Positions 1 to 64,000 of a stretch of DNA of 64,000 bases are shown piece by piece; the first letter of the stretch is position 1, and each line of letters begins with the position of its first letter. Source of the stretch: Alphaproteobacteria bacterium (GTDB lineage: Bacteria > Pseudomonadota > Alphaproteobacteria > UBA6615). Location of the stretch: contig JAJFIX010000031.1 in NCBI GenBank assembly GCA_021774575.1, positions 216,264 to 280,263 of the forward strand. The letters run 5' to 3'. A program made the position numbers and the translations under genes. The notes under the pieces were generated by a model that did not search any database, was not told the DNA's origin, and saw only the letters and a list, made by a program, of their open reading frames with translations.

Positions 1-13
1 GGGACAAATTTAG

Positions 14-1231
14 GTGTCGTTTGAAATGACGCAAGACCGAGAACATAAAAGCTATCTATCCACCAATATTCTCGGCTTCGTCCGAATATTGAGGGCCGCC
101 GGTGTTCCGGTTGGACCAGCAAAAGTTCTGGACGCCGTCGGCGCTGTCGCCCGCGTTGGGGTTTCCCGGCAAGACGATTTTTATTGGGCACTCCATGCGG
201 TTTTGGTCCCCCGGCAAGAGCAGCACGAAATTTTTGATCAAGCATTTAAGATATTCTGGCTCAATCCAAATTTGGACGGCCCGCCACAAAACACCGCGGG
301 CGGGGAAGACAGAGACATCGACGAAAGTGAGTTAACCGCCCTCTCCCGCCGCCTAGCCGACGCCTTGCGCGACGAGCAATTACCGCAAAAAGAAAATGAA
401 AAAGAGGGCGAATTTGATGCAGCAATGACTTGGTCGGCAACCGCCCAGTTCGGTCAAAAAGATTTCGAACAAATGACCTTGGCGGAAAATGAAGCCGCTA
501 AGCGTGCCATCGCTCGCCTGCAGCTTCCGGTGCCAAAGCTAAGAACGCGCCGATTTCAACCGAACCGCGCCGGCAGCCAAATCGACATCGGTCGAACCTT
601 GACCCGAGCCGTACGCGAAGGCGCCGACGTCATTCCCCTCGCCTTCCGCCAACGCCGCACAAAACGTCCACCACTCGTCGCCCTGTGCGATATTTCGGGT
701 TCGATGAGTAGTTACTCGCGGATGTTTTTACATTTTCTACATGGCCTAGGACACACAAACGAAAAATGTCATGTCTTTGTCTTTGGCACCCAGTTGACCA
801 ATATCACCCGCCAACTCAAGGCAAAGGATATCGACGAGGCCCTTGCCCATGTTGGCGGCGCGGTAAATGATTGGTCGGGAGGCACCCAAATCGGCGCTTG
901 CTTACACCAGTTCAATCAAGCTTGGGGCCGTCGTGTTCTGGGCCAGGGCGCATCGGTTTTGATGATAACCGACGGTTTGGATCGCGCCGGGGCCGCCGGT
1001 GTTAGCCGCGAACTCACTCGACTTCGTCGATCCTGCCGGCGCCTGATTTGGCTTAATCCGCTAATGCGCTACGATGCCTATGAGCCACTGGCACTCGGAG
1101 CCGCAGCGATGGCGCCGCATGTCGATGAAATGCGCACAATCCATAATCTCGATAGTATGGAGGCCCTGGCAAAAGCTCTCAGCGACCGGTCGGGCAGATC
1201 ACACGCGACCACACCGGAGTACGCGGCATGA
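14..1231 (+). CDS. coxE: CoxE-like VWA domain protein
   Basis: A 405-residue VWA-domain protein of the CoxE family, which acts with a MoxR-type AAA ATPase (CoxD) in maturing molybdenum hydroxylases such as CO dehydrogenase. The C-terminal half carries the metal-ion-dependent adhesion motif DISGS at residues 226-230, a later SGGTQIG segment and an MITDGLD strand, which is the expected order for a VWA fold. The start is GTG at 14; an in-frame stop at 11-13 rules out a start further upstream, and ATG at 26 is an alternative. It overlaps the next gene by ATGA. The partner AAA ATPase would lie left of the window, which I infer from family context only. No signal peptide is seen, so it is cytoplasmic. 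Confidence 0.85.
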   Translation: MSFEMTQDREHKSYLSTNILGFVRILRAAGVPVGPAKVLDAVGAVARVGVSRQDDFYWALHAVLVPRQEQHEIFDQAFKIFWLNPNLDGPPQNTAGGEDRDIDESELTALSRRLADALRDEQLPQKENEKEGEFDAAMTWSATAQFGQKDFEQMTLAENEAAKRAIARLQLPVPKLRTRRFQPNRAGSQIDIGRTLTRAVREGADVIPLAFRQRRTKRPPLVALCDISGSMSSYSRMFLHFLHGLGHTNEKCHVFVFGTQLTNITRQLKAKDIDEALAHVGGAVNDWSGGTQIGACLHQFNQAWGRRVLGQGASVLMITDGLDRAGAAGVSRELTRLRRSCRRLIWLNPLMRYDAYEPLALGAAAMAPHVDEMRTIHNLDSMEALAKALSDRSGRSHATTPEYAA

Positions 1232-1566
1232 CGGAACAGCAAACCACAGCTCAGCAACAGGATATATTAACCCAAGCTGCCGCCTGGCGTTCAGCAGGAC
1301 GAAGGGTCGCCCTTGCCACTGTCGTCAGCACTTGGGGCTCTTCTCCGCGTCCCGTCGGCAGCCAGCTCGTGGTCGACGGTGACGGCAATATGATCGGGTC
1401 GGTTTCGGGCGGCTGTATCGAAAATGCGGTTATTCACGAAGCATCCGGCGCCATGAAGGACGGCAAAACTCGGTTATTAGAATTCGGTGTCACCGATGAA
1501 ATGGCATGGGAAGTTGGACTTGCCTGCGGGGGAACAGTCCAGGTATTTGTCGAGCCGCTGGACTAA
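1228..1566 (+). CDS. XdhC/CoxI family protein, N-terminal half
   Basis: A 112-residue protein that matches only the N-terminal part of XdhC/CoxI proteins, which help insert or sulfurate the molybdenum cofactor in xanthine dehydrogenase-type enzymes. The recognisable segments are STWGSSPRPVG and GSVSGGCIENAV. It starts with an ATG that overlaps the coxE stop by four bases. The stop is followed after two bases by the ATG of the C-terminal half, so the full XdhC is encoded as two polypeptides. Small stand-alone CoxI-type proteins are known, so this need not be a broken gene. Confidence 0.85.
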   Translation: MTEQQTTAQQQDILTQAAAWRSAGRRVALATVVSTWGSSPRPVGSQLVVDGDGNMIGSVSGGCIENAVIHEASGAMKDGKTRLLEFGVTDEMAWEVGLACGGTVQVFVEPLD

Positions 1567-1568
1567 TC

Positions 1569-2303
1569 ATGCAGCAAATCGTTCTAGACAAACTTCTTGA
1601 AATTCGTAATGCCAGACATGCGGTGGCAGTAGTCACCCACATGCAAACCGGCCAGCAATGCCTCATCGCAAATGCCGAGTTTACTCTTCGTACTGGAGAT
1701 GACCGCAAACTCTGGCCTGAGAATACAGTGCTGATCAAGGCGGTCGGAAAGGCTATTCGCGACGATAAGTCGACCCGATATCCCGACGCCAACGGAGATT
1801 TTTTTATCGCCGTTTACAATCCACCCAAACGAATGATTATTGTCGGCGCCGTCCATATCGCCCAAAAACTCGTTCCCATGGCCGCGCTTGCCGAATTCGA
1901 TGTCACCATTGTCGATCCGAGACTGGCCTTTGCAACACCGGATCGCTTTCCCAATATTGTCCTCACCAATGATTGGCCCGATGTGGCAATGACTAAATTT
2001 GCGCCGGATACGCGTACGGCGATCATCACCCTCACCCATGACCCCAAGCTTGATGACCCGGCACTGGCGATTGCCCTCAAAGGTCCGGCTTTCTATATCG
2101 GCTCTCTGGGCAGCCGCCGCACCCATGCAGCGCGCCTGGAGCGCCTGCAAGACATGGGTTTCAGCGATATCGAGTGCGCCCGCATTCACGGGCCGATTGG
2201 TCTTGCCTTGGGGGCCAAGAGCCCGGCAGAAATCGCCATCTCAATTATGGCGCAAGTCACTCAAGTTCTACATGCCCCAGCGCAACCGAGATCAAAAAAT
2301 TGA
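1569..2303 (+). CDS. XdhC family protein, C-terminal Rossmann half
   Basis: A 244-residue protein corresponding to the C-terminal Rossmann part of XdhC. It has an IIVGAVHIAQ nucleotide-binding loop (usually GAGHVA in the family), the VDPR strand end, and the family signature GSLGSRRTHAARLERL. ATG at 1569 lies two bases after the stop of the N-terminal half. A longer reading from 1506 is possible, but its extra residues resemble no XdhC and overlap the preceding gene. Its likely role, with the preceding protein, is molybdenum cofactor handling for a hydroxylase encoded outside the window. Confidence 0.85.
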   Translation: MQQIVLDKLLEIRNARHAVAVVTHMQTGQQCLIANAEFTLRTGDDRKLWPENTVLIKAVGKAIRDDKSTRYPDANGDFFIAVYNPPKRMIIVGAVHIAQKLVPMAALAEFDVTIVDPRLAFATPDRFPNIVLTNDWPDVAMTKFAPDTRTAIITLTHDPKLDDPALAIALKGPAFYIGSLGSRRTHAARLERLQDMGFSDIECARIHGPIGLALGAKSPAEIAISIMAQVTQVLHAPAQPRSKN

Positions 2304-3955
2304 AATTCGGCCCCGAACCAACCGCTGTTTGCGCCGGCGCCATTCTCGCTCATGGCTATCGAATAACCGGGGTTATCAGTCTAAAAAAGGGGCATGTTCT
2401 AGAAGATACAGACATTGCCAAGCTTCTCGATGCCAGCATTGACGAGATCACAGTTGCCCGACTGGAGCGAGGTGATATTGGGGAAGATGAGGGCGCCCGG
2501 CGGATCGCAAAGGCCGCAATGGGGACAAATATAATCGCCAGCCCGGCGACAACCGGCCGGGTAAATATCTACGCCGAGACACAAGGCCTCATCGTCTATG
2601 ATCAACTTCGTTTGACTGCTGTCAACAAGGTGACCGAGGCAGCGACCCTAGCGGCGCTCAGTCCGTATTCACGGGTGGCAAAAGGCCAATTGATTGCAAC
2701 CGCAAAAATAATTCCGTTCGGCCTTGCCGAGAATTTTATTGCTCAAATTGGCGCCCTCGCATCCAAGCACCAGCCGCTTTTTTCCGTCGCACCATTTCGC
2801 GCCCGATCAATCGGCCTGGTGCAAACGGAGCTCCCTTTTGCCACCGGCAAGTTGCTCGACAAAACGCGAGATGTCTTGGCAAGACGAGCGGCGGCGCTTG
2901 GGTCAAAAATAATTGCCGAACGCCGCGTTGAACACGCTATCACCGCTGTCGCCCATTCCGTTACCGAACTCATCGCCCTTGGCTGCGACCTAATTTTGGT
3001 TGTTGGCGCCTCGGCAACAACCGACCGGCGCGACGTCGTGCCGGCCGGAGTTATTGCCGCCGGTGGCCGGATTGTTTATTTCGGCATGCCTGTCGACCCG
3101 GGTAATCTGACAGTTATCTGTGACTGTCAGGAGGTGCCGGTGCTCGGCCTTCCTGGCTCCGCCCGTTCGCCACGCCGTGGCGGCAATGATCTTATATTGG
3201 AACGGATCGCCGCAAACTTAGATGTCGGTGCGGCCGACATCGCTACTCTGGGCGCCGGAGGCTTACTAAAAGAGATCCCCACGCGCCCGCAACCACGAGA
3301 GGCGGGAGCACAAATAGCACCGAGGAAACCCGTGCAAAAAACCAAAAAAACATCCACTATTGCGGCGATTTTGTTGGCCGCTGGACAATCAAGGCGCATG
3401 GGCGAGCAGAATAAATTATTGTCCGAAATTAGCGAACGGCCAATGATCTCGTATGCCACGACCGCGCTTCGTGAAGCTGGATGCAAACCAATTATTGTCG
3501 TGTTGGGCCATCAGGCCGACGAAGTTCAAGCCGCCCTAGCCGACCAAGATGTAATATTTACCATGAACCATGATTATGCGTCGGGAATCGCTTCGTCACT
3601 GGCAACGGGCATTGCAGCGTTGCCCGATGAAAGTTCCGGCGTGCTGATTGCATTGGGTGATATGCCTCGGCTAACAGCCAATCATATCGGGCGCCTTATC
3701 GCAGCTTTTGAGCAAAGCGAAGATGAAACAATCTGCGTGCCGGTGTGGCGGGGCAAACAAGGCAATCCTGTTCTATGGGACCGTACCTATTTTGACGAAA
3801 TGGCAGACCTAGATGGGGATGCAGGTGCCAAGCATTTGATCGGCACCCACGCGTCATTCGTCCAAAAGGTGGAGATGCCAGACGACGCCATTTTGATGGA
3901 TATCGATACCCCGGAGGAACTACGGGCAAGTAACTCACCGCCGAATTTAAAATGA
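2300..3955 (+). CDS. Fused molybdopterin-binding (MoeA-like) / MobA-like nucleotidyltransferase
   Basis: A two-domain protein of 551 residues. The N-terminal two thirds resemble a molybdopterin-binding MoCF fold (segments GHVLEDTDIA, then VVGASATTDRRDVVPAG and GLPGSARSPRRGGND). The C-terminal part from about residue 353 is a MobA/MocA-type nucleotidyltransferase with the loop LLAAGQSRRMGEQNKLL, the segment SGIASSLATG and the metal-site strand LGDMP. It probably transfers CMP or a related nucleotide to molybdopterin for a hydroxylase. The start is TTG at 2300, overlapping the XdhC stop as TTGA. The first residues after it (KFGPEPTAVCAGAILAH) match the usual N-terminus of this fusion family, so the longer reading from 2174 is rejected. 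It overlaps the next gene by ATGA. Confidence 0.85.
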   Translation: MKFGPEPTAVCAGAILAHGYRITGVISLKKGHVLEDTDIAKLLDASIDEITVARLERGDIGEDEGARRIAKAAMGTNIIASPATTGRVNIYAETQGLIVYDQLRLTAVNKVTEAATLAALSPYSRVAKGQLIATAKIIPFGLAENFIAQIGALASKHQPLFSVAPFRARSIGLVQTELPFATGKLLDKTRDVLARRAAALGSKIIAERRVEHAITAVAHSVTELIALGCDLILVVGASATTDRRDVVPAGVIAAGGRIVYFGMPVDPGNLTVICDCQEVPVLGLPGSARSPRRGGNDLILERIAANLDVGAADIATLGAGGLLKEIPTRPQPREAGAQIAPRKPVQKTKKTSTIAAILLAAGQSRRMGEQNKLLSEISERPMISYATTALREAGCKPIIVVLGHQADEVQAALADQDVIFTMNHDYASGIASSLATGIAALPDESSGVLIALGDMPRLTANHIGRLIAAFEQSEDETICVPVWRGKQGNPVLWDRTYFDEMADLDGDAGAKHLIGTHASFVQKVEMPDDAILMDIDTPEELRASNSPPNLK

Positions 3956-4710
3956 TCGCCCTTTTCACCGATTTTGGAATAGGCAGCCCCTATGTGGGTC
4001 AAGTTCACGCGGTATTAGAAACCCTTGCAACCGGGGTTGCTCGTATCGACCTCTGTCACGACCTAACACCATTCGAGCCAAAAGGGGCGGCTTATCTCCT
4101 GAACGCATTTGCCCTCTCATTTGAGGCGGAAACGGTATTCATCTGTGTTGTCGACCCTGGTGTCGGCGGTGCGCGATTGCCGCTCATTGTTCGGGTCGGT
4201 CGACATTGGTTCGTTGGGCCGGAAAACGGTCTGATTGAAATCCTGGCACGTCACGCCGTTGCAGCGAACAGCCCGGTGATCGGATGGATGATCAAATGGC
4301 GACCCGACGCCGAAATTAGCGCAACGTTTCACGGTCGCGATCTATTCGCGCCGATTGCCGCCAAGCTTGCAATGGGTTGGCGTCCTGATAATGAGCCAGA
4401 TATCGCAACTCCATTGCTGGCCGATGAATATCGTTATCCCGACTGGCCAGATAACTTCGCCGAAATCATTTATATAGATCGATACGGCAATGGGATGACG
4501 GGCATCCACGCATCGGCAATTCCCGAAGGGGCCCAACTAATATGCAACGGCGAAGTTCTGACCAAGGCGAGAACTTTTTCTGATCGTCGGCCTGGCGAAC
4601 TATTTTGGTTCAAAAACGCCCATGGCCTCGTTGAGATTGCGGCATTTCGGGCCCGAGCGTGCGACCAATTAGGCTTGACCCCTGGAACCGGAATTGAGAT
4701 CCGACTCTGA
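3952..4710 (+). CDS. SAM hydrolase / SAM hydroxide adenosyltransferase family protein
   Basis: A 252-residue member of the DUF62 family, which splits S-adenosylmethionine into adenosine and methionine using water. The family signatures are visible: LFTDFG at the start, VVDPGVGG, FVGPENGL, FHGRDLFAPIAAKLA and YIDRYGN. The His in FHGRD is the expected catalytic-region His. The ATG overlaps the stop of the MobA-like fusion (ATGA), so it is translationally linked to the molybdenum-enzyme maturation genes. I know of no established link between SAM hydrolysis and that pathway. Halogenase relatives are fewer and usually carry an extra loop; I cannot separate them with certainty here. Confidence 0.85.
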   Translation: MIALFTDFGIGSPYVGQVHAVLETLATGVARIDLCHDLTPFEPKGAAYLLNAFALSFEAETVFICVVDPGVGGARLPLIVRVGRHWFVGPENGLIEILARHAVAANSPVIGWMIKWRPDAEISATFHGRDLFAPIAAKLAMGWRPDNEPDIATPLLADEYRYPDWPDNFAEIIYIDRYGNGMTGIHASAIPEGAQLICNGEVLTKARTFSDRRPGELFWFKNAHGLVEIAAFRARACDQLGLTPGTGIEIRL

Positions 4711-4937
4711 ACGGATCAGTATGCTGACTATCCCATGCGTTCAATATTTAGTGAGATTCCTATGGGAGCCTTGATTAAGGCTTGGATCGCGCTATTTTTT
4801 GGGTACGCTGGTTATTATGAAAGCCCTATCCTGCTGGGCGACGGATCAAGAGGATCCTGACATCGGCAAAGTGATAGATCTTTCGGCGAGCATCCGATTT
4901 GGACCGCCAAACTGGCACCCTCTGGAGGGAGAACAAG
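4711..4937. other. Intergenic gap with a short hairpin
   Basis: Gap of 227 bases. It holds a six-base inverted repeat (AGCCTT at 4767-4772, AAGGCT at 4777-4782, loop GATT) followed 12 bases later by a run of six T. This could be a weak terminator for the preceding operon, but the T run does not abut the stem. GGAGGG at 4924-4929 is the ribosome site of the next gene. Confidence 0.35.
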
Positions 4938-5486
4938 ATGTTGATGCGTTCCACGATTATCGTGGCTGCCCTGGCCCTTTCCGCCTGCGTTCCACCGACG
5001 ACGAGCCTGATTGAGTCCTCAAGCTCAATCCAAGCGATCGATACGGGCATTGAAGGCACCCGGGAATTTACGCACTTTGCCGGTGGCAAAGACCTTTATA
5101 CCGAAATTCATGGCAATCCATTTTCGATGAGTGACGCCGAGTTTGGGACCTTTGTTACAGGAATTCTCAATTTGCGAAATTCCAATACACCCGCAAATTT
5201 CACCACAAACCCAGGTCCCAATTCAGACCCAGCTTTTCGTACGGTCGTCGTCTTTAACGCAGCCGAGCACTATAGCGGCGCCAATCTATGTTTTGGTCCG
5301 CACAGCATAAAGACCTATGGCGACCCACTGCCCGGTCGGATCAGCGTCGATATGGCATTTTGTGATGGCAATACGGAATTACACAGCGTCCGTGGCACGA
5401 TGCCGGCAGCCATCGATCCACGCAGCCATGACTTTCAAAACAGCTTGGCCCTGACATTGGCCCTGGCGCAACCGCGCGCAAACTAA
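4938..5486 (+). CDS. Small lipoprotein of unknown function
   Basis: A 182-residue predicted lipoprotein. A short N-terminal hydrophobic stretch ends in the lipobox LSAC at about residue 17, so a diacylated Cys would begin the mature protein. The rest is globular, with two Cys (in LCFGPH and AFCDGN) and no family I recognise. The start at ATG 4938 is set by GGAGGG at 4924-4929, eight bases upstream; longer readings lack the signal peptide at the front. It is a single-gene unit: it has its own ribosome site and is followed by a strong terminator at 5528-5565. It probably sits in the inner leaflet of the outer membrane, which is inferred from lipidation only. Confidence 0.75.
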   Translation: MLMRSTIIVAALALSACVPPTTSLIESSSSIQAIDTGIEGTREFTHFAGGKDLYTEIHGNPFSMSDAEFGTFVTGILNLRNSNTPANFTTNPGPNSDPAFRTVVVFNAAEHYSGANLCFGPHSIKTYGDPLPGRISVDMAFCDGNTELHSVRGTMPAAIDPRSHDFQNSLALTLALAQPRAN

Positions 5487-5527
5487 GGCTCAACCACGCG
5501 CAAACTAAAAAAGAGTTTTAAGTAACG

Positions 5528-5565
5528 GCCGCGGAGGGCGTCGAGCCTAGCCTTCTGCGGCTTTT
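5528..5565 (+). terminator. Rho-independent terminator
   Basis: An 11-base-pair stem (GCCGCGGAGGG at 5528-5538 with CCTTCTGCGGC at 5551-5561, two G-T pairs) with a 12-base loop, followed directly by TTTTATTT. It lies 41 bases after the lipoprotein stop and touches the stop codon of the converging nfeD gene. Confidence 0.85.
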
Positions 5566-6040
5566 ATTTGACTTCGGAGTTTGCGCGCACCAGCAACGTC
5601 GCCCCGTCATGATCGACTACTTCGACAGTGATCCCTGCATCAATCGACGCCCCGTCCTCGGCTACGACCTGCCACCATCCGTCATCGATACGGGCGCGCC
5701 CCCGTCCATTTACCAATGCGGCCTCCAGCGTGATCCGACGACCCAAATATCGGTTTGCCCGCGAATTTAAATCTGGTGTTTCATCAACCGGCATATGCTT
5801 CTTCTGCCAGCGGTTCCACGACAGCACGACGATCAGCGACAATACGGCAAACAACAAAATCTGCAGGCGCCAATCGGTATTCGGCGCAACCCAAACAATT
5901 GCCCCGGTGACCCCGGCGGCAACACCCGGCCATAAAAAATAGGTGGTCGGCGCAAGAACCTCGAGGGCAATCAGCCCGACCGCAAGCGCCAGCCAATGCC
6001 AATAGGACACCATCCAAAACCAGGCGATGAATTCATCCAT
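5564..6040 (-). CDS. NfeD family membrane protein
   Basis: A 158-residue NfeD-like protein. Residues about 10-75 are strongly hydrophobic and would form two to three membrane helices. The C-terminal half (GRRITLEAALVNGRGRARID, then VEVVDHDGATLLV) is the small beta-barrel OB fold typical of the family. NfeD proteins are partners of SPFH/stomatin proteins, and here the gene follows an SPFH gene on the same strand with a 31-base gap, so the two are likely co-transcribed and act together in membrane microdomains. It is the short NfeD form without a ClpP-like protease domain. Confidence 0.88.
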   Translation of the reverse strand: MDEFIAWFWMVSYWHWLALAVGLIALEVLAPTTYFLWPGVAAGVTGAIVWVAPNTDWRLQILLFAVLSLIVVLSWNRWQKKHMPVDETPDLNSRANRYLGRRITLEAALVNGRGRARIDDGWWQVVAEDGASIDAGITVEVVDHDGATLLVRANSEVK

Positions 6041-6071
6041 TTTCTGAGCCCATCATCTAATCAAAATTTGC

Positions 6072-7082
6072 CTAACTTTGCTCCCAAGGCCCTTTTTCTG
6101 CAGTGCCACTCGTGCCACTCGCCGATGGTCTTGCCGCCTGGGAGCCAGAACCATCCCCGTTGAAGGCACTACTTGCCAACTCGGCGATGCCCGCGAGACT
6201 GCCAAGAATTCCCGATGTCTCCATCGGCAGCAATATCACTCGCTGATTTGGGGCCGAGGCAAGGGACTCAAGTGCCCCAACATATTTCTGCGCGACAAAA
6301 TAATTGATCGCATTTACGTCGCCGGCGGCAATAGCCGCAGAAACCGATGCCGTCGCTTTTGCCTCGGCCTCACCTTCTCGCTCGCGGGCCTCGGCGTCCC
6401 TAAAAGCCGCCTCGCGACGCCCTTCAGCATCAAGAATTTGCCCCTGTTTACTGCCCTCGGCACGTAAAATAGCGGCCTGTTTTTCACCTTCGGCGGTCAA
6501 AATTTCAGCTCGTTTCTCACGCTCAGCCTTCATTTGGCGGCCCATTGCTTCGACCAGATCATCGGGCGGAGACAAGTCCTTAATTTCGATACGCGTTACT
6601 TTAATTCCCCACGGGTTGGTTGCCGCGTCGATGACCCCAAGCAGGCGCTCATTGATATCATCACGCTTGGACAACACATCGTCGAGCTGCATGGAACCGA
6701 TGACGGAACGAATATTGGTCATCGCTAGATTGCTAATTGCCCGATTAAGGTCCCGCACTTCATAGACAGCGGCCGGGGCGTCCACCACCTGAAAAAACAA
6801 CACGCCATCGGCCGTGATCGTCGCATTGTCTAAGGTTATGACCTCTTGCGACGGCACGTCCAAAACTGTTTCTTGCATGGAGACTTTGTTCGAGATTCGA
6901 TCAATAAAGGGCACAATGAAGTTCAGTCCGGGGCGAAGTGTTTTGGTGTATCTGCCAAATCTCTCAACCGTCCACTCAGACGCCTGAGGTACGGTCTTCA
7001 CACCCGCAGCTATAATAAAAATTACAAAGACAACAACAGCGAGCACAAAAAAGAAAAACGGACTTGGCATGTAGGGCCCCAT
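6072..7082 (-). CDS. SPFH/stomatin family protein (QmcA-like)
   Basis: A 336-residue stomatin/prohibitin-like protein. An N-terminal membrane helix (about residues 7-27, rich in F, V and I) is followed by the SPFH domain (WTVERFGRYTKTLRPGLN, then VPSQEVITLDN and the helix around LSKRDDINERL). An Ala/Glu-rich coiled coil (AEREKRAEILTAEGEKQAAI) and a low-complexity tail follow. ATG at 7082 is chosen because GGAGG lies five bases upstream; the TTG at 7097 would put that Shine-Dalgarno site inside the gene. It pairs with the downstream nfeD gene. Its role is membrane microdomain scaffolding or quality control, inferred from the family. Confidence 0.88.
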   Translation of the reverse strand: MGPYMPSPFFFFVLAVVVFVIFIIAAGVKTVPQASEWTVERFGRYTKTLRPGLNFIVPFIDRISNKVSMQETVLDVPSQEVITLDNATITADGVLFFQVVDAPAAVYEVRDLNRAISNLAMTNIRSVIGSMQLDDVLSKRDDINERLLGVIDAATNPWGIKVTRIEIKDLSPPDDLVEAMGRQMKAEREKRAEILTAEGEKQAAILRAEGSKQGQILDAEGRREAAFRDAEAREREGEAEAKATASVSAAIAAGDVNAINYFVAQKYVGALESLASAPNQRVILLPMETSGILGSLAGIAELASSAFNGDGSGSQAARPSASGTSGTAEKGPWEQS

Positions 7083-7250
7083 TGCAACCTCCAGCAAAAT
7101 GACGCGTGATCATCATCATATGGGCATTTTACTGCGATTCTGCAAATTGTGAGGCACAGCCAAGCATCAGCGAAGGAACTGAGAGTTTTCAAACAGGCTG
7201 AATTGAATCAACGATTAGCCAACAACCGCACTAAACATGGCCGGCAGAAT

Positions 7251-7901
7251 TCATCTTAGTTGAAGGGCACCCTGTGTCTGCCCAACGGCGCCATTTAGTT
7301 GCATTATCAGCATCTCACTAATCGCACCGTCGGCCCGCATACCCACGCGCCGCTGGAAAAAGGCGATTGCATTTGCCGTCTCCAAGCCGAGAACGCCATT
7401 GGGCGCACCAGGATTGATGTTGAGCGAATATAGCTTGACCTGAACGTCCGTCACTTGTCCTTGGGTCGCCGCGATTGGAGCCGCGCTCGCATGGCCGACG
7501 GGCATTCCGCTCTGAAAATTTGCCTGCTGCAAACCGGACTGCTGCACACTGGCCGTCTGTAGGCCAGGCTGCCCTTGAATTGCAAATGATTGCATTTGCG
7601 GTTGCGGTAATTGCTGCGCTTGCTGTTGGCCGAATTGCTGCGGAATAGGTTGCTGGCCCGCGCCGGCGATACCCCCGCCAAATTGCTGATTGCCAAATTG
7701 TTGATTAGCAGCGAGTTGCCGACTATTCACCGGCACACCGTTACCTTGCTGGACGCCGCCTACCGGCGCGCCCGCGCCGGGCAGAAACGAGAGTAACCCG
7801 TTGGCCCGCGCACTCGCCCGATCCGCTTGATTAGCCAAATCCGCGCAGCCAGTCGTCGCGATTAAGAGCGCGACCCCCAATATTGCCATCCGATTCATCA
7901 T
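7251..7901 (-). CDS. Q-rich peptidoglycan-binding lipoprotein
   Basis: About 216 residues. An N-terminal signal ends in the lipobox ATTGC (about residues 15-19), giving a lipid anchor. A long central linker (about residues 55-140) is dominated by Gln, with Pro, Gly and Asn, in loose repeats such as QQFGNQQFGG. The last 65 residues (QVKLYSLNINPGAPNGVLG, then TANAIAFFQRRVGMRADG) match a peptidoglycan-binding type 1 repeat. It would tether membrane and cell wall. ATG at 7901 is used; GTG at 7907 adds two residues. The neighbouring genes are on the same strand but with gaps above 110 bases, so it is probably transcribed alone. Confidence 0.78.
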   Translation of the reverse strand: MMNRMAILGVALLIATTGCADLANQADRASARANGLLSFLPGAGAPVGGVQQGNGVPVNSRQLAANQQFGNQQFGGGIAGAGQQPIPQQFGQQQAQQLPQPQMQSFAIQGQPGLQTASVQQSGLQQANFQSGMPVGHASAAPIAATQGQVTDVQVKLYSLNINPGAPNGVLGLETANAIAFFQRRVGMRADGAISEMLIMQLNGAVGQTQGALQLR

Positions 7902-8021
7902 TTTCACCGAATTTGCCAGAACACCAGAATAATCGGCGGAGGCGCCAGTCCTCCCCCCCGGAAAAAGACTTTCGGAGTATCGTTGATTTTGCTGGCCGAC
8001 TCAAGGCTTTATGCGAGAAAC

Positions 8022-8375
8022 TTAAGACTTCTTGGTTTTTTTTGATTTTGACGAAATATGCCGAGAGCCGAGTAACAGGCTGGCAAATAAAAGTATCAAG
8101 CCATATGAGCCGGTTAACCAGGATATGTCGGACCGGATCAAAGTATGAATACTGCCAACGCCTTGACCAGACGGGCGAGAAATAATGACCACAAAATCAG
8201 TCAAATAGTGCAATCCAAAGATCGCTATTCCTGCCCCGGCGCAAATTAGCCCAAGGGGCGAGATCGCGGTACCGAATGCCTTGCGTTGCCTGAACAGCAT
8301 GGCTATCGCTGCGACGATAAATCCGATCACCGATAGATCGATTAAGGCAATTACCAGGGGGGATTCCATAAGCAT
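8022..8375 (-). CDS. Small three-helix membrane protein, unknown
   Basis: A 117-residue protein with three predicted membrane helices: about residues 6-27 (VIALIDLSVIGFIVAAIAML), 40-62 (LGLICAGAGIAIFGLHYL) and 85-105 (WLTGSYGLILLFASLLLG). The tail is short, basic and Ser/Lys-rich. The pattern resembles membrane anchors found at the front of some sensor proteins, but no kinase or cyclase domain follows. AAGG lies about seven bases before the start. I do not recognise the family. The gene stands alone between a peptidoglycan-binding lipoprotein and a TIGR02444 protein. Confidence 0.6.
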   Translation of the reverse strand: MLMESPLVIALIDLSVIGFIVAAIAMLFRQRKAFGTAISPLGLICAGAGIAIFGLHYLTDFVVIISRPSGQGVGSIHTLIRSDISWLTGSYGLILLFASLLLGSRHISSKSKKTKKS

Positions 8376-8462
8376 GGAAAAGCCTTACATGTCGTTTCTG
8401 TGTCCGGAATCCTAGGTCACAAGCCTTAAAAACCTGTTAACGGCCGTCCAAAGCGGCCCCCG

Positions 8463-8981
8463 TTATGGATCCGAAACACCGTTCGCATGTTCTGAGAAAG
8501 CGACAAGAAGATCAGTTCTCGCCTTAATTTGTAGGGAATGCCCCAAAACGGCCTCATACCCGGATAAATTCCCTTTCGCCGCGAGAATGGGAGTGTTTTC
8601 GCGAAAAACAAACGATTTACCGCGTTCAAACATTGCCTCTTGTTGTAGGCGTTCCGCCTCTATCTCTGCACCCATTATTCGCTGGCGATAGGTCTCGGCG
8701 GATCCTTGTCCCAAATAGACGCCGTCGTCCAATTTTCGGCGTATTTGGCGCATTGGTAGAACCACGTTTTTCCGCCAAGTTTCGACAAATTCAACAAGGT
8801 CGAGAATGGACTCTGCGGCGAGAACGCGCCTTTCACCACCGATATAAAAAAGGTAGAGAATTATGTTTACGTCTGCGGCGTTTGCCTCCTGCAGTAGGAG
8901 ACACATGTCGCGTACTTCCGGACGACCATAGAATTTGAGTGAAAAGCGCCAGAAATCAGAGCCTGCAATTTCGCCTGTCAT
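8463..8981 (-). CDS. TIGR02444 (DUF2390) family protein
   Basis: A 172-residue protein that matches the conserved bacterial family TIGR02444, of unknown function: an opening SDFWRFSLKFYG, then DMCLLLQEANAADVN, then ILYLFYIGG and a helical region with WRKNVVLPMRQIRRKL. Predicted soluble and mostly helical. ATG at 8981 is used because the extra upstream residues lie inside the end of the preceding TPP enzyme gene and do not resemble the family. It starts 16 bases after that gene on the same strand and is probably in the same transcript. Confidence 0.8.
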   Translation of the reverse strand: MTGEIAGSDFWRFSLKFYGRPEVRDMCLLLQEANAADVNIILYLFYIGGERRVLAAESILDLVEFVETWRKNVVLPMRQIRRKLDDGVYLGQGSAETYRQRIMGAEIEAERLQQEAMFERGKSFVFRENTPILAAKGNLSGYEAVLGHSLQIKARTDLLVAFSEHANGVSDP

Positions 8982-8997
8982 ATCGCCCCCAAGGGGC

Positions 8998-10689
8998 CTA
9001 TCCCTGACAAACGAGGCGTACCAATGCCTGACGACCATCATCGCGAACAACTCTGACCGCTTCTTCCAAGGCCGCTCGCGCCTCGCCTGGGTTTCGCGCG
9101 GTAGATGTGTGAGCGCCCGAGGCAGCCGCGACCATCGCATAGTCCGGTGGATCCTGAAAACTGGAGAAAGTGCCGATATTCTTTTTCAGCGCCTCGCCGT
9201 CTGGATACATGGACTGGGTTGCCCGATCGACCGCACCCCAGCCGCCATTGTCAAAAACAACAAACAACACCGGCAAATTATGCGCCCTGGCGACATAATG
9301 GGCTGGAGTGGGATTGCCAAACATGTAGGATCCATCGCCGATTGCGCACACCACCAGCTCGCCGGGCCGTGCGAGCTTCATCCCCAAAGCAGCCCCCAAC
9401 GCCCAGCCAAGTCCGCCCGCTGGCGACGATTGAAAATAGGTTCCAGGTTTTTGCCGGTCGACCTGGGGCAAATGCGCCCCAAGCTCATTTATCAATATCG
9501 CGTCAGTACCAATCGTCTCACCCAAAATAGCGCTTGCCTCGGCACGGGGAAGCGCCAAACCACTCTCCCGCCCGCTCTGGCGCGCGGCGGCAATTGAGAC
9601 TCGCGATTTCTCGTGTAGGTCACTCAGCCTCTGTGTGGCTAGCATGTCGGCAGCGTGGCCAATATCATCCAATGCAGCCTGTAGTGCACGCAGACCATCG
9701 GCAATCGACCCCTTCAAGGGTTGGTGACAGGCAAAACCACGGACCGGGTAGTTTTCAAAATTCGGGTCGGGTGCCAGATGCGCTATCCACGCGGTGTCGT
9801 TGGGCTCATACAGGCTAGGGATCCAGGGCACATCACTGTTGACGACCAAAATAACATCGGCCTGCCCCAGCAGCTGTTCGGGTGCAAACCCGGCATGGGC
9901 CGGGCTGTCGCCGGGAAGTGCAAGATAGCTCGAGCCAAATACAGTCACTGGAAAGGCATGGGTTTCAGCCAACGCCGTCAGCAACTCTGTTTCCTCGACG
10001 GTCCGCCCAGACCCGTTAGCAATAATCAGCGGAAATTCGGCGACTGCCAAACGTTTGGCAGTCGCCGCAATTGCGGTCGGGTCCGGGGGGCCAAGCTTAA
10101 CGGGCATTTGCCTTGGAAAAGGTTGCACAGGCGCATCGGACGTCTCGGCCAATACCTCACGCGGTAACGATAAATAAGTCGGTCCCATCGGATCGCTGGT
10201 CGAAATTGCAACTGATCGATCGACCAAGTCATCAATCTGCCCGGCAGATCGCAATTCATAATCCCACTTCGTATGCTGGCGGACCAATGCGCCTTGGTCT
10301 TGCATTTCTTGCGCCCAATGTATGTAGCGATCGCGGGCACCGTCGGAGCCTTTTTCGGTCCAGGGTGTTCGTCCACTCGCGAGGATAAGGGGAAGTTGAG
10401 CGCGCGAGGCATTCATCACGCCACAGATCGTGTTGGCCAAACCCACATTAACATGGACCATGACCACCTGCGGATGCCCCGTCGCAACGGCATAGCCGCT
10501 GGCGATGGCAACGGCGACATTTTCATGAGGAATGGCCCAAATTTCCGGCATATCGACACCATCCGCCGCCGCGTAGGCTTCAATAAGCGGCGGGAAATCG
10601 GTGCCCGCATTGGCAAATATATAGGCGACGCCGTTTTGGTGTAATCGACGCAAAAAGCGATGAGCGGCGGTGTTCTTCATTTCATTCAC
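8998..10689 (-). CDS. Thiamine pyrophosphate-dependent enzyme (acetolactate synthase/benzoylformate decarboxylase type)
   Basis: About 563 residues with the three-domain layout of 2-oxo acid decarboxylases and acetolactate synthases. The N-terminal pyrimidine-binding domain has the activating Glu in IPHENVAVA, a central domain follows, and the C-terminal diphosphate-binding domain has GDGSYMFGNPTP and the Asn of VVFDNGGW. The substrate cannot be read from the sequence; relatives act on benzoylformate, phenylpyruvate or pyruvate. No small regulatory ilvH-like subunit is next to it, which argues against a branched-chain acetolactate synthase. GTG at 10689 begins directly after the stop of the upstream flavin reductase gene; ATG at 10680 is an alternative. 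Both genes are likely co-transcribed. Confidence 0.82.
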   Translation of the reverse strand: MNEMKNTAAHRFLRRLHQNGVAYIFANAGTDFPPLIEAYAAADGVDMPEIWAIPHENVAVAIASGYAVATGHPQVVMVHVNVGLANTICGVMNASRAQLPLILASGRTPWTEKGSDGARDRYIHWAQEMQDQGALVRQHTKWDYELRSAGQIDDLVDRSVAISTSDPMGPTYLSLPREVLAETSDAPVQPFPRQMPVKLGPPDPTAIAATAKRLAVAEFPLIIANGSGRTVEETELLTALAETHAFPVTVFGSSYLALPGDSPAHAGFAPEQLLGQADVILVVNSDVPWIPSLYEPNDTAWIAHLAPDPNFENYPVRGFACHQPLKGSIADGLRALQAALDDIGHAADMLATQRLSDLHEKSRVSIAAARQSGRESGLALPRAEASAILGETIGTDAILINELGAHLPQVDRQKPGTYFQSSPAGGLGWALGAALGMKLARPGELVVCAIGDGSYMFGNPTPAHYVARAHNLPVLFVVFDNGGWGAVDRATQSMYPDGEALKKNIGTFSSFQDPPDYAMVAAASGAHTSTARNPGEARAALEEAVRVVRDDGRQALVRLVCQG

Positions 10690-11169
10690 TCATGCATCCA
10701 CATTTGGCACGCTGGTCATAAATTGGCCGCCAAAAAACAATAGCGGCGCCCCCGGCGCGCGACGGTGGGTCTCGACCTGGCCGATGACAATATCGTGGTC
10801 CCCACCCGGTTCAACAGCGGTCAGGCTGCAATCGAGCCACGCGATGCACCCGTCCAAATGCGGCACCCCACCAGGACCTTTGGTAAATCCAATATCTTTG
10901 AATTTATCATTTTCCGCCCGGGCAAACTGTGTCGCCACACGCGCTTGATCCGACGCAAGTATATTGATGCAGAAACGCTCACAATTGCGATAAACGTCGC
11001 GCCCAAGGGCTGTTTCAGCCAGACACCAAAGGACCAAGGGAGGGGCAAGCGACAGCGCGCTAAAGGAGTTCACAGTCATCCCGACCGCCGAACCGTCGCC
11101 CCGCACGGCTGTCACCACGGTCACGCCGGTGGCAAATTGCCCCAAGACATCGCGCAAATCCCTCGACAC
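10690..11169 (-). CDS. Flavin reductase family protein
   Basis: A 159-residue flavin reductase-like split-barrel protein, which reduces FMN or FAD with NAD(P)H for a partner monooxygenase. Signatures: FATGVTVVTA near the N-terminus, VGMTVNSFSALSLAPPLVLWCL, FCINILASDQ and the C-terminal GDHDIVIGQVE. The start is GTG at 11169 with AGGGGAG five bases upstream. Its stop abuts the start of a TPP enzyme gene, suggesting a joint catabolic role. No oxygenase partner is encoded nearby, so the electron acceptor is unknown. Confidence 0.87.
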   Translation of the reverse strand: MSRDLRDVLGQFATGVTVVTAVRGDGSAVGMTVNSFSALSLAPPLVLWCLAETALGRDVYRNCERFCINILASDQARVATQFARAENDKFKDIGFTKGPGGVPHLDGCIAWLDCSLTAVEPGGDHDIVIGQVETHRRAPGAPLLFFGGQFMTSVPNVDA

Positions 11170-11233
11170 CGACGCTCCCCTAAACCGTTCCGCCCGAAAG
11201 GCAAAGGATCGGCGAACAAATAGATGGAAAAAG

Positions 11234-11309
11234 TGGCGTCCCCAGCGGGTTTCGAACCCGCGTCTTCAGCGTGAAAGGCTGATGTCCTAGGCCTCTAGAC
11301 GATGGGGAC
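11234..11309 (-). tRNA. tRNA-Glu (anticodon TTC)
   Basis: A 76-base cloverleaf read on the minus strand. The acceptor arm is GTCCCCA with TGGGGAC, the T arm CGGGTTCGAACCCG, and the anticodon arm contains CCTTTCACG with TTC as the anticodon. The 3' CCA is encoded (11234-11236). No integrase or duplicated 3' end was seen nearby. Confidence 0.95.
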
Positions 11310-11320
11310 ACGTTTGCGGC

Positions 11321-11361
11321 CTTCGACATAACGATACGCGCCACAGAATGCAAGCCAGTCT
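11321..11361 (-). promoter_or_regulatory. Candidate promoter of tRNA-Glu
   Basis: Read on the minus strand, TTGCAT and TTATGT lie 16 bases apart upstream of the tRNA 5' end. The match to the sigma-70 consensus is moderate. The 71-base gap between recJ and the tRNA holds nothing else visible. Confidence 0.3.
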
Positions 11362-11380
11362 GTGTGTTTAAACGGTCATT

Positions 11381-13171
11381 TTAGCCCCAAGCCGCATCAT
11401 CGACGATTAACTGTACCTCGTCACGTTCGCGCCAGCGGTCTCGACGCAGCTTTCCAGCCAAGTGAACGGACCGCCCAACGGTATTTAGCAGCCCGTCACC
11501 GAGGGATTCGCCGACCACCCGAAAGGCGATGGCCTTGAGGCGCTTGCCGCTACCGTCGGTAATTGAAAGCCGAACATGGTCGTCACCGACCACTTGCGCA
11601 TGGGATATTGTTGCCTGGGCAATGGCAAAGCGAGGCTCGGGGTTGCCCGCGCCAAACGGTTCCAACTCGGCCAACAGATCGCAAAATCCGAGATCCGCCC
11701 CGGCAACTGTAATTGTGCCGTCAATATTAAGGGTCGGCACCAATGCCTTGCTTTCGATTTCTTTTGCCACCCGCTCTTCGAGAAACGCCTGTAGGGCAGG
11801 AAGTTTATCCCGGGCAACGGTCAGACCAGCCGCCATCGCGTGCCCGCCGCCACTCTCCAGCAGCCCGTTCTGGCGGGCGGCGATAACCGCCGCACCGAGG
11901 TCAACCCCTTCAATGGACCGGCCCGAACCCTTTCCAATTTCGCCATCGAGACCGATAACAATCGCCGGGCGGCCAAACCGCTGCTTAAGTCGGCCGGCAA
12001 CGATCCCAATGACACCTGGATGCCATTGCTCACCGGTGGCAAAAATGAGACTTCGAGACGCTGTGCCGGTTGGTCCGGATGTGACCTGGGCTAATGCTGC
12101 ATCCTGAATTTCTGTTTCAATTTCGCGACGCTCCCGGTTAAATGCATCAAGACGTCCGGCAATATCTTTAACCTCCGCCTCGTCATCAGACAGGAGAAGG
12201 TTTGCACCCAGCTCCGCCTTGCCAACCCGCCCCCCGGCGTTCACTCGCGGCCCGAGCATAAACCCCAAATGATATGCCGACGGTTTTTCGTTAACCCCGG
12301 CAACATCGGCAAGGGCGACCAGACCGGCATTGCGGCGCCGCGCCATGACCTCCAGCCCTTGGGCAACGAAGGCCCGGTTAAGACCGGTGAGCGGCACCAC
12401 GTCGCAGACTGTTCCCAAAGCCACCAGATCCAAGAACCCAAGCAGGTTGGGCTCGCCACCTTGCTTAAATCCCTCGGAATTCCGGAGTGCCCGGTTTAAG
12501 GCAACCAACAACATAAAAGTCACGCCAACAGCGGCTAATTTCCCCTGTCCGCTTTCGTCATCAAGCCGGTTTGGGTTTACCACCGCATACGCCGCTGGCA
12601 ATTTCGGCTCGGCCATATGATGATCGACAATGATCACCTCAAGTCCAGCCTCCTGCGCCGCCAAAAGCGGCTCGAATGCGGTAATACCGCAATCGACGGT
12701 AATAACAATTTTGGCCCCTTCGGCTTTTAATTTGTGCATTGCCGGGGCGTTGGGGCCATACCCTTCGGCAATCCGGTCCGGGATGTAGACGCGCACCGGA
12801 ACGCCGAGCGCGCCAAAATAACGTGCCAACAGGGCAGAGGAGGTCGCCCCATCCACATCATAGTCGCCAAATATGGCGATCTTTTCGCCGTCTCCCATCG
12901 CCTTGATGAGCCGTGCTGCCGCTTTATCAATATCGCGAAATTTGCTCGGGTCGGTCAGATGCGCCCGCAATGTCGGTTTAAGAAAATCCGGGCCGGTCTC
13001 GGCATTGATGCCCCGCGCTGCCAGGATGCGGCCAATAATTTCCGGAACATCTAGCCGTTGCGCCAGGGTTAACCCGGCGCGCGCGTCCCCTGTTCGGTCG
13101 GCCCATTGGCGCCCCGAAAGAGATCTATCGACCCCTAAGACCGACAAGTTAAGGCGATCATCCGTGGTCAT
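11381..13171 (-). CDS. recJ: Single-stranded-DNA-specific exonuclease RecJ
   Basis: About 596 residues. RecJ degrades single-stranded DNA 5' to 3' in recombination and mismatch repair. The DHH phosphoesterase motifs are present in order: FGDYDVDGATSSALLA, VDCGITA, VDHHMAEP and, further on, the DHHA1 motif ESGGGHAMAAG. ATG at 13171 gives MTTDDRLNLSVLGVDRS, the usual start in alphaproteobacteria, and overlaps the 3' end of glpX by 14 bases. A start at 13207 would overlap more and add residues unlike the family. It is the last gene of an aminotransferase-hom-glpX-recJ run on this strand. Confidence 0.93.
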   Translation of the reverse strand: MTTDDRLNLSVLGVDRSLSGRQWADRTGDARAGLTLAQRLDVPEIIGRILAARGINAETGPDFLKPTLRAHLTDPSKFRDIDKAAARLIKAMGDGEKIAIFGDYDVDGATSSALLARYFGALGVPVRVYIPDRIAEGYGPNAPAMHKLKAEGAKIVITVDCGITAFEPLLAAQEAGLEVIIVDHHMAEPKLPAAYAVVNPNRLDDESGQGKLAAVGVTFMLLVALNRALRNSEGFKQGGEPNLLGFLDLVALGTVCDVVPLTGLNRAFVAQGLEVMARRRNAGLVALADVAGVNEKPSAYHLGFMLGPRVNAGGRVGKAELGANLLLSDDEAEVKDIAGRLDAFNRERREIETEIQDAALAQVTSGPTGTASRSLIFATGEQWHPGVIGIVAGRLKQRFGRPAIVIGLDGEIGKGSGRSIEGVDLGAAVIAARQNGLLESGGGHAMAAGLTVARDKLPALQAFLEERVAKEIESKALVPTLNIDGTITVAGADLGFCDLLAELEPFGAGNPEPRFAIAQATISHAQVVGDDHVRLSITDGSGKRLKAIAFRVVGESLGDGLLNTVGRSVHLAGKLRRDRWRERDEVQLIVDDAAWG

Positions 13172-14123
13172 AACCAGATTTGCGTCTAAAATTATGGTGC
13201 GCTTCAATTTCGCGCACGGTGCCTGTTTTCGACCGCATGATTATTGAATGGGTATAAGCGGCACCACCGGAAAGACGCACGCCCTTTAGCATCGCGCCAT
13301 CGGTTACTCCAGTTGCGGCAAACATCACATCGCCGTGGGCCAGGTCCTCGAGATTGTAAATTGCGTCAAAATCTTCGATGCCCCATTTTCTACCCCTTTC
13401 CCGCTCATCGTCATTGCGAAAAACCAGCCGGGTCTGTATCTGCCCGCCAATGCATTGCAATGCGGCGGCGGCCAAAACGCCTTCAGGCGCGCCACCGATA
13501 CCCATATATATATCGATCCCGGTTTCAATCTGAGAGGTCGCAATTACGGCACCGACATCGCCATCTGAAATCTGGGTAATTCGAGCCCCGGCGGCCCGAA
13601 TATCTGCGATCAACTTCTGGTGCCGTGGTCGATCGAGCACACAGACGACAAGATCTGAAACGTCACCTTTTTTCGCCTTGGCCAACTCGGCCAGATTTTC
13701 GGCCGGACTGGCGTCAATATTGATCACACCGTCGGGCAATCCGGCACCAACGGCAATTTTATCCATATAAACGTCCGGAGCATTCAAAAAACCGCCTTCT
13801 TCGGCCAACGCAATGACCGCCATGGCATTGGACCCGCCCTTAGCGGTGATCGTTGTTCCTTCCAACGGATCAAGGGCAATATCCAATTTGGGCCCGGCCC
13901 CGGAACCAACCTTCTCGCCGATATAAAGCATTGGCGCTTCGTCGCGTTCGCCTTCGCCAATGACCACAGTGCCGGCGATCTCCATCCCGTTCAACGACTT
14001 GCGCATCGCGTCGACGGCGGCGGCGTCGGCTTCTTTTTCGTCGCCCCGCCCCATCCACTTGGCCGCCGATAAGGCGGCCGCTTCGGTTACGCGAACGGTT
14101 TCTAGTGCAAGATTACGGTCCAT
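13158..14123 (-). CDS. glpX: Class II fructose-1,6-bisphosphatase GlpX
   Basis: A 321-residue class II fructose-1,6-bisphosphatase, the gluconeogenic enzyme that removes the 1-phosphate. Metal-site and substrate motifs are seen: GEGERDEAPMLYIGE and ALDPLEGTT, later IGGAPEGVLAAAAL. Length and start (DRNLALETVRVTEAAALSAA after Met) are standard for alphaproteobacteria. It lies 33 bases after hom and overlaps recJ, a gene order common in Rhodospirillales. Confidence 0.94.
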   Translation of the reverse strand: MDRNLALETVRVTEAAALSAAKWMGRGDEKEADAAAVDAMRKSLNGMEIAGTVVIGEGERDEAPMLYIGEKVGSGAGPKLDIALDPLEGTTITAKGGSNAMAVIALAEEGGFLNAPDVYMDKIAVGAGLPDGVINIDASPAENLAELAKAKKGDVSDLVVCVLDRPRHQKLIADIRAAGARITQISDGDVGAVIATSQIETGIDIYMGIGGAPEGVLAAAALQCIGGQIQTRLVFRNDDERERGRKWGIEDFDAIYNLEDLAHGDVMFAATGVTDGAMLKGVRLSGGAAYTHSIIMRSKTGTVREIEAHHNFRRKSGYDHG

Positions 14124-14156
14124 AATTTCCCTAGCCTTTATAAATCCTGCCGCCGG

Positions 14157-15449
14157 TCAAAGCGGCTCAATGCGGATCATGTGGGGCGGCTCAACAGTGC
14201 CGTCCATGGCGCCGATACTTTCTAAAGCCCGGCGTATCGAGGTTTCGCTTGTCTCGTGAACGGTTATGACCACAGGGACTGCTTCGGTCTCAGAACGGCC
14301 ACGTTGTAGCATTGATTCGATTGAGACCTGCTGGTCCTTGAAGGCAGCGGTCACCCCGGCAATTACCCCCGGTCGGTCGGCAACAGTCAGCCGGATATAG
14401 TAGGCACCCACATGCGCCTCCATCGGCGCCCGCGCCAAAGGTTGCAATTGCGGCGCCGGCAAACCAAAAACCGGCGTTCGGCGACCGGCGGCCAAATCAA
14501 CCAAATCGGCAACGACGGCTGAAGCGGTTGGCCCCGCTCCGGCGCCCCTGCCCTCAAACATTGTGTCGCCGACAAAATCGCCCGATGCGACGACGGCGTT
14601 AAAGACACCCTCGACATGGGCGATCGCACTGTCTTTATCGATCATGCAAGGATGAACGCGTTGCTCTAACCCTTGCCCGGTTAACCGGGCGCTGCCCAAT
14701 AATTTGATCCGGTAGCCAAGGGTTTCGGCAAATTCAATATCGACTGGGGAAATCGCGCGAATACCCTCGATATATACGCCGCCGAAATCAACCTCAGCGC
14801 CATAGGCGAGGCTGGCCAGCAGGGCGAGTTTATGGGCCGCGTCAAAGCCGTCCACGTCAACAGACGGTTCTGCTTCCGCATATCCCAATTTCTGCGCTTC
14901 GGCCAAGACGTCGTCGAAGGCGCGGCCGGTTTGCCGCATTTCGGTCAGGATGTAATTGCAGGTTCCATTTAGGATCCCATAAATCTTGGATATGGAATTA
15001 CCGGCTAACCCTTCGCGGATCGCCTTAACGATCGGAATTCCTCCGGCAACCGCCGCCTCATACCCAATATTGAGTTCACGTGATTCGGCAGATCGCGCGA
15101 GTTCAGTGCCGTGAATGGCGAGCAGCGCTTTGTTGGCCGTTACAATATCGCGTCCGGCACCAATAGCAGCATCGCACACCGCTTTCGCCGGGCCGTCCTC
15201 ACCACCGATTAACTCAACGACAACATCGGCCTCTGCTTCACCGGCCATCACCGCTGCATCGTCAAACCACCGTGCGCCCGAGAGATCGACCCCCCGGTCC
15301 TTCGATTTGTCGCGGGCCGAAACTGCTGTAACGACAATCGGGCGTCCCGCCTTTAAAGTCAGGCTATCTGCATGTTTATGCAACAGCTCTATCGTTCCAG
15401 CGCCAACCGTTCCCAGCCCAGCAACGGCAATTCTTAGCGGGTCTGTCAT
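14157..15449 (-). CDS. hom: Homoserine dehydrogenase
   Basis: A 430-residue monofunctional homoserine dehydrogenase that reduces aspartate semialdehyde to homoserine on the way to threonine and methionine. The N-terminal Rossmann loop is GLGTVGAGT, the catalytic domain has GILNGTCNYILTEM and the conserved SVDVDGFDAAHKLALL, and a C-terminal ACT domain (from about residue 350, YYIRLTVADRPGVIAGV) suggests threonine feedback. Its ATG overlaps the stop of the upstream aminotransferase gene by four bases. Aspartokinase, the preceding pathway step, is at 50918. Confidence 0.95.
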   Translation of the reverse strand: MTDPLRIAVAGLGTVGAGTIELLHKHADSLTLKAGRPIVVTAVSARDKSKDRGVDLSGARWFDDAAVMAGEAEADVVVELIGGEDGPAKAVCDAAIGAGRDIVTANKALLAIHGTELARSAESRELNIGYEAAVAGGIPIVKAIREGLAGNSISKIYGILNGTCNYILTEMRQTGRAFDDVLAEAQKLGYAEAEPSVDVDGFDAAHKLALLASLAYGAEVDFGGVYIEGIRAISPVDIEFAETLGYRIKLLGSARLTGQGLEQRVHPCMIDKDSAIAHVEGVFNAVVASGDFVGDTMFEGRGAGAGPTASAVVADLVDLAAGRRTPVFGLPAPQLQPLARAPMEAHVGAYYIRLTVADRPGVIAGVTAAFKDQQVSIESMLQRGRSETEAVPVVITVHETSETSIRRALESIGAMDGTVEPPHMIRIEPL

Positions 15450-16672
15450 TGCGCCGCCGCCTCCGTTTTTACGGACCCCTTGTCGCGGCTGTCATTTGAA
15501 CCGGAAAAGAACTGTTTCAAATTGCGTGCGGCCTGGCGAATACGCTGTTTGTTTTCAACCAGCGCGATGCGAACAAATCCCTCGCCATGCTCGCCAAAAC
15601 CCAGTCCCGGAGATACGGCGACTTCTGCTTTTTCCAACAATAATTTCGAAAACTCAACACTGCCTAAATGCGCAAACCGTTCTGGCACCGGGGCCCAGGC
15701 AAACATTGTCGCCGGCGGTGAGGGAATAGTCCAACCGGCACGTCCGAACGCATCGACCAGGACATCCCTGCGTCCCCGGTAAATCTTCCGCGTTTCCTCA
15801 ACGCATGCCTGATCGCCGTTGAGCGCTGTTGTCGCGGCCACTTGGATCGGGGTGAACGCACCATAGTCGAGATAGCTTTTCATCCTGGCAAGGGCGGCGA
15901 TCAGCTTCGGGTTCCCGGCGGCAAAACCGATCCGCCACCCCGGCATGGAATATGTCTTGCTGAGGGATGTAAATTCAACGGCAATGTCCTTGGCCCCTGG
16001 AACCTGAAGAATGGATGGCGGCGGGTCGCCGTCAAAATAGATCTCGGCATAAGCAAGGTCAGACAGAATATAAATCTCGTGGAACCGGCAAAACTCGACA
16101 ATCTCCCCGTAAAAATCCAGATCAGCGACAAGGGCGGTTGGATTCGACGGAAAATTGAGCACCAGTGCGATTGGTTTGGGTACCGAGTGAATGACGGCTC
16201 TGGCAAGTGCTTCGAGCATCGGCTTACCTGGCGTCACCGGCACCGACCTGACCGAGCCATTGGCAATAATAAAACCGAACTGATGGATTGGATAGGATGG
16301 GTCGGGGCTCAAAATTACGTCGCCGGGAGCGGTAATCGCCAGGGCTAAGTTGGCCAGCCCCTCTTTCGATCCAATCGTTGCAACAATCTCACGTTCCGTG
16401 TCGAGTTCGACGTTGAACCGGCGTTGATAATATCCGGCCAGGGCACGACGCAAACCGGGAATGCCCCGTGAGTTCGAATATCGATGCGTCCGCGGATCGG
16501 CAACTGTCTCGACGAGCTTTTCGACAATATGAGCGGGCGTCGGCAAATCGGGATTGCCCATGCCAAAATCAATGATGTCATGTCCGTCATTGCGCGCTTT
16601 AGCCTTCATCGAATTCACTTCGGCGAAGACGTAGGGCGGCAGTCGTTTTATGCGATAAAAATTGTCATCCAT
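15446..16672 (-). CDS. Class I/II aminotransferase (LL-diaminopimelate/AlaC-like)
   Basis: About 408 residues, a fold-type I PLP aminotransferase. The PLP lysine lies in SLSKTYSMPGWRIGF; other signatures are DFGMGNPDLPTP, SNSRGIPGLR and NFPSNPTA. Genes annotated as LL-diaminopimelate aminotransferase or AlaC commonly precede hom in alphaproteobacteria, and the four-base overlap here supports a role in the aspartate or alanine family. Substrate is not readable from sequence. ATG at 16672 (MDDNFYRIKRLPPYVF) fits the family; a TTG at 16693 is a weaker option. Confidence 0.85.
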   Translation of the reverse strand: MDDNFYRIKRLPPYVFAEVNSMKAKARNDGHDIIDFGMGNPDLPTPAHIVEKLVETVADPRTHRYSNSRGIPGLRRALAGYYQRRFNVELDTEREIVATIGSKEGLANLALAITAPGDVILSPDPSYPIHQFGFIIANGSVRSVPVTPGKPMLEALARAVIHSVPKPIALVLNFPSNPTALVADLDFYGEIVEFCRFHEIYILSDLAYAEIYFDGDPPPSILQVPGAKDIAVEFTSLSKTYSMPGWRIGFAAGNPKLIAALARMKSYLDYGAFTPIQVAATTALNGDQACVEETRKIYRGRRDVLVDAFGRAGWTIPSPPATMFAWAPVPERFAHLGSVEFSKLLLEKAEVAVSPGLGFGEHGEGFVRIALVENKQRIRQAARNLKQFFSGSNDSRDKGSVKTEAAAQ

Positions 16673-16822
16673 CGGTGAGATCTCGGTGGGCAATCGTTGC
16701 GTAAACAGCCAGGCGATCGAGCCTAGCTAAGGGGCTCGCGGCACATCAATAGCATGTTGCGCATTTAAACCGACATTTGTTTTTTTCTGTTCTCTTCTGT
16801 TGTTTTTGGTCAATTTCAGCCG

Positions 16823-17656
16823 TTAATTACGGAGATAAATTTCTGCCCGACGATTGCCGGCCTCGGCTTCAACTGAATTCTCGCGATACGCCGGTTCATT
16901 GGTCCCAACCCCGCGAACGGTAATATGTTCGACCAGCACGCCAGCGCCGATCAGCCCATCGGCCACAGCGTTCGCCCGTGCCATCGAGACGTCTAAACTG
17001 GCACGTTCGGCAGTAATCGCGTCGGCGCCGGTTACCGCGCGTAAGGTGGTACCACTTGCATGGCCGACAATAAAAATATCCGCCTCGGTAAGGGCCGCAA
17101 TTTCCGCGACCTGGGCCAAAATCGCAAAATCCTGATCGGCCAACGACGTTGTATTAAAGTCAAACTGGATGACAGCCACCCGTATCTGTTCGCCGAACGC
17201 CAATTCCCGGCGCAATTGGTCTATCCCTTGCGGGTCGGGGGCCGGACCGCGATAAGTTCCACCAATCGCACCGGCGCGAATTGCCGCGTCTTGGGACGAC
17301 GTCGAGGTCTGCACGCCAAGCGGTATTGCCGCTCCGCTTTGGCGTAAAACTTGCCCCGAATTCGTTGCACTGCTCCGATCGGCGATAAGGGCTCGTTGGA
17401 TCCCGTCTCGCGACGCTATTGCCGGTCGTTCCGGCACATCACTAAGCTCTGGATACGGATCGTTAGCAGCTTCGGCAATGGCTTGCCTTGATCTGTCTCT
17501 TGCGACAATCGCATTTTCTGTTTCCGGTGCAACGACCTCCCGCTCAAACGGGTTCAACCGGTCTACAGCCGAACATCCCGATACCAAAAACGCGACAAGT
17601 ACCGCACTTCCCAGATATTTTCGGATATTTAATGCATAACCGACCATATTTCGCAT
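16823..17656 (-). CDS. OmpA family lipoprotein
   Basis: About 277 residues. The N-terminal signal ends in the lipobox LVSGC, giving a lipidated Cys. The C-terminal 120 residues form an OmpA-like peptidoglycan-binding domain (VAVIQFDFNTTSLADQD, then FIVGHASG, and NRRAEIYLRN at the end). The middle region looks disordered. It would link the outer membrane to the wall. ATG at 17656 is preceded by AGGAA about eight bases upstream. It is transcribed divergently from phaC. Confidence 0.85.
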   Translation of the reverse strand: MRNMVGYALNIRKYLGSAVLVAFLVSGCSAVDRLNPFEREVVAPETENAIVARDRSRQAIAEAANDPYPELSDVPERPAIASRDGIQRALIADRSSATNSGQVLRQSGAAIPLGVQTSTSSQDAAIRAGAIGGTYRGPAPDPQGIDQLRRELAFGEQIRVAVIQFDFNTTSLADQDFAILAQVAEIAALTEADIFIVGHASGTTLRAVTGADAITAERASLDVSMARANAVADGLIGAGVLVEHITVRGVGTNEPAYRENSVEAEAGNRRAEIYLRN

Positions 17657-17810
17657 ATTTCCCGTTCCTAACAAAAAATGCCGCAGTCCAAGTTTGCCCT
17701 ATTGCATTGGCAGCGAACAAGCCATTAAGTTGCGATATGTTGCAGCGCAGCAATTGGCACCCATATGCATAGCTGCCAGGCTCAATAATTCAATTCAACA
17801 GGCTGTGCCC

Positions 17811-17849
17811 GAGTATAGAGGCCTGAGTATAGAGGCCTGAGTATAGAGG
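17811..17849 (+). repeat. 14-bp tandem repeat upstream of phaC
   Basis: Two exact copies of GAGTATAGAGGCCT (17811-17824 and 17825-17838) and a third partial copy (GAGTATAGAGG, 17839-17849). The array ends eight bases before the phaC ATG, so its AGAGG parts sit where the ribosome site is expected. Confidence 0.95.
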
Positions 17850-17857
17850 ATAGTGAA

Positions 17858-19705
17858 ATGACCGATCAACCGAGTGAGCAATCGTCGGGACAAAATCCAG
17901 CGTCGGGACAAAATCCAGCGGATTTTTCGGCCACATTTGGCCGGATTGCCCAGCGCAGCCAAGAAGTGTTGTCCCAATTCTTGAAAAACCAGGCAGACAC
18001 GTCTTTCGGGCCAGACAATACTCCCAATAGCGATCCGCTGAATATCGGCAGCGCCTTCTTGGAAATGACCCAACGGCTGGCAAGTAATCCCAGCGCCGTC
18101 GTCGAAACCCAAATGGGCATGTGGCAAGATTATCTTTCGCTCTGGCAAAACACGACCCAGCGCATGATGGGCCAAGAAGCTGAGCCCATTGTGGAACCAG
18201 CAAGCGACGACCGGCGATTTAGCGACGATGCCTGGAGCGAAAACCTAGTTTTTGATTATTTCAAGCAGTCTTATCTGTTGTCGGCAAAATGGCTCCAGGA
18301 ATCCGTGCGCCAAGCAGAGGGGCTGGATGATAAGTCAGCCCAAAAAGTCGATTTCTATACTCGCCAATTCATCGACGCGATGGCGCCCTCGAATTTCGTC
18401 ATGACCAATCCGACGGTATTACAAGAAACCCTGGATAGCGGCGGCGAAAACCTGCTCAAAGGGTTGGAAAACCTGCTGGGTGATCTAGAAAAGGGCAATG
18501 GCCAAATTCGCATCACCCAGACTGACGAGGACGCATTTGAAGTCGGCAAGAACCTCGCTTTAACCGGTGGCGAGGTGGTATTCCGCAACGCCTTATTTGA
18601 GCTTATCCAATATACGCCGACCACCGAGAAAGTCGCCAAGCGGCCACTGCTCATCGTTCCGCCGTGGATCAACAAATATTACATTCTCGATCTTAACGAG
18701 AAAAAGAGTTTCATCGCCTGGTGCGTCGCTCAAGGCCATACGGTTTTTACCATCTCCTGGATTAACCCCGATGCCTCCCTGGCCGATAAGAGTTTCGAAG
18801 ATTACATGTCCGAGGGCCTGATCACAGCCATCGATACCGTCGAGGCGATTACCAGCGAGGCATCGATCAACATGGTCGGCTATTGCCTCGGTGGCACACT
18901 GCTGTCGGCGAGCCTGGCCTATATGGAAGCTGTCGGCGATAAGCGCGTCCAATCAGCGACGTTTCTCACCTCGATGATCGATTTCGCCGAATCCGGTGAG
19001 CTAGGTGTTTTCATCGACGAAGAGCAGCTCCAGGCGCTTGAAGCACAAATGAGCGAGACCGGCTATCTCGAAGGATCATCAATGGCCGGGACCTTTAATA
19101 TGCTGCGCGCCAATGATCTAATCTGGTCATTTGTCGTCAATAATTATCTGCTCGGCAAAGACCCTTTCCCTTTCGACCTGCTGTATTGGAACTCAGATTC
19201 AACACGCATGCCGGCAGCAATGCACAGCTATTATCTGCGCAAAATGTACCAAGAAAACTTGCTCGTTCAGCCCGGTGGACTGACTTTAGGCGGGCAATCA
19301 ATTGACGTCTCGACGATCAAAACGCCCAGCTATTTTCTCTCGACCAAGGAAGATCATATCGCCCCTTGGAAATCGACCTATTCCGGGATGTCGTTATTTT
19401 CCGGGCCGACCCGTTTTTGCCTTGCCGGATCAGGACATATTGCCGGTGTGGTAAACCCACCGGCGGCTAATAAATATTTTTACTGGGAAAACACGAAAAC
19501 ACCAAAATCCGCCGACGGGTGGTTTGACGGTGCGGCTCGACAAGATGGATCCTGGTGGCCGGCTTGGGGCAAATGGCTGAAACGCCACGACGGCGGCCAA
19601 ATAGCGGCAAGAAAGCCAGGCTCAGCGAACTTCAAATCACTTGGGGCGGCGCCGGGGACTTATGTTTTGTCACGGGATGGCGACAGCAGTAATCAGCCGG
19701 ATTAA
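17858..19705 (+). CDS. phaC: Class I poly(3-hydroxyalkanoate) synthase
   Basis: A 615-residue class I PHA synthase that polymerises hydroxyacyl-CoA into storage granules. The lipase-like box GYCLGG at about residues 341-346 carries the nucleophile Cys. The Asp in TKEDHIAPW and the His in GSGHIAGVVNPP complete the triad. The conserved PPWINKYYILDL region precedes it. The N-terminus contains a perfect 18-base tandem duplication (17884-17919) that repeats SGQNPA in a disordered region. No phaA, phaB or phasin gene is adjacent. The 3' end overlaps the converging carbonic anhydrase gene by four bases. Confidence 0.95.
   Translation: MTDQPSEQSSGQNPASGQNPADFSATFGRIAQRSQEVLSQFLKNQADTSFGPDNTPNSDPLNIGSAFLEMTQRLASNPSAVVETQMGMWQDYLSLWQNTTQRMMGQEAEPIVEPASDDRRFSDDAWSENLVFDYFKQSYLLSAKWLQESVRQAEGLDDKSAQKVDFYTRQFIDAMAPSNFVMTNPTVLQETLDSGGENLLKGLENLLGDLEKGNGQIRITQTDEDAFEVGKNLALTGGEVVFRNALFELIQYTPTTEKVAKRPLLIVPPWINKYYILDLNEKKSFIAWCVAQGHTVFTISWINPDASLADKSFEDYMSEGLITAIDTVEAITSEASINMVGYCLGGTLLSASLAYMEAVGDKRVQSATFLTSMIDFAESGELGVFIDEEQLQALEAQMSETGYLEGSSMAGTFNMLRANDLIWSFVVNNYLLGKDPFPFDLLYWNSDSTRMPAAMHSYYLRKMYQENLLVQPGGLTLGGQSIDVSTIKTPSYFLSTKEDHIAPWKSTYSGMSLFSGPTRFCLAGSGHIAGVVNPPAANKYFYWENTKTPKSADGWFDGAARQDGSWWPAWGKWLKRHDGGQIAARKPGSANFKSLGAAPGTYVLSRDGDSSNQPD
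17884..17919 (+). repeat. 18-bp tandem duplication within phaC
   Basis: Two adjacent identical copies of GTCGGGACAAAATCCAGC (17884-17901 and 17902-17919). The unit is a multiple of three, so the reading frame is kept and six residues are repeated. Confidence 0.97.
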
Positions 19706-20238
19706 TTCGGCGACTGGCGCTCCATGGCCAAAAACTCTGCCGCCAATTCTTGATAATGCTTGGCCGACCAATCAAAGTTCGCGATTTCCTCTTCACGGAG
19801 GTCTCGTAATTTTTTTGCTGGAACGCCGGACCATAATTCGCCGCTACGAACAATTTTTCCCGGCGTGACCAAGGCACCGGCGGCGACCATGGCGCCGGTT
19901 TCAACCCGCGCGCCATCCAGGATGCAGGCTTTCATGCCGACAAAGCTCCGGTCTTCCAACGTGCAGGCGTGCAACATTGCCATATGGCCGACGGTCACGT
20001 CGTTGCCGATATAGGTGCCCTGAACATTGTCTTGAACGTGGATCACCGTACCGTCCTGGATATTAGTTCCCGTGCCGATACGAATTTCTTCGACATCAGC
20101 ACGGATTGTCACGCCATACCAAATGCCGCAACCCAGACCGATTGCAACATCGCCGATTATCGCCGCAGTACCGGCGACAAAGACATCCGCGCCGATTTGG
20201 GGCATGACCCCTTTATAGGGCTGAATGAGACCAGGCAT
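19702..20238 (-). CDS. Gamma carbonic anhydrase family protein
   Basis: A 178-residue left-handed beta-helix protein built from hexapeptide repeats. The metal-binding His positions typical of gamma carbonic anhydrases are visible in VIHVQDN, VGHMAMLHACT and surrounding repeats. Family members are carbonic anhydrases or acyltransferase-like proteins of unproven activity, so the enzymatic role is uncertain. AGGAG lies six bases before ATG 20238. It converges on phaC and is transcribed away from hpt. Confidence 0.88.
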   Translation of the reverse strand: MPGLIQPYKGVMPQIGADVFVAGTAAIIGDVAIGLGCGIWYGVTIRADVEEIRIGTGTNIQDGTVIHVQDNVQGTYIGNDVTVGHMAMLHACTLEDRSFVGMKACILDGARVETGAMVAAGALVTPGKIVRSGELWSGVPAKKLRDLREEEIANFDWSAKHYQELAAEFLAMERQSPN

Positions 20239-20380
20239 AGGTGGCTCCTTTTTCTACGATCCGGGTGACGACCTGCTACCACGGGTCCCCGGCCCCAACC
20301 AAGACCCATATCGACTTGGCGTTGGCAAACTTGTCCAAGCACTATAGACACAACTTAAATCGCACTCAGGATCGAACTCA

Positions 20381-20926
20381 ATGTCATCTCAGTCAAACGC
20401 AGATATCCAAATTGAAACTCTATACAGCGCCGCCGAAATCGCGACCTGCGTGACCCGCATGGCGGCGGAAATTTCGGCTGCCCTGCCCGGGGAAATCGTC
20501 ATTCTATCGCTGTTGAAAGGAAGTTTCATGTTTACCGCTGACCTCGTGCGGGCTCTCCATGCACGTGGAACGACGAGCCGCATTGAATTTCTTAAAGTGT
20601 CGAGCTATGGCGACCGGACATCTAGTTCGGGCACGGTTCGGGTCGATGGTGACCTGCCCCAAGACCTCGAAAACAAGTCGGTTTTGCTCGTCGATGATAT
20701 TCTCGATACCGGGCACACCTTGAACTGGGTGCGTAATCTCGTCGGCGCTTCGGGAGCAGAGTCGGTGACCGCTGCGGTCCTGCTCGACAAACCGTCCCGC
20801 CGCGAAGCTCCCTTCAAAGCCGACTTTATCGGCTTTGAAATTCCGGATAAATTCGTCGTCGGTTACGGTATTGATTATGCGCAAAAATTCCGTGACCTCC
20901 CCTATATCGGCGCGGTCCAGACTTAA
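20381..20926 (+). CDS. hpt: Hypoxanthine phosphoribosyltransferase
   Basis: A 181-residue purine salvage enzyme that makes IMP or GMP from hypoxanthine or guanine and PRPP. The PRPP-binding motif VLLVDDILDTGHTL is at about residues 104-117. The opening EIVILSLLKGSFMF and the base-contact strand DFIGFEIPDKFVVGYGIDYA match the family. It ends three bases before the converging argC gene. The 142-base gap upstream is a divergent promoter region shared with the carbonic anhydrase gene. Confidence 0.94.
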   Translation: MSSQSNADIQIETLYSAAEIATCVTRMAAEISAALPGEIVILSLLKGSFMFTADLVRALHARGTTSRIEFLKVSSYGDRTSSSGTVRVDGDLPQDLENKSVLLVDDILDTGHTLNWVRNLVGASGAESVTAAVLLDKPSRREAPFKADFIGFEIPDKFVVGYGIDYAQKFRDLPYIGAVQT

Positions 20927-20928
20927 TG

Positions 20929-21990
20929 TCAGGGCATCATCGGTCCCTGTTGCAGCGCCAGAGTTTCCTCAAAGCCCGCCATCACATTCATATTCTGTAT
21001 GGCTTGCCCCGACGCGCCTTTGACCAAATTATCCGTCGCCGACAAAATTATCGCGTGACCCGGCCGCCGATCAGGGAACACGCCCAACAGACACAAATTC
21101 GAGCCACGCACATCATGGGTCGCCGGGCTGACGCCTTCAGCCGTGACGTGCACGAAGGGCTCATCGACATAGCGCTTCGTCAGGCTGGCCCTAAGGTCAG
21201 CAAGCGAGGCATCCGGCGCCAATGTCACGTAGCAGGTCGCAAGAATGCCCCGGTTCATCGGGACAAGGTGGGGCGTGAAGGAAATCGTCACCGGCTGACC
21301 CGCCGCCGCCGACAACTCCTGCTCCATCTCGCCGGTATGGCGGTGGCTGGCGATTTTATAGGCAATGAGGCTTTCGCTCACCTCCGAATGCAGGCTTGAT
21401 TGGCGGACCGCACGCCCGGCGCCGGAGACACCCGACTTGGCATCAATGATGATATTTTCTGGTGCAATCACCCCGGCGGCAAGGGGCGGCAATAATGCCA
21501 GCTCGACGGTCGTCGTATAACATCCTGGGTTGGCGACCAGCCGCGCTTTGGCAATATCTTCCCGATAGAATTCGGTCAACCCGTAGACGGCCTCATCCTG
21601 CAATTGGGTGGCTTGATGGTCGGCCCCATACCATTCCATGTAATCAACTGGATCACGCAACCGAAAGTCCGGCGACAGGTCGATCACCTTGGCGCCGCCA
21701 TCTGATTTCAAAATATCTCCCACCACGGTTTGGGTAATCCCGTGGGGCAATCCGCAAAAAACGAAATCAGCCCGATCAAAGTCGGCATCTTCGATGCGGA
21801 TGAGGTCCGGCAGGTTAAGCCGTGCCAGATGCGGATAAATCGCCGACATCGACTGACCGGCCAATTTATTGGCGGTCAAAAAGGAAATCTCGGCTTGGGG
21901 ATGCTGGTCAAGCAGGCGCACCAATTCGGCGCCCGCATATCCGCTGGCCCCTAGAATACCGATCTGCAATTTTTTCGCCATACTGGACAT
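20929..21990 (-). CDS. argC: N-acetyl-gamma-glutamyl-phosphate reductase
   Basis: A 353-residue type 1 ArgC, the third step of arginine synthesis, reducing the acyl phosphate to the semialdehyde. The NADP-binding loop is GILGASGYAGAELVRLL, the catalytic Cys sits in NPGCYTT, and the conserved His region is SHRHTGEMEQEL. Two in-frame ATGs (21990 and 21981) are possible. The other arg genes are not in the window. Confidence 0.95.
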   Translation of the reverse strand: MSSMAKKLQIGILGASGYAGAELVRLLDQHPQAEISFLTANKLAGQSMSAIYPHLARLNLPDLIRIEDADFDRADFVFCGLPHGITQTVVGDILKSDGGAKVIDLSPDFRLRDPVDYMEWYGADHQATQLQDEAVYGLTEFYREDIAKARLVANPGCYTTTVELALLPPLAAGVIAPENIIIDAKSGVSGAGRAVRQSSLHSEVSESLIAYKIASHRHTGEMEQELSAAAGQPVTISFTPHLVPMNRGILATCYVTLAPDASLADLRASLTKRYVDEPFVHVTAEGVSPATHDVRGSNLCLLGVFPDRRPGHAIILSATDNLVKGASGQAIQNMNVMAGFEETLALQQGPMMP

Positions 21991-22065
21991 CGCGCCCTCG
22001 CTTGTTGGAAGGCGCCCGCATTACAAAGAATGCAGGGCGATTGCAATAGTATTTAGGTCAGATAT

Positions 22066-23007
22066 TTATAATTTCGCCAAATGTTGGGTCAACAAATCAT
22101 AAAAACCGTCGGCATCGACTTTGTAGATCCAATTGGTATTTTCCGGCCGCCCGGTGACTCGCCAAAAATCAACTGCCGTGTGCCCCATGGTCAGGTCCGA
22201 CTGGGTTTCGATAGCCACATTGACCTGCTTGCCAGTAAATAAGTCCGGTGCCAAAAGATACGCGACGGTACACGGATCATGCAGCGGCCCGCCTTCGGAC
22301 CCATATTTCTCCATATCGTGACGGTCGTAAAATTCGAGCATGTCGTGGGCCGCGCGCCCGACATCACTGCCGATTGCCCCAATCGCGGCCAATCTTTCCG
22401 CCGTCGTGATGACTTGGTGGGTCGCATCCAGCCCCATTGCCGTTATCGGCCGCCCGCAAGAAAAAACGATATGGGCTGCGTGTGGATCAACCTGGATATT
22501 AAATTCCGCCGAAGGCGAGCTATTTCCACCCTCGCGCATGGCCCCACCCATGAGAACGATTTCGGCAATCTTTGGCACGATAGAGGGTTCACGAACGATG
22601 GCCATGGCAATATTGGTCAGCGGCCCGGTCGGCACCAAAGTGATACTTTCATCAGCGGCGGCAAGGAGCGTCTCGATAATGAAATCGACGCTGTGTTCCG
22701 GCCTTAACGGTGTTTCCGGGTCATAGATTTCAACCCCATCGATACCGGTTTTGCCGTGAACCGCCTCGGCGGTCATCAGTGGGCGAAGCATGGGGCGGAT
22801 ACAGCCAGCAAAAACTGGAATATCCTGGCGCCCGCCAATATCACACATGATGCGCGCATTGCGTTGGGTAAGGTTCAACGGGACATTCCCGGCCACAGTC
22901 GTAATACCCAAAATATCGAGCTCCGCCGGCGCGGCAAAGGCGAGCAACAGCATGATTGCGTCGTCCTGACCTGGATCACAATCAATGATAATGGGGCGTG
23001 CCGTCAT
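22066..23007 (-). CDS. Inosine/uridine-type nucleoside hydrolase
   Basis: A 313-residue nucleoside hydrolase that releases free base from ribonucleosides. The calcium-binding motif DCDPGQDDA follows the start. Further conserved elements are VPTGPLTNIAMA, VLMGGAMREGGNSSPSAEFNIQVDPHAA and HDPCTVAYLL. It lies between argC and the prfB block on the same strand, with gaps of 75 and 15 bases. With hpt nearby it may feed purine salvage, which is inferred from function only. Confidence 0.92.
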   Translation of the reverse strand: MTARPIIIDCDPGQDDAIMLLLAFAAPAELDILGITTVAGNVPLNLTQRNARIMCDIGGRQDIPVFAGCIRPMLRPLMTAEAVHGKTGIDGVEIYDPETPLRPEHSVDFIIETLLAAADESITLVPTGPLTNIAMAIVREPSIVPKIAEIVLMGGAMREGGNSSPSAEFNIQVDPHAAHIVFSCGRPITAMGLDATHQVITTAERLAAIGAIGSDVGRAAHDMLEFYDRHDMEKYGSEGGPLHDPCTVAYLLAPDLFTGKQVNVAIETQSDLTMGHTAVDFWRVTGRPENTNWIYKVDADGFYDLLTQHLAKL

Positions 23008-23022
23008 TTCGTCCGATACCTA

Positions 23023-23244
23023 TTATTTTGAATATGGGGTTTCAAGCTGGTCGATGAGGCGCTTTAGGGTTTGGCGAAATTGCGCCTCATTTGCCCCCAT
23101 CAGAATTGCGTCTTCAAAGGCTTCACGAACGATATCATTGATCTCGGCAATATTTTCGCGCATTGCGACAAGTTTCTCGTCACACGCCAGAGGATCTCCG
23201 GCTGTGTCCAGCCATTCTTCAGGTTCGTAATTTTTGTTGGTCAA
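23023..23244 (-). CDS. Small conserved hypothetical protein after prfB
   Basis: A 73-residue acidic, helical protein ([18 protein letters not shown]; later [14 protein letters not shown] and [13 protein letters not shown]). The start is TTG at 23244, overlapping the prfB stop as TTGA, so translation is probably coupled to prfB. I do not know its function. No cysteines or membrane segments are seen. Confidence 0.6.
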
Positions 23245-24360
23245 GTCGCAACCTCGTCGCCACCACCAAGTTTACTGGCAAGCGACGCTTCCAGAAATTT
23301 GTCGATGCCCCCATCCAGAACTGATTGGGCGTTCCCTATTTCGACATTTGTCCGCAAATCCTTGACCATTTGATAGGGCTGCAAAACATAGGATCGGATT
23401 TGATGCCCCCAGCCAATTTCCGTCTTGGCATCGGCTTCGGCTTGGGCGGCATCTTCGCGAATTTTGAGTTCTCGCTCATAAAGCCGGGCACGCAGCATAT
23501 CCATTGCCTGCGCTCGATTACGGTGCTGGGAGCGATCATTCTGACATTGAACGACAATGCCGGTCGGCTCATGGGTTATCCGAACAGCGCTGTCTGTTTT
23601 ATTGACATGCTGACCACCGGCACCGGATGCGCGATATGTATCAACGCGCAAATCCTTGTCTTCGATATCAACTTCGATCGTATCGTCAATGAGCGGATAG
23701 ACCCAAACCGAGGCAAAACTTGTGTGTCGTCGCGATTGGCTGTCGAAGGGTGAAATTCGGACTAAACGGTGGACGCCGGTTTCGGTTTTTAGCCAGCCAT
23801 AGGCGTTCAATCCGGCGATTTTGATTGTTACGGATTTGAGCCCCGCCTCTTCGCCCGCACTCTCTTCAATCCATTCCACTTTGAAGTCACGTTGGTCGGC
23901 CCATCTCGTATACATCCGAGTTAAGATTTCAGCCCAGTCCTGGCTTTCGGTCCCTCCCGCCCCAGCATGAATTTCGAGGAAACAGTCGTTGCTGTCGGCT
24001 TCACCCGACAGCAAGCTCTCCAATTCCAATGAAGCGGCAAGATCGCGCAGGCGTTCTAGCTCGGCCTCGGCTTCTGCGATGACCGTCTGATCGTCTTCGG
24101 CTTCGCCCATCTCAATGAGTTCCAGACCTTCATCAACGCCGGTTTCGAGCTCCGTCACGACGGCCAAGGATTTTTCTAATTGGGTGCGCTCGCGCATGAC
24201 TTTTTGCGCATTATCCGCATCGTCCCAGAGACCGGTGTCTTCGACGGCCGCGTTCAGTTCCTCGAGACGTCGATTTGCCTTATCCCAGTCAAAGATGCCT
24301 CCGAAGCAGTTCTATCGAGCTTCTGATTTCATCTGCAAGCTGAAGGTTTTCTGCGCGCAT
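23241..24360 (-). CDS. prfB: Peptide chain release factor 2 with programmed +1 frameshift
   Basis: RF2 releases proteins at UGA and UAA. Reading starts at ATG 24360, runs 23 codons ([19 protein letters not shown] then RRHL), meets an in-frame TGA at 24291-24289 and must shift +1 to continue as [12 protein letters not shown]. The full product is 372 residues. The codon-recognition tripeptide SPF is in [15 protein letters not shown], and the catalytic GGQ in [15 protein letters not shown]. The slip site CTTTGAC is preceded by GGAGG, as in the autoregulated prfB of many bacteria. The downstream small gene overlaps its stop. Confidence 0.95.
24289..24304 (-). promoter_or_regulatory. prfB programmed frameshift site
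   Basis: On the minus strand the bases read CGGAGGCATCTTTGAC: an internal Shine-Dalgarno-like GGAGG, the slippery codon CTT, the in-frame stop TGA, and C. This is the classical RF2 autoregulation element. Confidence 0.95.
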
Positions 24361-24407
24361 GGTCAATCCATTTCAAAACGGGTTTATAAAAGTAAAGCTG
24401 AGTGAGC

Positions 24408-26888
24408 CTAATATATGCCCGACTGACCGTCACCGCTCAAGGCGCTTGGCGACGTAATCCCGCCACTACCATTCGGACCACCCGTCGCCAGACTACCCAC
24501 CGCAGGCGGCCCGGTACCCTCCTTGAAAGCCTCCAGGATGACCCTTTCCGTCGACGGTCCCGCTAGCGCGCCGGTGGCGGCATCCACCCGGATCAACCGC
24601 ACTCCTTCGGGCACGCGAAACGGCGTCGCCGGTTGATCCGCAAGGGCCGCTGCCATGAAATCGCGGAAAATTGGCGCGGCTGCGGACGATCCCGTTTCCC
24701 GGCGGCCCAAAGTACGAGGCGTGTCAAACCCGACAAAAACACCGGCGACGAGGTCGGGTGAAAACCCGATAAACCAGCTGTCGATACTGTCGTTGGTGGT
24801 TCCGGTTTTACCGCCCAGAGGTTTGCCAACCGTGGCCACCCGGACACCCGTGCCGCGTTGGACGACACCTTGGAGCATCGACACCATTTGATAGCCCGTA
24901 GCTTCGCTGACAATTTGTTCGCGAATATCAGGAATGACCGGCGGTGCCTGTCCTTCCCAGGTAACATTTTCGCAGCCGTCACATGGGCGCGTATCATGCC
25001 GGAACACAGATGCCCCGGTCCGATCCTGGATCCGGTCGATAAATGTCGGCTCGATCCGATGACCTCCATTGACGATCATCGCATAGGCCGCCGTCAGGCG
25101 CATGAGCGTGGTTTCGCTGGCGCCGATTGACATGGAAAGAATGCGCGGCAGTTCGTCGGCAACGCCGAATGCCTCGCCATACTCGGCAACCATGTCCAAA
25201 CCAACCGCTTGTGCCAGCCGAACGGTCATCAGATTTCTTGATTTTTCGATGCCGAGACGCATCGGGCTCGGACCATAAAATCGATTGGAGTAGTTTTCCG
25301 GTTTCCACCGGCCAAGCTCGGGTCCCTGATCGATGACGATCGGCGCATCCATGACGATGGTCGAAGGCGTGAAGCCGGAATCCAGTGCGGCCATATAAAC
25401 AAAGGGCTTGAAGGCCGACCCCGGTTGGCGCCACGCTTGGGTCGCGCGATTAAAAACGCTGGTTTCGGCATCATAGCCGCCGACCATCGCCAAAACACGG
25501 CCGGTATGAGGATCGAGAGAAATAATGCCGCCCTGTATTTCGGGGACCTGGCGCAATCCGAAGCTATCAGCTGGATAGTCGTCGCCATCACCATTCGCTG
25601 TCACCGCCTCGACCAAAATAACATCGCCAGGCATCAACACGTCAGAAACAGCATTTATTTCGGGGCCTAGGGCCTGATTGGCCAGCGGTGTCCGCGCCCA
25701 GGCAAGTTCGGATAGCGGCAGACCCCCGATTCGGCCACCTGGTGCACTGCCGATTAGGCCAATTTCGGCTGCCGTGCCGACCGTATCGAGAACGACAGCC
25801 AACAGCCAATCGCGGCTCCCAGCCGGGGCCGGGATTTCAACTAACTGAGCCTGCCAGTCATTCAACTCGGCGATACGCTCTACCGGTCCTCGCCAACCGT
25901 GGCGTCTGTCATAGGCTTCCAGGCCGTCACGCAAAGCGGTAACCGCTGCCTGCTGCAATTCCGGATCTAGGGTGGACCGCACCGAGAGCCCCTCTTTATA
26001 AAGAAAATCCTCATCGTCGTAGCGGTCAATAATTTCCCGGCGAATTTCCTCGGCGAAATAGGGCGCGTCAACATATTCGGCTGCCCCCAACCCGCTCACA
26101 TTAATCTCTAATGCCAACTCCCGGTCGCGGATTTCAGGGCCGATATATCCGTCTATCGCCAACCGATATAAAACATAGTTTCGCCGGGTGAGCGCCGCCT
26201 CCGGCCGTCGGACGGGATGATAATTATTTGGCGCCTTGGGCAATCCGGCAAGGAACGCGGCTTCCCCAATGCTGAGTTCTTCTAGGCTTTTGTCGAAATA
26301 ATTGATCGCGGCAGCCGCGACCCCATAAGACCGAGCACCGAGATAAATCTCGTTTAGATACAATTCGAGGATTTCATCCTTGGTGAACGTTCGCTCGATC
26401 CGCCAGGCAATGATCATTTCCTTGATCTTGCGGGCAATCGTAATATCCTTGTTATCGAGCAAGAAATTTTGCGCGACCTGTTGAGTAATCGTCGAAGCGC
26501 CGACAGGCCTGCGACCCTGTCCAATATTTTTGATATTGGTCACAATGGCGCGCAAAATACCCTGCGGATCAATTCCCAAATGAGTATAAAACCGCTTATC
26601 TTCGGCAGAAATAAAGGCCTGCTTGACCAATTCGGGCACCGATTCAATCGGAATAAAAATCCGGCGCTCAGCCGAGAATTCAGCCAACAGACGACCATCG
26701 CCGGCATGCACCCGGCTGACCACTGACGGCTGATATTCGGACAGCGTATCCACCGTATCGGGCAAATCCTGACCGTAATAAATAAACGCCCCGGCAAGCG
26801 CCAGCACACCGCTAAGACTGGCAAGAACGCCAGCCCCCAAACCATAAAAAAATATTTTCCGCGCCAGTTTGAGCATCGAACTCACCAT
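24408..26888 (-). CDS. mrcA: Penicillin-binding protein 1A
   Basis: An 826-residue bifunctional peptidoglycan synthase. One N-terminal membrane helix (about residues 11-33) is followed by the GT51 glycosyltransferase domain (EDKRFYTHLGIDPQGI, then STITQQVAQNFLL and NEIYLGARSYG). The transpeptidase domain has the SxxK motif in GSAFKPF at about residue 492, SRN in EKSRNLMT, and KTG in GGKTGTTNDS near residue 691. The C-terminal tail is Gly/Ser-rich. The position between amiC and prfB is typical of alphaproteobacteria. ATG at 26888 or 26876 is possible. Confidence 0.96.
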   Translation of the reverse strand: MVSSMLKLARKIFFYGLGAGVLASLSGVLALAGAFIYYGQDLPDTVDTLSEYQPSVVSRVHAGDGRLLAEFSAERRIFIPIESVPELVKQAFISAEDKRFYTHLGIDPQGILRAIVTNIKNIGQGRRPVGASTITQQVAQNFLLDNKDITIARKIKEMIIAWRIERTFTKDEILELYLNEIYLGARSYGVAAAAINYFDKSLEELSIGEAAFLAGLPKAPNNYHPVRRPEAALTRRNYVLYRLAIDGYIGPEIRDRELALEINVSGLGAAEYVDAPYFAEEIRREIIDRYDDEDFLYKEGLSVRSTLDPELQQAAVTALRDGLEAYDRRHGWRGPVERIAELNDWQAQLVEIPAPAGSRDWLLAVVLDTVGTAAEIGLIGSAPGGRIGGLPLSELAWARTPLANQALGPEINAVSDVLMPGDVILVEAVTANGDGDDYPADSFGLRQVPEIQGGIISLDPHTGRVLAMVGGYDAETSVFNRATQAWRQPGSAFKPFVYMAALDSGFTPSTIVMDAPIVIDQGPELGRWKPENYSNRFYGPSPMRLGIEKSRNLMTVRLAQAVGLDMVAEYGEAFGVADELPRILSMSIGASETTLMRLTAAYAMIVNGGHRIEPTFIDRIQDRTGASVFRHDTRPCDGCENVTWEGQAPPVIPDIREQIVSEATGYQMVSMLQGVVQRGTGVRVATVGKPLGGKTGTTNDSIDSWFIGFSPDLVAGVFVGFDTPRTLGRRETGSSAAAPIFRDFMAAALADQPATPFRVPEGVRLIRVDAATGALAGPSTERVILEAFKEGTGPPAVGSLATGGPNGSGGITSPSALSGDGQSGIY

Positions 26889-27050
26889 TGGGTGACCCTA
26901 TCGGTGATCTCTAAAATTAAAATTCAGCACGGTGCTCTTTCGGACTCCGCGCATTCTCCCACCCCCAACGCAACGTTATATGAGCACAATGTGGCGTAAT
27001 TGCAAATGCCATGTCAGTTGGCGCCCAAATTTCAAATATTAAGCGAGAAC

Positions 27051-28298
27051 TTAGTTGCGACTGGCGCTTTGCTCGCTTTCGAAAAATCTGTCGATTGAGC
27101 GAAAAAACGACTCCGCAATTTGGTCGCGATAACTACGATCCATCAGCAATCGGGCCTCAGCCCGATTGGTAAGATAGCCCAGTTCCAAAAGAACCGACGG
27201 TACATCCGGTGCCTTCAAAACAGCAAATCCAGCCGACCGCCAAGGCCGATTTAGCATCGTCACATCGCGGCTGAATTCGGTGACAACCGCGTCACGGGCG
27301 AATGCGACCGACAATTCATTGGTCCTGGTTCGCGCAAAATCTATGAGTATCCCAGCAACATCGTCACCATAAACGTCCAAATCGAGCCCACCGATGATAT
27401 CGGCTTTGTTCTCTTGTTGGGCCAATTCTTCGGTTTGCTCGTCAGATGCACGTTCGGAAAGTGTGTAAACGGAAAACCCTCTGGTATCGGAATCTGGATG
27501 GGAATTCGTGTGCAACGAGACAAAAAGATCGCCCTGCGCCTGTTGCGCTGCCCGAACACGGTCGCGTAGCGGGAGGAAAATATCCCGGTCCCTGGTCATC
27601 ACAACGTCATAACGGCCCGATGCGGTCAACCGATCGCGCAGAATGCGGGCAAATGCCAAGACGATATCTTTCTCGTGAGTCCCCGCATAACTTGTCGCGC
27701 CTGGGTCAACGCCCCCATGACCCGCATCAATCACAATTACCGGCCGAGATCGCAATGGCCTGATAATAGGCCCGGCATCGGGCCGTGCATCAGGTAAGAT
27801 CGCTGAATCTGCAACTTCGGGAGATGCCGCCCTATCGCGCGACGAGACCGCCGCTAAAAATTTTTCCCGATCTGTCGATTCTAGATCGATCACCAATCGC
27901 CACGGCAAGCCGTCTTCCGCTGGCAAGGCAAAATGTCCTGCGACTCTAGCTGGCCCCTTAAGATCAAGCACAACACGGCTGGTGCCAGGGCGGAACAAGC
28001 CGTAGCGGATCGTCTCTATCACCCCTGCACTGGCGTTCGTTTTGTCCGAAATCATATCAAACTCGACCGTCGGCAGATCGATGACAATGCGATAAGGATC
28101 GGTCATCTCAAATATTTCAGGCCGGGCCTCACCCGACACGTCGAGGACGACGCGCGTACTGTCGGGATGCAGGCCGAGCCGAATATCACTGACAAAAAGC
28201 GGTGCGGCGTCGCCAGGCGAAATACTCATCCCCCCGACCATGACCGCCACAGCCAAGCCAGCATAAAAGCTAGAGTGGGGTATGTGCGCCAAACGCAT
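27051..28298 (-). CDS. amiC: N-acetylmuramoyl-L-alanine amidase with AMIN domain
   Basis: About 415 residues. A signal peptide (MRLAHIPHSSFYAGLAVAV, cleavage near GDAAP) exports it. An AMIN domain follows (DIRLGLHPDSTRVVLDVSG), which targets AmiC-type enzymes to the septum. The amidase_3 catalytic domain has zinc-ligand motifs IDAGHGGVDPGA and VSLHTNSHPD, with ALELGYLTN-like LLELGYLTN near the end. It splits the amide between MurNAc and the stem peptide at cell separation. The start is uncertain: ATG 28298 gives a standard signal peptide, while ATG 28352 gives an 18-residue longer N-terminus. Confidence 0.9.
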   Translation of the reverse strand: MRLAHIPHSSFYAGLAVAVMVGGMSISPGDAAPLFVSDIRLGLHPDSTRVVLDVSGEARPEIFEMTDPYRIVIDLPTVEFDMISDKTNASAGVIETIRYGLFRPGTSRVVLDLKGPARVAGHFALPAEDGLPWRLVIDLESTDREKFLAAVSSRDRAASPEVADSAILPDARPDAGPIIRPLRSRPVIVIDAGHGGVDPGATSYAGTHEKDIVLAFARILRDRLTASGRYDVVMTRDRDIFLPLRDRVRAAQQAQGDLFVSLHTNSHPDSDTRGFSVYTLSERASDEQTEELAQQENKADIIGGLDLDVYGDDVAGILIDFARTRTNELSVAFARDAVVTEFSRDVTMLNRPWRSAGFAVLKAPDVPSVLLELGYLTNRAEARLLMDRSYRDQIAESFFRSIDRFFESEQSASRN

Positions 28299-28406
28299 AA
28301 ACCCGCGGGCCAAGCCTGACGGTAAATTAGAACCAAAAAATAAGTTAAACATCGTACAAATTGCCGTCCATTTTGAAGCCAGGATCCAGGTGCCGGACAA
28401 CACCAA

Positions 28407-29144
28407 TGTTTTTAATGCCAGACCCTTCTATATGTGTTTTGCAAGCTGCGTCGCAACCTATTCCCATCAACCCATTGTAAGCACACGTATTTGAATACCG
28501 GATGAATGAGGGCGAGAAGCTGATTGAAAATGGCGGTTGGGTAACGACGCAATTCTAAATTCATCGAATTCGGTCGTTAAACACGTTGTGAATGGGTTCA
28601 AGGGTCGCTATGTTATGATCGCAGACCTTCGCGAATCATGCCAATTAGCTATAAAGTCTTAAAGCGGAGGGGCCCTGGGGGCCTTAAGATTCGACCGAGA
28701 ATTTGGATTTGCATTTATGGCACTCCCGACTTGAATGGGAACGCCTTTTGCGGGCCGTTTCGTTAAATTGAGCCCTTGAATTGAAAACTGGGCTCTCGCT
28801 TTACATATTTTATGTGGGCGGCACGCGGCAAATCTGGACCTTGATCGGGTACCCCCCCCCTGAACAGGCTCGTCCGTCGATACAGGATCCTTCGTTATCG
28901 GATTCTAATTTTTACTAGATGGTTTGCAATTGAGTTTTGGAAACATAAGGGATCGTTCTCGGCTGAAACGCTGAGTGAATGTTGCTAGTTGCTTCCCGTC
29001 CTGGAGGCCCAACTCGGGCGCCGTTTGACGGAAAAGCCGCGATATTCATGATCCCGCAGAGACGGGCCGCCTAACCTTGGCCTCGCGGATTGATGGCCTA
29101 TTGCGCCACCGCAAGGGAGGGGGAGTCGGTTCGCGGAGATTAAA
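28407..29144 (+). promoter_or_regulatory. Long rne upstream region and leader
   Basis: A gene-free stretch of about 740 bases before rne. A candidate sigma-70 promoter lies at 28781-28809. Before it are inverted repeats (TCTTAA/TTAAGA around a GGCCC/GGGCC core near 28655-28690, and GAGCCC 28770-28775 with GGGCTC 28790-28795). A run of nine C lies at 28852-28860. The ribosome site GGAG (29135-29138) precedes ATG 29145 by six bases. RNase E genes in other bacteria have long leaders used for autoregulation; that this one works so is inference. Confidence 0.6.
28781..28809 (+). promoter_or_regulatory. Candidate sigma-70 promoter of rne
   Basis: TTGAAA at 28781-28786 and CATATT at 28804-28809 with a 17-base spacer. 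It would start the rne transcript near 28816 and give a leader of about 330 bases. Confidence 0.45.
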
Positions 29145-31724
29145 ATGACGAAGAGAATGCTTATTGATGCAGCGCATGCCGAAGAAACCCGCGTTGTTGT
29201 CGCCGATGAAAAGCGGCTGATTGATTACGATCACGAAAGCAGCACCAAGAAACAAATCAAAAGTAATTTTTATCTGGCCAAAGTAACCCGGGTCGAGCCC
29301 TCGCTGCAGGCGGCCTTTGTGGATTTTGGCGGCAACAGGCACGGCTTCCTGTCGTTCAGCGAAATCCACCCGGATTATTATAAAATACCGGTCGAAGACC
29401 GCGAGGCGCTACTCGAGGAAAGCAAACCTGAGCCAGAAGGCGATGATGGCGACGAAGTCGAAAGCCAGGCCGAAGGCGAAACTTTCGAAGAGCTGGGCGG
29501 CGATGAGAGCGACGATATTGAGCGCGCCGGAGAAGCCCAACGCCGACGCGTTCGTTCGGCGACACGCCAATATAAAATCCAAGAAGTCATAAAACGCCGG
29601 CAAATTCTGCTAGTGCAGGTGGTCAAGGAGGAACGCGGCAACAAGGGAGCAGCGCTCACTACCTATCTGTCCCTTGCCGGCCGCTACTGCGTCTTGATGC
29701 CCAACACCGCGCGTGGTGGCGGAATATCGAGAAAAATAACGGCACCACAGCACCGCAAACGCCTGCGCACCATTCTACAGGACTTAGAGGTCCCGACCGG
29801 AATGGGCGTCATTTTGCGCACTGCCGGGGTTGAGCGCAGCAAGGCCGAGATCAAGCGGGATTATGAATATTTACGACGCCAGTGGGATGAAATTCGGGAT
29901 CGCACCCTGGAATCGACGGCCCCGGCCCTGATCCACGAAGAAGGTAATGTCATCAAAAGAGCTTTACGCGATCTCTATGCTCGTGAGATTGAAGAAATCT
30001 TAATTGATGGCGATGAGGCCTATAAAACAGCCCGAAACTTCATGAAAATGATGGTTCCTTCGCACGTAAAGCGTATTCAGAAATATACCGACACCCAAAT
30101 ACCCATGTTCCATCGCTATGGGATCGAGGCGCAGCTAGATAGTATCTATGAGCTGAACGTCCACCTGCCGTCAGGCGGCTATATTGTCCTAAATTCGACA
30201 GAAGCCTTGGTCGCCATTGATGTCAACTCAGGCCGTGCCACACGCCAACGCAATATTGAGCAAACTGCCCTCCATACAAACCTGGAAGCGGCGGAAGAAG
30301 TCGCCCGCCAACTTCGTTTGCGCGATTTGGCCGGACTGGTTGTCATTGATTTCATCGACATGGAAGAGCAACGGAACAATAACGCGGTCGAGCGGCGGCT
30401 TAAAGAATCGATGCGGGTTGACCGGGCGCGTATTCAGGTCGGCCGGATTTCCCATTTCGGGTTAATGGAATTATCGCGCCAACGACTTCGCCCAAGCCTC
30501 TTGGAGGCCAGCAGCCGAACTTGCGATATCTGCGGCGGCGCCGGCGTGGTGCGTTCGACAGAATCGACATCACTCAAAGTGCTCAGGGCAATTGAAGAAG
30601 AAGGCATCCAAAAACGCACCCAGGAAATCAAGGTTTCCTTGCCAACATCTGTCGCGCTCTATGTGCTCAACGAAAAACGCAAATCTCTTTCCGATATTGA
30701 GCTACGACATGACCTCAGCGTTTCGATTACCGCGGATAATACATTAATCACACCCGATTTCCGGATCGAACGTGTTGGCGGCCAAAATACGGGCGAAGCC
30801 GACAGTAAAGAAACGCGGGAGCGTAGCGGTGGGCGCAGAAATAATGAACGACGCGGCCCGGCGCGCCCTGACCGAATTACCGGAGAGGGTGAACAAGCCA
30901 ATAACGAGAATGGCGAAGATCGCGGCCGTCGCCGTCGCCGTCCGCGCCGTCGGCGAGACGAAGAGGCGAGAAACCCCGAGACCACAGAAATAGCGGTTTC
31001 GACAACCTCTCCGACCGACGAAACTGCGCGTGCAACGGAGCAAGTGGCGGACGGGCAAAATGAACCGAGCAATGCCGACACAACCAGAAATGCAGACGGC
31101 CGCCGTCGTCGGCGCCGCGGTCGTGGTGGGCGTCGGGGACAGTCCGCAGCATCCCCGGATACCGGCAGGACTGAGACCTCCGAAATAACACAGCCCGAAA
31201 TACAAGAGGGCGTTACCCAGGTAGCAGCAGCCGAAGTCACACCGGAAGACAAACGTGAAGACGCGAGTAGTGACGCCCCTGCCCGGCCGCCCCGTAGCCG
31301 ATCCCGGCGTGGCACCAGAAGCCGAAGCAACGGGAGTACAGCCAGCCCGACTGAAGAGAATGCGAGCACAATTGATGCCGTGCAAGCAACGGAAGTGCAA
31401 AGCGCAGCAGATGATACCGAGGCAAAAGCGGCTGAAACCGCACCAAGCCCAGCCAAAGCTAGGCGCCGCACGAGCACTGGACGAGGCAGAGGCCGCCGTC
31501 CTGCTGCGGCTAAGGCTGAACAAGAAACTGAAGATGCGGCGCCAGGAGAAGTTTCTGCCCCGGTAAACGACAATTCGGGCTCGGAGACCTCTGCCAAACC
31601 GAAAGCAAGCGAAAGCAAGCCTGAGGCACCGATCGCCGAAAGTGACGCGCCTGTCGGTGGCGGCGCTGTGCCGGCGACGAAGCGTTCGTCACGCAAGGGC
31701 TGGTGGAATAGGGTTACCGGGTAA
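29145..31724 (+). CDS. rne: Ribonuclease E
   Basis: An 859-residue RNase E, the core endonuclease of the RNA degradosome. An N-terminal S1 domain (from about residue 35, FYLAKVTRVEPSLQAAFVDF) has the acidic insertion usual in alphaproteobacteria. The catalytic DNase I-like part has VAIDVNSGRATRQRN at about residue 357 and VVIDFIDME at about residue 403. The zinc-link is CDICGGAG near residue 460. From about residue 545 the protein is low-complexity, with Arg-rich patches (RRRRRPRRRRDEE) and Ala/Glu/Thr-rich stretches, the expected scaffold and RNA-binding tail. It is transcribed away from amiC. Confidence 0.96.
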   Translation: MTKRMLIDAAHAEETRVVVADEKRLIDYDHESSTKKQIKSNFYLAKVTRVEPSLQAAFVDFGGNRHGFLSFSEIHPDYYKIPVEDREALLEESKPEPEGDDGDEVESQAEGETFEELGGDESDDIERAGEAQRRRVRSATRQYKIQEVIKRRQILLVQVVKEERGNKGAALTTYLSLAGRYCVLMPNTARGGGISRKITAPQHRKRLRTILQDLEVPTGMGVILRTAGVERSKAEIKRDYEYLRRQWDEIRDRTLESTAPALIHEEGNVIKRALRDLYAREIEEILIDGDEAYKTARNFMKMMVPSHVKRIQKYTDTQIPMFHRYGIEAQLDSIYELNVHLPSGGYIVLNSTEALVAIDVNSGRATRQRNIEQTALHTNLEAAEEVARQLRLRDLAGLVVIDFIDMEEQRNNNAVERRLKESMRVDRARIQVGRISHFGLMELSRQRLRPSLLEASSRTCDICGGAGVVRSTESTSLKVLRAIEEEGIQKRTQEIKVSLPTSVALYVLNEKRKSLSDIELRHDLSVSITADNTLITPDFRIERVGGQNTGEADSKETRERSGGRRNNERRGPARPDRITGEGEQANNENGEDRGRRRRRPRRRRDEEARNPETTEIAVSTTSPTDETARATEQVADGQNEPSNADTTRNADGRRRRRRGRGGRRGQSAASPDTGRTETSEITQPEIQEGVTQVAAAEVTPEDKREDASSDAPARPPRSRSRRGTRSRSNGSTASPTEENASTIDAVQATEVQSAADDTEAKAAETAPSPAKARRRTSTGRGRGRRPAAAKAEQETEDAAPGEVSAPVNDNSGSETSAKPKASESKPEAPIAESDAPVGGGAVPATKRSSRKGWWNRVTG

Positions 31725-31739
31725 TTTATGATGCCGCGA

Positions 31740-31761
31740 GGCGGCCCTCAGCCGGGCCGCC
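31740..31761. terminator. GC-rich hairpin between converging genes
   Basis: A perfect eight-base-pair stem, GGCGGCCC at 31740-31747 with GGGCCGCC at 31754-31761 and a six-base loop, lies between rne and the converging aminotransferase gene and covers the latter's last codons. No T run follows on either strand, so intrinsic termination is doubtful. Confidence 0.35.
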
Positions 31762-32908
31762 GCCGCTCGTGCCAACCAACCAGCCTCTCAACAGCCTTTT
31801 GCGTGTCTTCGTTGGACCCGGAAAAGCAAAACCGGACAAAACGATTGCCGCGGAACGGATCGAAATCGATGCCCGGTGTCGCCGCCACACCGGCTTCACG
31901 CAGCATTAAGTGGCAAAATTGCGTGCTGTCATTTGTTAAGTTCCCAACGTCGGCATAAATATAAAAAGCGCCATCTACCGGCGCGATTTTGTCGAACCCC
32001 GCTGCGGGCAGACCGTCGAGCAAAACCTGCCGGTTGCGGGCATAGGCGGCAACATTCTCACGCAGTTCCTCATGGCAATCGAACGCCGCCATCGCAGCGA
32101 TCTGCGACAAGGTTGGCGTCGAGATAAAGAGATTTTGTAATAAACGTTCAACCGAGCGGACTAAGTCTTGTGGCACAACAAGCCACCCGATCCGCCATCC
32201 CGTCATAGAGAAATATTTGGAAAAACTATTTACGACGATTGCCTGCTCGAAATTTGCCGCTGTAACCGGCGCCGCCTCATAGCTTATGCCATGGTAAATC
32301 TCGTCGGAAATCATACGAATACCGGTATTTTCACAATGGCGGTACAGAGCCTCTAACCCATCTCCATCCAACACGGTTCCCGCCGGATTGCTTGGGGAGG
32401 TTACGATTAATCCATCAATATGGCCCTCAATTTTCGCTGCCAATTCGCTAGTCAGCTGAAATCGATCTTTAACGGTGCTCAAGACAGAAACAGTCTCAAC
32501 ACCCAATGCCGCCAACATATTTCGATAGGCCGGATATCCGGGCGCGGCCATCGCCACCCGGTCGCCATGGTCGAATACGGCGAGTGTGGCGATCAGAAAC
32601 CCTGCCGAAGACCCTGTTGTTACGACAATTCTTTCTGCTCCAACATCAACACCGTAAGAGTCGCGATAATGATCGGCAATTCGTTGCCTAAGGTCGGGCA
32701 AGCCCAATGCGTCGCAATATCCGAGCCGATCCTCGTCTAGTCCGCGCTTTGCCGCCTCAATGACCCCACGAGGCGCCGATGTACTTGGCTGCCCCACCTC
32801 CATATGAACGATGTTTTCGCCCACTGCCTCGCGATCGCCGGCAGCGCGCATCATATCCATAACAATGAAGGGATCGACGGCTCCCCTGGCCGAATGTTTT
32901 ATCGCCAT
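31748..32908 (-). CDS. Class I/II aminotransferase
   Basis: A 386-residue fold-type I PLP aminotransferase. The PLP lysine is in NSFSKYFSMTGWRIGW, with TTGSSAGFLIA and TSPSNPAGTVLDGD as further signatures, and the substrate-carboxylate Arg in NRFVRFCFSG near the C-terminus. The amino donor and acceptor cannot be read. A strong GGGGGAGAG precedes the ATG. It starts 20 bases after the stop of the GGT-like lipoprotein gene on the same strand, so the two probably form an operon. Confidence 0.88.
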   Translation of the reverse strand: MAIKHSARGAVDPFIVMDMMRAAGDREAVGENIVHMEVGQPSTSAPRGVIEAAKRGLDEDRLGYCDALGLPDLRQRIADHYRDSYGVDVGAERIVVTTGSSAGFLIATLAVFDHGDRVAMAAPGYPAYRNMLAALGVETVSVLSTVKDRFQLTSELAAKIEGHIDGLIVTSPSNPAGTVLDGDGLEALYRHCENTGIRMISDEIYHGISYEAAPVTAANFEQAIVVNSFSKYFSMTGWRIGWLVVPQDLVRSVERLLQNLFISTPTLSQIAAMAAFDCHEELRENVAAYARNRQVLLDGLPAAGFDKIAPVDGAFYIYADVGNLTNDSTQFCHLMLREAGVAATPGIDFDPFRGNRFVRFCFSGSNEDTQKAVERLVGWHERRRPG

Positions 32909-32928
32909 TGCAACTCTCCCCCGGAGAT

Positions 32929-34641
32929 CTAACGGCTCGCAACCGGGGCGGCGACACCGCTTACCCTAGGGTCAGCTTGGGCCGAACAGACAGGCGATCG
33001 AGGCAATCCTCCAGGGCAATGCACGGCCGAAACAGATCCAATAGTTGCGCTGCCGATCAATCGATGGCCACGATTTCCCAAACCGTCTATCAACGACCGC
33101 GCCAAACCGTTTTCGTAGAGCAAGATATCTTCGCGCCCGTAGGCCGCTTGCACCCGCGGCGTGGCAATTGCATCAACGAGGGTCTTGTTATCGTGCAGCA
33201 CCAGCGCTGTGACTTGAGCCAGCGCACTAACACCACCCAATCCGCCACCCGAGGCGGCCGCATAAAAAACCAAATTATTTACTTTATTGACCAGCATCGC
33301 GACGCCGGTCGGCGTTGCCAGGGCGCCCGGATCAGCCATTGGCGCTCCCAATATAACGCCGGTTCCAGGTACAATCTTGCCGATACCGAAGGGCGCGTTC
33401 ATCGAAAAGCTACAGGCCACGCTCGACCCGAACCGATCCACCGCAACCAGGCCAGCCGAATCATGAACCAAATCAAGCGCCGTGCGGGTTAGATTTGGAC
33501 CGGGGGGTATATGGCGTTGCGCATCATAACGTCCCGCCATCGCTTGCAGAATAACGGGTCCGATCAGATCATTTTGGGTCGTCGATGCAGTAAGGTTCAG
33601 CACCCAATCTTGCAGACCGGCCATCGCCAGCAGCTGCGCCTCGGCAAACATGTGGGTTTTGCTTTGGGCGTCAGAACGAATGTAGCGATCTTGGTCGGTA
33701 AAAAACGCCATTTGGGCCGCGGCCAATGCGCTTCCGTCACCTGGTGGTGGCGCAAAATTGAGTACATGCGATCCAAATTCGAGGCTGATTGGCGCCAGAA
33801 ATTCGGGCGCATAATTATCCATATCGTCAAACGCCATGACGACACCGGTGGAATTGACCGCACTGACGAACTCGCGGGCAAAATCACCGTCATATAATAG
33901 GATCGGGTCTTGGGCCGTTAACCGCCCCAAAAAATCAGCCAATTCGGGCTGGACCAAGACATCTCCTTCGCCAAGCAGGAAGCCACCCCGCCCGAAAGTA
34001 CGAGCAAAATCGGGACTGTTACGCACCTGAACCGGCGCCGATGCCAATTGGTCGGCTAAGGCGCGCGATATCGTATGCCCGTCGCGCGCCAGCTCGATTG
34101 CCGGCGCGATTAACTGTTCCCAGCGTTTGCGACCATAGCGCGCATGCAAAGCGGCCATGCCCCTGGGGTTACCCGGAACCATAGCAATATCGCGACCAGG
34201 AAAGCGCCCCGCGCCCTGCGCGAGTTGGTTCAGATAGTTGAACGGCACAAAAATGAGTGCGTCGTCGCGCCCATCGGCGACGTTATGAATTAGACAATTC
34301 CCGCCGCCCCCAAGTCCGGCCGACCCAGGCAAGGTCACCGCCATCGCAAAATAGGCTGCGATGGCCGCATCGGCGGCATTTCCACCGAGCGATAGCACAT
34401 TACGCCCGATTACCGCCGCCCGCGGCTCATCGGCAACGACCACACCGGCGAAATTTGCAATCACGCCGGGGCCGACATCGGCCAACACCACCTCTCTTTG
34501 GCCCCGAGGTTGCCCATTTCCAAAAATCGACTGGGTTGCCGAGCCCAAAATCGAAGAATTTTCGCTGCAACCGGTAATTACCAGCGCCAGAGTAAGGGCT
34601 GCCAACCCGCTCGTCGATCCAAATTTCATTCGCCGTCTCAT
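32929..34641 (-). CDS. Divergent gamma-glutamyltranspeptidase-like lipoprotein
   Basis: About 570 residues. The signal peptide ends in a lipobox VITGC, so the mature protein would be lipid-anchored. The body follows the GGT (Ntn-hydrolase) family: GRNVLSLGGNAADAAIAAYFAM, SAGLGGGGNCLIHN, the FGIGKIVPGTGVILG region and a GGGLGG loop. Two key positions differ. The DFRE motif reads IFVPF, so the substrate-carboxylate Arg is replaced by Val (codon 34246-34248). The TTHxSVVD nucleophile motif reads SAGLVAVD, so the autoprocessing Thr aligns with Ser (codon 33457-33459). Substrate and activity are therefore uncertain. ATG 34641 or 34629 are the likely starts. Confidence 0.8.
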   Translation of the reverse strand: MRRRMKFGSTSGLAALTLALVITGCSENSSILGSATQSIFGNGQPRGQREVVLADVGPGVIANFAGVVVADEPRAAVIGRNVLSLGGNAADAAIAAYFAMAVTLPGSAGLGGGGNCLIHNVADGRDDALIFVPFNYLNQLAQGAGRFPGRDIAMVPGNPRGMAALHARYGRKRWEQLIAPAIELARDGHTISRALADQLASAPVQVRNSPDFARTFGRGGFLLGEGDVLVQPELADFLGRLTAQDPILLYDGDFAREFVSAVNSTGVVMAFDDMDNYAPEFLAPISLEFGSHVLNFAPPPGDGSALAAAQMAFFTDQDRYIRSDAQSKTHMFAEAQLLAMAGLQDWVLNLTASTTQNDLIGPVILQAMAGRYDAQRHIPPGPNLTRTALDLVHDSAGLVAVDRFGSSVACSFSMNAPFGIGKIVPGTGVILGAPMADPGALATPTGVAMLVNKVNNLVFYAAASGGGLGGVSALAQVTALVLHDNKTLVDAIATPRVQAAYGREDILLYENGLARSLIDGLGNRGHRLIGSATIGSVSAVHCPGGLPRSPVCSAQADPRVSGVAAPVASR

Positions 34642-34726
34642 GCTTTGCCGTCCGATACGTTGACGCCCGATAGTCGAGGCCCTACTTTTAGGTCTGGAGT
34701 CCCATTGTATAAAGGTACTGAAAAAC
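34642..34726. promoter_or_regulatory. Divergent promoter region
   Basis: An 85-base gap between the starts of the GGT-like and M48 protease genes must carry promoters for both. TTGTATAAA near 34707-34715 is a possible -10 region for the protease gene. No operator-like palindrome was seen. Confidence 0.35.
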
Positions 34727-36064
34727 GTGCGCATTTCTGGATTTGCCGCCATTCTGTTCGTCATATTCGCTGAAACCGTTTTGGCCACACCTGCGGCGGC
34801 TCAATCACGTAATATATCTCTGATTCGGGACGCCGAGATCGAATCTACGATCCGCAGCTTCGCATCTCCAGTTTTTAGCGCCGCCGGTCTTGATCAAAAC
34901 GCCATCCGCGTCCACCTTGTTGCCGACTCAACACTTAACGCCTTCGTTCTCGGCGGGCAACGAATCTTCATTAATACCGGATTATTGCAGCGCGCCGAAC
35001 ATCCTGGCCAGCTCATTGGCGTGATTGCGCACGAGGCCGGTCATGTTGCCGGCGGTCATTTGTCGCGCTTGCGATCAGAGCTGGGAAACGCAACGGTAAA
35101 GACGATTTTATCGACGGTTCTCGGCATCGCCGTCGGCATTGTATCCGAAAGCCCCGCCGCCGGAATTGCTGTCCAGTCGGGCGGCCTGCAATTAAGTCAG
35201 CGTGGGGTACTCTCTTTTACCAGAGCCATGGAAGCATCCGCCGATCAAGCCGCACTCCGCTACCTCGACCAAGCGGGCATTTCATCCGTCGGAATCAAGG
35301 AATTCCTGACAATTTTAGGCAATCAATCGAGCCGTAGGATTGGGGCCGACCCCTATCTTCAAACGCACCCCGAGCCTGAAGCACGGGTCGCAGCGATCGA
35401 GGTTCATCTTGGCTTTTCCCGCTACACCGATCAGCCAATCCCCCTTTCAATGCTCATCCGCCACGACCGCATGCGGGGCAAACTCGATGGCTATCTGCTA
35501 CCCTACGATATCGTAGCACGCCAATACCCCGACGGAGATCGCAGCATTGCCGGACGCTATGCACGTGCCGTTGCCTTTTTTCGCCGTGGCGACCTCGCCC
35601 CGTCTCTTGCTCTCATTGACGGTTTGAAAGCAGATTTTCCCAACGACCCATTTATCTATGAAATGGAGGGCGACGCTCTTTTTAATAATCAGCAAATATT
35701 GCGCTCCGTCGTTGCCTATGAAAAATCAGTAGAGCTCGCGCCCAACGAGCCATTGCTGCGCCTTGCCCTAGCCCGGGCGCAGCTGGAAACAGAGAATACC
35801 GGCCAAGCCAGGGCGGCCCGCGACAATTTGCTCGCCGCACTCGCCCGCGACCCCGATATGACCAATGCTTGGCGGCAGCTCAACATCGCCTATGGCAGGT
35901 TAGGAGATCAAGCAAATGCCGCCCTCGCCCACGCCGAATTCGGCTTTCGAATCGGCGACAGGAGTTTGGCCGAATTTCAGGCGGAAAAGGCGCTACGACT
36001 TTTGGATAGAGGATCACCAGGATGGCTCCGGGCCAAGGATTTACTGTCCCGGCCGACCCGCTAA
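34727..36064 (+). CDS. M48 family metalloprotease with TPR-like tail (BepA-like)
   Basis: A 445-residue exported zinc protease. A signal peptide (MRISGFAAILFVIFAETVL, cleavage after AAA-Q) leads into an M48 domain with the zinc motif HEAGH at about residue 103, inside GVIAHEAGHVAGGHLSRL, and the third ligand region EASADQAALRYLDQAG. Residues from about 270 on are helical repeats resembling TPRs (SLALIDGLKADFPNDPFIYEMEGD; RSVVAYEKSVELAPNEPLLRLALA). The layout is that of BepA, which handles outer-membrane protein assembly in the periplasm. The start codon is GTG. Confidence 0.9.
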   Translation: MRISGFAAILFVIFAETVLATPAAAQSRNISLIRDAEIESTIRSFASPVFSAAGLDQNAIRVHLVADSTLNAFVLGGQRIFINTGLLQRAEHPGQLIGVIAHEAGHVAGGHLSRLRSELGNATVKTILSTVLGIAVGIVSESPAAGIAVQSGGLQLSQRGVLSFTRAMEASADQAALRYLDQAGISSVGIKEFLTILGNQSSRRIGADPYLQTHPEPEARVAAIEVHLGFSRYTDQPIPLSMLIRHDRMRGKLDGYLLPYDIVARQYPDGDRSIAGRYARAVAFFRRGDLAPSLALIDGLKADFPNDPFIYEMEGDALFNNQQILRSVVAYEKSVELAPNEPLLRLALARAQLETENTGQARAARDNLLAALARDPDMTNAWRQLNIAYGRLGDQANAALAHAEFGFRIGDRSLAEFQAEKALRLLDRGSPGWLRAKDLLSRPTR

Positions 36065-36082
36065 TTACCCCCAACCCACAAC

Positions 36083-36727
36083 TTATTCAGCGTCCGGCTG
36101 CGCGCTGGGTTGCGCCGAAGAGACAGCCGACTCAGCCATACACGCGTCATAAATGCGCTGTATTACCGGGAATGAGCTCATATCGGCAGCATATCTAGTG
36201 GCGTTAAAAACCTGTGGCACGAGACAGCAATCGGCAAGGGTAAGCCGATCACCGTGGCAAAAGCGGCCAGTACTCGTCTCGGCCACCAGCCGTCGTTCAA
36301 GGGCTAAAAAGCCAATATTGATCCAATGCAAATACCAGTCATTTGCAACCTGTTCACTGGTCAGGCCAAATCTTTCCTCGAGATGCTTTAAGACCCGCAT
36401 ATTGTTGAGCGGATGAAGGTCGCAGCCGATAGAAAATGCGAGGCTGCGGACCCGCGACCGGCCTGTAGGGTCGGCTGGCAGAAGCGGTGGTTCAGGGTGC
36501 ATCTCATCGAGATATTCGATGATGGCCAGAGATTGAGTATGTGTTTCGCCATCTCCATCAACAAGAGCCGGCACCAGCCCCTGCGGATTAACGGCCAAAT
36601 AGTCGCCTTGGTGCTGATCCCCATGCCGCAGATGAATAAAATCCCGGGCCGGGTCCAGCCCCTTGATATTGAGCGCGATGCGCACTCTATAGGCCGCAGA
36701 TGATCTGAAATAATCGTATATTTTCAT
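36083..36727 (-). CDS. maiA: Maleylacetoacetate isomerase (zeta-class GST)
   Basis: A 214-residue zeta-class glutathione transferase. The N-terminal motif SSAAYRVRIALNIKGL carries the catalytic Ser, and NPQGLVPALVDGDG with TQSLAIIEYLDE is the glutathione-binding part. In tyrosine catabolism the enzyme converts maleylacetoacetate to fumarylacetoacetate. No homogentisate genes are next to it, so the pathway link is inferred from family identity. The last 15 residues (SAQPSAQPDAE) are a low-complexity tail. Confidence 0.88.
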   Translation of the reverse strand: MKIYDYFRSSAAYRVRIALNIKGLDPARDFIHLRHGDQHQGDYLAVNPQGLVPALVDGDGETHTQSLAIIEYLDEMHPEPPLLPADPTGRSRVRSLAFSIGCDLHPLNNMRVLKHLEERFGLTSEQVANDWYLHWINIGFLALERRLVAETSTGRFCHGDRLTLADCCLVPQVFNATRYAADMSSFPVIQRIYDACMAESAVSSAQPSAQPDAE

Positions 36728-36752
36728 AATATTGCCGTATGTTTATAAGATT

Positions 36753-37907
36753 TTAAATGTAGTAGGTCACCAATGGAGCAAAACCGTTAAACCCGACCGT
36801 ACTGTAGGACGTCGTATACGCACCAGAGGCAAAAATGTCGACAATGTCGCCAGCCTGGAGATCTGCCGGTAACTTATAATGCCGCCGTTCATAAAGTATA
36901 TCCTGCCCATCACAGGTTGGCCCGGCAATCTTTGAAATGAGCTTCGCCGATCCGTCCTTATTCGTCCGCAGGCGATAGCATATCGCCTCATCTAATGTCT
37001 CAGCAAGACCGCTGAACCTACCGATATCTAAATAAACCCAACGACCACCCCCATTTGTATCTCGATCAGCCGTCAACACAACTGTACTTCGGATAATACC
37101 GGCTTCGGCGACTACGATTCGACCTGGCTCAAAGGCCAGGCGTGGCGCCGACGCGCCAAAAGCAGAGCTGACACCCTTTTCAATTACCGTCGCAATCTCA
37201 TCTAGCCCTGAAACCGGATCACGATATTCGACAGGAAACCCACCTCCCATATTGAGCCATTCGATGGTTCTCCCTTGGGCCCGAAGACGTGTACTAACGC
37301 GACCGGCAGCGTGAAGGGCGTCTGACCATCGGGCCGAATCAAGCTGCTGAGAACCGACGTGAAACGAAAGTCCGGTACCTTGCAGACCTTGACTTGAAGC
37401 CGATAACAGCAACTCAGCGGCCTCAACCTCACTACAGCCAAATTTCCCCGCCAACGGCCACCTGGCCCCTTCATTGTCTTGTGCTATCCGGCAGAACACC
37501 TTCGCTCCTGGGGCAAGCTTGGCGATTTTTGCAAGCTCGGCGGCACTATCGAATGCGAAGAGATCGACACCCAAACGTCGTGCCTGCGCGATGTCTGTCT
37601 CTTTTTTAATCGTATTTCCGTAAGACAGCTTATTGGGCGCAGCTCCGGCAGCCAGGCACGCCTCAATCTCCGGAATGCTTGCAACATCAAATCCGGCTCC
37701 CAACCCAACGAGCCTGCGCAGCACCGGCGCCCCGGGATTTGCCTTCACCGCATAGTAAAAGTCACTTATCGGCAATGCGTCACGCATTCGCTCAAACCTG
37801 ACTGCGACAGACTCCATGTCGAGAACAAGATAGGGGGTCGGCCGATCGCCTGCGCCGGCATCGGCGAGGAATGCTTCTATTTTTTTTGTTGATTGAAAGT
37901 CGATCAT
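36753..37907 (-). CDS. Type III ornithine/lysine decarboxylase
   Basis: About 384 residues, an alanine racemase-fold PLP decarboxylase that makes putrescine or cadaverine. The PLP lysine is in FYYAVKANPG at about residue 50. Further conserved parts are LSFHVGSQQ, GGGFPVEY, EPGRIVVAEAG and the active-site Cys in GPTCDGQDIL. The ornithine/lysine preference cannot be told. ATG 37907 is used; a TTG at 37946 would add 13 residues. It lies downstream of a radical SAM gene on the same strand. The 92-base gap before it holds a short CAGCT/AGCTG hairpin. Confidence 0.88.
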   Translation of the reverse strand: MIDFQSTKKIEAFLADAGAGDRPTPYLVLDMESVAVRFERMRDALPISDFYYAVKANPGAPVLRRLVGLGAGFDVASIPEIEACLAAGAAPNKLSYGNTIKKETDIAQARRLGVDLFAFDSAAELAKIAKLAPGAKVFCRIAQDNEGARWPLAGKFGCSEVEAAELLLSASSQGLQGTGLSFHVGSQQLDSARWSDALHAAGRVSTRLRAQGRTIEWLNMGGGFPVEYRDPVSGLDEIATVIEKGVSSAFGASAPRLAFEPGRIVVAEAGIIRSTVVLTADRDTNGGGRWVYLDIGRFSGLAETLDEAICYRLRTNKDGSAKLISKIAGPTCDGQDILYERRHYKLPADLQAGDIVDIFASGAYTTSYSTVGFNGFAPLVTYYI

Positions 37908-37999
37908 CACTGATACGCCGTCGAAAAAGGAAATTTCGCCGGACAATACCGACTACCATTCCCCTTGCCCAGCTCAACTAGCTGCCCGGCTTACGGTGA

Positions 38000-39742
38000 C
38001 TAGGATGCCCGCTGCAAAACCGGTGGGCCGAACTCACCGCCATCGTCATCACTCAGTGCCGCGTCGACGTAATCATAGGCTGCCGGATCTGATTTGATCC
38101 GGTTGCGAATTTTGCGTAAACGTAGAGCCAAGGACAGAAATCCATATTGAGACCGAAAAATATGACTGAAATATTTTGGATAAAAAACCAACGGATTTTC
38201 CCGCGGTAAATTTGAGCGCCGATCGCGCCGATATTTGCGTCGGAAAAACCCACCTTGTAGTGGATGAACGCCTTCAAATTTTTTGCAGCCAGCGAACCAT
38301 ACGCAATAAAACAGCATATTGCCGACACTCATCCCGCAGGCCCGCGCGCGCCGCATCAGGGTCTCGATATGGGCCTCGGAATAATAGGTTTCCCAGGCCA
38401 AATCGTAACATCGCCGCCATTCTTCTGCGGTCATTTTCGGATGTCCGGTGGTGATATGCTCCAGATCATACTTATTCATGTCCGGATCCATCCAAATTCC
38501 CGCGCTGTCCAAAAATTGGTGATCTTTCGATCCCGGCAATGGGGTCAGTACATTGAATTCAACCAAGTCAATGGCCAGTTCTCGCTGAATGATCCCGACA
38601 TCGCGCACCACAGTTTCAGGCGTATCGCCGGGTAGACCGACTATGTATCCGCAATAGGTCACGACATGGGCCCGTTTCCAGGCTTGCAGCATCGTTTTAT
38701 ATTCGGAAATTCGATTTTGTTTCTTGCCCACCGCAAGCAAATTTTCAGGATTAATATTTTCCAGTCCGATAAAGACCCGTCTTACCCCTGCACGGCGGCA
38801 CTTTTCGACGAAATTCGGCAATGTATGGCAGAGGGTATCGACCTGAATGATAAACTTCATTCCGAGCCCCTCATTTTCCCGCAAATCGATTAAACGATCG
38901 AGAATTTTTTCCCAATTCTTATTTCGGGCAAAATTATCATCGGTGATGAAAAAAGAATGTATTCCCTGTTCGATATTAGCTCGAATAATGCGTTCAATAT
39001 CTTCGCCGGAGCGGTATCGGGATTTCCGTCCCTGAACATTGATAATCGTGCAGAAACTACATTGAAACGGGCAGCCACGGCCTGAATCAAATGAAGTATG
39101 GCCTCCGGCAACCCGCCGGACACGCTCCGAAGGCAGCAGCGGCGTCACCGCACCCTCAAGCCCCGGTAAATCATTCATATAATTATAAATTGGTTTCAAA
39201 TCATGGCGGAATGCATCCTGCAAAACGTCATCGAGCCGCCCTTCAGATTCCCCCGCAAACAGCGATATCCCTAAATCAACGGCCTCTTGAAGGTCGGCGG
39301 GCAGTTTGGGCAGCATGGCGATACATCCTGACGGGTGAAATCCACCGATGCAGACTTGTATATCGGCGCTCCGCAGCCGACGCGCCATATCCATGGTGCG
39401 TGGAAATTGATTTGACTGCACGCCGACAAAGGCGACAAGTCCGCTCATTCCAGCACCGCGGATTTTGGCAATGATCTTGGCCAGCTTTATCCGCGTATTG
39501 GTCTCGTCAAATGTTGTCAGCTTGATTTCAACATCGTCCCCCAAGACCTTTCGCTCGACACAATCAACCGCGAGTCCGTTCAAAACGGCCAGGGTATTTG
39601 ACGGAATAGAAGAGCGAACCCATTGAATGACATAGCCATCGTCGTCGTAGTGGGACGGCTTGATCATGATCAGGTGAAACTGGCGCGGCTGTTGTGTGTT
39701 CGTTTGCAAATTAGTCACCCCGCTCGCCCAAATTGAACCCAT
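38000..39742 (-). CDS. B12-binding domain radical SAM protein
   Basis: About 580 residues. The N-terminal part is a cobalamin-binding-type Rossmann domain (SGLVAFVGVQSNQFP, then CIGGFHPSG). The radical SAM domain carries the cluster motif in GRGCPFQCSFC, followed by SFFITDDNFARN and VFIGLENINP. The C-terminal extension (about 150 residues, with aromatic- and Arg-rich segments) is not familiar. Substrate unknown; relatives carry out methylations or ring rearrangements. Start uncertain: ATG 39742, or ATG 39667 which begins MIKPSHYDDDGY like many relatives. It is co-directional with the decarboxylase gene 92 bases on. Confidence 0.82.
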   Translation of the reverse strand: MGSIWASGVTNLQTNTQQPRQFHLIMIKPSHYDDDGYVIQWVRSSIPSNTLAVLNGLAVDCVERKVLGDDVEIKLTTFDETNTRIKLAKIIAKIRGAGMSGLVAFVGVQSNQFPRTMDMARRLRSADIQVCIGGFHPSGCIAMLPKLPADLQEAVDLGISLFAGESEGRLDDVLQDAFRHDLKPIYNYMNDLPGLEGAVTPLLPSERVRRVAGGHTSFDSGRGCPFQCSFCTIINVQGRKSRYRSGEDIERIIRANIEQGIHSFFITDDNFARNKNWEKILDRLIDLRENEGLGMKFIIQVDTLCHTLPNFVEKCRRAGVRRVFIGLENINPENLLAVGKKQNRISEYKTMLQAWKRAHVVTYCGYIVGLPGDTPETVVRDVGIIQRELAIDLVEFNVLTPLPGSKDHQFLDSAGIWMDPDMNKYDLEHITTGHPKMTAEEWRRCYDLAWETYYSEAHIETLMRRARACGMSVGNMLFYCVWFAGCKKFEGVHPLQGGFFRRKYRRDRRSNLPRENPLVFYPKYFSHIFRSQYGFLSLALRLRKIRNRIKSDPAAYDYVDAALSDDDGGEFGPPVLQRAS

Positions 39743-39998
39743 AACCAGCGAGGTCAATTTCGGAATTACGAATGAACCTTTGAAACGCAGACTTCTCAGC
39801 CGAAAATATAAGGAGATTCTACAGAAAGTAAAATCGTGCGTGTAGACCAAGCCGACTTCTATCCACACGCAAGGCGTAACAAAGCTCCTCTGGCAAGGGC
39901 CGTAGGTTAGAAGCCCTTTTGGCCGCGTTCCGCGCATTGCACCGATGCGGGCCCTTGTGTTACCTCTCAGCGCTGTAGCGAAAACACAGAGATATTCC

Positions 39999-40448
39999 GT
40001 GACAAATGAGCCTACCATTTGGGTCATAAATGGCCCCAACCTAAATATGCTTGGCACCCGTGAGCCTGAAATTTATGGCGAACTCACTCTCCAACAGATA
40101 TCGGATCAATGTGAAATTGATGCAAAATCAATTGGCTGCAAGCTTGTTTTTAAACAAAGCAATCATGAAGGTGACCTCGTCGATTGGATACAGCAGGCGG
40201 TCTCGGCCACGGGCATAGTCATTAATGCCGGCGCCTACACGCATACCTCGATTGCCATTCACGATGCCTTGCGCGCCGTGTCGGCGCCAATTATTGAGGT
40301 TCACCTGTCAAATGTTTACCGCCGGGAACGGTTTCGCCGACGGTCGCACATTAGCGGCCTTGCTCATGGCGTCATTTGCGGGCTCGGCGCTTACGGATAC
40401 ACATGTGCCATCAATGCGTTAAGTGATTTTACTGAAGAAAAAGGTTAA
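39999..40448 (+). CDS. aroQ: Type II 3-dehydroquinate dehydratase
   Basis: A 149-residue dehydroquinase II of the shikimate pathway. Signatures: [50 protein letters not shown] and [22 protein letters not shown] at 39999 gives the usual length; a reading from 39945 adds 18 residues unlike the family. It stands just upstream of accB, five bases apart, the order seen in most alphaproteobacteria (aroQ-accB-accC). Confidence 0.95.
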
Positions 40449-40452
40449 AAAT

Positions 40453-40923
40453 ATGGGCGATTTTAAGGTCGATAGTAAACTCGTCCGCAAGCTGGCAAAT
40501 TTGCTTGATGAGACGGGGCTCGGCGAGGTCGAATATGAATCAAATGGCGAACGCATCCGCGTCGTTCGCCCGTCATCAGCACCGGTTCGCCAGCAGGCTC
40601 CCGCGCCGGAACCGTCAATTGGCGTGGGTGGCCCAGGCAACATGGCCGAAAATATCGCCGCCGAACCGGCTGCATCGGATAAACCGCATCCCGGCACATT
40701 AACATCACCAATGGTTGGCACGGTCTATTTGTCACCTTCCCCCGATGACCCGGCATTTGTCACTCCTGGCGATACGGTAACTGCCGGACAAACGGTTATG
40801 CTGGTCGAGGCTATGAAAACATTTAACGATATCAAAGCGGTAAAGGCGGGTCGCATTGTGTCAATCTTGGTCGAAAGCGGCCAGCCAATCGAGTATGGCG
40901 AACCCCTCGCCATCATCGAGTAG
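40453..40923 (+). CDS. accB: Biotin carboxyl carrier protein of acetyl-CoA carboxylase
   Basis: A 156-residue carrier of the acetyl-CoA carboxylase complex. The N-terminal 50 residues are helical, a Pro/Ala-rich linker follows, and the C-terminal biotinyl domain carries the biotinylated Lys in VEAMKTFNDI (about residue 122). ATG at 40453 is chosen; TTG at 40423 overlaps aroQ and adds ten Lys-rich residues. It is followed after 33 bases by accC. Confidence 0.96.
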   Translation: MGDFKVDSKLVRKLANLLDETGLGEVEYESNGERIRVVRPSSAPVRQQAPAPEPSIGVGGPGNMAENIAAEPAASDKPHPGTLTSPMVGTVYLSPSPDDPAFVTPGDTVTAGQTVMLVEAMKTFNDIKAVKAGRIVSILVESGQPIEYGEPLAIIE

Positions 40924-40956
40924 TGCCGGAACGGCCCATTTAGATGATGTATAATT

Positions 40957-42291
40957 ATGTTTGATAAGGTTCTAATCGCCAATCGTGGCGAAATAGCTTT
41001 GCGCATTCACCGTGCCTGTAAAGATATGGGGATTTCTACGGTTGCCGTGCACTCGACCGCAGATTCAAACGCAATGCATGTCCGGCTGGCTGATGAAACA
41101 GTTTGCATCGGCCCGCCAGCAGCAGTTCAAAGCTACCTAAATGCGCCGGCGATAATATCGGCAGCCATTGTCTCGGGTGCCGATGCCATACACCCGGGCT
41201 ACGGGTTTTTGTCGGAAAACAGCCAATTTGCGCAAATGATCGAGGCCCATAACCTTGCCTTCATCGGCCCCTCCGCCGAACATATTTCTATCATGGGCGA
41301 CAAAGTTTCAGCCAAAAAAGCCGTCCAAGATGCCGGAATACCAGTCGTTCCGGGGTCCGACGGTGCCGTCGAAAGTGTCGAGGACGGTTTGGCGGCAGCC
41401 CAACAAATTGGCTATCCGGTTATCGTGAAAGCGTCGGGCGGCGGTGGCGGTAAGGGCATGAAAATCGCTTATACTGCCGAGGAATTACGTGCGGCCATCC
41501 CTATCGCAAAGAGCGAAGCGGCAGTTAATTTTGGAAATGATGTTATATACTTAGAGAAGTATCTTCAAAAGCCACGTCATATTGAAGTGCAAATTTTAGC
41601 CGATAAATTCGGCTCGGTGGTGCATCTCAACGAGCGTGATTGTTCGTTGCAACGCAAGCACCAAAAGGTGCTGGAAGAGGCGCCGGCTCCGGGCCTGAGC
41701 GAGGCCGAACGCGCCCGGATCGGAAAACTTTGTTGCGATGCCGTGGCGAAGATCGGTTACCACAATGCCGGAACCCTGGAATTTCTATATGAAGGTGGCG
41801 AATTCTACTTCATCGAAATGAACACGCGTATTCAGGTCGAACACCCGGTGACCGAAATGATTTGCGGCATCGACTTGGTCCGCGAGTCAATTCGCATAGC
41901 GGCCGGCGAAGCGATTAGCTTCAAGCAAAAGAATGTGCGGGTTAACGGGCACGCAATTGAGTGCCGGATCTGTGCTGAGCACCCGGAAACATTCGTCCCC
42001 TCCCCAGGGCAGATCAAAAGCTTTCATGTGCCCGGCGGTATCGGCGTGCGCATGGATTCGGCCCTTTACGCCGGTTATGACGTCCCCCCATATTATGACA
42101 GTCTTGCCGCAAAATTGATCGTCCACGGGTCGACACGTGAAGAATGCCTGTCACGTTTGCGCCGGGCGCTCTCCGAATTGGTGATTGACGGCATCGATAC
42201 CACAATCCCGCTACACCAGGCACTTGTCGAAAATGCAGATATTATTGCCGGTGAGTACGATATTCATTGGTTGGAGAAATTTGTCGCGTAG
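40957..42291 (+). CDS. accC: Biotin carboxylase subunit of acetyl-CoA carboxylase
   Basis: A 444-residue biotin carboxylase, which carboxylates the biotin on AccB with ATP and bicarbonate. The ATP-grasp features are clear: KASGGGGGKGMKIAY, VHLNERDCSLQRKHQKVLEEAP, and the catalytic region FIEMNTRIQVEHPVTEM. Length is standard. It shares the operon with accB and is followed by aat. Confidence 0.97.
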   Translation: MFDKVLIANRGEIALRIHRACKDMGISTVAVHSTADSNAMHVRLADETVCIGPPAAVQSYLNAPAIISAAIVSGADAIHPGYGFLSENSQFAQMIEAHNLAFIGPSAEHISIMGDKVSAKKAVQDAGIPVVPGSDGAVESVEDGLAAAQQIGYPVIVKASGGGGGKGMKIAYTAEELRAAIPIAKSEAAVNFGNDVIYLEKYLQKPRHIEVQILADKFGSVVHLNERDCSLQRKHQKVLEEAPAPGLSEAERARIGKLCCDAVAKIGYHNAGTLEFLYEGGEFYFIEMNTRIQVEHPVTEMICGIDLVRESIRIAAGEAISFKQKNVRVNGHAIECRICAEHPETFVPSPGQIKSFHVPGGIGVRMDSALYAGYDVPPYYDSLAAKLIVHGSTREECLSRLRRALSELVIDGIDTTIPLHQALVENADIIAGEYDIHWLEKFVA

Positions 42292-42322
42292 CCAGGGCCA
42301 GTATGAGGCGGTATCGGACGAG

Positions 42323-42973
42323 ATGACGGCACTCACTCCTCAACTTTTGCTCGGGGCCTATGCCAGCGGCGTCTTCCCGATGGCCAAGAGCCGCGAAGAC
42401 CGAGATCTTTATTGGATCGACCCGGACCTGCGCGGTGTCCTACCGTTAGGTCAATTTCACATCCCCCGCAGCCTACGTAAAACGCTACGCCAAAAGCCGT
42501 TTCGGATAGCCTGCAATCAAGATTTTTCCGGCGTCGTAAGGGCGTGTGCACACACAACTTCAACGCGCCCGGAAACCTGGATAAATACAGAGATCGAGAG
42601 GATTTACGGCGCCCTACACGATATGGGGGTCGCCCATTCCGTGGAATGTTGGTTGGACGGCAAACTTGTCGGGGGACTTTATGGCGTTGCCATGCGCGGC
42701 GCTTTTTTTGGCGAAAGCATGTTTAGCCATGTAACTGATGCCAGTAAAATAGCTCTTTGCCACCTGGTCGCACACCTAGATTATTGCGGTTTTCAGCTGC
42801 TCGACACTCAGTTCGTCACGGACCATTTACAGCGCTTCGGCGCTATTGAAATTTCTCGGGCCGACTATAAAAACCGCCTTGCCGAGGCGCTAAAAATCAA
42901 CGCCGAATTTCAGTCTGACCTATCCGGTTCGGTATTTGACGCATTCATGCAATCGATCACCCAAACGTCGTAA
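42323..42973 (+). CDS. aat: Leucyl/phenylalanyl-tRNA-protein transferase
   Basis: A 216-residue Aat, which adds Leu or Phe to proteins with N-terminal Lys or Arg and so marks them for ClpAP. Signatures: YASGVFPMAKSREDRDLYW, GVAHSVECWLDGKLVGGLYG, FGESMFSH and GFQLLDTQFVTDHLQRFGA. ATG 42323 is used, 31 bases after accC. The last 64 bases overlap the converging DUF2155 gene. Confidence 0.94.
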   Translation: MTALTPQLLLGAYASGVFPMAKSREDRDLYWIDPDLRGVLPLGQFHIPRSLRKTLRQKPFRIACNQDFSGVVRACAHTTSTRPETWINTEIERIYGALHDMGVAHSVECWLDGKLVGGLYGVAMRGAFFGESMFSHVTDASKIALCHLVAHLDYCGFQLLDTQFVTDHLQRFGAIEISRADYKNRLAEALKINAEFQSDLSGSVFDAFMQSITQTS

Positions 42974-43377
42974 ACCGGGTGTTCCAACGCCGCTAGTGCC
43001 GGCGACGAGGCAAACATCCAACCGCTATAAAGCCGGGCAGCCCCAACATTTGTGTTCGTTTCATCGATTTCAAGAAAGGCCACCTTTTCGGGTGGCTCGG
43101 TGGGCGGGGCTTTTTGGCAGGCACGCACGGTGATATCGAGTGTGCCGAAACGAACCACCGTATCCAGGGGCGCGGTAAAAACAGTCACGGTTGCCGTGAC
43201 TTTATCCAAACCTTGAAGGACCGCACCAGTTCCGGTCAAAAGGGATTGGGCAACTTCAGTCTGGTGGCCATCAAAAATATTTTGGGCATCCCCCGACGCG
43301 CTGGATATAGCCAAAAAAACGCTCAATCCGGCGACTTGGGCGCTGAGGCTCAAAACGTAACCAAATCTCGCGTCCAT
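42910..43377 (-). CDS. DUF2155 domain protein
   Basis: A 155-residue exported protein with a hydrophobic N-terminus (about residues 7-26) and the DUF2155 core: LQGLDKVTATVTVF, TVRFGTLDITVRAC, FLEIDETN, and GWMFASSPALAALEHPVYDVWVIDC. Two conserved Cys (in VRACQK and VIDCMN) could form a disulfide. Function unknown. The gene is found beside aat and mlaD-like genes in many alphaproteobacteria. Its 3' end runs 64 bases antisense to the end of aat. Confidence 0.88.
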   Translation of the reverse strand: MDARFGYVLSLSAQVAGLSVFLAISSASGDAQNIFDGHQTEVAQSLLTGTGAVLQGLDKVTATVTVFTAPLDTVVRFGTLDITVRACQKAPPTEPPEKVAFLEIDETNTNVGAARLYSGWMFASSPALAALEHPVYDVWVIDCMNASNTEPDRSD

Positions 43378-43489
43378 ACTATGTCCTAAATTCAGATTTC
43401 ACCCACTGCCGGCCCCTACCAGCATCCAATTGGTCACCGCCACCTACCCTTTCAAGGATTGTAGGGAGCCGCAGACGCGGCGGCGGGAA

Positions 43490-43936
43490 CTAATTCGCTG
43501 CCAAGAACAGGGCCCGTCCGACCAGGTCCTCGATGCTGACGAAGTCTTCGACATTTGTAATGCGATCCCCAGCGCTCAGAACAGTTTCTTCATGCCCCGG
43601 TTCGAGTCGTAGATATTTGCCGCCCAACAGACCGTCGCCGGTGACAATCGCCTTGGTGTCGGAGGGCAACTGAATTTCCGGATCTATAACAATCGTCATG
43701 ACTGCCTCAAACATCTGAGTGTCGAGACGATCTGCAACCACCGTACCAACTTTGATACCGGCAACCCGAACATCGGCGCCCGATTGCAGGCCGCCGGCTT
43801 TTAGAAAACGCACTTCAAGCTCATATCCGCCGGAAGTCGTCGACACATTCGCCGCACTCAAAAGTTGAAACAGAAAAACCACAGCCACCGCAAGAACGGC
43901 GCCGCCAACAATCGTCTCAACAATATTGCGTCCCAT
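43490..43936 (-). CDS. MCE/MlaD family lipid transport protein (first copy)
   Basis: A 148-residue MCE protein. One N-terminal membrane helix (about residues 8-28) anchors it in the inner membrane, and a single MCE domain follows (LKAGGLQSGADVRVAGIKVGTVV, then GGKYLRLEPG). MlaD forms a hexameric ring that moves phospholipids between membranes. GGGGAG seven bases before ATG 43936 sets the start. A second MCE gene lies just upstream on the same strand. The ATPase and permease genes are not here. Confidence 0.87.
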   Translation of the reverse strand: MGRNIVETIVGGAVLAVAVVFLFQLLSAANVSTTSGGYELEVRFLKAGGLQSGADVRVAGIKVGTVVADRLDTQMFEAVMTIVIDPEIQLPSDTKAIVTGDGLLGGKYLRLEPGHEETVLSAGDRITNVEDFVSIEDLVGRALFLAAN

Positions 43937-43996
43937 CAAACTACTCCCCGTCTTGGCGCAACTGCACCGTCATTTCATCTTGGCGCAAAAGCGCCG

Positions 43997-44470
43997 TCAT
44001 TGGCCAGCCGCCTCTCGCCGAGCGACCCGGGCGTCGCCCATGGCAACCACCTGTTTTAAAATATCTTCAATGATTAAGGCTGACTCGGCCCAAAACACCC
44101 GCCCGCCCGCCTCAATGATAAACTCGCCGCCACCGATATCGAGGCGTATATATTTCGCCCCAAAGAGTGATTCGCTGACAATATTGGCCGAGGCATCGCT
44201 ATCGAGCTCAATCACTTTGTCGATTTCCATCGTCACCACTGCGGAGAAGTTTTCATCAAGTCGCAGCGAGACGACCTGGCCAACAGGTATCCCCGCCGCC
44301 ATTACGGTTGTGCCGACGCTGACACCGTCGACCCGGGTATAACTTGCCTCAATCCGATATCTATCTGACCCGACACTCTCGGAGCTATTGAACAGCGACG
44401 CTGCGGCTAAGGCCAACGCGCCAAAGACGGCAACCCCGACTGCAATTTCCAATTCCGCCGTTATCCGCAT
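43997..44470 (-). CDS. MCE/MlaD family lipid transport protein (second copy)
   Basis: A 157-residue MCE protein with one N-terminal helix (about residues 8-27) and one MCE domain (YTRVDGVSVGTTVMAAGIPVGQVV; LFGAKYIRLDIGGGEF). It is the same length and layout as the next gene but clearly diverged in sequence, so the pair looks like an old duplication. The spacing to the next gene is 60 bases. The short C-terminal tail is charged. Confidence 0.85.
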   Translation of the reverse strand: MRITAELEIAVGVAVFGALALAAASLFNSSESVGSDRYRIEASYTRVDGVSVGTTVMAAGIPVGQVVSLRLDENFSAVVTMEIDKVIELDSDASANIVSESLFGAKYIRLDIGGGEFIIEAGGRVFWAESALIIEDILKQVVAMGDARVARREAAGQ

Positions 44471-44546
44471 TGCCTACTGGCCTCTTAGTTCGCGTGTCCT
44501 GCTAAATGTGTCGAGCGGTTGCCTAACCGAGTTTCCATCGCCCAAA

Positions 44547-44903
44547 TTAATTTGGCGTCCAGGGCTCATAGTCACTTGTTGTCGCCGCCCGTTTACCTTC
44601 GTTTCTCGGGCTGCCTTTTGGCCGATATGCCTCCGGCGTGCCGGTCAAATTCCGCTTGTGGGCCGCTTGCCAGTCATAGGCAGCCGGCGGCTCCAACGGC
44701 GGCTGATCGGCCAAATGGTGCAGCCAAGCATGCCAATGGGGAGGTACGCGGCTGGCGTCCACATCTCCTTTATAAATCACCCAACGCCGTTCGACAGTTC
44801 GTCCGGGTCGGGCCTTGGCATTATAATATGCATTTCCCTCATCGTCCCGGCCAACCAAAGTGCCGGTTAACAGGGTCATTAGACGGGTCGTCAGACCTAC
44901 CAT
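44547..44903 (-). CDS. NDUFA12-family complex I accessory protein
   Basis: A 118-residue homologue of the NDUFA12/B17.2 accessory subunit of NADH:ubiquinone oxidoreductase, conserved in alphaproteobacteria and mitochondria. Signatures: GTLVGRDDEGNAYY, ERRWVIYKGDVDASRVPPHWHAWLHH and NLTGTPEAYRPKGS. ATG 44903 is used; the reading from 45020 adds 39 residues of no family likeness. It lies beside the MCE genes as in many relatives. Confidence 0.93.
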   Translation of the reverse strand: MVGLTTRLMTLLTGTLVGRDDEGNAYYNAKARPGRTVERRWVIYKGDVDASRVPPHWHAWLHHLADQPPLEPPAAYDWQAAHKRNLTGTPEAYRPKGSPRNEGKRAATTSDYEPWTPN

Positions 44904-45365
44904 GAATTCACGCCTCGCCCTTTTGCTGCGCCTTACTCGTGTTCGATAAACCGGCGCGAATATGGCACCAAGACAGCGCCCTGTCGAGCGCTCTAAAACC
45001 GCCGCCATAGCCGCCTCCAATACCCCAAATTAAAATCGACAGTCGGCGACTCCAGCTAAATCGTTAGTCAAAAATTATTGAACTCAAACCATACATCATA
45101 TCGTCAAAAAATTAGTTATACACACAAAATCTAGTTGCGCCGCACACATATTGTGGCATAGCCTTAGACCATGTCGAAATAGGCTTGCCGGCGAACAAAA
45201 GAGGTTCACTGGCCGGTGCGAATCAGACGCATGGCGGAACGTAACGGGGATAAACCGCGAACTTCGCAAATGCAGGTGCTGCACCGCTTCTTGGCTCGAC
45301 TGATCGCCCACCTTGCCTATCTGGCAAACCTGGTTTCGTACTCCGTCCCCTGGGGAGTAGACTCG
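44904..45365 (+). promoter_or_regulatory. Upstream region and leader of nrdJ
   Basis: A gene-free stretch of 462 bases between the divergent NDUFA12 and nrdJ genes. It holds an NrdR-box-like sequence ACACAAAATCTAGTTG at 45122-45137 (core matches 8 of 10 positions of CwAtATaTwG). A second AT-rich near-palindrome lies at 45143-45155. GGTGCGAATC at about 45215-45224 is reminiscent of cobalamin riboswitches. An SD-masking hairpin lies at 45339-45359. It reads open in frame from 45216, but those residues do not resemble NrdJ. Confidence 0.5.
45339..45359 (+). promoter_or_regulatory. Hairpin covering the nrdJ ribosome site
   Basis: TACTCC at 45339-45344 can pair with GGAGTA at 45354-45359 around a nine-base loop. 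The 3' arm contains part of GGGGAG (45352-45357), the Shine-Dalgarno sequence eight bases before ATG 45366. Folding would hide the ribosome site. Confidence 0.55.
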
Positions 45366-48300
45366 ATGCGCATTGCCCGCCGTTTTAGTAAAGCTGACCT
45401 CAATTCATCCGAGAGCGGTCCATACCAGACGATACCGTTCCGGGTCACCAGTTGCGAAATCCGCAACCCTGATGGCAGCTTGATTTTTTCCGCCGAAAAC
45501 ATGCATGTTCCGGCAGATTGGTCGCAAGTTGCCTGCGATATTCTCGCGCAAAAATATTTTCGCAAAGCAGGAATACCAGCCGTGCTAAAACCAGTGCGCG
45601 AAGCTGGCGTCCCCGAATGGCTTTGGCGTCAAACCGCAGATGCCGAGCGTTTGGCAAAAATGCCGGAAGACCAACGCGACATTGGTGAAACCGACGCCAG
45701 ACAAGTGTTCGACCGGCTCGCCGGTACGTGGACCTATTGGGGTTGGAAAGGCGGCTATTTCGAAACCCAGGATGACGCGCGGGCTTATTTCGATGAAATG
45801 CGCTACATGCTGGCAACTCAAATGGCCGCGCCAAACTCGCCGCAATGGTTCAACACCGGGCTCCACTGGGCCTATGGCATTGACGGACCAGGCCAGGGAC
45901 ATTTTTATGTCGACCGGCAATCGGGTGAATTAACAGCCTCCAACAGCGCCTATGAGCATCCACAGCCTCATGCGTGCTTCATCCAGTCCGTCGGCGACGA
46001 TTTGGTGAATGATGGGGGCATTATGGACCTGTGGGTCCGTGAAGCGCGTTTGTTCAAATATGGGTCTGGAACCGGCTCCAATTTTTCACGCATTCGCGGC
46101 AGTGGCGAGAAATTATCCGGCGGCGGTGCGTCATCGGGGCTAATGAGTTTTCTCAAAATCGGCGACCGGGCCGCCGGCGCGATAAAGTCGGGTGGCACCA
46201 CACGACGCGCTGCCAAAATGGTTACGGTGGATATCGACCATCCCGATATCGAAGAATTCATCAGCTGGAAAGCGTTCGAAGAACAAAAGGTTGCCGCTCT
46301 TGTTGCCGGCAGCCACGCCTGCAACACCCATCTAAATGCGATACTGAGCGCCCACCGAAACCCCGAATTCATCTCAGAGACCTGGGCAGAGACCGGGGCC
46401 GATAGCGGTTCGGATGCCAGCAATCCCAAGGAAAATTTGTCCCTCAAACGAGCCATTGTCGCGGCGCGGCGCGCCCATATACCCGAAAGCTATATTCAGC
46501 GTGTGCAACAATTTGCGGCGCAAGGCTTTACAGAAATTGATGTCCCTTTGTTTGATACCGATTGGGATGCGGAAGCCTATCGTACGGTATCGGGACAGAA
46601 TTCGAATAACTCGGTTCGCGTAACTAATGCATTCCTCGATGCGGCCCAAGCCGATGCCGATTGGACATTAACCGGCCGGTCAGACCCAAATGCCTCGCGA
46701 ACCGTATCCGCCAGCAAATTGTGGGAACAGGTATGCGAAGCCGCTTGGATGAGCGCCGATCCCGGTGTTCAATTCGATACATCGATTAACGAATGGCATA
46801 CCTGCCCTGCTTCGGGCCGGATCAATGCGTCTAATCCATGTTCGGAATACATGTTCCTGGACGACACGGCCTGCAATCTGGCATCGCTTAATCTCGAGAA
46901 ATTCCGGAGCACCGGCGACAAAAACGGGTTTTCGTTCGATACCGATGCCTTCGAGCATGCGGTGCGATTATGGACGATAACCCTGGAAATCTCAGTTACG
47001 ATGGCACAATTCCCATCTCGGGAAATTGCCCAGAGGTCATACGATTTTCGCACATTAGGGCTCGGCTACGCCAATATTGGCGGCCTTTTGATGGCATCGG
47101 GCATTGCCTATGACAGTGAACGCGGCCGTGGCATCTGTGCGGCAATCACCGCCCTCATGACCGGAAGGGCCTATGCCACATCGGCGGAAATGGCGGGCGA
47201 ATTGGGCTCTTTCCCCCGATACGATGAAAATGCAAGCGACATGATGCGCGTAATTCGCAATCATCGCCGTGCCGCCAATGGCAAGCACCAAGGCTATGAA
47301 GGGCTGACAATATTACCTGTCGCGATAGATGATGCGACGACTGCTGAGACGCCCCACCTCTATGATGCGGCGGTGCGCAGTTGGGACGACGCACTCAAAC
47401 ACGGAGAAATCAACGGCTTTCGCAATGCACAAGTTTCGGTACTCGCCCCAACCGGCACCATCGGCCTGGTCATGGATTGCGACACCACCGGAATTGAGCC
47501 AGATTTCGCCCTGGTAAAGTTTAAGAAATTAGCCGGCGGCGGCTACTTTAAGATCATCAATCAATCGGTCCCACCGGCGCTGGCCGCCCTCGGCTACTCG
47601 ACAGAAGAAATTGACGAAATCACTGCATACGCCGTCGGACATGGCAGTCTAGAAGGGTGTCCGGCAATTAATCCGGAAAGCCTCCTCGGCAAAGGCTTTA
47701 CCGCAGACATCGTGGCGAAAATTGAACGCGACCTTGCCGGTGCATTTGATGTCAAATTTGTCTTTAATAAGTGGACATTAGGAGAGGATTTCTGCACCAA
47801 TACATTAGGTATAGCAGACGCCGATCTGAATGACCCCGCCTTCGATATATTATCCCATCTGGACTTCACGACCGAGGAAATTGAGGCGGCAAATCTTCAT
47901 ATTTGCGGGTCAATGACCGTTGAAGGCGCGCCCCATCTCGACATCACACATTTGCCGGTATTTGACTGCGCCAGCCCGTGTGGACGGCTCGGCACCCGGC
48001 ATCTTTCGGTGGTCGCCCATATCCAAATGATGGCGGCAGCGCAGCCTTTCATTACTGGCGCGATTTCGAAAACCATCAATATGCCCAACAACGCGACCAT
48101 CGAAGATTGCCGCAATGCGTATGAAATGTCCTGGAAACTAGGTCTGAAGGCAAACGCCTTGTATCGCGATGGCTCAAAATTGAGCCAACCGTTACAGGCC
48201 CAGTTCTTGGAGGAGGATGCGGACGATGATTTGGCCGATGGAGCGGAGCAAGACTCAGTTGGCGACCGCATCATCGACATTCCATCCGTCGAACGGGTAC

Positions 48301-49112
48301 AGGTTGTTGCCGAACAAGCGGCGCGCCAGTACGCCCGCCATCGCCTGCCCCATCGCCGCAAAGGCTACACCCAAAAGGCCGTCGTCGGCGGCCATAAGGT
48401 TTATCTACGTACTGGTGAATACGAGGACGGCTCGCTGGGTGAAATTTTCCTCGATATGCATAAAGAAGGCGCCGCTTTCCGCTCGCTGGTCAATAATTTC
48501 GCTATCGCCATTTCAATCGGCCTTCAATATGGCGTCCCACTGGAAGAATTTGTCGATGCGTTCACCTTTACCCGTTTCGAGCCAGCCGGGGTCGTCGAAG
48601 GTAACGATGCGATAAAGATGGCTAGTTCGGTGATCGATTATATCTTCCGCGAATTGGCGGTAAGCTATCTCGGGCGCAATGACCTGGCCCATGTCGAACC
48701 AAAGGATCTCGAAACCGGGACCATTGGGCGCGGCAAAAATGACGAAGCCCTCCCCCGGACCGAGCAGGAACCAGGCCAAGCGATCAGCACCGGTTATGTC
48801 CGCAACAATTTCGTCGTGCTTACCGGCGGCGCCGGTGAGGACGCACTTAACGAACCAAATGACGGCCCCCAGTTGGTCAACGAGGGCAAGGCAGCTCAAG
48901 TTGCCGGTGCCCTCGCCCTCGATGAACAGCTCGAATCTGTCGGCAAGCGCCGCCCCGGTAATGGCGGATCGACGCCTCAGGGTGGCCGCGATTTAGCCAG
49001 CCAGATGGGCTATGTAGGAGACGCATGCAGCGCCTGCGGGAATTTTACGATGGTGCGCAATGGGTCGTGCCTAAAATGTGTGACCTGCGGCGAGACCACA
49101 GGCTGTAGCTGA
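45366..49112 (+). CDS. nrdJ: Vitamin B12-dependent (class II) ribonucleotide reductase
   Basis: A 1248-residue class II ribonucleotide reductase, which makes deoxynucleotides with adenosylcobalamin and needs no oxygen. ATG 45366 gives [14 protein letters not shown], the usual alphaproteobacterial start, with GGGGAG eight bases upstream. Conserved parts: [51 protein letters not shown], and the C-terminal zinc-ribbon-like [15 protein letters not shown] then [11 protein letters not shown]. It is followed after ten bases by a RidA gene. The leader has a possible NrdR box and a ribosome-site hairpin. Confidence 0.96.
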
Positions 49113-49122
49113 AAGAACGGAC

Positions 49123-49590
49123 ATGACCAATAAGTACGAACGTCGGCTGACCGAGCTGGGAATTGAATTGCCCGAAGCGGTGGCCGCACAGGCAAATTAC
49201 GTCCCTTATGTTGTTGCCGATGATTTTATTTATATCTCGGGCCAAATCCCCTTCGTCGACGGCAAACCGGGTCCGATTGGGCGCCTCGGCGACACCATGT
49301 CGGTCGAAGACGGACAGGCCGTCGCCCGGCTATGCGCAATCAACATCATTTCGCAGCTTAAAGCCGCGCTTGATGGCAATCTTGACCGTATAAAGCAATG
49401 CGTAAAGCTCGGCGGCTTTGTCTCCTGCACCCCCGATTTTGGCGACCAACCGCAGGTCATCAATGGTGCCTCGGATCTGCTCGTCGACGTTTTCGGCGAT
49501 GCCGGGCGTCATAGCAGATTTGCCGTCGGTGTCGCCGCTCTACCGTTTGGCGTGCCGGTCGAAATTGACGCTATATTTACGAAATTATAG
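49123..49590 (+). CDS. RidA family protein (first copy)
   Basis: A 155-residue Rid/YjgF family protein. The conserved fold elements are seen (DFIYISGQIPFVDGKPG; QCVKLGGFVSC; and RFAVGVAALPFGVPVEIDAI). The Arg used by imine/enamine deaminases is kept in SRFAVGV. It belongs to the longer RidA subgroup of about 155 residues. Substrate unknown; classical RidA removes reactive 2-aminoacrylate. It lies ten bases after nrdJ and is followed by a paralogue. Confidence 0.9.
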   Translation: MTNKYERRLTELGIELPEAVAAQANYVPYVVADDFIYISGQIPFVDGKPGPIGRLGDTMSVEDGQAVARLCAINIISQLKAALDGNLDRIKQCVKLGGFVSCTPDFGDQPQVINGASDLLVDVFGDAGRHSRFAVGVAALPFGVPVEIDAIFTKL

Positions 49591-49595
49591 CAGCT

Positions 49596-50081
49596 ATGAG
49601 CAGCCGTGTTGCCCAGCGCATGGCGGAACTAGGCCTGACGTTGCCCGCCCCGTATAAGTCATCGGCAAATTATGTCGGTGCGGTGCTAGCTGGTAGTTTC
49701 TTGCATATCTCCGGCCAAGGACCGATACGCGGAAATGAAATAACCCACCGCGGCAAAGTACCCGATGATCAAGACCTAGAAGCAGCACGCGATGCGGCAC
49801 GTATATCCGCCCTCAATATCGTTGCCCAAGCCAGCGCGGCCCTGGGTGGCGACCTTGATCGGGTGGCGCGTGTGGTCAAATTATTTGCCTTGGTTAACTG
49901 CACGACCGAACTCAATCGCCCATCGCGCGCCATCGACGCGGCGTCCCAGTTAATGCTGGATGTATTTGGCACTGAAATCGGCGCCCACCCACGTGTCGCC
50001 ATAGCCGCCCAAAGTTTGCCTTTCGGCATCACCTGCGAAATCGACGCGGTGTTTCAGGTCCGTGAAAAGGCCGACATATAG
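49596..50081 (+). CDS. RidA family protein (second copy)
   Basis: A 161-residue paralogue of the preceding protein (SFLHISGQGPIRGNEI; RVVKLFALVNCTTELN; HPRVAIAAQSLPFGITCEIDAV). The deaminase Arg is again present in HPRVAIA. Five bases separate the two genes, so they are co-transcribed. The loop after GQGP and the CT-rich segment differ from the first copy, which suggests different substrates. Its 3' end overlaps the converging ubiG gene by 28 bases. Confidence 0.88.
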   Translation: MSSRVAQRMAELGLTLPAPYKSSANYVGAVLAGSFLHISGQGPIRGNEITHRGKVPDDQDLEAARDAARISALNIVAQASAALGGDLDRVARVVKLFALVNCTTELNRPSRAIDAASQLMLDVFGTEIGAHPRVAIAAQSLPFGITCEIDAVFQVREKADI

Positions 50082-50803
50082 TTTACCGACAGATCCCGAC
50101 TTAGCCCCCAGGAACCATTCAGAGGCCGATAGACAACCCCGGAAAGCGTTCCTAACGCCAACCCGTGGGGCCGCATGGCCCGGGCGAGTTCCGAGGGTTT
50201 GACGAATTTTCGCCAATCGTGGGTACCGCGCGGCAACCAATGCAGCACATATTCAGCCCCGACGACCGCCAAGGCGAATGCCTTGACCGTCCGGTTGATG
50301 GTCGAGACAATGGTCAACCCGTTGGGCGCCAACAGCGTCGCACAAGCGGATAAAAATGATGAAATATCAGCGACATGCTCGACGACTTCCATGTTTAATA
50401 TGAGGTCAAATTCCGCACCGCTCGCGGCTAATTCTTCGGCCGTGCAAACCCGATAATCAATATCCAACCCCATCCCCTCGGCATGGACCCGTGCGGCTTC
50501 GATATTCTTCGTCTCAGCGTCAAGCCCCGTTACCGTTCCACCGAGCCGAGCCATCGGTTCCGAGAGCAGGCCGCCGCCACATCCGACATCAAGTATTCTC
50601 AAGCCCTTGAAGGGGTTAGAATCAGCCCGATCCGGCAAATCAAAATGGACGTCCACTTCGTCGCGAATAAACCCAAGCCGTATCGGCGCTAGCTGATGAA
50701 GTGGCTTGAAAGCGCCGGATGGATCCCACCAAGAGGCCGCCATAGCGGCGAATTTCTCGAGTTCCGACGGGTCGACACTAGGACTATTTTGCTCTGACAT
50801 CAT
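50054..50803 (-). CDS. ubiG: Ubiquinone biosynthesis O-methyltransferase
   Basis: A 249-residue SAM methyltransferase that carries out the two O-methylations of ubiquinone synthesis. Signatures: [19 protein letters not shown], the SAM loop [31 protein letters not shown] and [14 protein letters not shown] at 50803 or 50800 gives the standard length; upstream residues from 51130 overlap lysC and are not real. It is transcribed divergently from lysC. Confidence 0.94.
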
Positions 50804-50917
50804 GGTAACCAGCTTGGGCTGCGCCCTTGCGTGGGCGTTACCTTGTGAGTATGGATACGGTCGTCGCCCCGAACAACCCGTCGGGGCAAATTTATGCCGG
50901 GAGCGTAAGAAAATCCC

Positions 50918-52189
50918 ATGGCCCGCACTATGCAAAAAAATGGGCAAAAAACTGTGCAAAAAATTGTGCAAAAATTTGGCGGCACATCTGTTGCCGATAT
51001 AGACCGTATTAAGGCCGTCGCGCAAAAAATAAAGCGTGAGGTCGATCTTGGCCACCATATCGTCGTCGTCGTTTCGGCGATGTCGGGCGAGACCAACAAA
51101 CTTGTCGAATTCGCCCGTCAGGCCGGTCAATCTCAGGGCAGCCCGGAATATGACTCCGTCGTCGCCACTGGCGAACAGGTAACCAGCGGCCTGCTTGCCA
51201 TTTGTTTACAAACTATTGGCGTAGCGGCGCGGTCATGGCTTGGCTGGCAGATCCCCATACGAACCGACGGGCACCACGGGCGCGCCCGTATAGGCACCAT
51301 AGAAACGGACAATCTCGACGCCTGCTTGGATGCGGGGGAAGTCGCCATTGTTGCAGGTTTCCAGGGGCGTGACCAAGCGGGGCGGATTACCACGTTAGGA
51401 CGCGGTGGCAGCGATACGACGGCCGTCGCCATCGCCGCCGCCATCGGTGCGGATAGATGCGATATCTACACCGATGTCGACGGCGTCTACACGTCCGATC
51501 CAAGAATTGTCCCGGCGGCACGTAAAATCGATCGCATCACCTATGAAGAAATGCTCGAAATGGCGTCTCTCGGCGCGAAGGTTTTGCAAACCCGCTCTGT
51601 TGAAATGGCGATGAAGCATGGTGTTCGCGTACAGGTTCTTTCATCATTCGATGATATGATCGGCAGCGATTGGCCCGGAACACTCCTAGTCGACGAGGAA
51701 GAGATCGTGGAAAAACAACTGGTAAGCGGTGTTGCGCTGAGCCGCGACGAAGCGAAAATAACCCTGATCGCCGTGCCCGACAGCCCTGGTGTTGCGGCAA
51801 AGGTTTTCGGTCCCCTCGCCGAGCAAGGCGTCAATGTCGACATGATCGTGCAAAATATTTCCGAAGACGGTCGCCAGACCGATATTACATTCACCGTTCC
51901 CCGAGGTGATATCGATAGCGCTGTGTCCATTATCGAAGCGCAACGCGGCGAAATCGGGTACGGTCGCCTGGCCCCGGACGCCACTGTGGTTAAAATCTCG
52001 GTCGTTGGCGTCGGCATGCGCACCCATGCCGGTGTTGCCCTCAAAATGTTCCAGACTTTGGCCGAAAAAGGCATCAATATCGGCGTAATTTCAACGTCCG
52101 AGATCAAAATTAGCGTTTTGATCGCCGAGGAATTCGCCGAGCTTGCGCTGCGCACACTGCACGCCGCTTATGACCTGGACGCCGCTTAA
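50918..52189 (+). CDS. lysC: Aspartate kinase
   Basis: A 423-residue aspartokinase, the first step to lysine, threonine and methionine. The kinase domain has [30 protein letters not shown] and [14 protein letters not shown]. Two C-terminal ACT domains ([15 protein letters not shown] and [19 protein letters not shown]) point to feedback control. The usual N-terminus is [13 protein letters not shown]. Here four 12-base repeats (50930-50977) lengthen it by three QK-containing units, giving [20 protein letters not shown]. It is divergent from ubiG and followed by ptsP, the usual order. Confidence 0.95.
50930..50977 (+). repeat. Four 12-bp repeats in the lysC N-terminus
   Basis: Four adjacent 12-base units, each ending in or containing GCAAAAAA-like sequence (50930-50941, 50942-50953, 50954-50965, 50966-50977), encode xQKx four times ([16 protein letters not shown]). 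The frame is kept. Confidence 0.92.
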
Positions 52190-52229
52190 ATATCGCCGCC
52201 TACATTTCACTGAGGAGACCCGATAGCTG

Positions 52230-54512
52230 ATGGCGCAGGACGCATCGACATGGGCTGGATCATGGGCTGGTTCCCGGGCGTTGCTGCGACGTTTGCGCGA
52301 CCTAATGGCCGGATCGGGCGCGGCCGAACAGCGATTACACAAAATCGTCACCCTGATCGCGGCAAATTTGGTTGCCGAGGTCTGCTCGGTCTATGTGCGC
52401 CGGGCCGGTGACGTATTGGAGCTGTTTGCCACTGAGGGCTTGAGCCAAGACGCCGTGCATCGAACGCGACTACAACTTGGTGAAGGTCTAGTTGGTGACA
52501 TCGCCGCCCATGCGCGCCCATTAGCCTTGGCGGACGCGCAGAGCCACCCCCAATTTGCCCTGCGGACGGAAACCGGTGAAGAGATCTACTCATCCTTCAT
52601 GGGCGTCCCGATCGTTCGCGACGGTCGGGTTCTTGGGGTACTGGCCGTTCAAAATCGCACACCGCGCACTTATGCCGACGAGGAGCTTGAAACCCTCGAG
52701 ACTATTGCCATGCTATTGGCCGAAATCGTCACCAGCGGTGAACTTGTCGCGCCAGGAGAGTTGCACGCCGACGCAAATCTCTTGGCGACACCCAGCCGAT
52801 TGGAGGGGGTCCGCGCCAGTCCTGGGTTGACGATGGGCACCGCCCTGCTCCACCAGCCCAAAATTATGATCACCAATGTGCTCGCCGACGACCCGGAAAT
52901 CGAGCAATCGCGTATCGACGAAGCTTTGTCCCAGGTTCAGTCAGCCCTCGACACAGCACTTGAACGCCCGGACCTAGCTGGCGCCGGAGAGCATCGCGAT
53001 ATTCTGGAAATGTTCCGGATGTTTGCCCAGGATCGCGGTTGGATAAAACGGATTAATGAAGCCATTCAGACCGGCCTAACAGCCGAAGCGGCGGTGCAGA
53101 TGGTCCAAGACGACACCAGGGCACGCCTGTCTCAAGCCAGCGACCGCTATTTGCGCGAACGTCTGCTCGATTTCGAAGATCTCACCAACCAAATGCTGAC
53201 CCGGCTGGTTGGCAGCAATCAGGCCCCGGCCCCGATTGGTGAAAACGCCATTCTGGTTGCTCGGGGTCTCGGCCCGTCTGAGCTTTTAAGCTATCGGGCG
53301 GGTCTTCTTTCCGGAATTATCTTGGAGGAAGGATCGGCGACCGCCCATATCGCAATTGTCGCTCGCGCCCTCGATCTTGCGATGGTGGTTCAGGTTCCAG
53401 GCATCCTCGATCGTGTCAGCCATGGCGACGATGTGTTGATCGATGCCGATGAGGGGCATGTGTTTCTGCGGCCCGCCGATGACATACTCGAGAGTTTTAA
53501 CGCGGCGATGATGGTCAGGGATGACCGCCAACGCGCCTATGCTGCAATAAAAAACCTACCGGCAATCAGTCAAGACGGCACCGAAGTCCGGTTGATGATC
53601 AATGCCGGCTTGCCGGTTGACGCCGCGCGGTTGAGCGAAGTCGGCGCCCAAGGTATCGGCCTCTATCGGACGGAAATTTCCTTTCTCGCCAAGGCCGAAT
53701 TTCCCAATATAGCGGCTCAAGCAGAAATCTATAGCCAAGTCTTCGACAGCACTGATGACGATCAGCCGATTGTCTTTCGAACTCTCGACATCGGCGGCGA
53801 TAAACTGTTTCCCTCGATTGCCGATGCCGGCGAAGAAAACCCGGCAATGGGTTGGCGATCTTTGCGCATATCCCTCGATCGACCGGCTGTGTTGCGTCAA
53901 CAATTGAGAGCCCTCATTCTCGCCGCCGCAGGCAGGAACCTCCACGTCATGTTTCCTATGCTCACAGATGTTGGTGAGTTCAGCGCAGCACGATCATTGC
54001 TCGAGCGCGAACTGGAGCGCGCTAAGCATTTGGGTACCCCGAGGCCAAAAACCATCAAGGTCGGTGCAATGCTGGAAATACCAGCCCTCGCTTGGTCTCT
54101 TTCGTCTTTACTGCCGAAAATTGACTTTCTGTCTATTGGCAGTAACGACCTCGCCCAATTCTTTTTTGCCGCCGACCGAAATAATCCGCGCATCGACGGG
54201 CGTTACGACGCTTTGTCTCCGACATTTTTAAGTTTGTTGGCCAGCCTAAGGGAACAGGCCGAAGACCAGGCTGTGCCAATTAATATTTGCGGGGAAATTG
54301 CCGGCAGGACCCTGGAAGCCATGGCGCTCGTCGGGATTGGCTACAGATCATTATCGATGTCGGCAGGTTCCGTCGGGCCGATCAAATCAATGATCAGGTC
54401 GACCGACATCGCAAAACTTTCATCTTTTACCGAGGAATTATTGCTCCTTCCTATCTCTAGCCTGCGGACACGGCTCCGCGCCTATGCAAAAGACCATAAT
54501 ATCGATTTATGA
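52230..54512 (+). CDS. ptsP: PTS-Ntr enzyme I (PtsP)
   Basis: A 760-residue nitrogen-type phosphotransferase enzyme I. A GAF domain (about residues 27-170, with SFMGVPIVRDGRVLGVLAVQN) is followed by the HPr-interaction domain. The phospho-His is in SATAHIAIVAR near residue 373 (family GGxTSHAAI, here with Ala for Ser), and the PEP-binding barrel has IGLYRTEISFL, FRTLDIGGDK and GSNDLAQFFFAADR. It starts the PtsP-PtsO-PtsN regulatory relay; the partners are not in the window. It lies 40 bases after lysC, an order kept across alphaproteobacteria. Confidence 0.95.
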   Translation: MAQDASTWAGSWAGSRALLRRLRDLMAGSGAAEQRLHKIVTLIAANLVAEVCSVYVRRAGDVLELFATEGLSQDAVHRTRLQLGEGLVGDIAAHARPLALADAQSHPQFALRTETGEEIYSSFMGVPIVRDGRVLGVLAVQNRTPRTYADEELETLETIAMLLAEIVTSGELVAPGELHADANLLATPSRLEGVRASPGLTMGTALLHQPKIMITNVLADDPEIEQSRIDEALSQVQSALDTALERPDLAGAGEHRDILEMFRMFAQDRGWIKRINEAIQTGLTAEAAVQMVQDDTRARLSQASDRYLRERLLDFEDLTNQMLTRLVGSNQAPAPIGENAILVARGLGPSELLSYRAGLLSGIILEEGSATAHIAIVARALDLAMVVQVPGILDRVSHGDDVLIDADEGHVFLRPADDILESFNAAMMVRDDRQRAYAAIKNLPAISQDGTEVRLMINAGLPVDAARLSEVGAQGIGLYRTEISFLAKAEFPNIAAQAEIYSQVFDSTDDDQPIVFRTLDIGGDKLFPSIADAGEENPAMGWRSLRISLDRPAVLRQQLRALILAAAGRNLHVMFPMLTDVGEFSAARSLLERELERAKHLGTPRPKTIKVGAMLEIPALAWSLSSLLPKIDFLSIGSNDLAQFFFAADRNNPRIDGRYDALSPTFLSLLASLREQAEDQAVPINICGEIAGRTLEAMALVGIGYRSLSMSAGSVGPIKSMIRSTDIAKLSSFTEELLLLPISSLRTRLRAYAKDHNIDL

Positions 54513-54605
54513 TAAGCAACATTCGAGACAATCGCGCCCGTCTGTGATATTTTTATAACGTTTGGTGCGTTCATATTTTAATCAGTTAGTTGAGTTCGTA
54601 AAGTA

Positions 54606-55559
54606 ATGGTTATGAGTACGGTACGTTCATTTCGAATTTTAGACGAAACGAATCGAAGTCATGGGGTAATTGCCGACGATGGTCGGGATAGATATCTGGA
54701 CCCTACTCATGACGACAGGAGCGTTTCGGTGGGTGTCGAGCGTGAAGCAGAGCAAGCTGGCAAATTGCTTAGGCGCGCGAGAGAAGCGCGGCGGCTGCGC
54801 TTATCTGACATTTCAGAGCATTTGCGAATTCGGCAAGACTATCTGGCGGCCATCGAAGATGGATGTTTCAGGGAGTTGCCCGGCGCGCCCTATACAGCGA
54901 CATTCCTTCGCTCCTATGCCGAATATCTAAAAGTCGACCAAAGTAAAATGACCGATGCCCTAGCCGAATTCAGCAAACAGACGCCCGCTCCGAATATCGA
55001 GAGCAATAACCGCCCGGTTCGCAAACCATTGGCCGCTGCTCGGTTTTTCCTTGCCCTGCCGTTAGTGCTCGTTGTTGCCATCCTCGCATCTTGGGCCGGA
55101 CTCTCCACCGGCACAGATAATCAGCAAAACGTTCAACCTGTACCGGATCCAGGCGAGATTCTGCGGGCCAATCAAGCGGCTAACCATCCCGCGAGGATTG
55201 ACCCGAGATCCGCCATCGCTTCAACAACTTCGCCGTTGGAAAAACGTTTGGCGCTGGCCGAGCCGGGCGCCATTTACGGCGATGATAGCGCCACGTCCCG
55301 CATAGTGCTTTGGGCAGACGACGATAGCTGGATAGAAATTGCCGACCCTAAGGGAAATATAGTATTTGCAAAATTACTGGCGCCCGGCGACCGTTACTAT
55401 GTAAACGATCTCGTCGGCCAAACGCTGTCCACGGGAAATGCTGGCGGAATGGCGATCTATGTCGATGGTAGTGACATACCGGTTTTCGGCTCCATTGGAG
55501 AAGTTCGACGCAATATTGCGCTAGAGCCCCAACGGTTGCGTGCGCATCGAATACAATAG
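54606..55559 (+). CDS. RodZ-like helix-turn-helix membrane protein (DUF4115)
   Basis: A 317-residue protein with the RodZ layout. An N-terminal helix-turn-helix region (about residues 40-110, LLRRAREARRLRLSDISEHLRI and DYLAAIEDGCFRELPG) is followed by one membrane helix (about residues 147-167, FFLALPLVLVVAILASWAGL) and a periplasmic DUF4115-like domain (DDDSWIEIADPKGNIVFAKLLAPGDRY). RodZ links MreB to the envelope. In related genomes this gene lies just before ispG and hisS; here ispG is absent from that gap. The upstream gap is 93 bases. Confidence 0.87.
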   Translation: MVMSTVRSFRILDETNRSHGVIADDGRDRYLDPTHDDRSVSVGVEREAEQAGKLLRRAREARRLRLSDISEHLRIRQDYLAAIEDGCFRELPGAPYTATFLRSYAEYLKVDQSKMTDALAEFSKQTPAPNIESNNRPVRKPLAAARFFLALPLVLVVAILASWAGLSTGTDNQQNVQPVPDPGEILRANQAANHPARIDPRSAIASTTSPLEKRLALAEPGAIYGDDSATSRIVLWADDDSWIEIADPKGNIVFAKLLAPGDRYYVNDLVGQTLSTGNAGGMAIYVDGSDIPVFGSIGEVRRNIALEPQRLRAHRIQ

Positions 55560-55721
55560 CCAAACACAACGATCAGACTTAAATAGTTCGCTGGATATCG
55601 ACCGCTTGATATCCAGCGGGCTTACGCGCATTTTACCCACCTAATTTAGCACATGGCCCAAGATGGAGACGCTGGCCCCACGTCCCATGAAAAGGCTAAA
55701 AACCCGTAAGAGGCTAAGCAA
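55560..55721. other. Gap between RodZ-like gene and hisS with a strong hairpin
   Basis: A near-perfect 15-base-pair stem (AGTTCGCTGGATATC at 55585-55599 with GATATCCAGCGGGCT at 55608-55622, loop of eight) lies after the RodZ-like gene. Only ATTTT 12 bases on resembles a T run, so it may be a weak terminator or a processing site. AAGAGG at 55708-55713 is the hisS ribosome site. Confidence 0.6.
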
Positions 55722-56984
55722 TTGTCGAATGTACAGCCGGTTCGCGGCACCAAAGATCTCTTGGCGCAAGAAATGCGCCGACACAGCCTTGTTGAAACAG
55801 CGGCCGAGCATATTGCCGGGCGATTTGGCTATGCCAAAATTTCCACGCCGATATTCGAATTCACTAATGTATTTGCGCGCACCTTGGGCGATACCTCCGA
55901 TATCGTTACAAAGGAAATGTACACCTTCCAAGATAAGGGCGGCGATAGCCTAACCTTACGCCCGGAGGGAACCGCAGGGGTCGCTCGCGCATTTATTTCA
56001 GAGGGTTTAAAACAACAGACGCCCTACAGAGCCTTTTATAGCGGCCCAATGTTTCGCCATGAACGGCCGCAAAAAGGACGCATGCGCCAGTTTCATCAAA
56101 TTGGCGTCGAATTGATCGGTGTTGGCGAACCGGTCGCTGATGTTGAGGTCATATCCCTGGGCGTCGCCCTATTGCGTGAATTGGGATTGCTGAACGATAC
56201 GGTCTTGCACTTGAATACCCTCGGCGACAGCGAAAGCCGGTCGGCCTATCTTGCCGTCCTGGTCGACTATTTTAAGGGCCATGAAAAAACTCTTTCTTCA
56301 GACAGCCGCGAGCGCTTGACGAAAAATCCGCTGCGAATTTTGGATTCAAAAGCAACCGAAGATCAATCAATCATTGCCAATGCCCCAGCATATTCAGATT
56401 ACCTCACGACCGAGGCCAGCGCTTTTTTCACTCAAGTTCGGACCGGTCTCGATGATCTCGATATCTCCTATGTCCTTAACCCCAAACTCGTTCGCGGGCT
56501 CGACTATTACAGTCATACAGCATTCGAATTTGTCACTGATAAGCTCGGCGCCCAGGGCACGGTGCTGGCTGGCGGACGATATGATGGGTTGATCGAAATG
56601 ATGGGCGGGCCCGCCACCCCCGGTATTGGCTGGGCGGCGGGCATTGAACGGCTTTCAATGCTACTCGACGACGTCCCTGCCCCAATTCGCCCAATTGCCA
56701 TCATCTCAATGGGCGCGGAGGCCGACCGCATGGCCAGAAAACTTGCCTACGACCTTCGCCTTGACGGCTTTGCCATCGATATGGCCTATCGCGGGAATTT
56801 ATCTAAACGGCTAAAACGCGCCAACAAGCTTCAAGCCCGAGCCGCCATTATTATTGGCGATGACGAGTTGGGGCGTGACAGCGCAACCCTGCGCGACTTG
56901 GATAGCGGTGAGCAGCAGCATGTACCGCTCAACGAGCTGGCAAATCTATTGATGCCTTTTAGAGAGGATTTTGGCGGCGCATGA
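55722..56984 (+). CDS. hisS: Histidine--tRNA ligase
   Basis: A 420-residue class II aminoacyl-tRNA synthetase for histidine. It has [11 protein letters not shown], the motif 2 region [26 protein letters not shown], the histidine-specific [12 protein letters not shown] and [13 protein letters not shown]. The start is TTG at 55722, set by AAGAGG upstream. Its stop overlaps the prfA start as ATGA. Confidence 0.95.
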
Positions 56985-58057
56985 ATATTGACGAAAAACT
57001 CGATAGGGTCGCCGCCCGCTACGAGGAATTGGCGGCAATGATGGCCGAAGGTGGCTCTCAAAATCCTGGCGAGTTCGCTGCAATGTCGCGCGAATATGCC
57101 GAGCTTACGCCCGTCGTTGGAGCCATTGGTGAAATGCGGCAAATTGAGGGAGAAATTTCCGACCTCGAGAGCCTATTGTCCGACCCCGATACCGACGCCG
57201 AGATGTCGGAAATGGCACGCACGGAAATTACCGAACTCGAGCTGGCTCAGCCGGAACTTGAACATAAATTGCTCATCCTATTACTGCCAAAAGATGAGGC
57301 CGACGCCAAAAACGCCATTCTCGAAGTACGCGCCGGCACCGGCGGCGACGAGGCCGCTCTGTTTGCCGCTGATCTATTTCGTATGTACCAACGCTATGCC
57401 GACCTTCGAGGCTGGAAAATTGAAGTTATGAACACCAGCAACACCGATATTGGCGGCCTGAAAGACATCACCGCCACGGTGACTGGACGCGATGTCTTTT
57501 CGAAACTGAAATTTGAGTCCGGTGTGCATCGCGTACAGAGGGTGCCGTCAACGGAAAGCAGCGGCCGGATCCACACCTCGGCCGCCACCGTCGCCGTGTT
57601 GCCCGAAGCCGAGGAAATCGACGTGCAGATCGAGGATAGCGATCTTCGCATCGATACGTTCCGTGCCTCGGGCCCCGGCGGCCAGTCGGTAAACACCACC
57701 GACAGCGCCATTCGCATCACCCACTTACCGACCGGCCTGGTGGTCAGCCAGCAAGACGAAAAATCTCAGCACAAGAATAAAGCCAAGGCGTTGCGGGTCC
57801 TGCGCTCACGGCTATACGAGTTGCAAAGAAGTGAAGCCAACGCCGAACGAGCGGCAGCGCGTAAAGACCAGATCGGCACGGGTGACCGGTCTGAGCGAAT
57901 TCGGACCTATAACTTTCCCCAAGGCCGAGTGACCGATCATCGAATAAATCTAACCCTCCACAAACTCGACAAAGTCATGGCTGGGGAAGCCCTCGACGAA
58001 ATCATCGAACCGCTGATTGCCGACGATCAAGCCGCACTTCTCGCAGCGATTCAATAA
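56981..58057 (+). CDS. prfA: Peptide chain release factor 1
   Basis: A 358-residue RF1, which reads UAA and UAG. The codon-recognition motif PxT is PST in [14 protein letters not shown], and the GGQ motif is in [16 protein letters not shown]. Overlaps with hisS (ATGA) and prmC (TAATG) suggest a tightly coupled operon. Frameshift regulation is limited to prfB in this window. Confidence 0.96.
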
Positions 58058-58926
58058 TGCCAGCAGGCCAAACGCGACCGACGTTTGGCGAAGTCACAAT
58101 TCGCGGCGCTGAGCGCCTGGAAAATGTCGGCATCACGACCGCACGACTTGACGCCAGATTAATCGTTGCCCGTAGTCTTGGCGGCAATATCGCCAATTTG
58201 ATTGCGGCGAGCCGTGATCCTGTCCCCCTCGACCAACTCGAAAAAGTCGAAGCGGCGATAACGCGCCGAGAACAGCGAGAACCCCTGGCGCAAATCCTGG
58301 GCGAGAAAGAATTCTGGTCCCTTGCCTTCACGGTTACCCAAGCGGTATTGACGCCACGCCCCGATAGCGAAACGCTGATCGAAGCAATTTGCCGGTCGGC
58401 TGCATCTTTACCGAAGGCAAGCATATTAGACATGGGAACCGGCTCGGGGTGCCTGTTATTGGCACTTTTGAGCGAATTGCCCGAATCGCACGGCATCGGT
58501 ATTGACATAAGTGAAGATGCTATCGCCGTGGCGCAAAAAAATGCGCTTCAGCTTGGCTTAGCTAACCGATCTTTATTTTGTGTGAGCGACTGGGCGGCAC
58601 CGCTGACAGGCGAGTTTGATATTATCGTTTCGAACCCGCCCTATATAGCAACAGATAGCCTGGCGGATTTGGAACCGGAAGTCACAGCGTTCGAACCCGT
58701 CTCCGCCTTGGATGGAGGGTATGATGGGCTCGACGCCTATCGAACTTTGCTGCCGCAAGCAAGGCGGCTGATGAAGCCGGATGGGCGTCTGATTTTGGAG
58801 TTTGGTTCCGGCCAAGCGAAATCTGTTTCCGCATTGGCCGAGACGGAAGGATTGATGACAAAAGAAGTCGACTTAGATCTTGCTGAGATTGAGAGATGTG
58901 TGACTTTGCAAATTCGCCACAGTTAG
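58057..58926 (+). CDS. prmC: Release factor glutamine methyltransferase
   Basis: A 289-residue PrmC/HemK, which methylates the Gln of the GGQ motif of RF1 and RF2. The SAM loop is LDMGTGSGCLLLALLSELP, the catalytic motif SNPPYIATDSL, and the N-terminal helical domain has REPLAQILGEKEFW. The ATG shares its A with the prfA stop. It works on the products of prfA and prfB, both in this window. Confidence 0.95.
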   Translation: MPAGQTRPTFGEVTIRGAERLENVGITTARLDARLIVARSLGGNIANLIAASRDPVPLDQLEKVEAAITRREQREPLAQILGEKEFWSLAFTVTQAVLTPRPDSETLIEAICRSAASLPKASILDMGTGSGCLLLALLSELPESHGIGIDISEDAIAVAQKNALQLGLANRSLFCVSDWAAPLTGEFDIIVSNPPYIATDSLADLEPEVTAFEPVSALDGGYDGLDAYRTLLPQARRLMKPDGRLILEFGSGQAKSVSALAETEGLMTKEVDLDLAEIERCVTLQIRHS

Positions 58927-59377
58927 AGCCAAACCTGCAGCAAAGTTGAAAAAAGCCTTTGAAATTGGCAGGTCTCTCAATACTGTGGTAACAGTAAACC
59001 TGTTGCAAAAAAACCATTTCAAGCGACGGAAGCCATATTGGCTCTGCTGGAATGGTAAAACTTTTCGGTCTTTGCTGGGGAACATCCGCTAGGGAACATC
59101 CGAGTGATGAGCAAAGCCGTAAAGATCCCTGAATGACGCCGGATTCGTTTTCACGAATTTGCGAACGGGAATGAAGAATTGGCCGGATGGTCCGGTGGAA
59201 TAAGTCGGGGACAAAAAACATTGATTACCGGTACGTCAGGTCGCCTTGGGCGATAGCTGAAGTACCGCTAGGTGTGGCATTTTGTGTGCCGTTCTTTTTT
59301 CAGGTACTGGTCGTTGCAGGTAAGGGTTTCAGTGAAATGATGAAGTTTCAGATTGAAATAATACAAAGCGAATTGGC
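58927..59377. other. 451-base gap with repeats, no gene recognised
   Basis: Between prmC and the DUF4167 gene I see no gene. A 14-base-period direct repeat (GGGAACATCCG at 59078-59088 and 59092-59102) and a hairpin (ATTCGT 59143-59148 with ACGAAT 59153-59158) are present. A reading frame at 59187-59381 overlaps the next start by four bases but has no recognisable content. Confidence 0.6.
59078..59102. repeat. Short direct repeat, 14-base period
   Basis: GGGAACATCCG occurs at 59078-59088 and again at 59092-59102, separated by CTA. It is unlike the neighbouring coding sequence. Confidence 0.9.
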
Positions 59378-60079
59378 ATGAGACAAAACAACAACTCCAA
59401 GCGATCACGCGGCAGACATAATCGTAAAAGCGCAAGTCCGCGAAACCAAATTTTTGACAGCAATGGGCCCAGTGTCCGAATTCGCGGTCACGCTCTCCAA
59501 ATTTTTGAGAAATATACGCAATTGTCTCGAGACGCATCGTCATCAGGCGATCGAGTTGGCGCGGAAAATCTACAACAACATGCCGAACATTATTATCGTG
59601 TTGCTTCGGCAAATGGTGCGATCCCCACGCCCGTCCTCGACGAAGACGGGCTTCCGGTAAATACAAACACAGCCGCACGTCAGAACGGCAATTCTCCGGA
59701 CCAGAATACTGGACAGAATACCGCTCAAAATCTTGGGCAGAATGCTGCTCCGGCCGATCGCCAAAACAATCGAACATCCCAACCTAGTGATACGTCCGCC
59801 GATGCACCAGAGCGGCAAAGGCATCGCGCCAGCTCGACGACCGCCCAAACCTCTCAGCCGGCATTAAATGGTGCTATTGCCGAGCCGGAAACTGTAGTAG
59901 AGGCCAAGTCTGAAGCGCCCGACGCAACTGCACCCGAGGCGCCCGTTGGGGAAACACCGGACTCCCAAGAAGAAAAGCCAGCAAGTAAACCGCGACGGCG
60001 CGGTCGCCGATCGCGGGGAGCAAAATCCGGAGACGCAAGTGACGGCACTATTGAAAGCGATAACCAGAAAGTCGCTTAG
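59378..60079 (+). CDS. DUF4167 domain protein
   Basis: A 233-residue protein with the DUF4167 domain at its N-terminus (MRQNNNSKRSRGRHNRKS, then DSNGPSVRIRGHALQIFEKY and ENLQQHAEHYYRV). The rest is low-complexity and disordered: QN-rich repeats (about residues 108-125), an acidic/Ala/Pro-rich stretch and a basic end (KPRRRGRRSRGAK). It is probably nucleic-acid binding, judged by composition. The gene sits between prmC and clpB in many alphaproteobacteria. Function unknown. Confidence 0.9.
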   Translation: MRQNNNSKRSRGRHNRKSASPRNQIFDSNGPSVRIRGHALQIFEKYTQLSRDASSSGDRVGAENLQQHAEHYYRVASANGAIPTPVLDEDGLPVNTNTAARQNGNSPDQNTGQNTAQNLGQNAAPADRQNNRTSQPSDTSADAPERQRHRASSTTAQTSQPALNGAIAEPETVVEAKSEAPDATAPEAPVGETPDSQEEKPASKPRRRGRRSRGAKSGDASDGTIESDNQKVA

Positions 60080-60365
60080 CCTTATTTAACCAGCAATTAG
60101 ACGGATAAACCGGTCAAGGCAGGCCCAACGAGGGTGTATCGTGTTTTCACTTCTGTCTGCATATTGAGCTTGGCTGCCTGCGTTCCCATATAAGGCCTGT
60201 GATTGGTACGGCAACTGCTCAGCCCACAGGCAGGCATTGTAGAATTTCTTCAATGTTGTTTTTTTCGGGTCCTGCGCCGACGCCGTTCTTTGGGGCGCAC
60301 GCCAATAATTGGGTGTGCCCGCCCGTCTCGCTCGATAGAGGGGACGCCGGAGATTCGGGGACAGA
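60080..60365. other. Upstream region of clpB
   Basis: A 286-base gap. No terminator for the DUF4167 gene was seen. CTTGGC with CCCATAT about ten bases on (near 60168-60192) resembles parts of a heat-shock promoter, but the spacing is too short for the usual RpoH pattern. GGGGACAG just before ATG 60366 is a weak ribosome site. Confidence 0.4.
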
Positions 60366-62966
60366 ATGAACCAGGAAAAATACACAGAACGCTCAAAAGG
60401 TTTTCTGCAGTCAGCTCAGGGGCTGGCTCAACGCGAGTATCACCAACAGTTTACACCGGAACACGTCTTGCGCGTTTTGCTCGACGACGACCAAGGGCTC
60501 GCCGCCAATTTAATCCGCGCCAGTGGCGGTGACCCGCAGGTGATCTCTGACCAGGTAAATGACGAACTAGGTAAATTACCGAAAGTTGAAGGCGGCGGTG
60601 CCGGCTCTCTCTATCTCGCCCCGCTAACAGCCCGAGTTTTTGCCAGCGCAGAAAAAATTGCCGAAAAATCCGGCGACCAGTTTGTAACCGTCGAGCGTAT
60701 TTTGCAGGCGCTGGCCGGCGAAAAAAATTGCCCCTCAGCAAAAATTATGGCCGACAACGGCGTTGTTGCCCAAGGTTTGACCAAAGCCATAGAAGGTTTG
60801 AGAAAGGGCCGCACCGCAGACACTGCAAATGCAGAAGCCAATTACGATGCCCTAAAACGATATGCGACCGACCTGACCGAGGCTGCTCGTGCGGGCAAGC
60901 TCGACCCGGTCATTGGTCGCGACGAGGAAATCCGGCGGGCGATCCAGGTCCTCTCACGTCGCACCAAGAATAATCCCGTATTGATCGGCGAACCGGGTGT
61001 CGGCAAAACCGCAATTGCCGAGGGCCTGGCAAACCGTATCGTAAATGGCGACGTTCCCGAAAGTCTGCGCAACAAGCGCCTAATGGCCCTTGATCTTGGC
61101 GCGCTGGTCGCCGGGGCAAAGTTTCGTGGAGAATTTGAAGAACGGTTGAAGGCCGTTTTACAAGAAATCTCCGATGCCGCTGGCGACGTTATTCTGTTTA
61201 TCGACGAAATGCATACCTTGATCGGCGCTGGCTCAGCCGAAGGCTCAATGGATGCATCAAATATGCTGAAACCCGCCCTGGCTAGAGGCGAATTGCATTG
61301 CGTTGGCGCCACGACCTTAAACGAATATCGCAAGCATGTTGAAAAAGATGCCGCCTTTGCCCGCCGTTTTCAACCTGTCACCATCGCCGAACCGACCGTT
61401 GCCGACACCATTTCCATTCTACGCGGGCTAAACGAGAAATATGAGCTGCACCACGGCGTGCGCATCACGGACACCGCAATCGTTGCCGCCGCCACATTGT
61501 CAAACCGGTATATCACCGATCGCTTTCTGCCCGACAAAGCCATTGATTTAGTCGATGAGGCGGCCTCGCGTTTGCGCATGGAAGTTGATAGCAAGCCCGA
61601 GAATATTGACGAGCTTGATCGGCGCATAATTCGGCTCAAAATTGAACGCGAAGCGTTGCGCAAGGAAGTCGATACAGCTTCAAAAGACCGGCTGGATAAA
61701 CTCGAAACAGAGCTCACCGATTTGGAAAAACAATCTGCGGACTTAACCGCTGTCTGGCAGGCAGAGAAAGAAAAACTAGCCGGCGCCCAGCGAATAAAAG
61801 AAGAGCTTGATCGGGCGCGACAAGAGCTGGGGGCCGCACAGCGTGACGGAAATTTGGAACGCGCCGGGGAGCTCCGTTATGGATTAATTCCACAGCTCGA
61901 GGAAAAACTCGACGCATCTGAAAAGCAGCCCGACGGCCATTTGCTTAAAGAGGAAGTGTCCGAGGAAGATATTGCGTCCATCGTATCGCGCTGGACCGGC
62001 ATTCCTGTTGACCGCATGCTTGCCGGAGAACGTGACAAATTGCTGACCATGGAAGACGCCATTGGGCGGCGTGTCATCGGCCAAAAGCCTGCCGTTACTG
62101 CGGTTTCAAACGCCGTTCGACGGGCCCGCGCCGGCCTGCAAGATCCGAGCAAACCAATTGGCTCTTTCCTGTTTTTGGGTCCAACAGGCGTCGGCAAAAC
62201 GGAACTGACAAAGGCCCTGGCCGAATTCTTGTTCGACGACGACCAGGCCATGATCCGGGTCGATATGTCGGAATATATGGAAAAACACTCGGTTGCCCGA
62301 CTGATCGGCGCCCCGCCAGGTTATGTTGGTTACGACGAAGGTGGCGCTTTAACCGAAGCCGTGCGGCGGCGGCCCTATCAGGTAATTCTGTTTGACGAGG
62401 TTGAAAAGGCCCATCGCGACGTCTTCAATGTACTGCTTCAAGTGCTTGACGATGGCAGATTGACCGATGGGCAAGGCCGCACAGTCGATTTCCGCAACAC
62501 GCTGATCATCTTGACCTCGAACCTCGGCAGTGAGTTTTTAGTTGAACTCGGCCCTGACGGCCGTAGTGAAGACGTGCAAGAGCATGTCTTGGCTGTCGTT
62601 CGCGACGCCTTTCGTCCGGAATTCCTCAATCGACTTGACGAAATATTGCTGTTTGATCGCCTGACACGCGACCACATGGCCAAAATTGTTGAAATACAGC
62701 TCAGCGAACTACGTCAGCGCCTTGCAGATCGCCGAATTGAGATCACTATCAGTGAAGGTGCGACCCGCTGGTTGGCCGAGAAAGGATTTGACCCTGCATA
62801 CGGTGCGCGCCCGCTAAAACGGGTGATCCAGCAGAGCGTCCAAGATCCGCTATCAAGGCTGTTGCTCGAAGGCCGAATTAATGACGGTGCCTCTATCGAA
62901 GTTACCGCGGGCGACCACGAGCTCGCCATCAAGGTTCGCGCAAAGCTAAGCGCAGCAGCAGATTAG
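60366..62966 (+). CDS. clpB: ATP-dependent chaperone ClpB
   Basis: An 866-residue disaggregase of the Hsp100 family, which pulls apart aggregates with DnaK. An N-domain ([20 protein letters not shown]) is followed by AAA-1 with Walker [16 protein letters not shown] near residue 205, a coiled-coil middle domain (about residues 405-525) and AAA-2 with Walker [18 protein letters not shown] near residue 605 and [21 protein letters not shown]. Length is standard. Expected to be heat-shock controlled; I could not find a convincing RpoH site. Confidence 0.97.
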
Positions 62967-62998
62967 GAAGATATGGAAACTATATGGAATTAAACGAT

Positions 62999-64000
62999 TT
63001 ATTCGCTTTCGGGTGGAATTTCCGCGAGTAATGTTGCCGGGGCCATCAGATTGTAGCGCCGGTCCATCTCGTCACGAAAATCCTGGAAGGCGGCCAGCTC
63101 ATCGCCGTCTAATTTTTCGCCCCGCGGCAAATCCAAGGACTGCGGATTGATCTTATTGCCGTCCTGGATCACTTCGTAATGCAAGTGCGGTCCCGTCGAA
63201 CGACCGGTGGTCCCGACAAAGCCGATAATTTGCCCTTGCCGAACACGACTGCCTTGACGCAAGCCCGTGGCGAAACGGCTCATATGAGCATAAGCGGTCT
63301 TATGACTGCCGTTATGGCGGATCCGGATGTAATTTCCGTAGCCACCGTTCGTGCCGATACTTTCAATCAACCCGTCACCGGCGGCATAAATCGGCGTACC
63401 ACTCGGCGCGGCGAAATCCGTGCCCGTGTGCATGCGGCTATAACCGAGAATAGGATGATGACGCATGCCGAAATTCGACGAAACCCGCGCCCCTTCAATC
63501 GGTGTCCGCATCAGAGCGCGACGCACGCTTTGCCCGTCATGATCGTAATAATCGACTTCACCGTCCAGAGCCTCAAATCGATAGAGAGGCAGGCGGGTGC
63601 CGCTAATCGTCAACATTGCAAATGCGATATCGCCATATTGGATTTCTTCGCCGGTTAGACCGTCATAGAGGGTTTCATAAATGACTTCGAACCCATCACC
63701 TTGACGCACTTCACGCTGGAAATCGATGTCGAAACTGTAAAGTTGGATCATATTCGCCAAGACTGCTTGCGGCACACCGGCCGCCGCGCCATCGGCAAAT
63801 AAGCTATTATTGATATAGCCCGCGCCATGGGTATTGCGTGTCTCAAGCTCCCGAACAACCTCTTCAGCCCGGAAATCATCGCCATCGCGGCGGATGATCA
63901 CATTCCGGTCGAATGCCACCGGCAAGATCATTGAGGCGAGTTGACGCCCCTCGCCTTCATCCCCACGCAACTCCAATTCCTGATCAAAAATCAACGCGAG
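62999..64000 (-). CDS. M23 family metallopeptidase (partial)
   Basis: The C-terminal 330 or so residues of a peptidoglycan-cutting zinc peptidase; its 5' end lies beyond the right edge. The M23 (LytM) domain has zinc-ligand motifs in SRMHTGTDFAAPSGTPI and GPHLHYEVIQDG, and the SRVRQGQIIGFVGTTG strand. Before it is a region typical of long M23 proteins (ANMIQLYSFDIDFQREVRQGD). It probably acts on periplasmic cross-links. It converges on clpB with a 32-base gap that holds no visible terminator. Confidence 0.9.
   Translation of the reverse strand, partial: LALIFDQELELRGDEGEGRQLASMILPVAFDRNVIIRRDGDDFRAEEVVRELETRNTHGAGYINNSLFADGAAAGVPQAVLANMIQLYSFDIDFQREVRQGDGFEVIYETLYDGLTGEEIQYGDIAFAMLTISGTRLPLYRFEALDGEVDYYDHDGQSVRRALMRTPIEGARVSSNFGMRHHPILGYSRMHTGTDFAAPSGTPIYAAGDGLIESIGTNGGYGNYIRIRHNGSHKTAYAHMSRFATGLRQGSRVRQGQIIGFVGTTGRSTGPHLHYEVIQDGNKINPQSLDLPRGEKLDGDELAAFQDFRDEMDRRYNLMAPATLLAEIPPESE

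Follow-up and report, generated by a model that had tools for sequence, protein, structure and literature searches.

The window, i.e. the whole stretch of 64,000 nucleotides of alphaproteobacterial DNA analysed here, carries a gene, ggtL, predicted to encode a lipoprotein with four cysteines and the fold of gamma-glutamyltranspeptidase (GGT). It is flanked by an aminotransferase gene on the same strand and, divergently, by a gene for an M48 metalloprotease (Table 1). The position of ggtL had been given in the initial annotation without a strand; the 570-residue frame is read from the complement of 32929-34641, and the forward strand of the same interval is interrupted by stops. The names of the ribonuclease and amidase genes were assigned from their sequences, without a family search.

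Table 1. Genes around ggtL and individual residues of its product, in window positions
Feature	Position	Strand	Remarks
ggtL, GGT-fold four-cysteine lipoprotein (predicted)	32929..34641	-	570 aa; Pfam, AlphaFold2, structure alignment
Cys25, predicted lipidation site	34567..34569	-	follows lipobox VITGC (residues 21-25); translation reading
Cys116	34294..34296	-	position of E. coli Met99; invariant in clade; predicted strand 113-120
Val132, replacing substrate-binding Arg114	34246..34248	-	alignment to E. coli GGT
Ser395, replacing nucleophile Thr391	33457..33459	-	alignment to E. coli GGT
Cys410	33412..33414	-	position of E. coli Val406; invariant in clade
Cys542	33016..33018	-	near C-terminus; invariant in clade
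Cys552	32986..32988	-	near C-terminus; invariant in clade
Class I/II aminotransferase	31748..32908	-	20 nt downstream of ggtL, same strand
M48 metalloprotease, TPR-like repeats	34727..36064	+	HEAGH motif intact; divergent from ggtL across 85 nt
Ribonuclease E/G (rne)	29145..31724	+	island neighbour
N-acetylmuramoyl-L-alanine amidase (amiC-like)	27051..28406	-	island neighbour

The only Pfam family found in ggtL was PF01019, which matches residues 81-560 with an E-value of 1.6e-66. The AlphaFold2 model (mean pLDDT 86.4) had as its best structural match 2e0w, the unprocessed T391A precursor of E. coli GGT (Z 46.2, 484 residues aligned, rmsd 2.8), with a shared fold spanning residues 53 to 567. 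Domain match and structure thus agree on a full GGT fold, as had been proposed from the sequence. The score of ggtL against TIGR00066, the NCBIfam equivalog model for GGT, was 177.1 bits and fell short of the cut-off of 357.85. Three further PF01019 genes are present in the genome of the window, in all of which the nucleophile residue is Thr; these other genes may handle glutathione turnover. A second PF01019 gene is situated approx. 2 kb past the window end on the same contig (locus L002, G000:C25:282318-284033); its nucleophile residue is Thr, and CGQG replaces DFRE.

Relatives of ggtL were gathered from 40 related genomes, from named bacterial genomes, and from 385 genomes at class level and 398 at phylum level. 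A scan of genome contigs with a single sequence gave no relatives, an alignment-based scan found them, and the loci returned by these scans yielded an alignment of 159 non-redundant proteins. On profile A2 the proteins fell into two sets separated by a score gap, with 108 four-cysteine rows at 316 bits or more and 50 other family members at 267 bits or less. The clade set of 108 was defined by the four cysteines, and the only row above 268 bits that missed one was the truncated L022. This row, in which no cysteine call was possible past the nucleophile region, was dropped together with two short sequences (L023 and L103) and duplicate gene copies. In a tree calculated with the trait columns excluded, the four-cysteine set formed one side of a single branch (SH-aLRT 100). 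In the class scan the line between the clade and ordinary GGTs was not clean at 265 bits, as two of the 10 sequences fetched from above it were ordinary GGTs and all 10 fetched from below were clade members, so that our hand count of about 105 of the 385 genomes above this score is only approximate.

The residues required for GGT chemistry are altered in ggtL in the way the initial annotation had described. E. coli DFRE (112-115) aligns with IFVP (residues 130-133), which places Val132 at Arg114, and TTHYSVVD (391-398) aligns with SAGLVAVD, which places Ser395 at Thr391 (residue numbers such as 114 and 391 follow E. coli GGT). The same kinds of loss recur across the 108 related sequences, and chance is therefore a poor account of them. 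Arg114 was found in 2 of 108 clade rows vs 41 of 50 others, and the nine non-clade rows devoid of this Arg all retain Thr391, which sets them apart from ggtL with its Ser395. Position 391 is occupied by Thr in 50 of 50 other family members, whereas within the clade it is S in 41 rows, G in 31, A in 24, T in 4, R in 4, F in 2 and N and E in one each, and the tree requires a minimum of 29 changes there within the clade. In GGT, Asp433, the lid and Ser462-Ser463 all fall within the stretch Gln430-Ser463; this stretch is reduced to 10 residues in ggtL and to 5-14 residues in the 108 clade rows, against 23-33 in the 50 others, and the lid columns 438-449 are empty in every clade row. A clade sharing Ser and lacking the Arg had been envisaged; the clade exists and is almost always without the Arg, but Ser is not common to its members, and 11 of the 12 nearest relatives of ggtL have Gly. 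Since residue 391 drifts across the clade, the Ser of the window protein is one state of a drifting site and means little. Beyond the fold, ggtL thus departs from GGT enzymes in curated score, nucleophile and substrate site alike, and by its sequence is very probably non-catalytic as a GGT.

A further 20 regions, absent from the profile, were found to comprise 18 clade members and 2 ordinary GGTs. Arg114 was seen in none of the 18, and residue 391 was T in 5, S in 4, G in 3, F in 2, A, D and Q in one each and a gap in one. Four of the five fresh Thr391 members belong to one family (f98); its loci L203-L206 have Thr-Thr at 391-392, are without Arg114 and may be where residual autoprocessing is most likely to turn up. 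The fresh Thr391 count makes the loss look less than clean, and part of the machinery may persist in some members. Along with Ser395 of the window protein, with Thr391 in four of the 108 rows and with Thr or Ser at position 409 in 103 of them, it leaves room for residual autoprocessing in some members.

These hydroxyl residues bring in another possible explanation, which we regard as unlikely, that the proteins are slow Ntn-hydrolases with Ser, or a shifted Thr or Ser, as the nucleophile, which would autoprocess and cut some other amide, e.g. in a peptidoglycan or acyl substrate. In known GGTs the exchange of Thr for Ala blocks processing and that of Thr for Ser slows it, and Ser mutants of the H. 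pylori and B. licheniformis enzymes are processed slowly, according to an excerpt of PMC8062742; the Ser at position 391 of ggtL alone is therefore not decisive. Ser or Thr occurs at 391 in 45 of the 108 clade rows and at 392 in 69, Gly483 is kept in 103, and the five fresh members with Thr391 point the same way. Against this, the nucleophile site has no conserved hydroxyl or thiol, 13 of the 108 rows have no Ser, Thr or Cys anywhere at 391-393, the nearest relatives have Gly at 391 as mentioned above, and the lid and the Asp and Ser loops of the substrate site are missing. For the same reasons the suggestion in the initial annotation that the protein may cut a different amide finds no support. 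Its other half, that the protein may not be processed at all, fares better, at the level of the clade: position 391, with its many changes, is not kept as any nucleophile, and since Gly, Ala, Arg, Phe and Glu are all tolerated there, a dependence on processing is unlikely.

While the active site drifted, four cysteines absent from the initial annotation, Cys116, Cys410, Cys542 and Cys552, are all present in 108 of 108 clade rows and occur as a set in none of the 50 other family members. In an earlier set picked by score and not by cysteines, all 92 full-length clade rows had the four, and further marks of the clade, each in at least 90% of these 92 rows, were Asp71-Glu72, Arg80, Arg160, Ser192 and Arg193. 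Counted from residue 49 onwards (E. coli numbering), the cysteines number exactly four in 106 of the 108 rows and five in the other 2. The fresh members mostly conform: 16 of 18 have all four in column, in L211 one of the four is shifted out of its column, and the L205 sequence runs into Ns after the second; L209 has four further cysteines in its open frame. In L182 all four were in column in one alignment, but not in the joint addition with the fresh sequences. From this invariance we infer that the four cysteines probably form two structural disulfides.

The proposal that the protein is lipid-anchored holds as regards the signal, the predicted lipobox VITGC after a signal peptide ending at Cys25. 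A lipobox heuristic matched 82 of 94 clade rows and 14 of 37 others, and the 12 clade rows that it missed have lipobox-like sequences by eye; the heuristic gives false positives, E. coli GGT, which is not known to be a lipoprotein, being among its matches. The fold is also predicted in a compact member of the clade from a Parvibaculum genome bin (L058), the AlphaFold2 model of which (pLDDT 92.0) aligns to 2e0w with Z 45.5 over 395 residues; approximately 49 residues lie between its pre-linker strand and nucleophile strand, vs 99 (DSSP of both models).

The usual setting of ggtL is a single island made up of amiC, rne, the aminotransferase, ggtL, the M48 protease and a DsbA of the ScsC type (typed from three examples). 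In named loci with enough flank, where "clade" means an A2 score of at least 300 bits and the fragment L053 is counted in, an M48 homologue lay within 1.5 kb in 31 of 46 clade loci vs 1 of 26 other loci, an aminotransferase homologue within 1.3 kb in 35 of 47 vs 0 of 26, the DsbA within 3.5 kb in 39 of 41 vs 1 of 26, and an rne homologue within 4.5 kb in 15 of 37 vs 0 of 21; an amiC homologue is present in several clade loci. The sole "other" locus with both M48 and DsbA was L103, a fragment and possibly a truncated clade member. The aminotransferase had been described as co-transcribed with ggtL; what can be seen is its position on the same strand, 20 nt downstream, which makes co-transcription plausible.

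These counts were first read as a DsbA linkage specific to ggtL, and this reading was overturned by control loci. In 20 hand-chosen DsbA loci from genomes without a strong ggtL match, M48 lay beside DsbA in 20 of 20, the aminotransferase was present in 12 and ggtL in 1 (L182), and the pairing of M48 with DsbA thus held in all 19 loci without ggtL. The island therefore also exists where ggtL is absent; the gene is optional in it, but its place is fixed. The DsbA directly adjoins ggtL, with no M48 match in the flanks, in five or more Acetobacterales loci (L057, L061, L078, L080 and L081), in contrast to most of the remaining clade loci. In the window itself the island DsbA is missing: a maiA-like gene lies 18 nt beyond the M48 gene (36064-36083), at the place where the relative L039 has DsbA in between. 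A search of the window genome with the L039 DsbA, run without a positive control, gave no match at 1e-5, and the five DSBA-family proteins of this genome, which look cytosolic with no signal seen, had no blastp match to five island DsbAs. With the DsbA gone from the island and no homologue found elsewhere in the genome, ggtL appears not to be strictly dependent on it.

The cysteines and the DsbA also frame a quite unlikely explanation, in which ggtL would be a new enzyme or redox protein whose active centre, or a metal site, is formed by invariant cysteines (e.g. Cys116 and Cys410). In its favour, all four are kept in every clade row while the old active site drifted, the ScsC-type DsbA is near in almost all clade loci counted, and Caulobacter ScsC is a disulfide isomerase that binds Cu(I), according to an excerpt of PMC8900818. 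However, 9 or 10 residues lie between the two C-terminal cysteines in 85 of the 108 rows and never fewer than 4, so that there is no shared CxxC motif; the DsbA linkage belongs largely to the island as such; and an even and fixed number of cysteines in an envelope protein is most simply that of a disulfide protein.

That ggtL is an ordinary GGT or a decaying pseudogene is highly improbable: it matches PF01019, but fails the curated TIGR00066 cut-off and shares its genome with three PF01019 genes that have Thr391, and the clade has long open frames and dN/dS well below 1. The latter was 0.02-0.35 in 16 close pairs of clade relatives, the window gene itself not among them, and is a rough value, from a Biopython routine with a numerical warning and with dS near or above 1 in many pairs; these pairs show that close relatives in the clade are under purifying selection. 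The fold is kept, the catalytic residues are not conserved and the relatives are under purifying selection, as in a pseudoenzyme of the GGT fold.

Among four-cysteine rows from named records, 44 of 46 are alphaproteobacterial by NCBI rank, the exceptions being L042, filed as Mesoflavibacter, and L067, the title of which reads Acidobacteria and which has no class assigned; mislabelling or contamination is probable for both records. The named members span Rhodospirillales, Acetobacterales, Minwuiales and some Hyphomicrobiales (Reyranella, Parvibaculum, Rhodobiaceae). In the phylum search, among the matches listed, all those outside the class scored 245 bits or less, and the two of them that were fetched (L174 and L175) have Thr391 and are without the cysteine set.

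Taken together, we lean towards reading ggtL as a non-catalytic, probably unprocessed, disulfide-braced envelope lipoprotein that binds or scaffolds something, the loss of catalysis being well supported by the sequence and the role presumed. The GGT fold is retained and its chemistry very probably lost; the chain would be left single and uncleaved, and two disulfides from the four cysteines would brace the fold. Held at the periplasmic face of a membrane, the protein might serve as a binding or scaffold protein, with a partner protein, a peptide or a ligand as its target. Binding of the peptidoglycan gamma-D-glutamyl group, considered on account of the nearby amiC, was set aside since the protein lacks the Arg to which the glutamyl carboxylate binds. 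The most likely setting would be the folding or quality control of envelope proteins, together with the BepA-like M48 protease encoded divergently, which is favoured because this protease is the neighbour with known biology: E. coli BepA, itself an M48 protease, either helps LptD to mature or breaks it down, probably at the BAM complex (excerpt of PMC8423444). A role of ggtL in envelope proteostasis is nevertheless put forward only tentatively, and appears doubtful. In its most specific form, which by analogy is conceivable and rather unlikely, ggtL would represent a new class of envelope proteostasis factor in Alphaproteobacteria, a lipid-anchored enzyme fold that has lost catalysis, is fastened by two disulfides and acts as a substrate-binding adaptor for the adjacent M48 protease and the ScsC-type isomerase. 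The analogy is with E. coli, where a lipoprotein (LptE), BepA and disulfide enzymes meet on LptD.

All 50 clade members scanned matched only general GGT models in Pfam and NCBIfam and no separate model, and automated annotation is thus likely to count them as glutathione-degrading enzymes; the clade is probably misannotated as such, as its sequences suggest that its members probably do not degrade glutathione. Among the matches listed in a search of the open-access literature, as far as their partial texts extend, we found no paper on a bacterial clade of GGT-fold pseudoenzymes. By its fold the clade belongs to the GGT family, within which it forms a conserved, probably non-catalytic alphaproteobacterial group with four cysteines. 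It may offer a test case for an N-terminal-nucleophile hydrolase turning into a structural protein, and adds an unknown part to an envelope island of Alphaproteobacteria that also encodes an M48 protease, a DsbA-type isomerase and a cell-wall amidase.

Compared with known systems, ggtL shares its whole fold with E. coli Ggt (MEROPS T03, PF01019, 2e0w), and glycine-rich segments, e.g. with Gly86-Gly87, Asp91 and Ala92, are common to both. The clade differs from E. coli Ggt in being without conserved Thr391, Arg114, Asp433 and Ser462-Ser463 and without the lid loop, and in having four invariant cysteines and, in most members, a predicted lipoprotein signal. The same fold is found in the GGTs of extremophiles, which have Ser in place of Arg114 (excerpt of PMC8062742), and in HpxW, B. 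halodurans 2nlz and LmbA; these named proteins stand outside our alignment, in which the divergent GGT-like rows that lack Arg114 and do not belong to the clade keep Thr391, unlike ggtL. Inactive homologues of GGT are already known: human GGT2 gives only an inactive propeptide and is 94% identical to GGT1, according to an excerpt of PMC12663528. It is a near-copy of GGT1, whereas ggtL belongs to a deep bacterial clade with invariant cysteines of its own.
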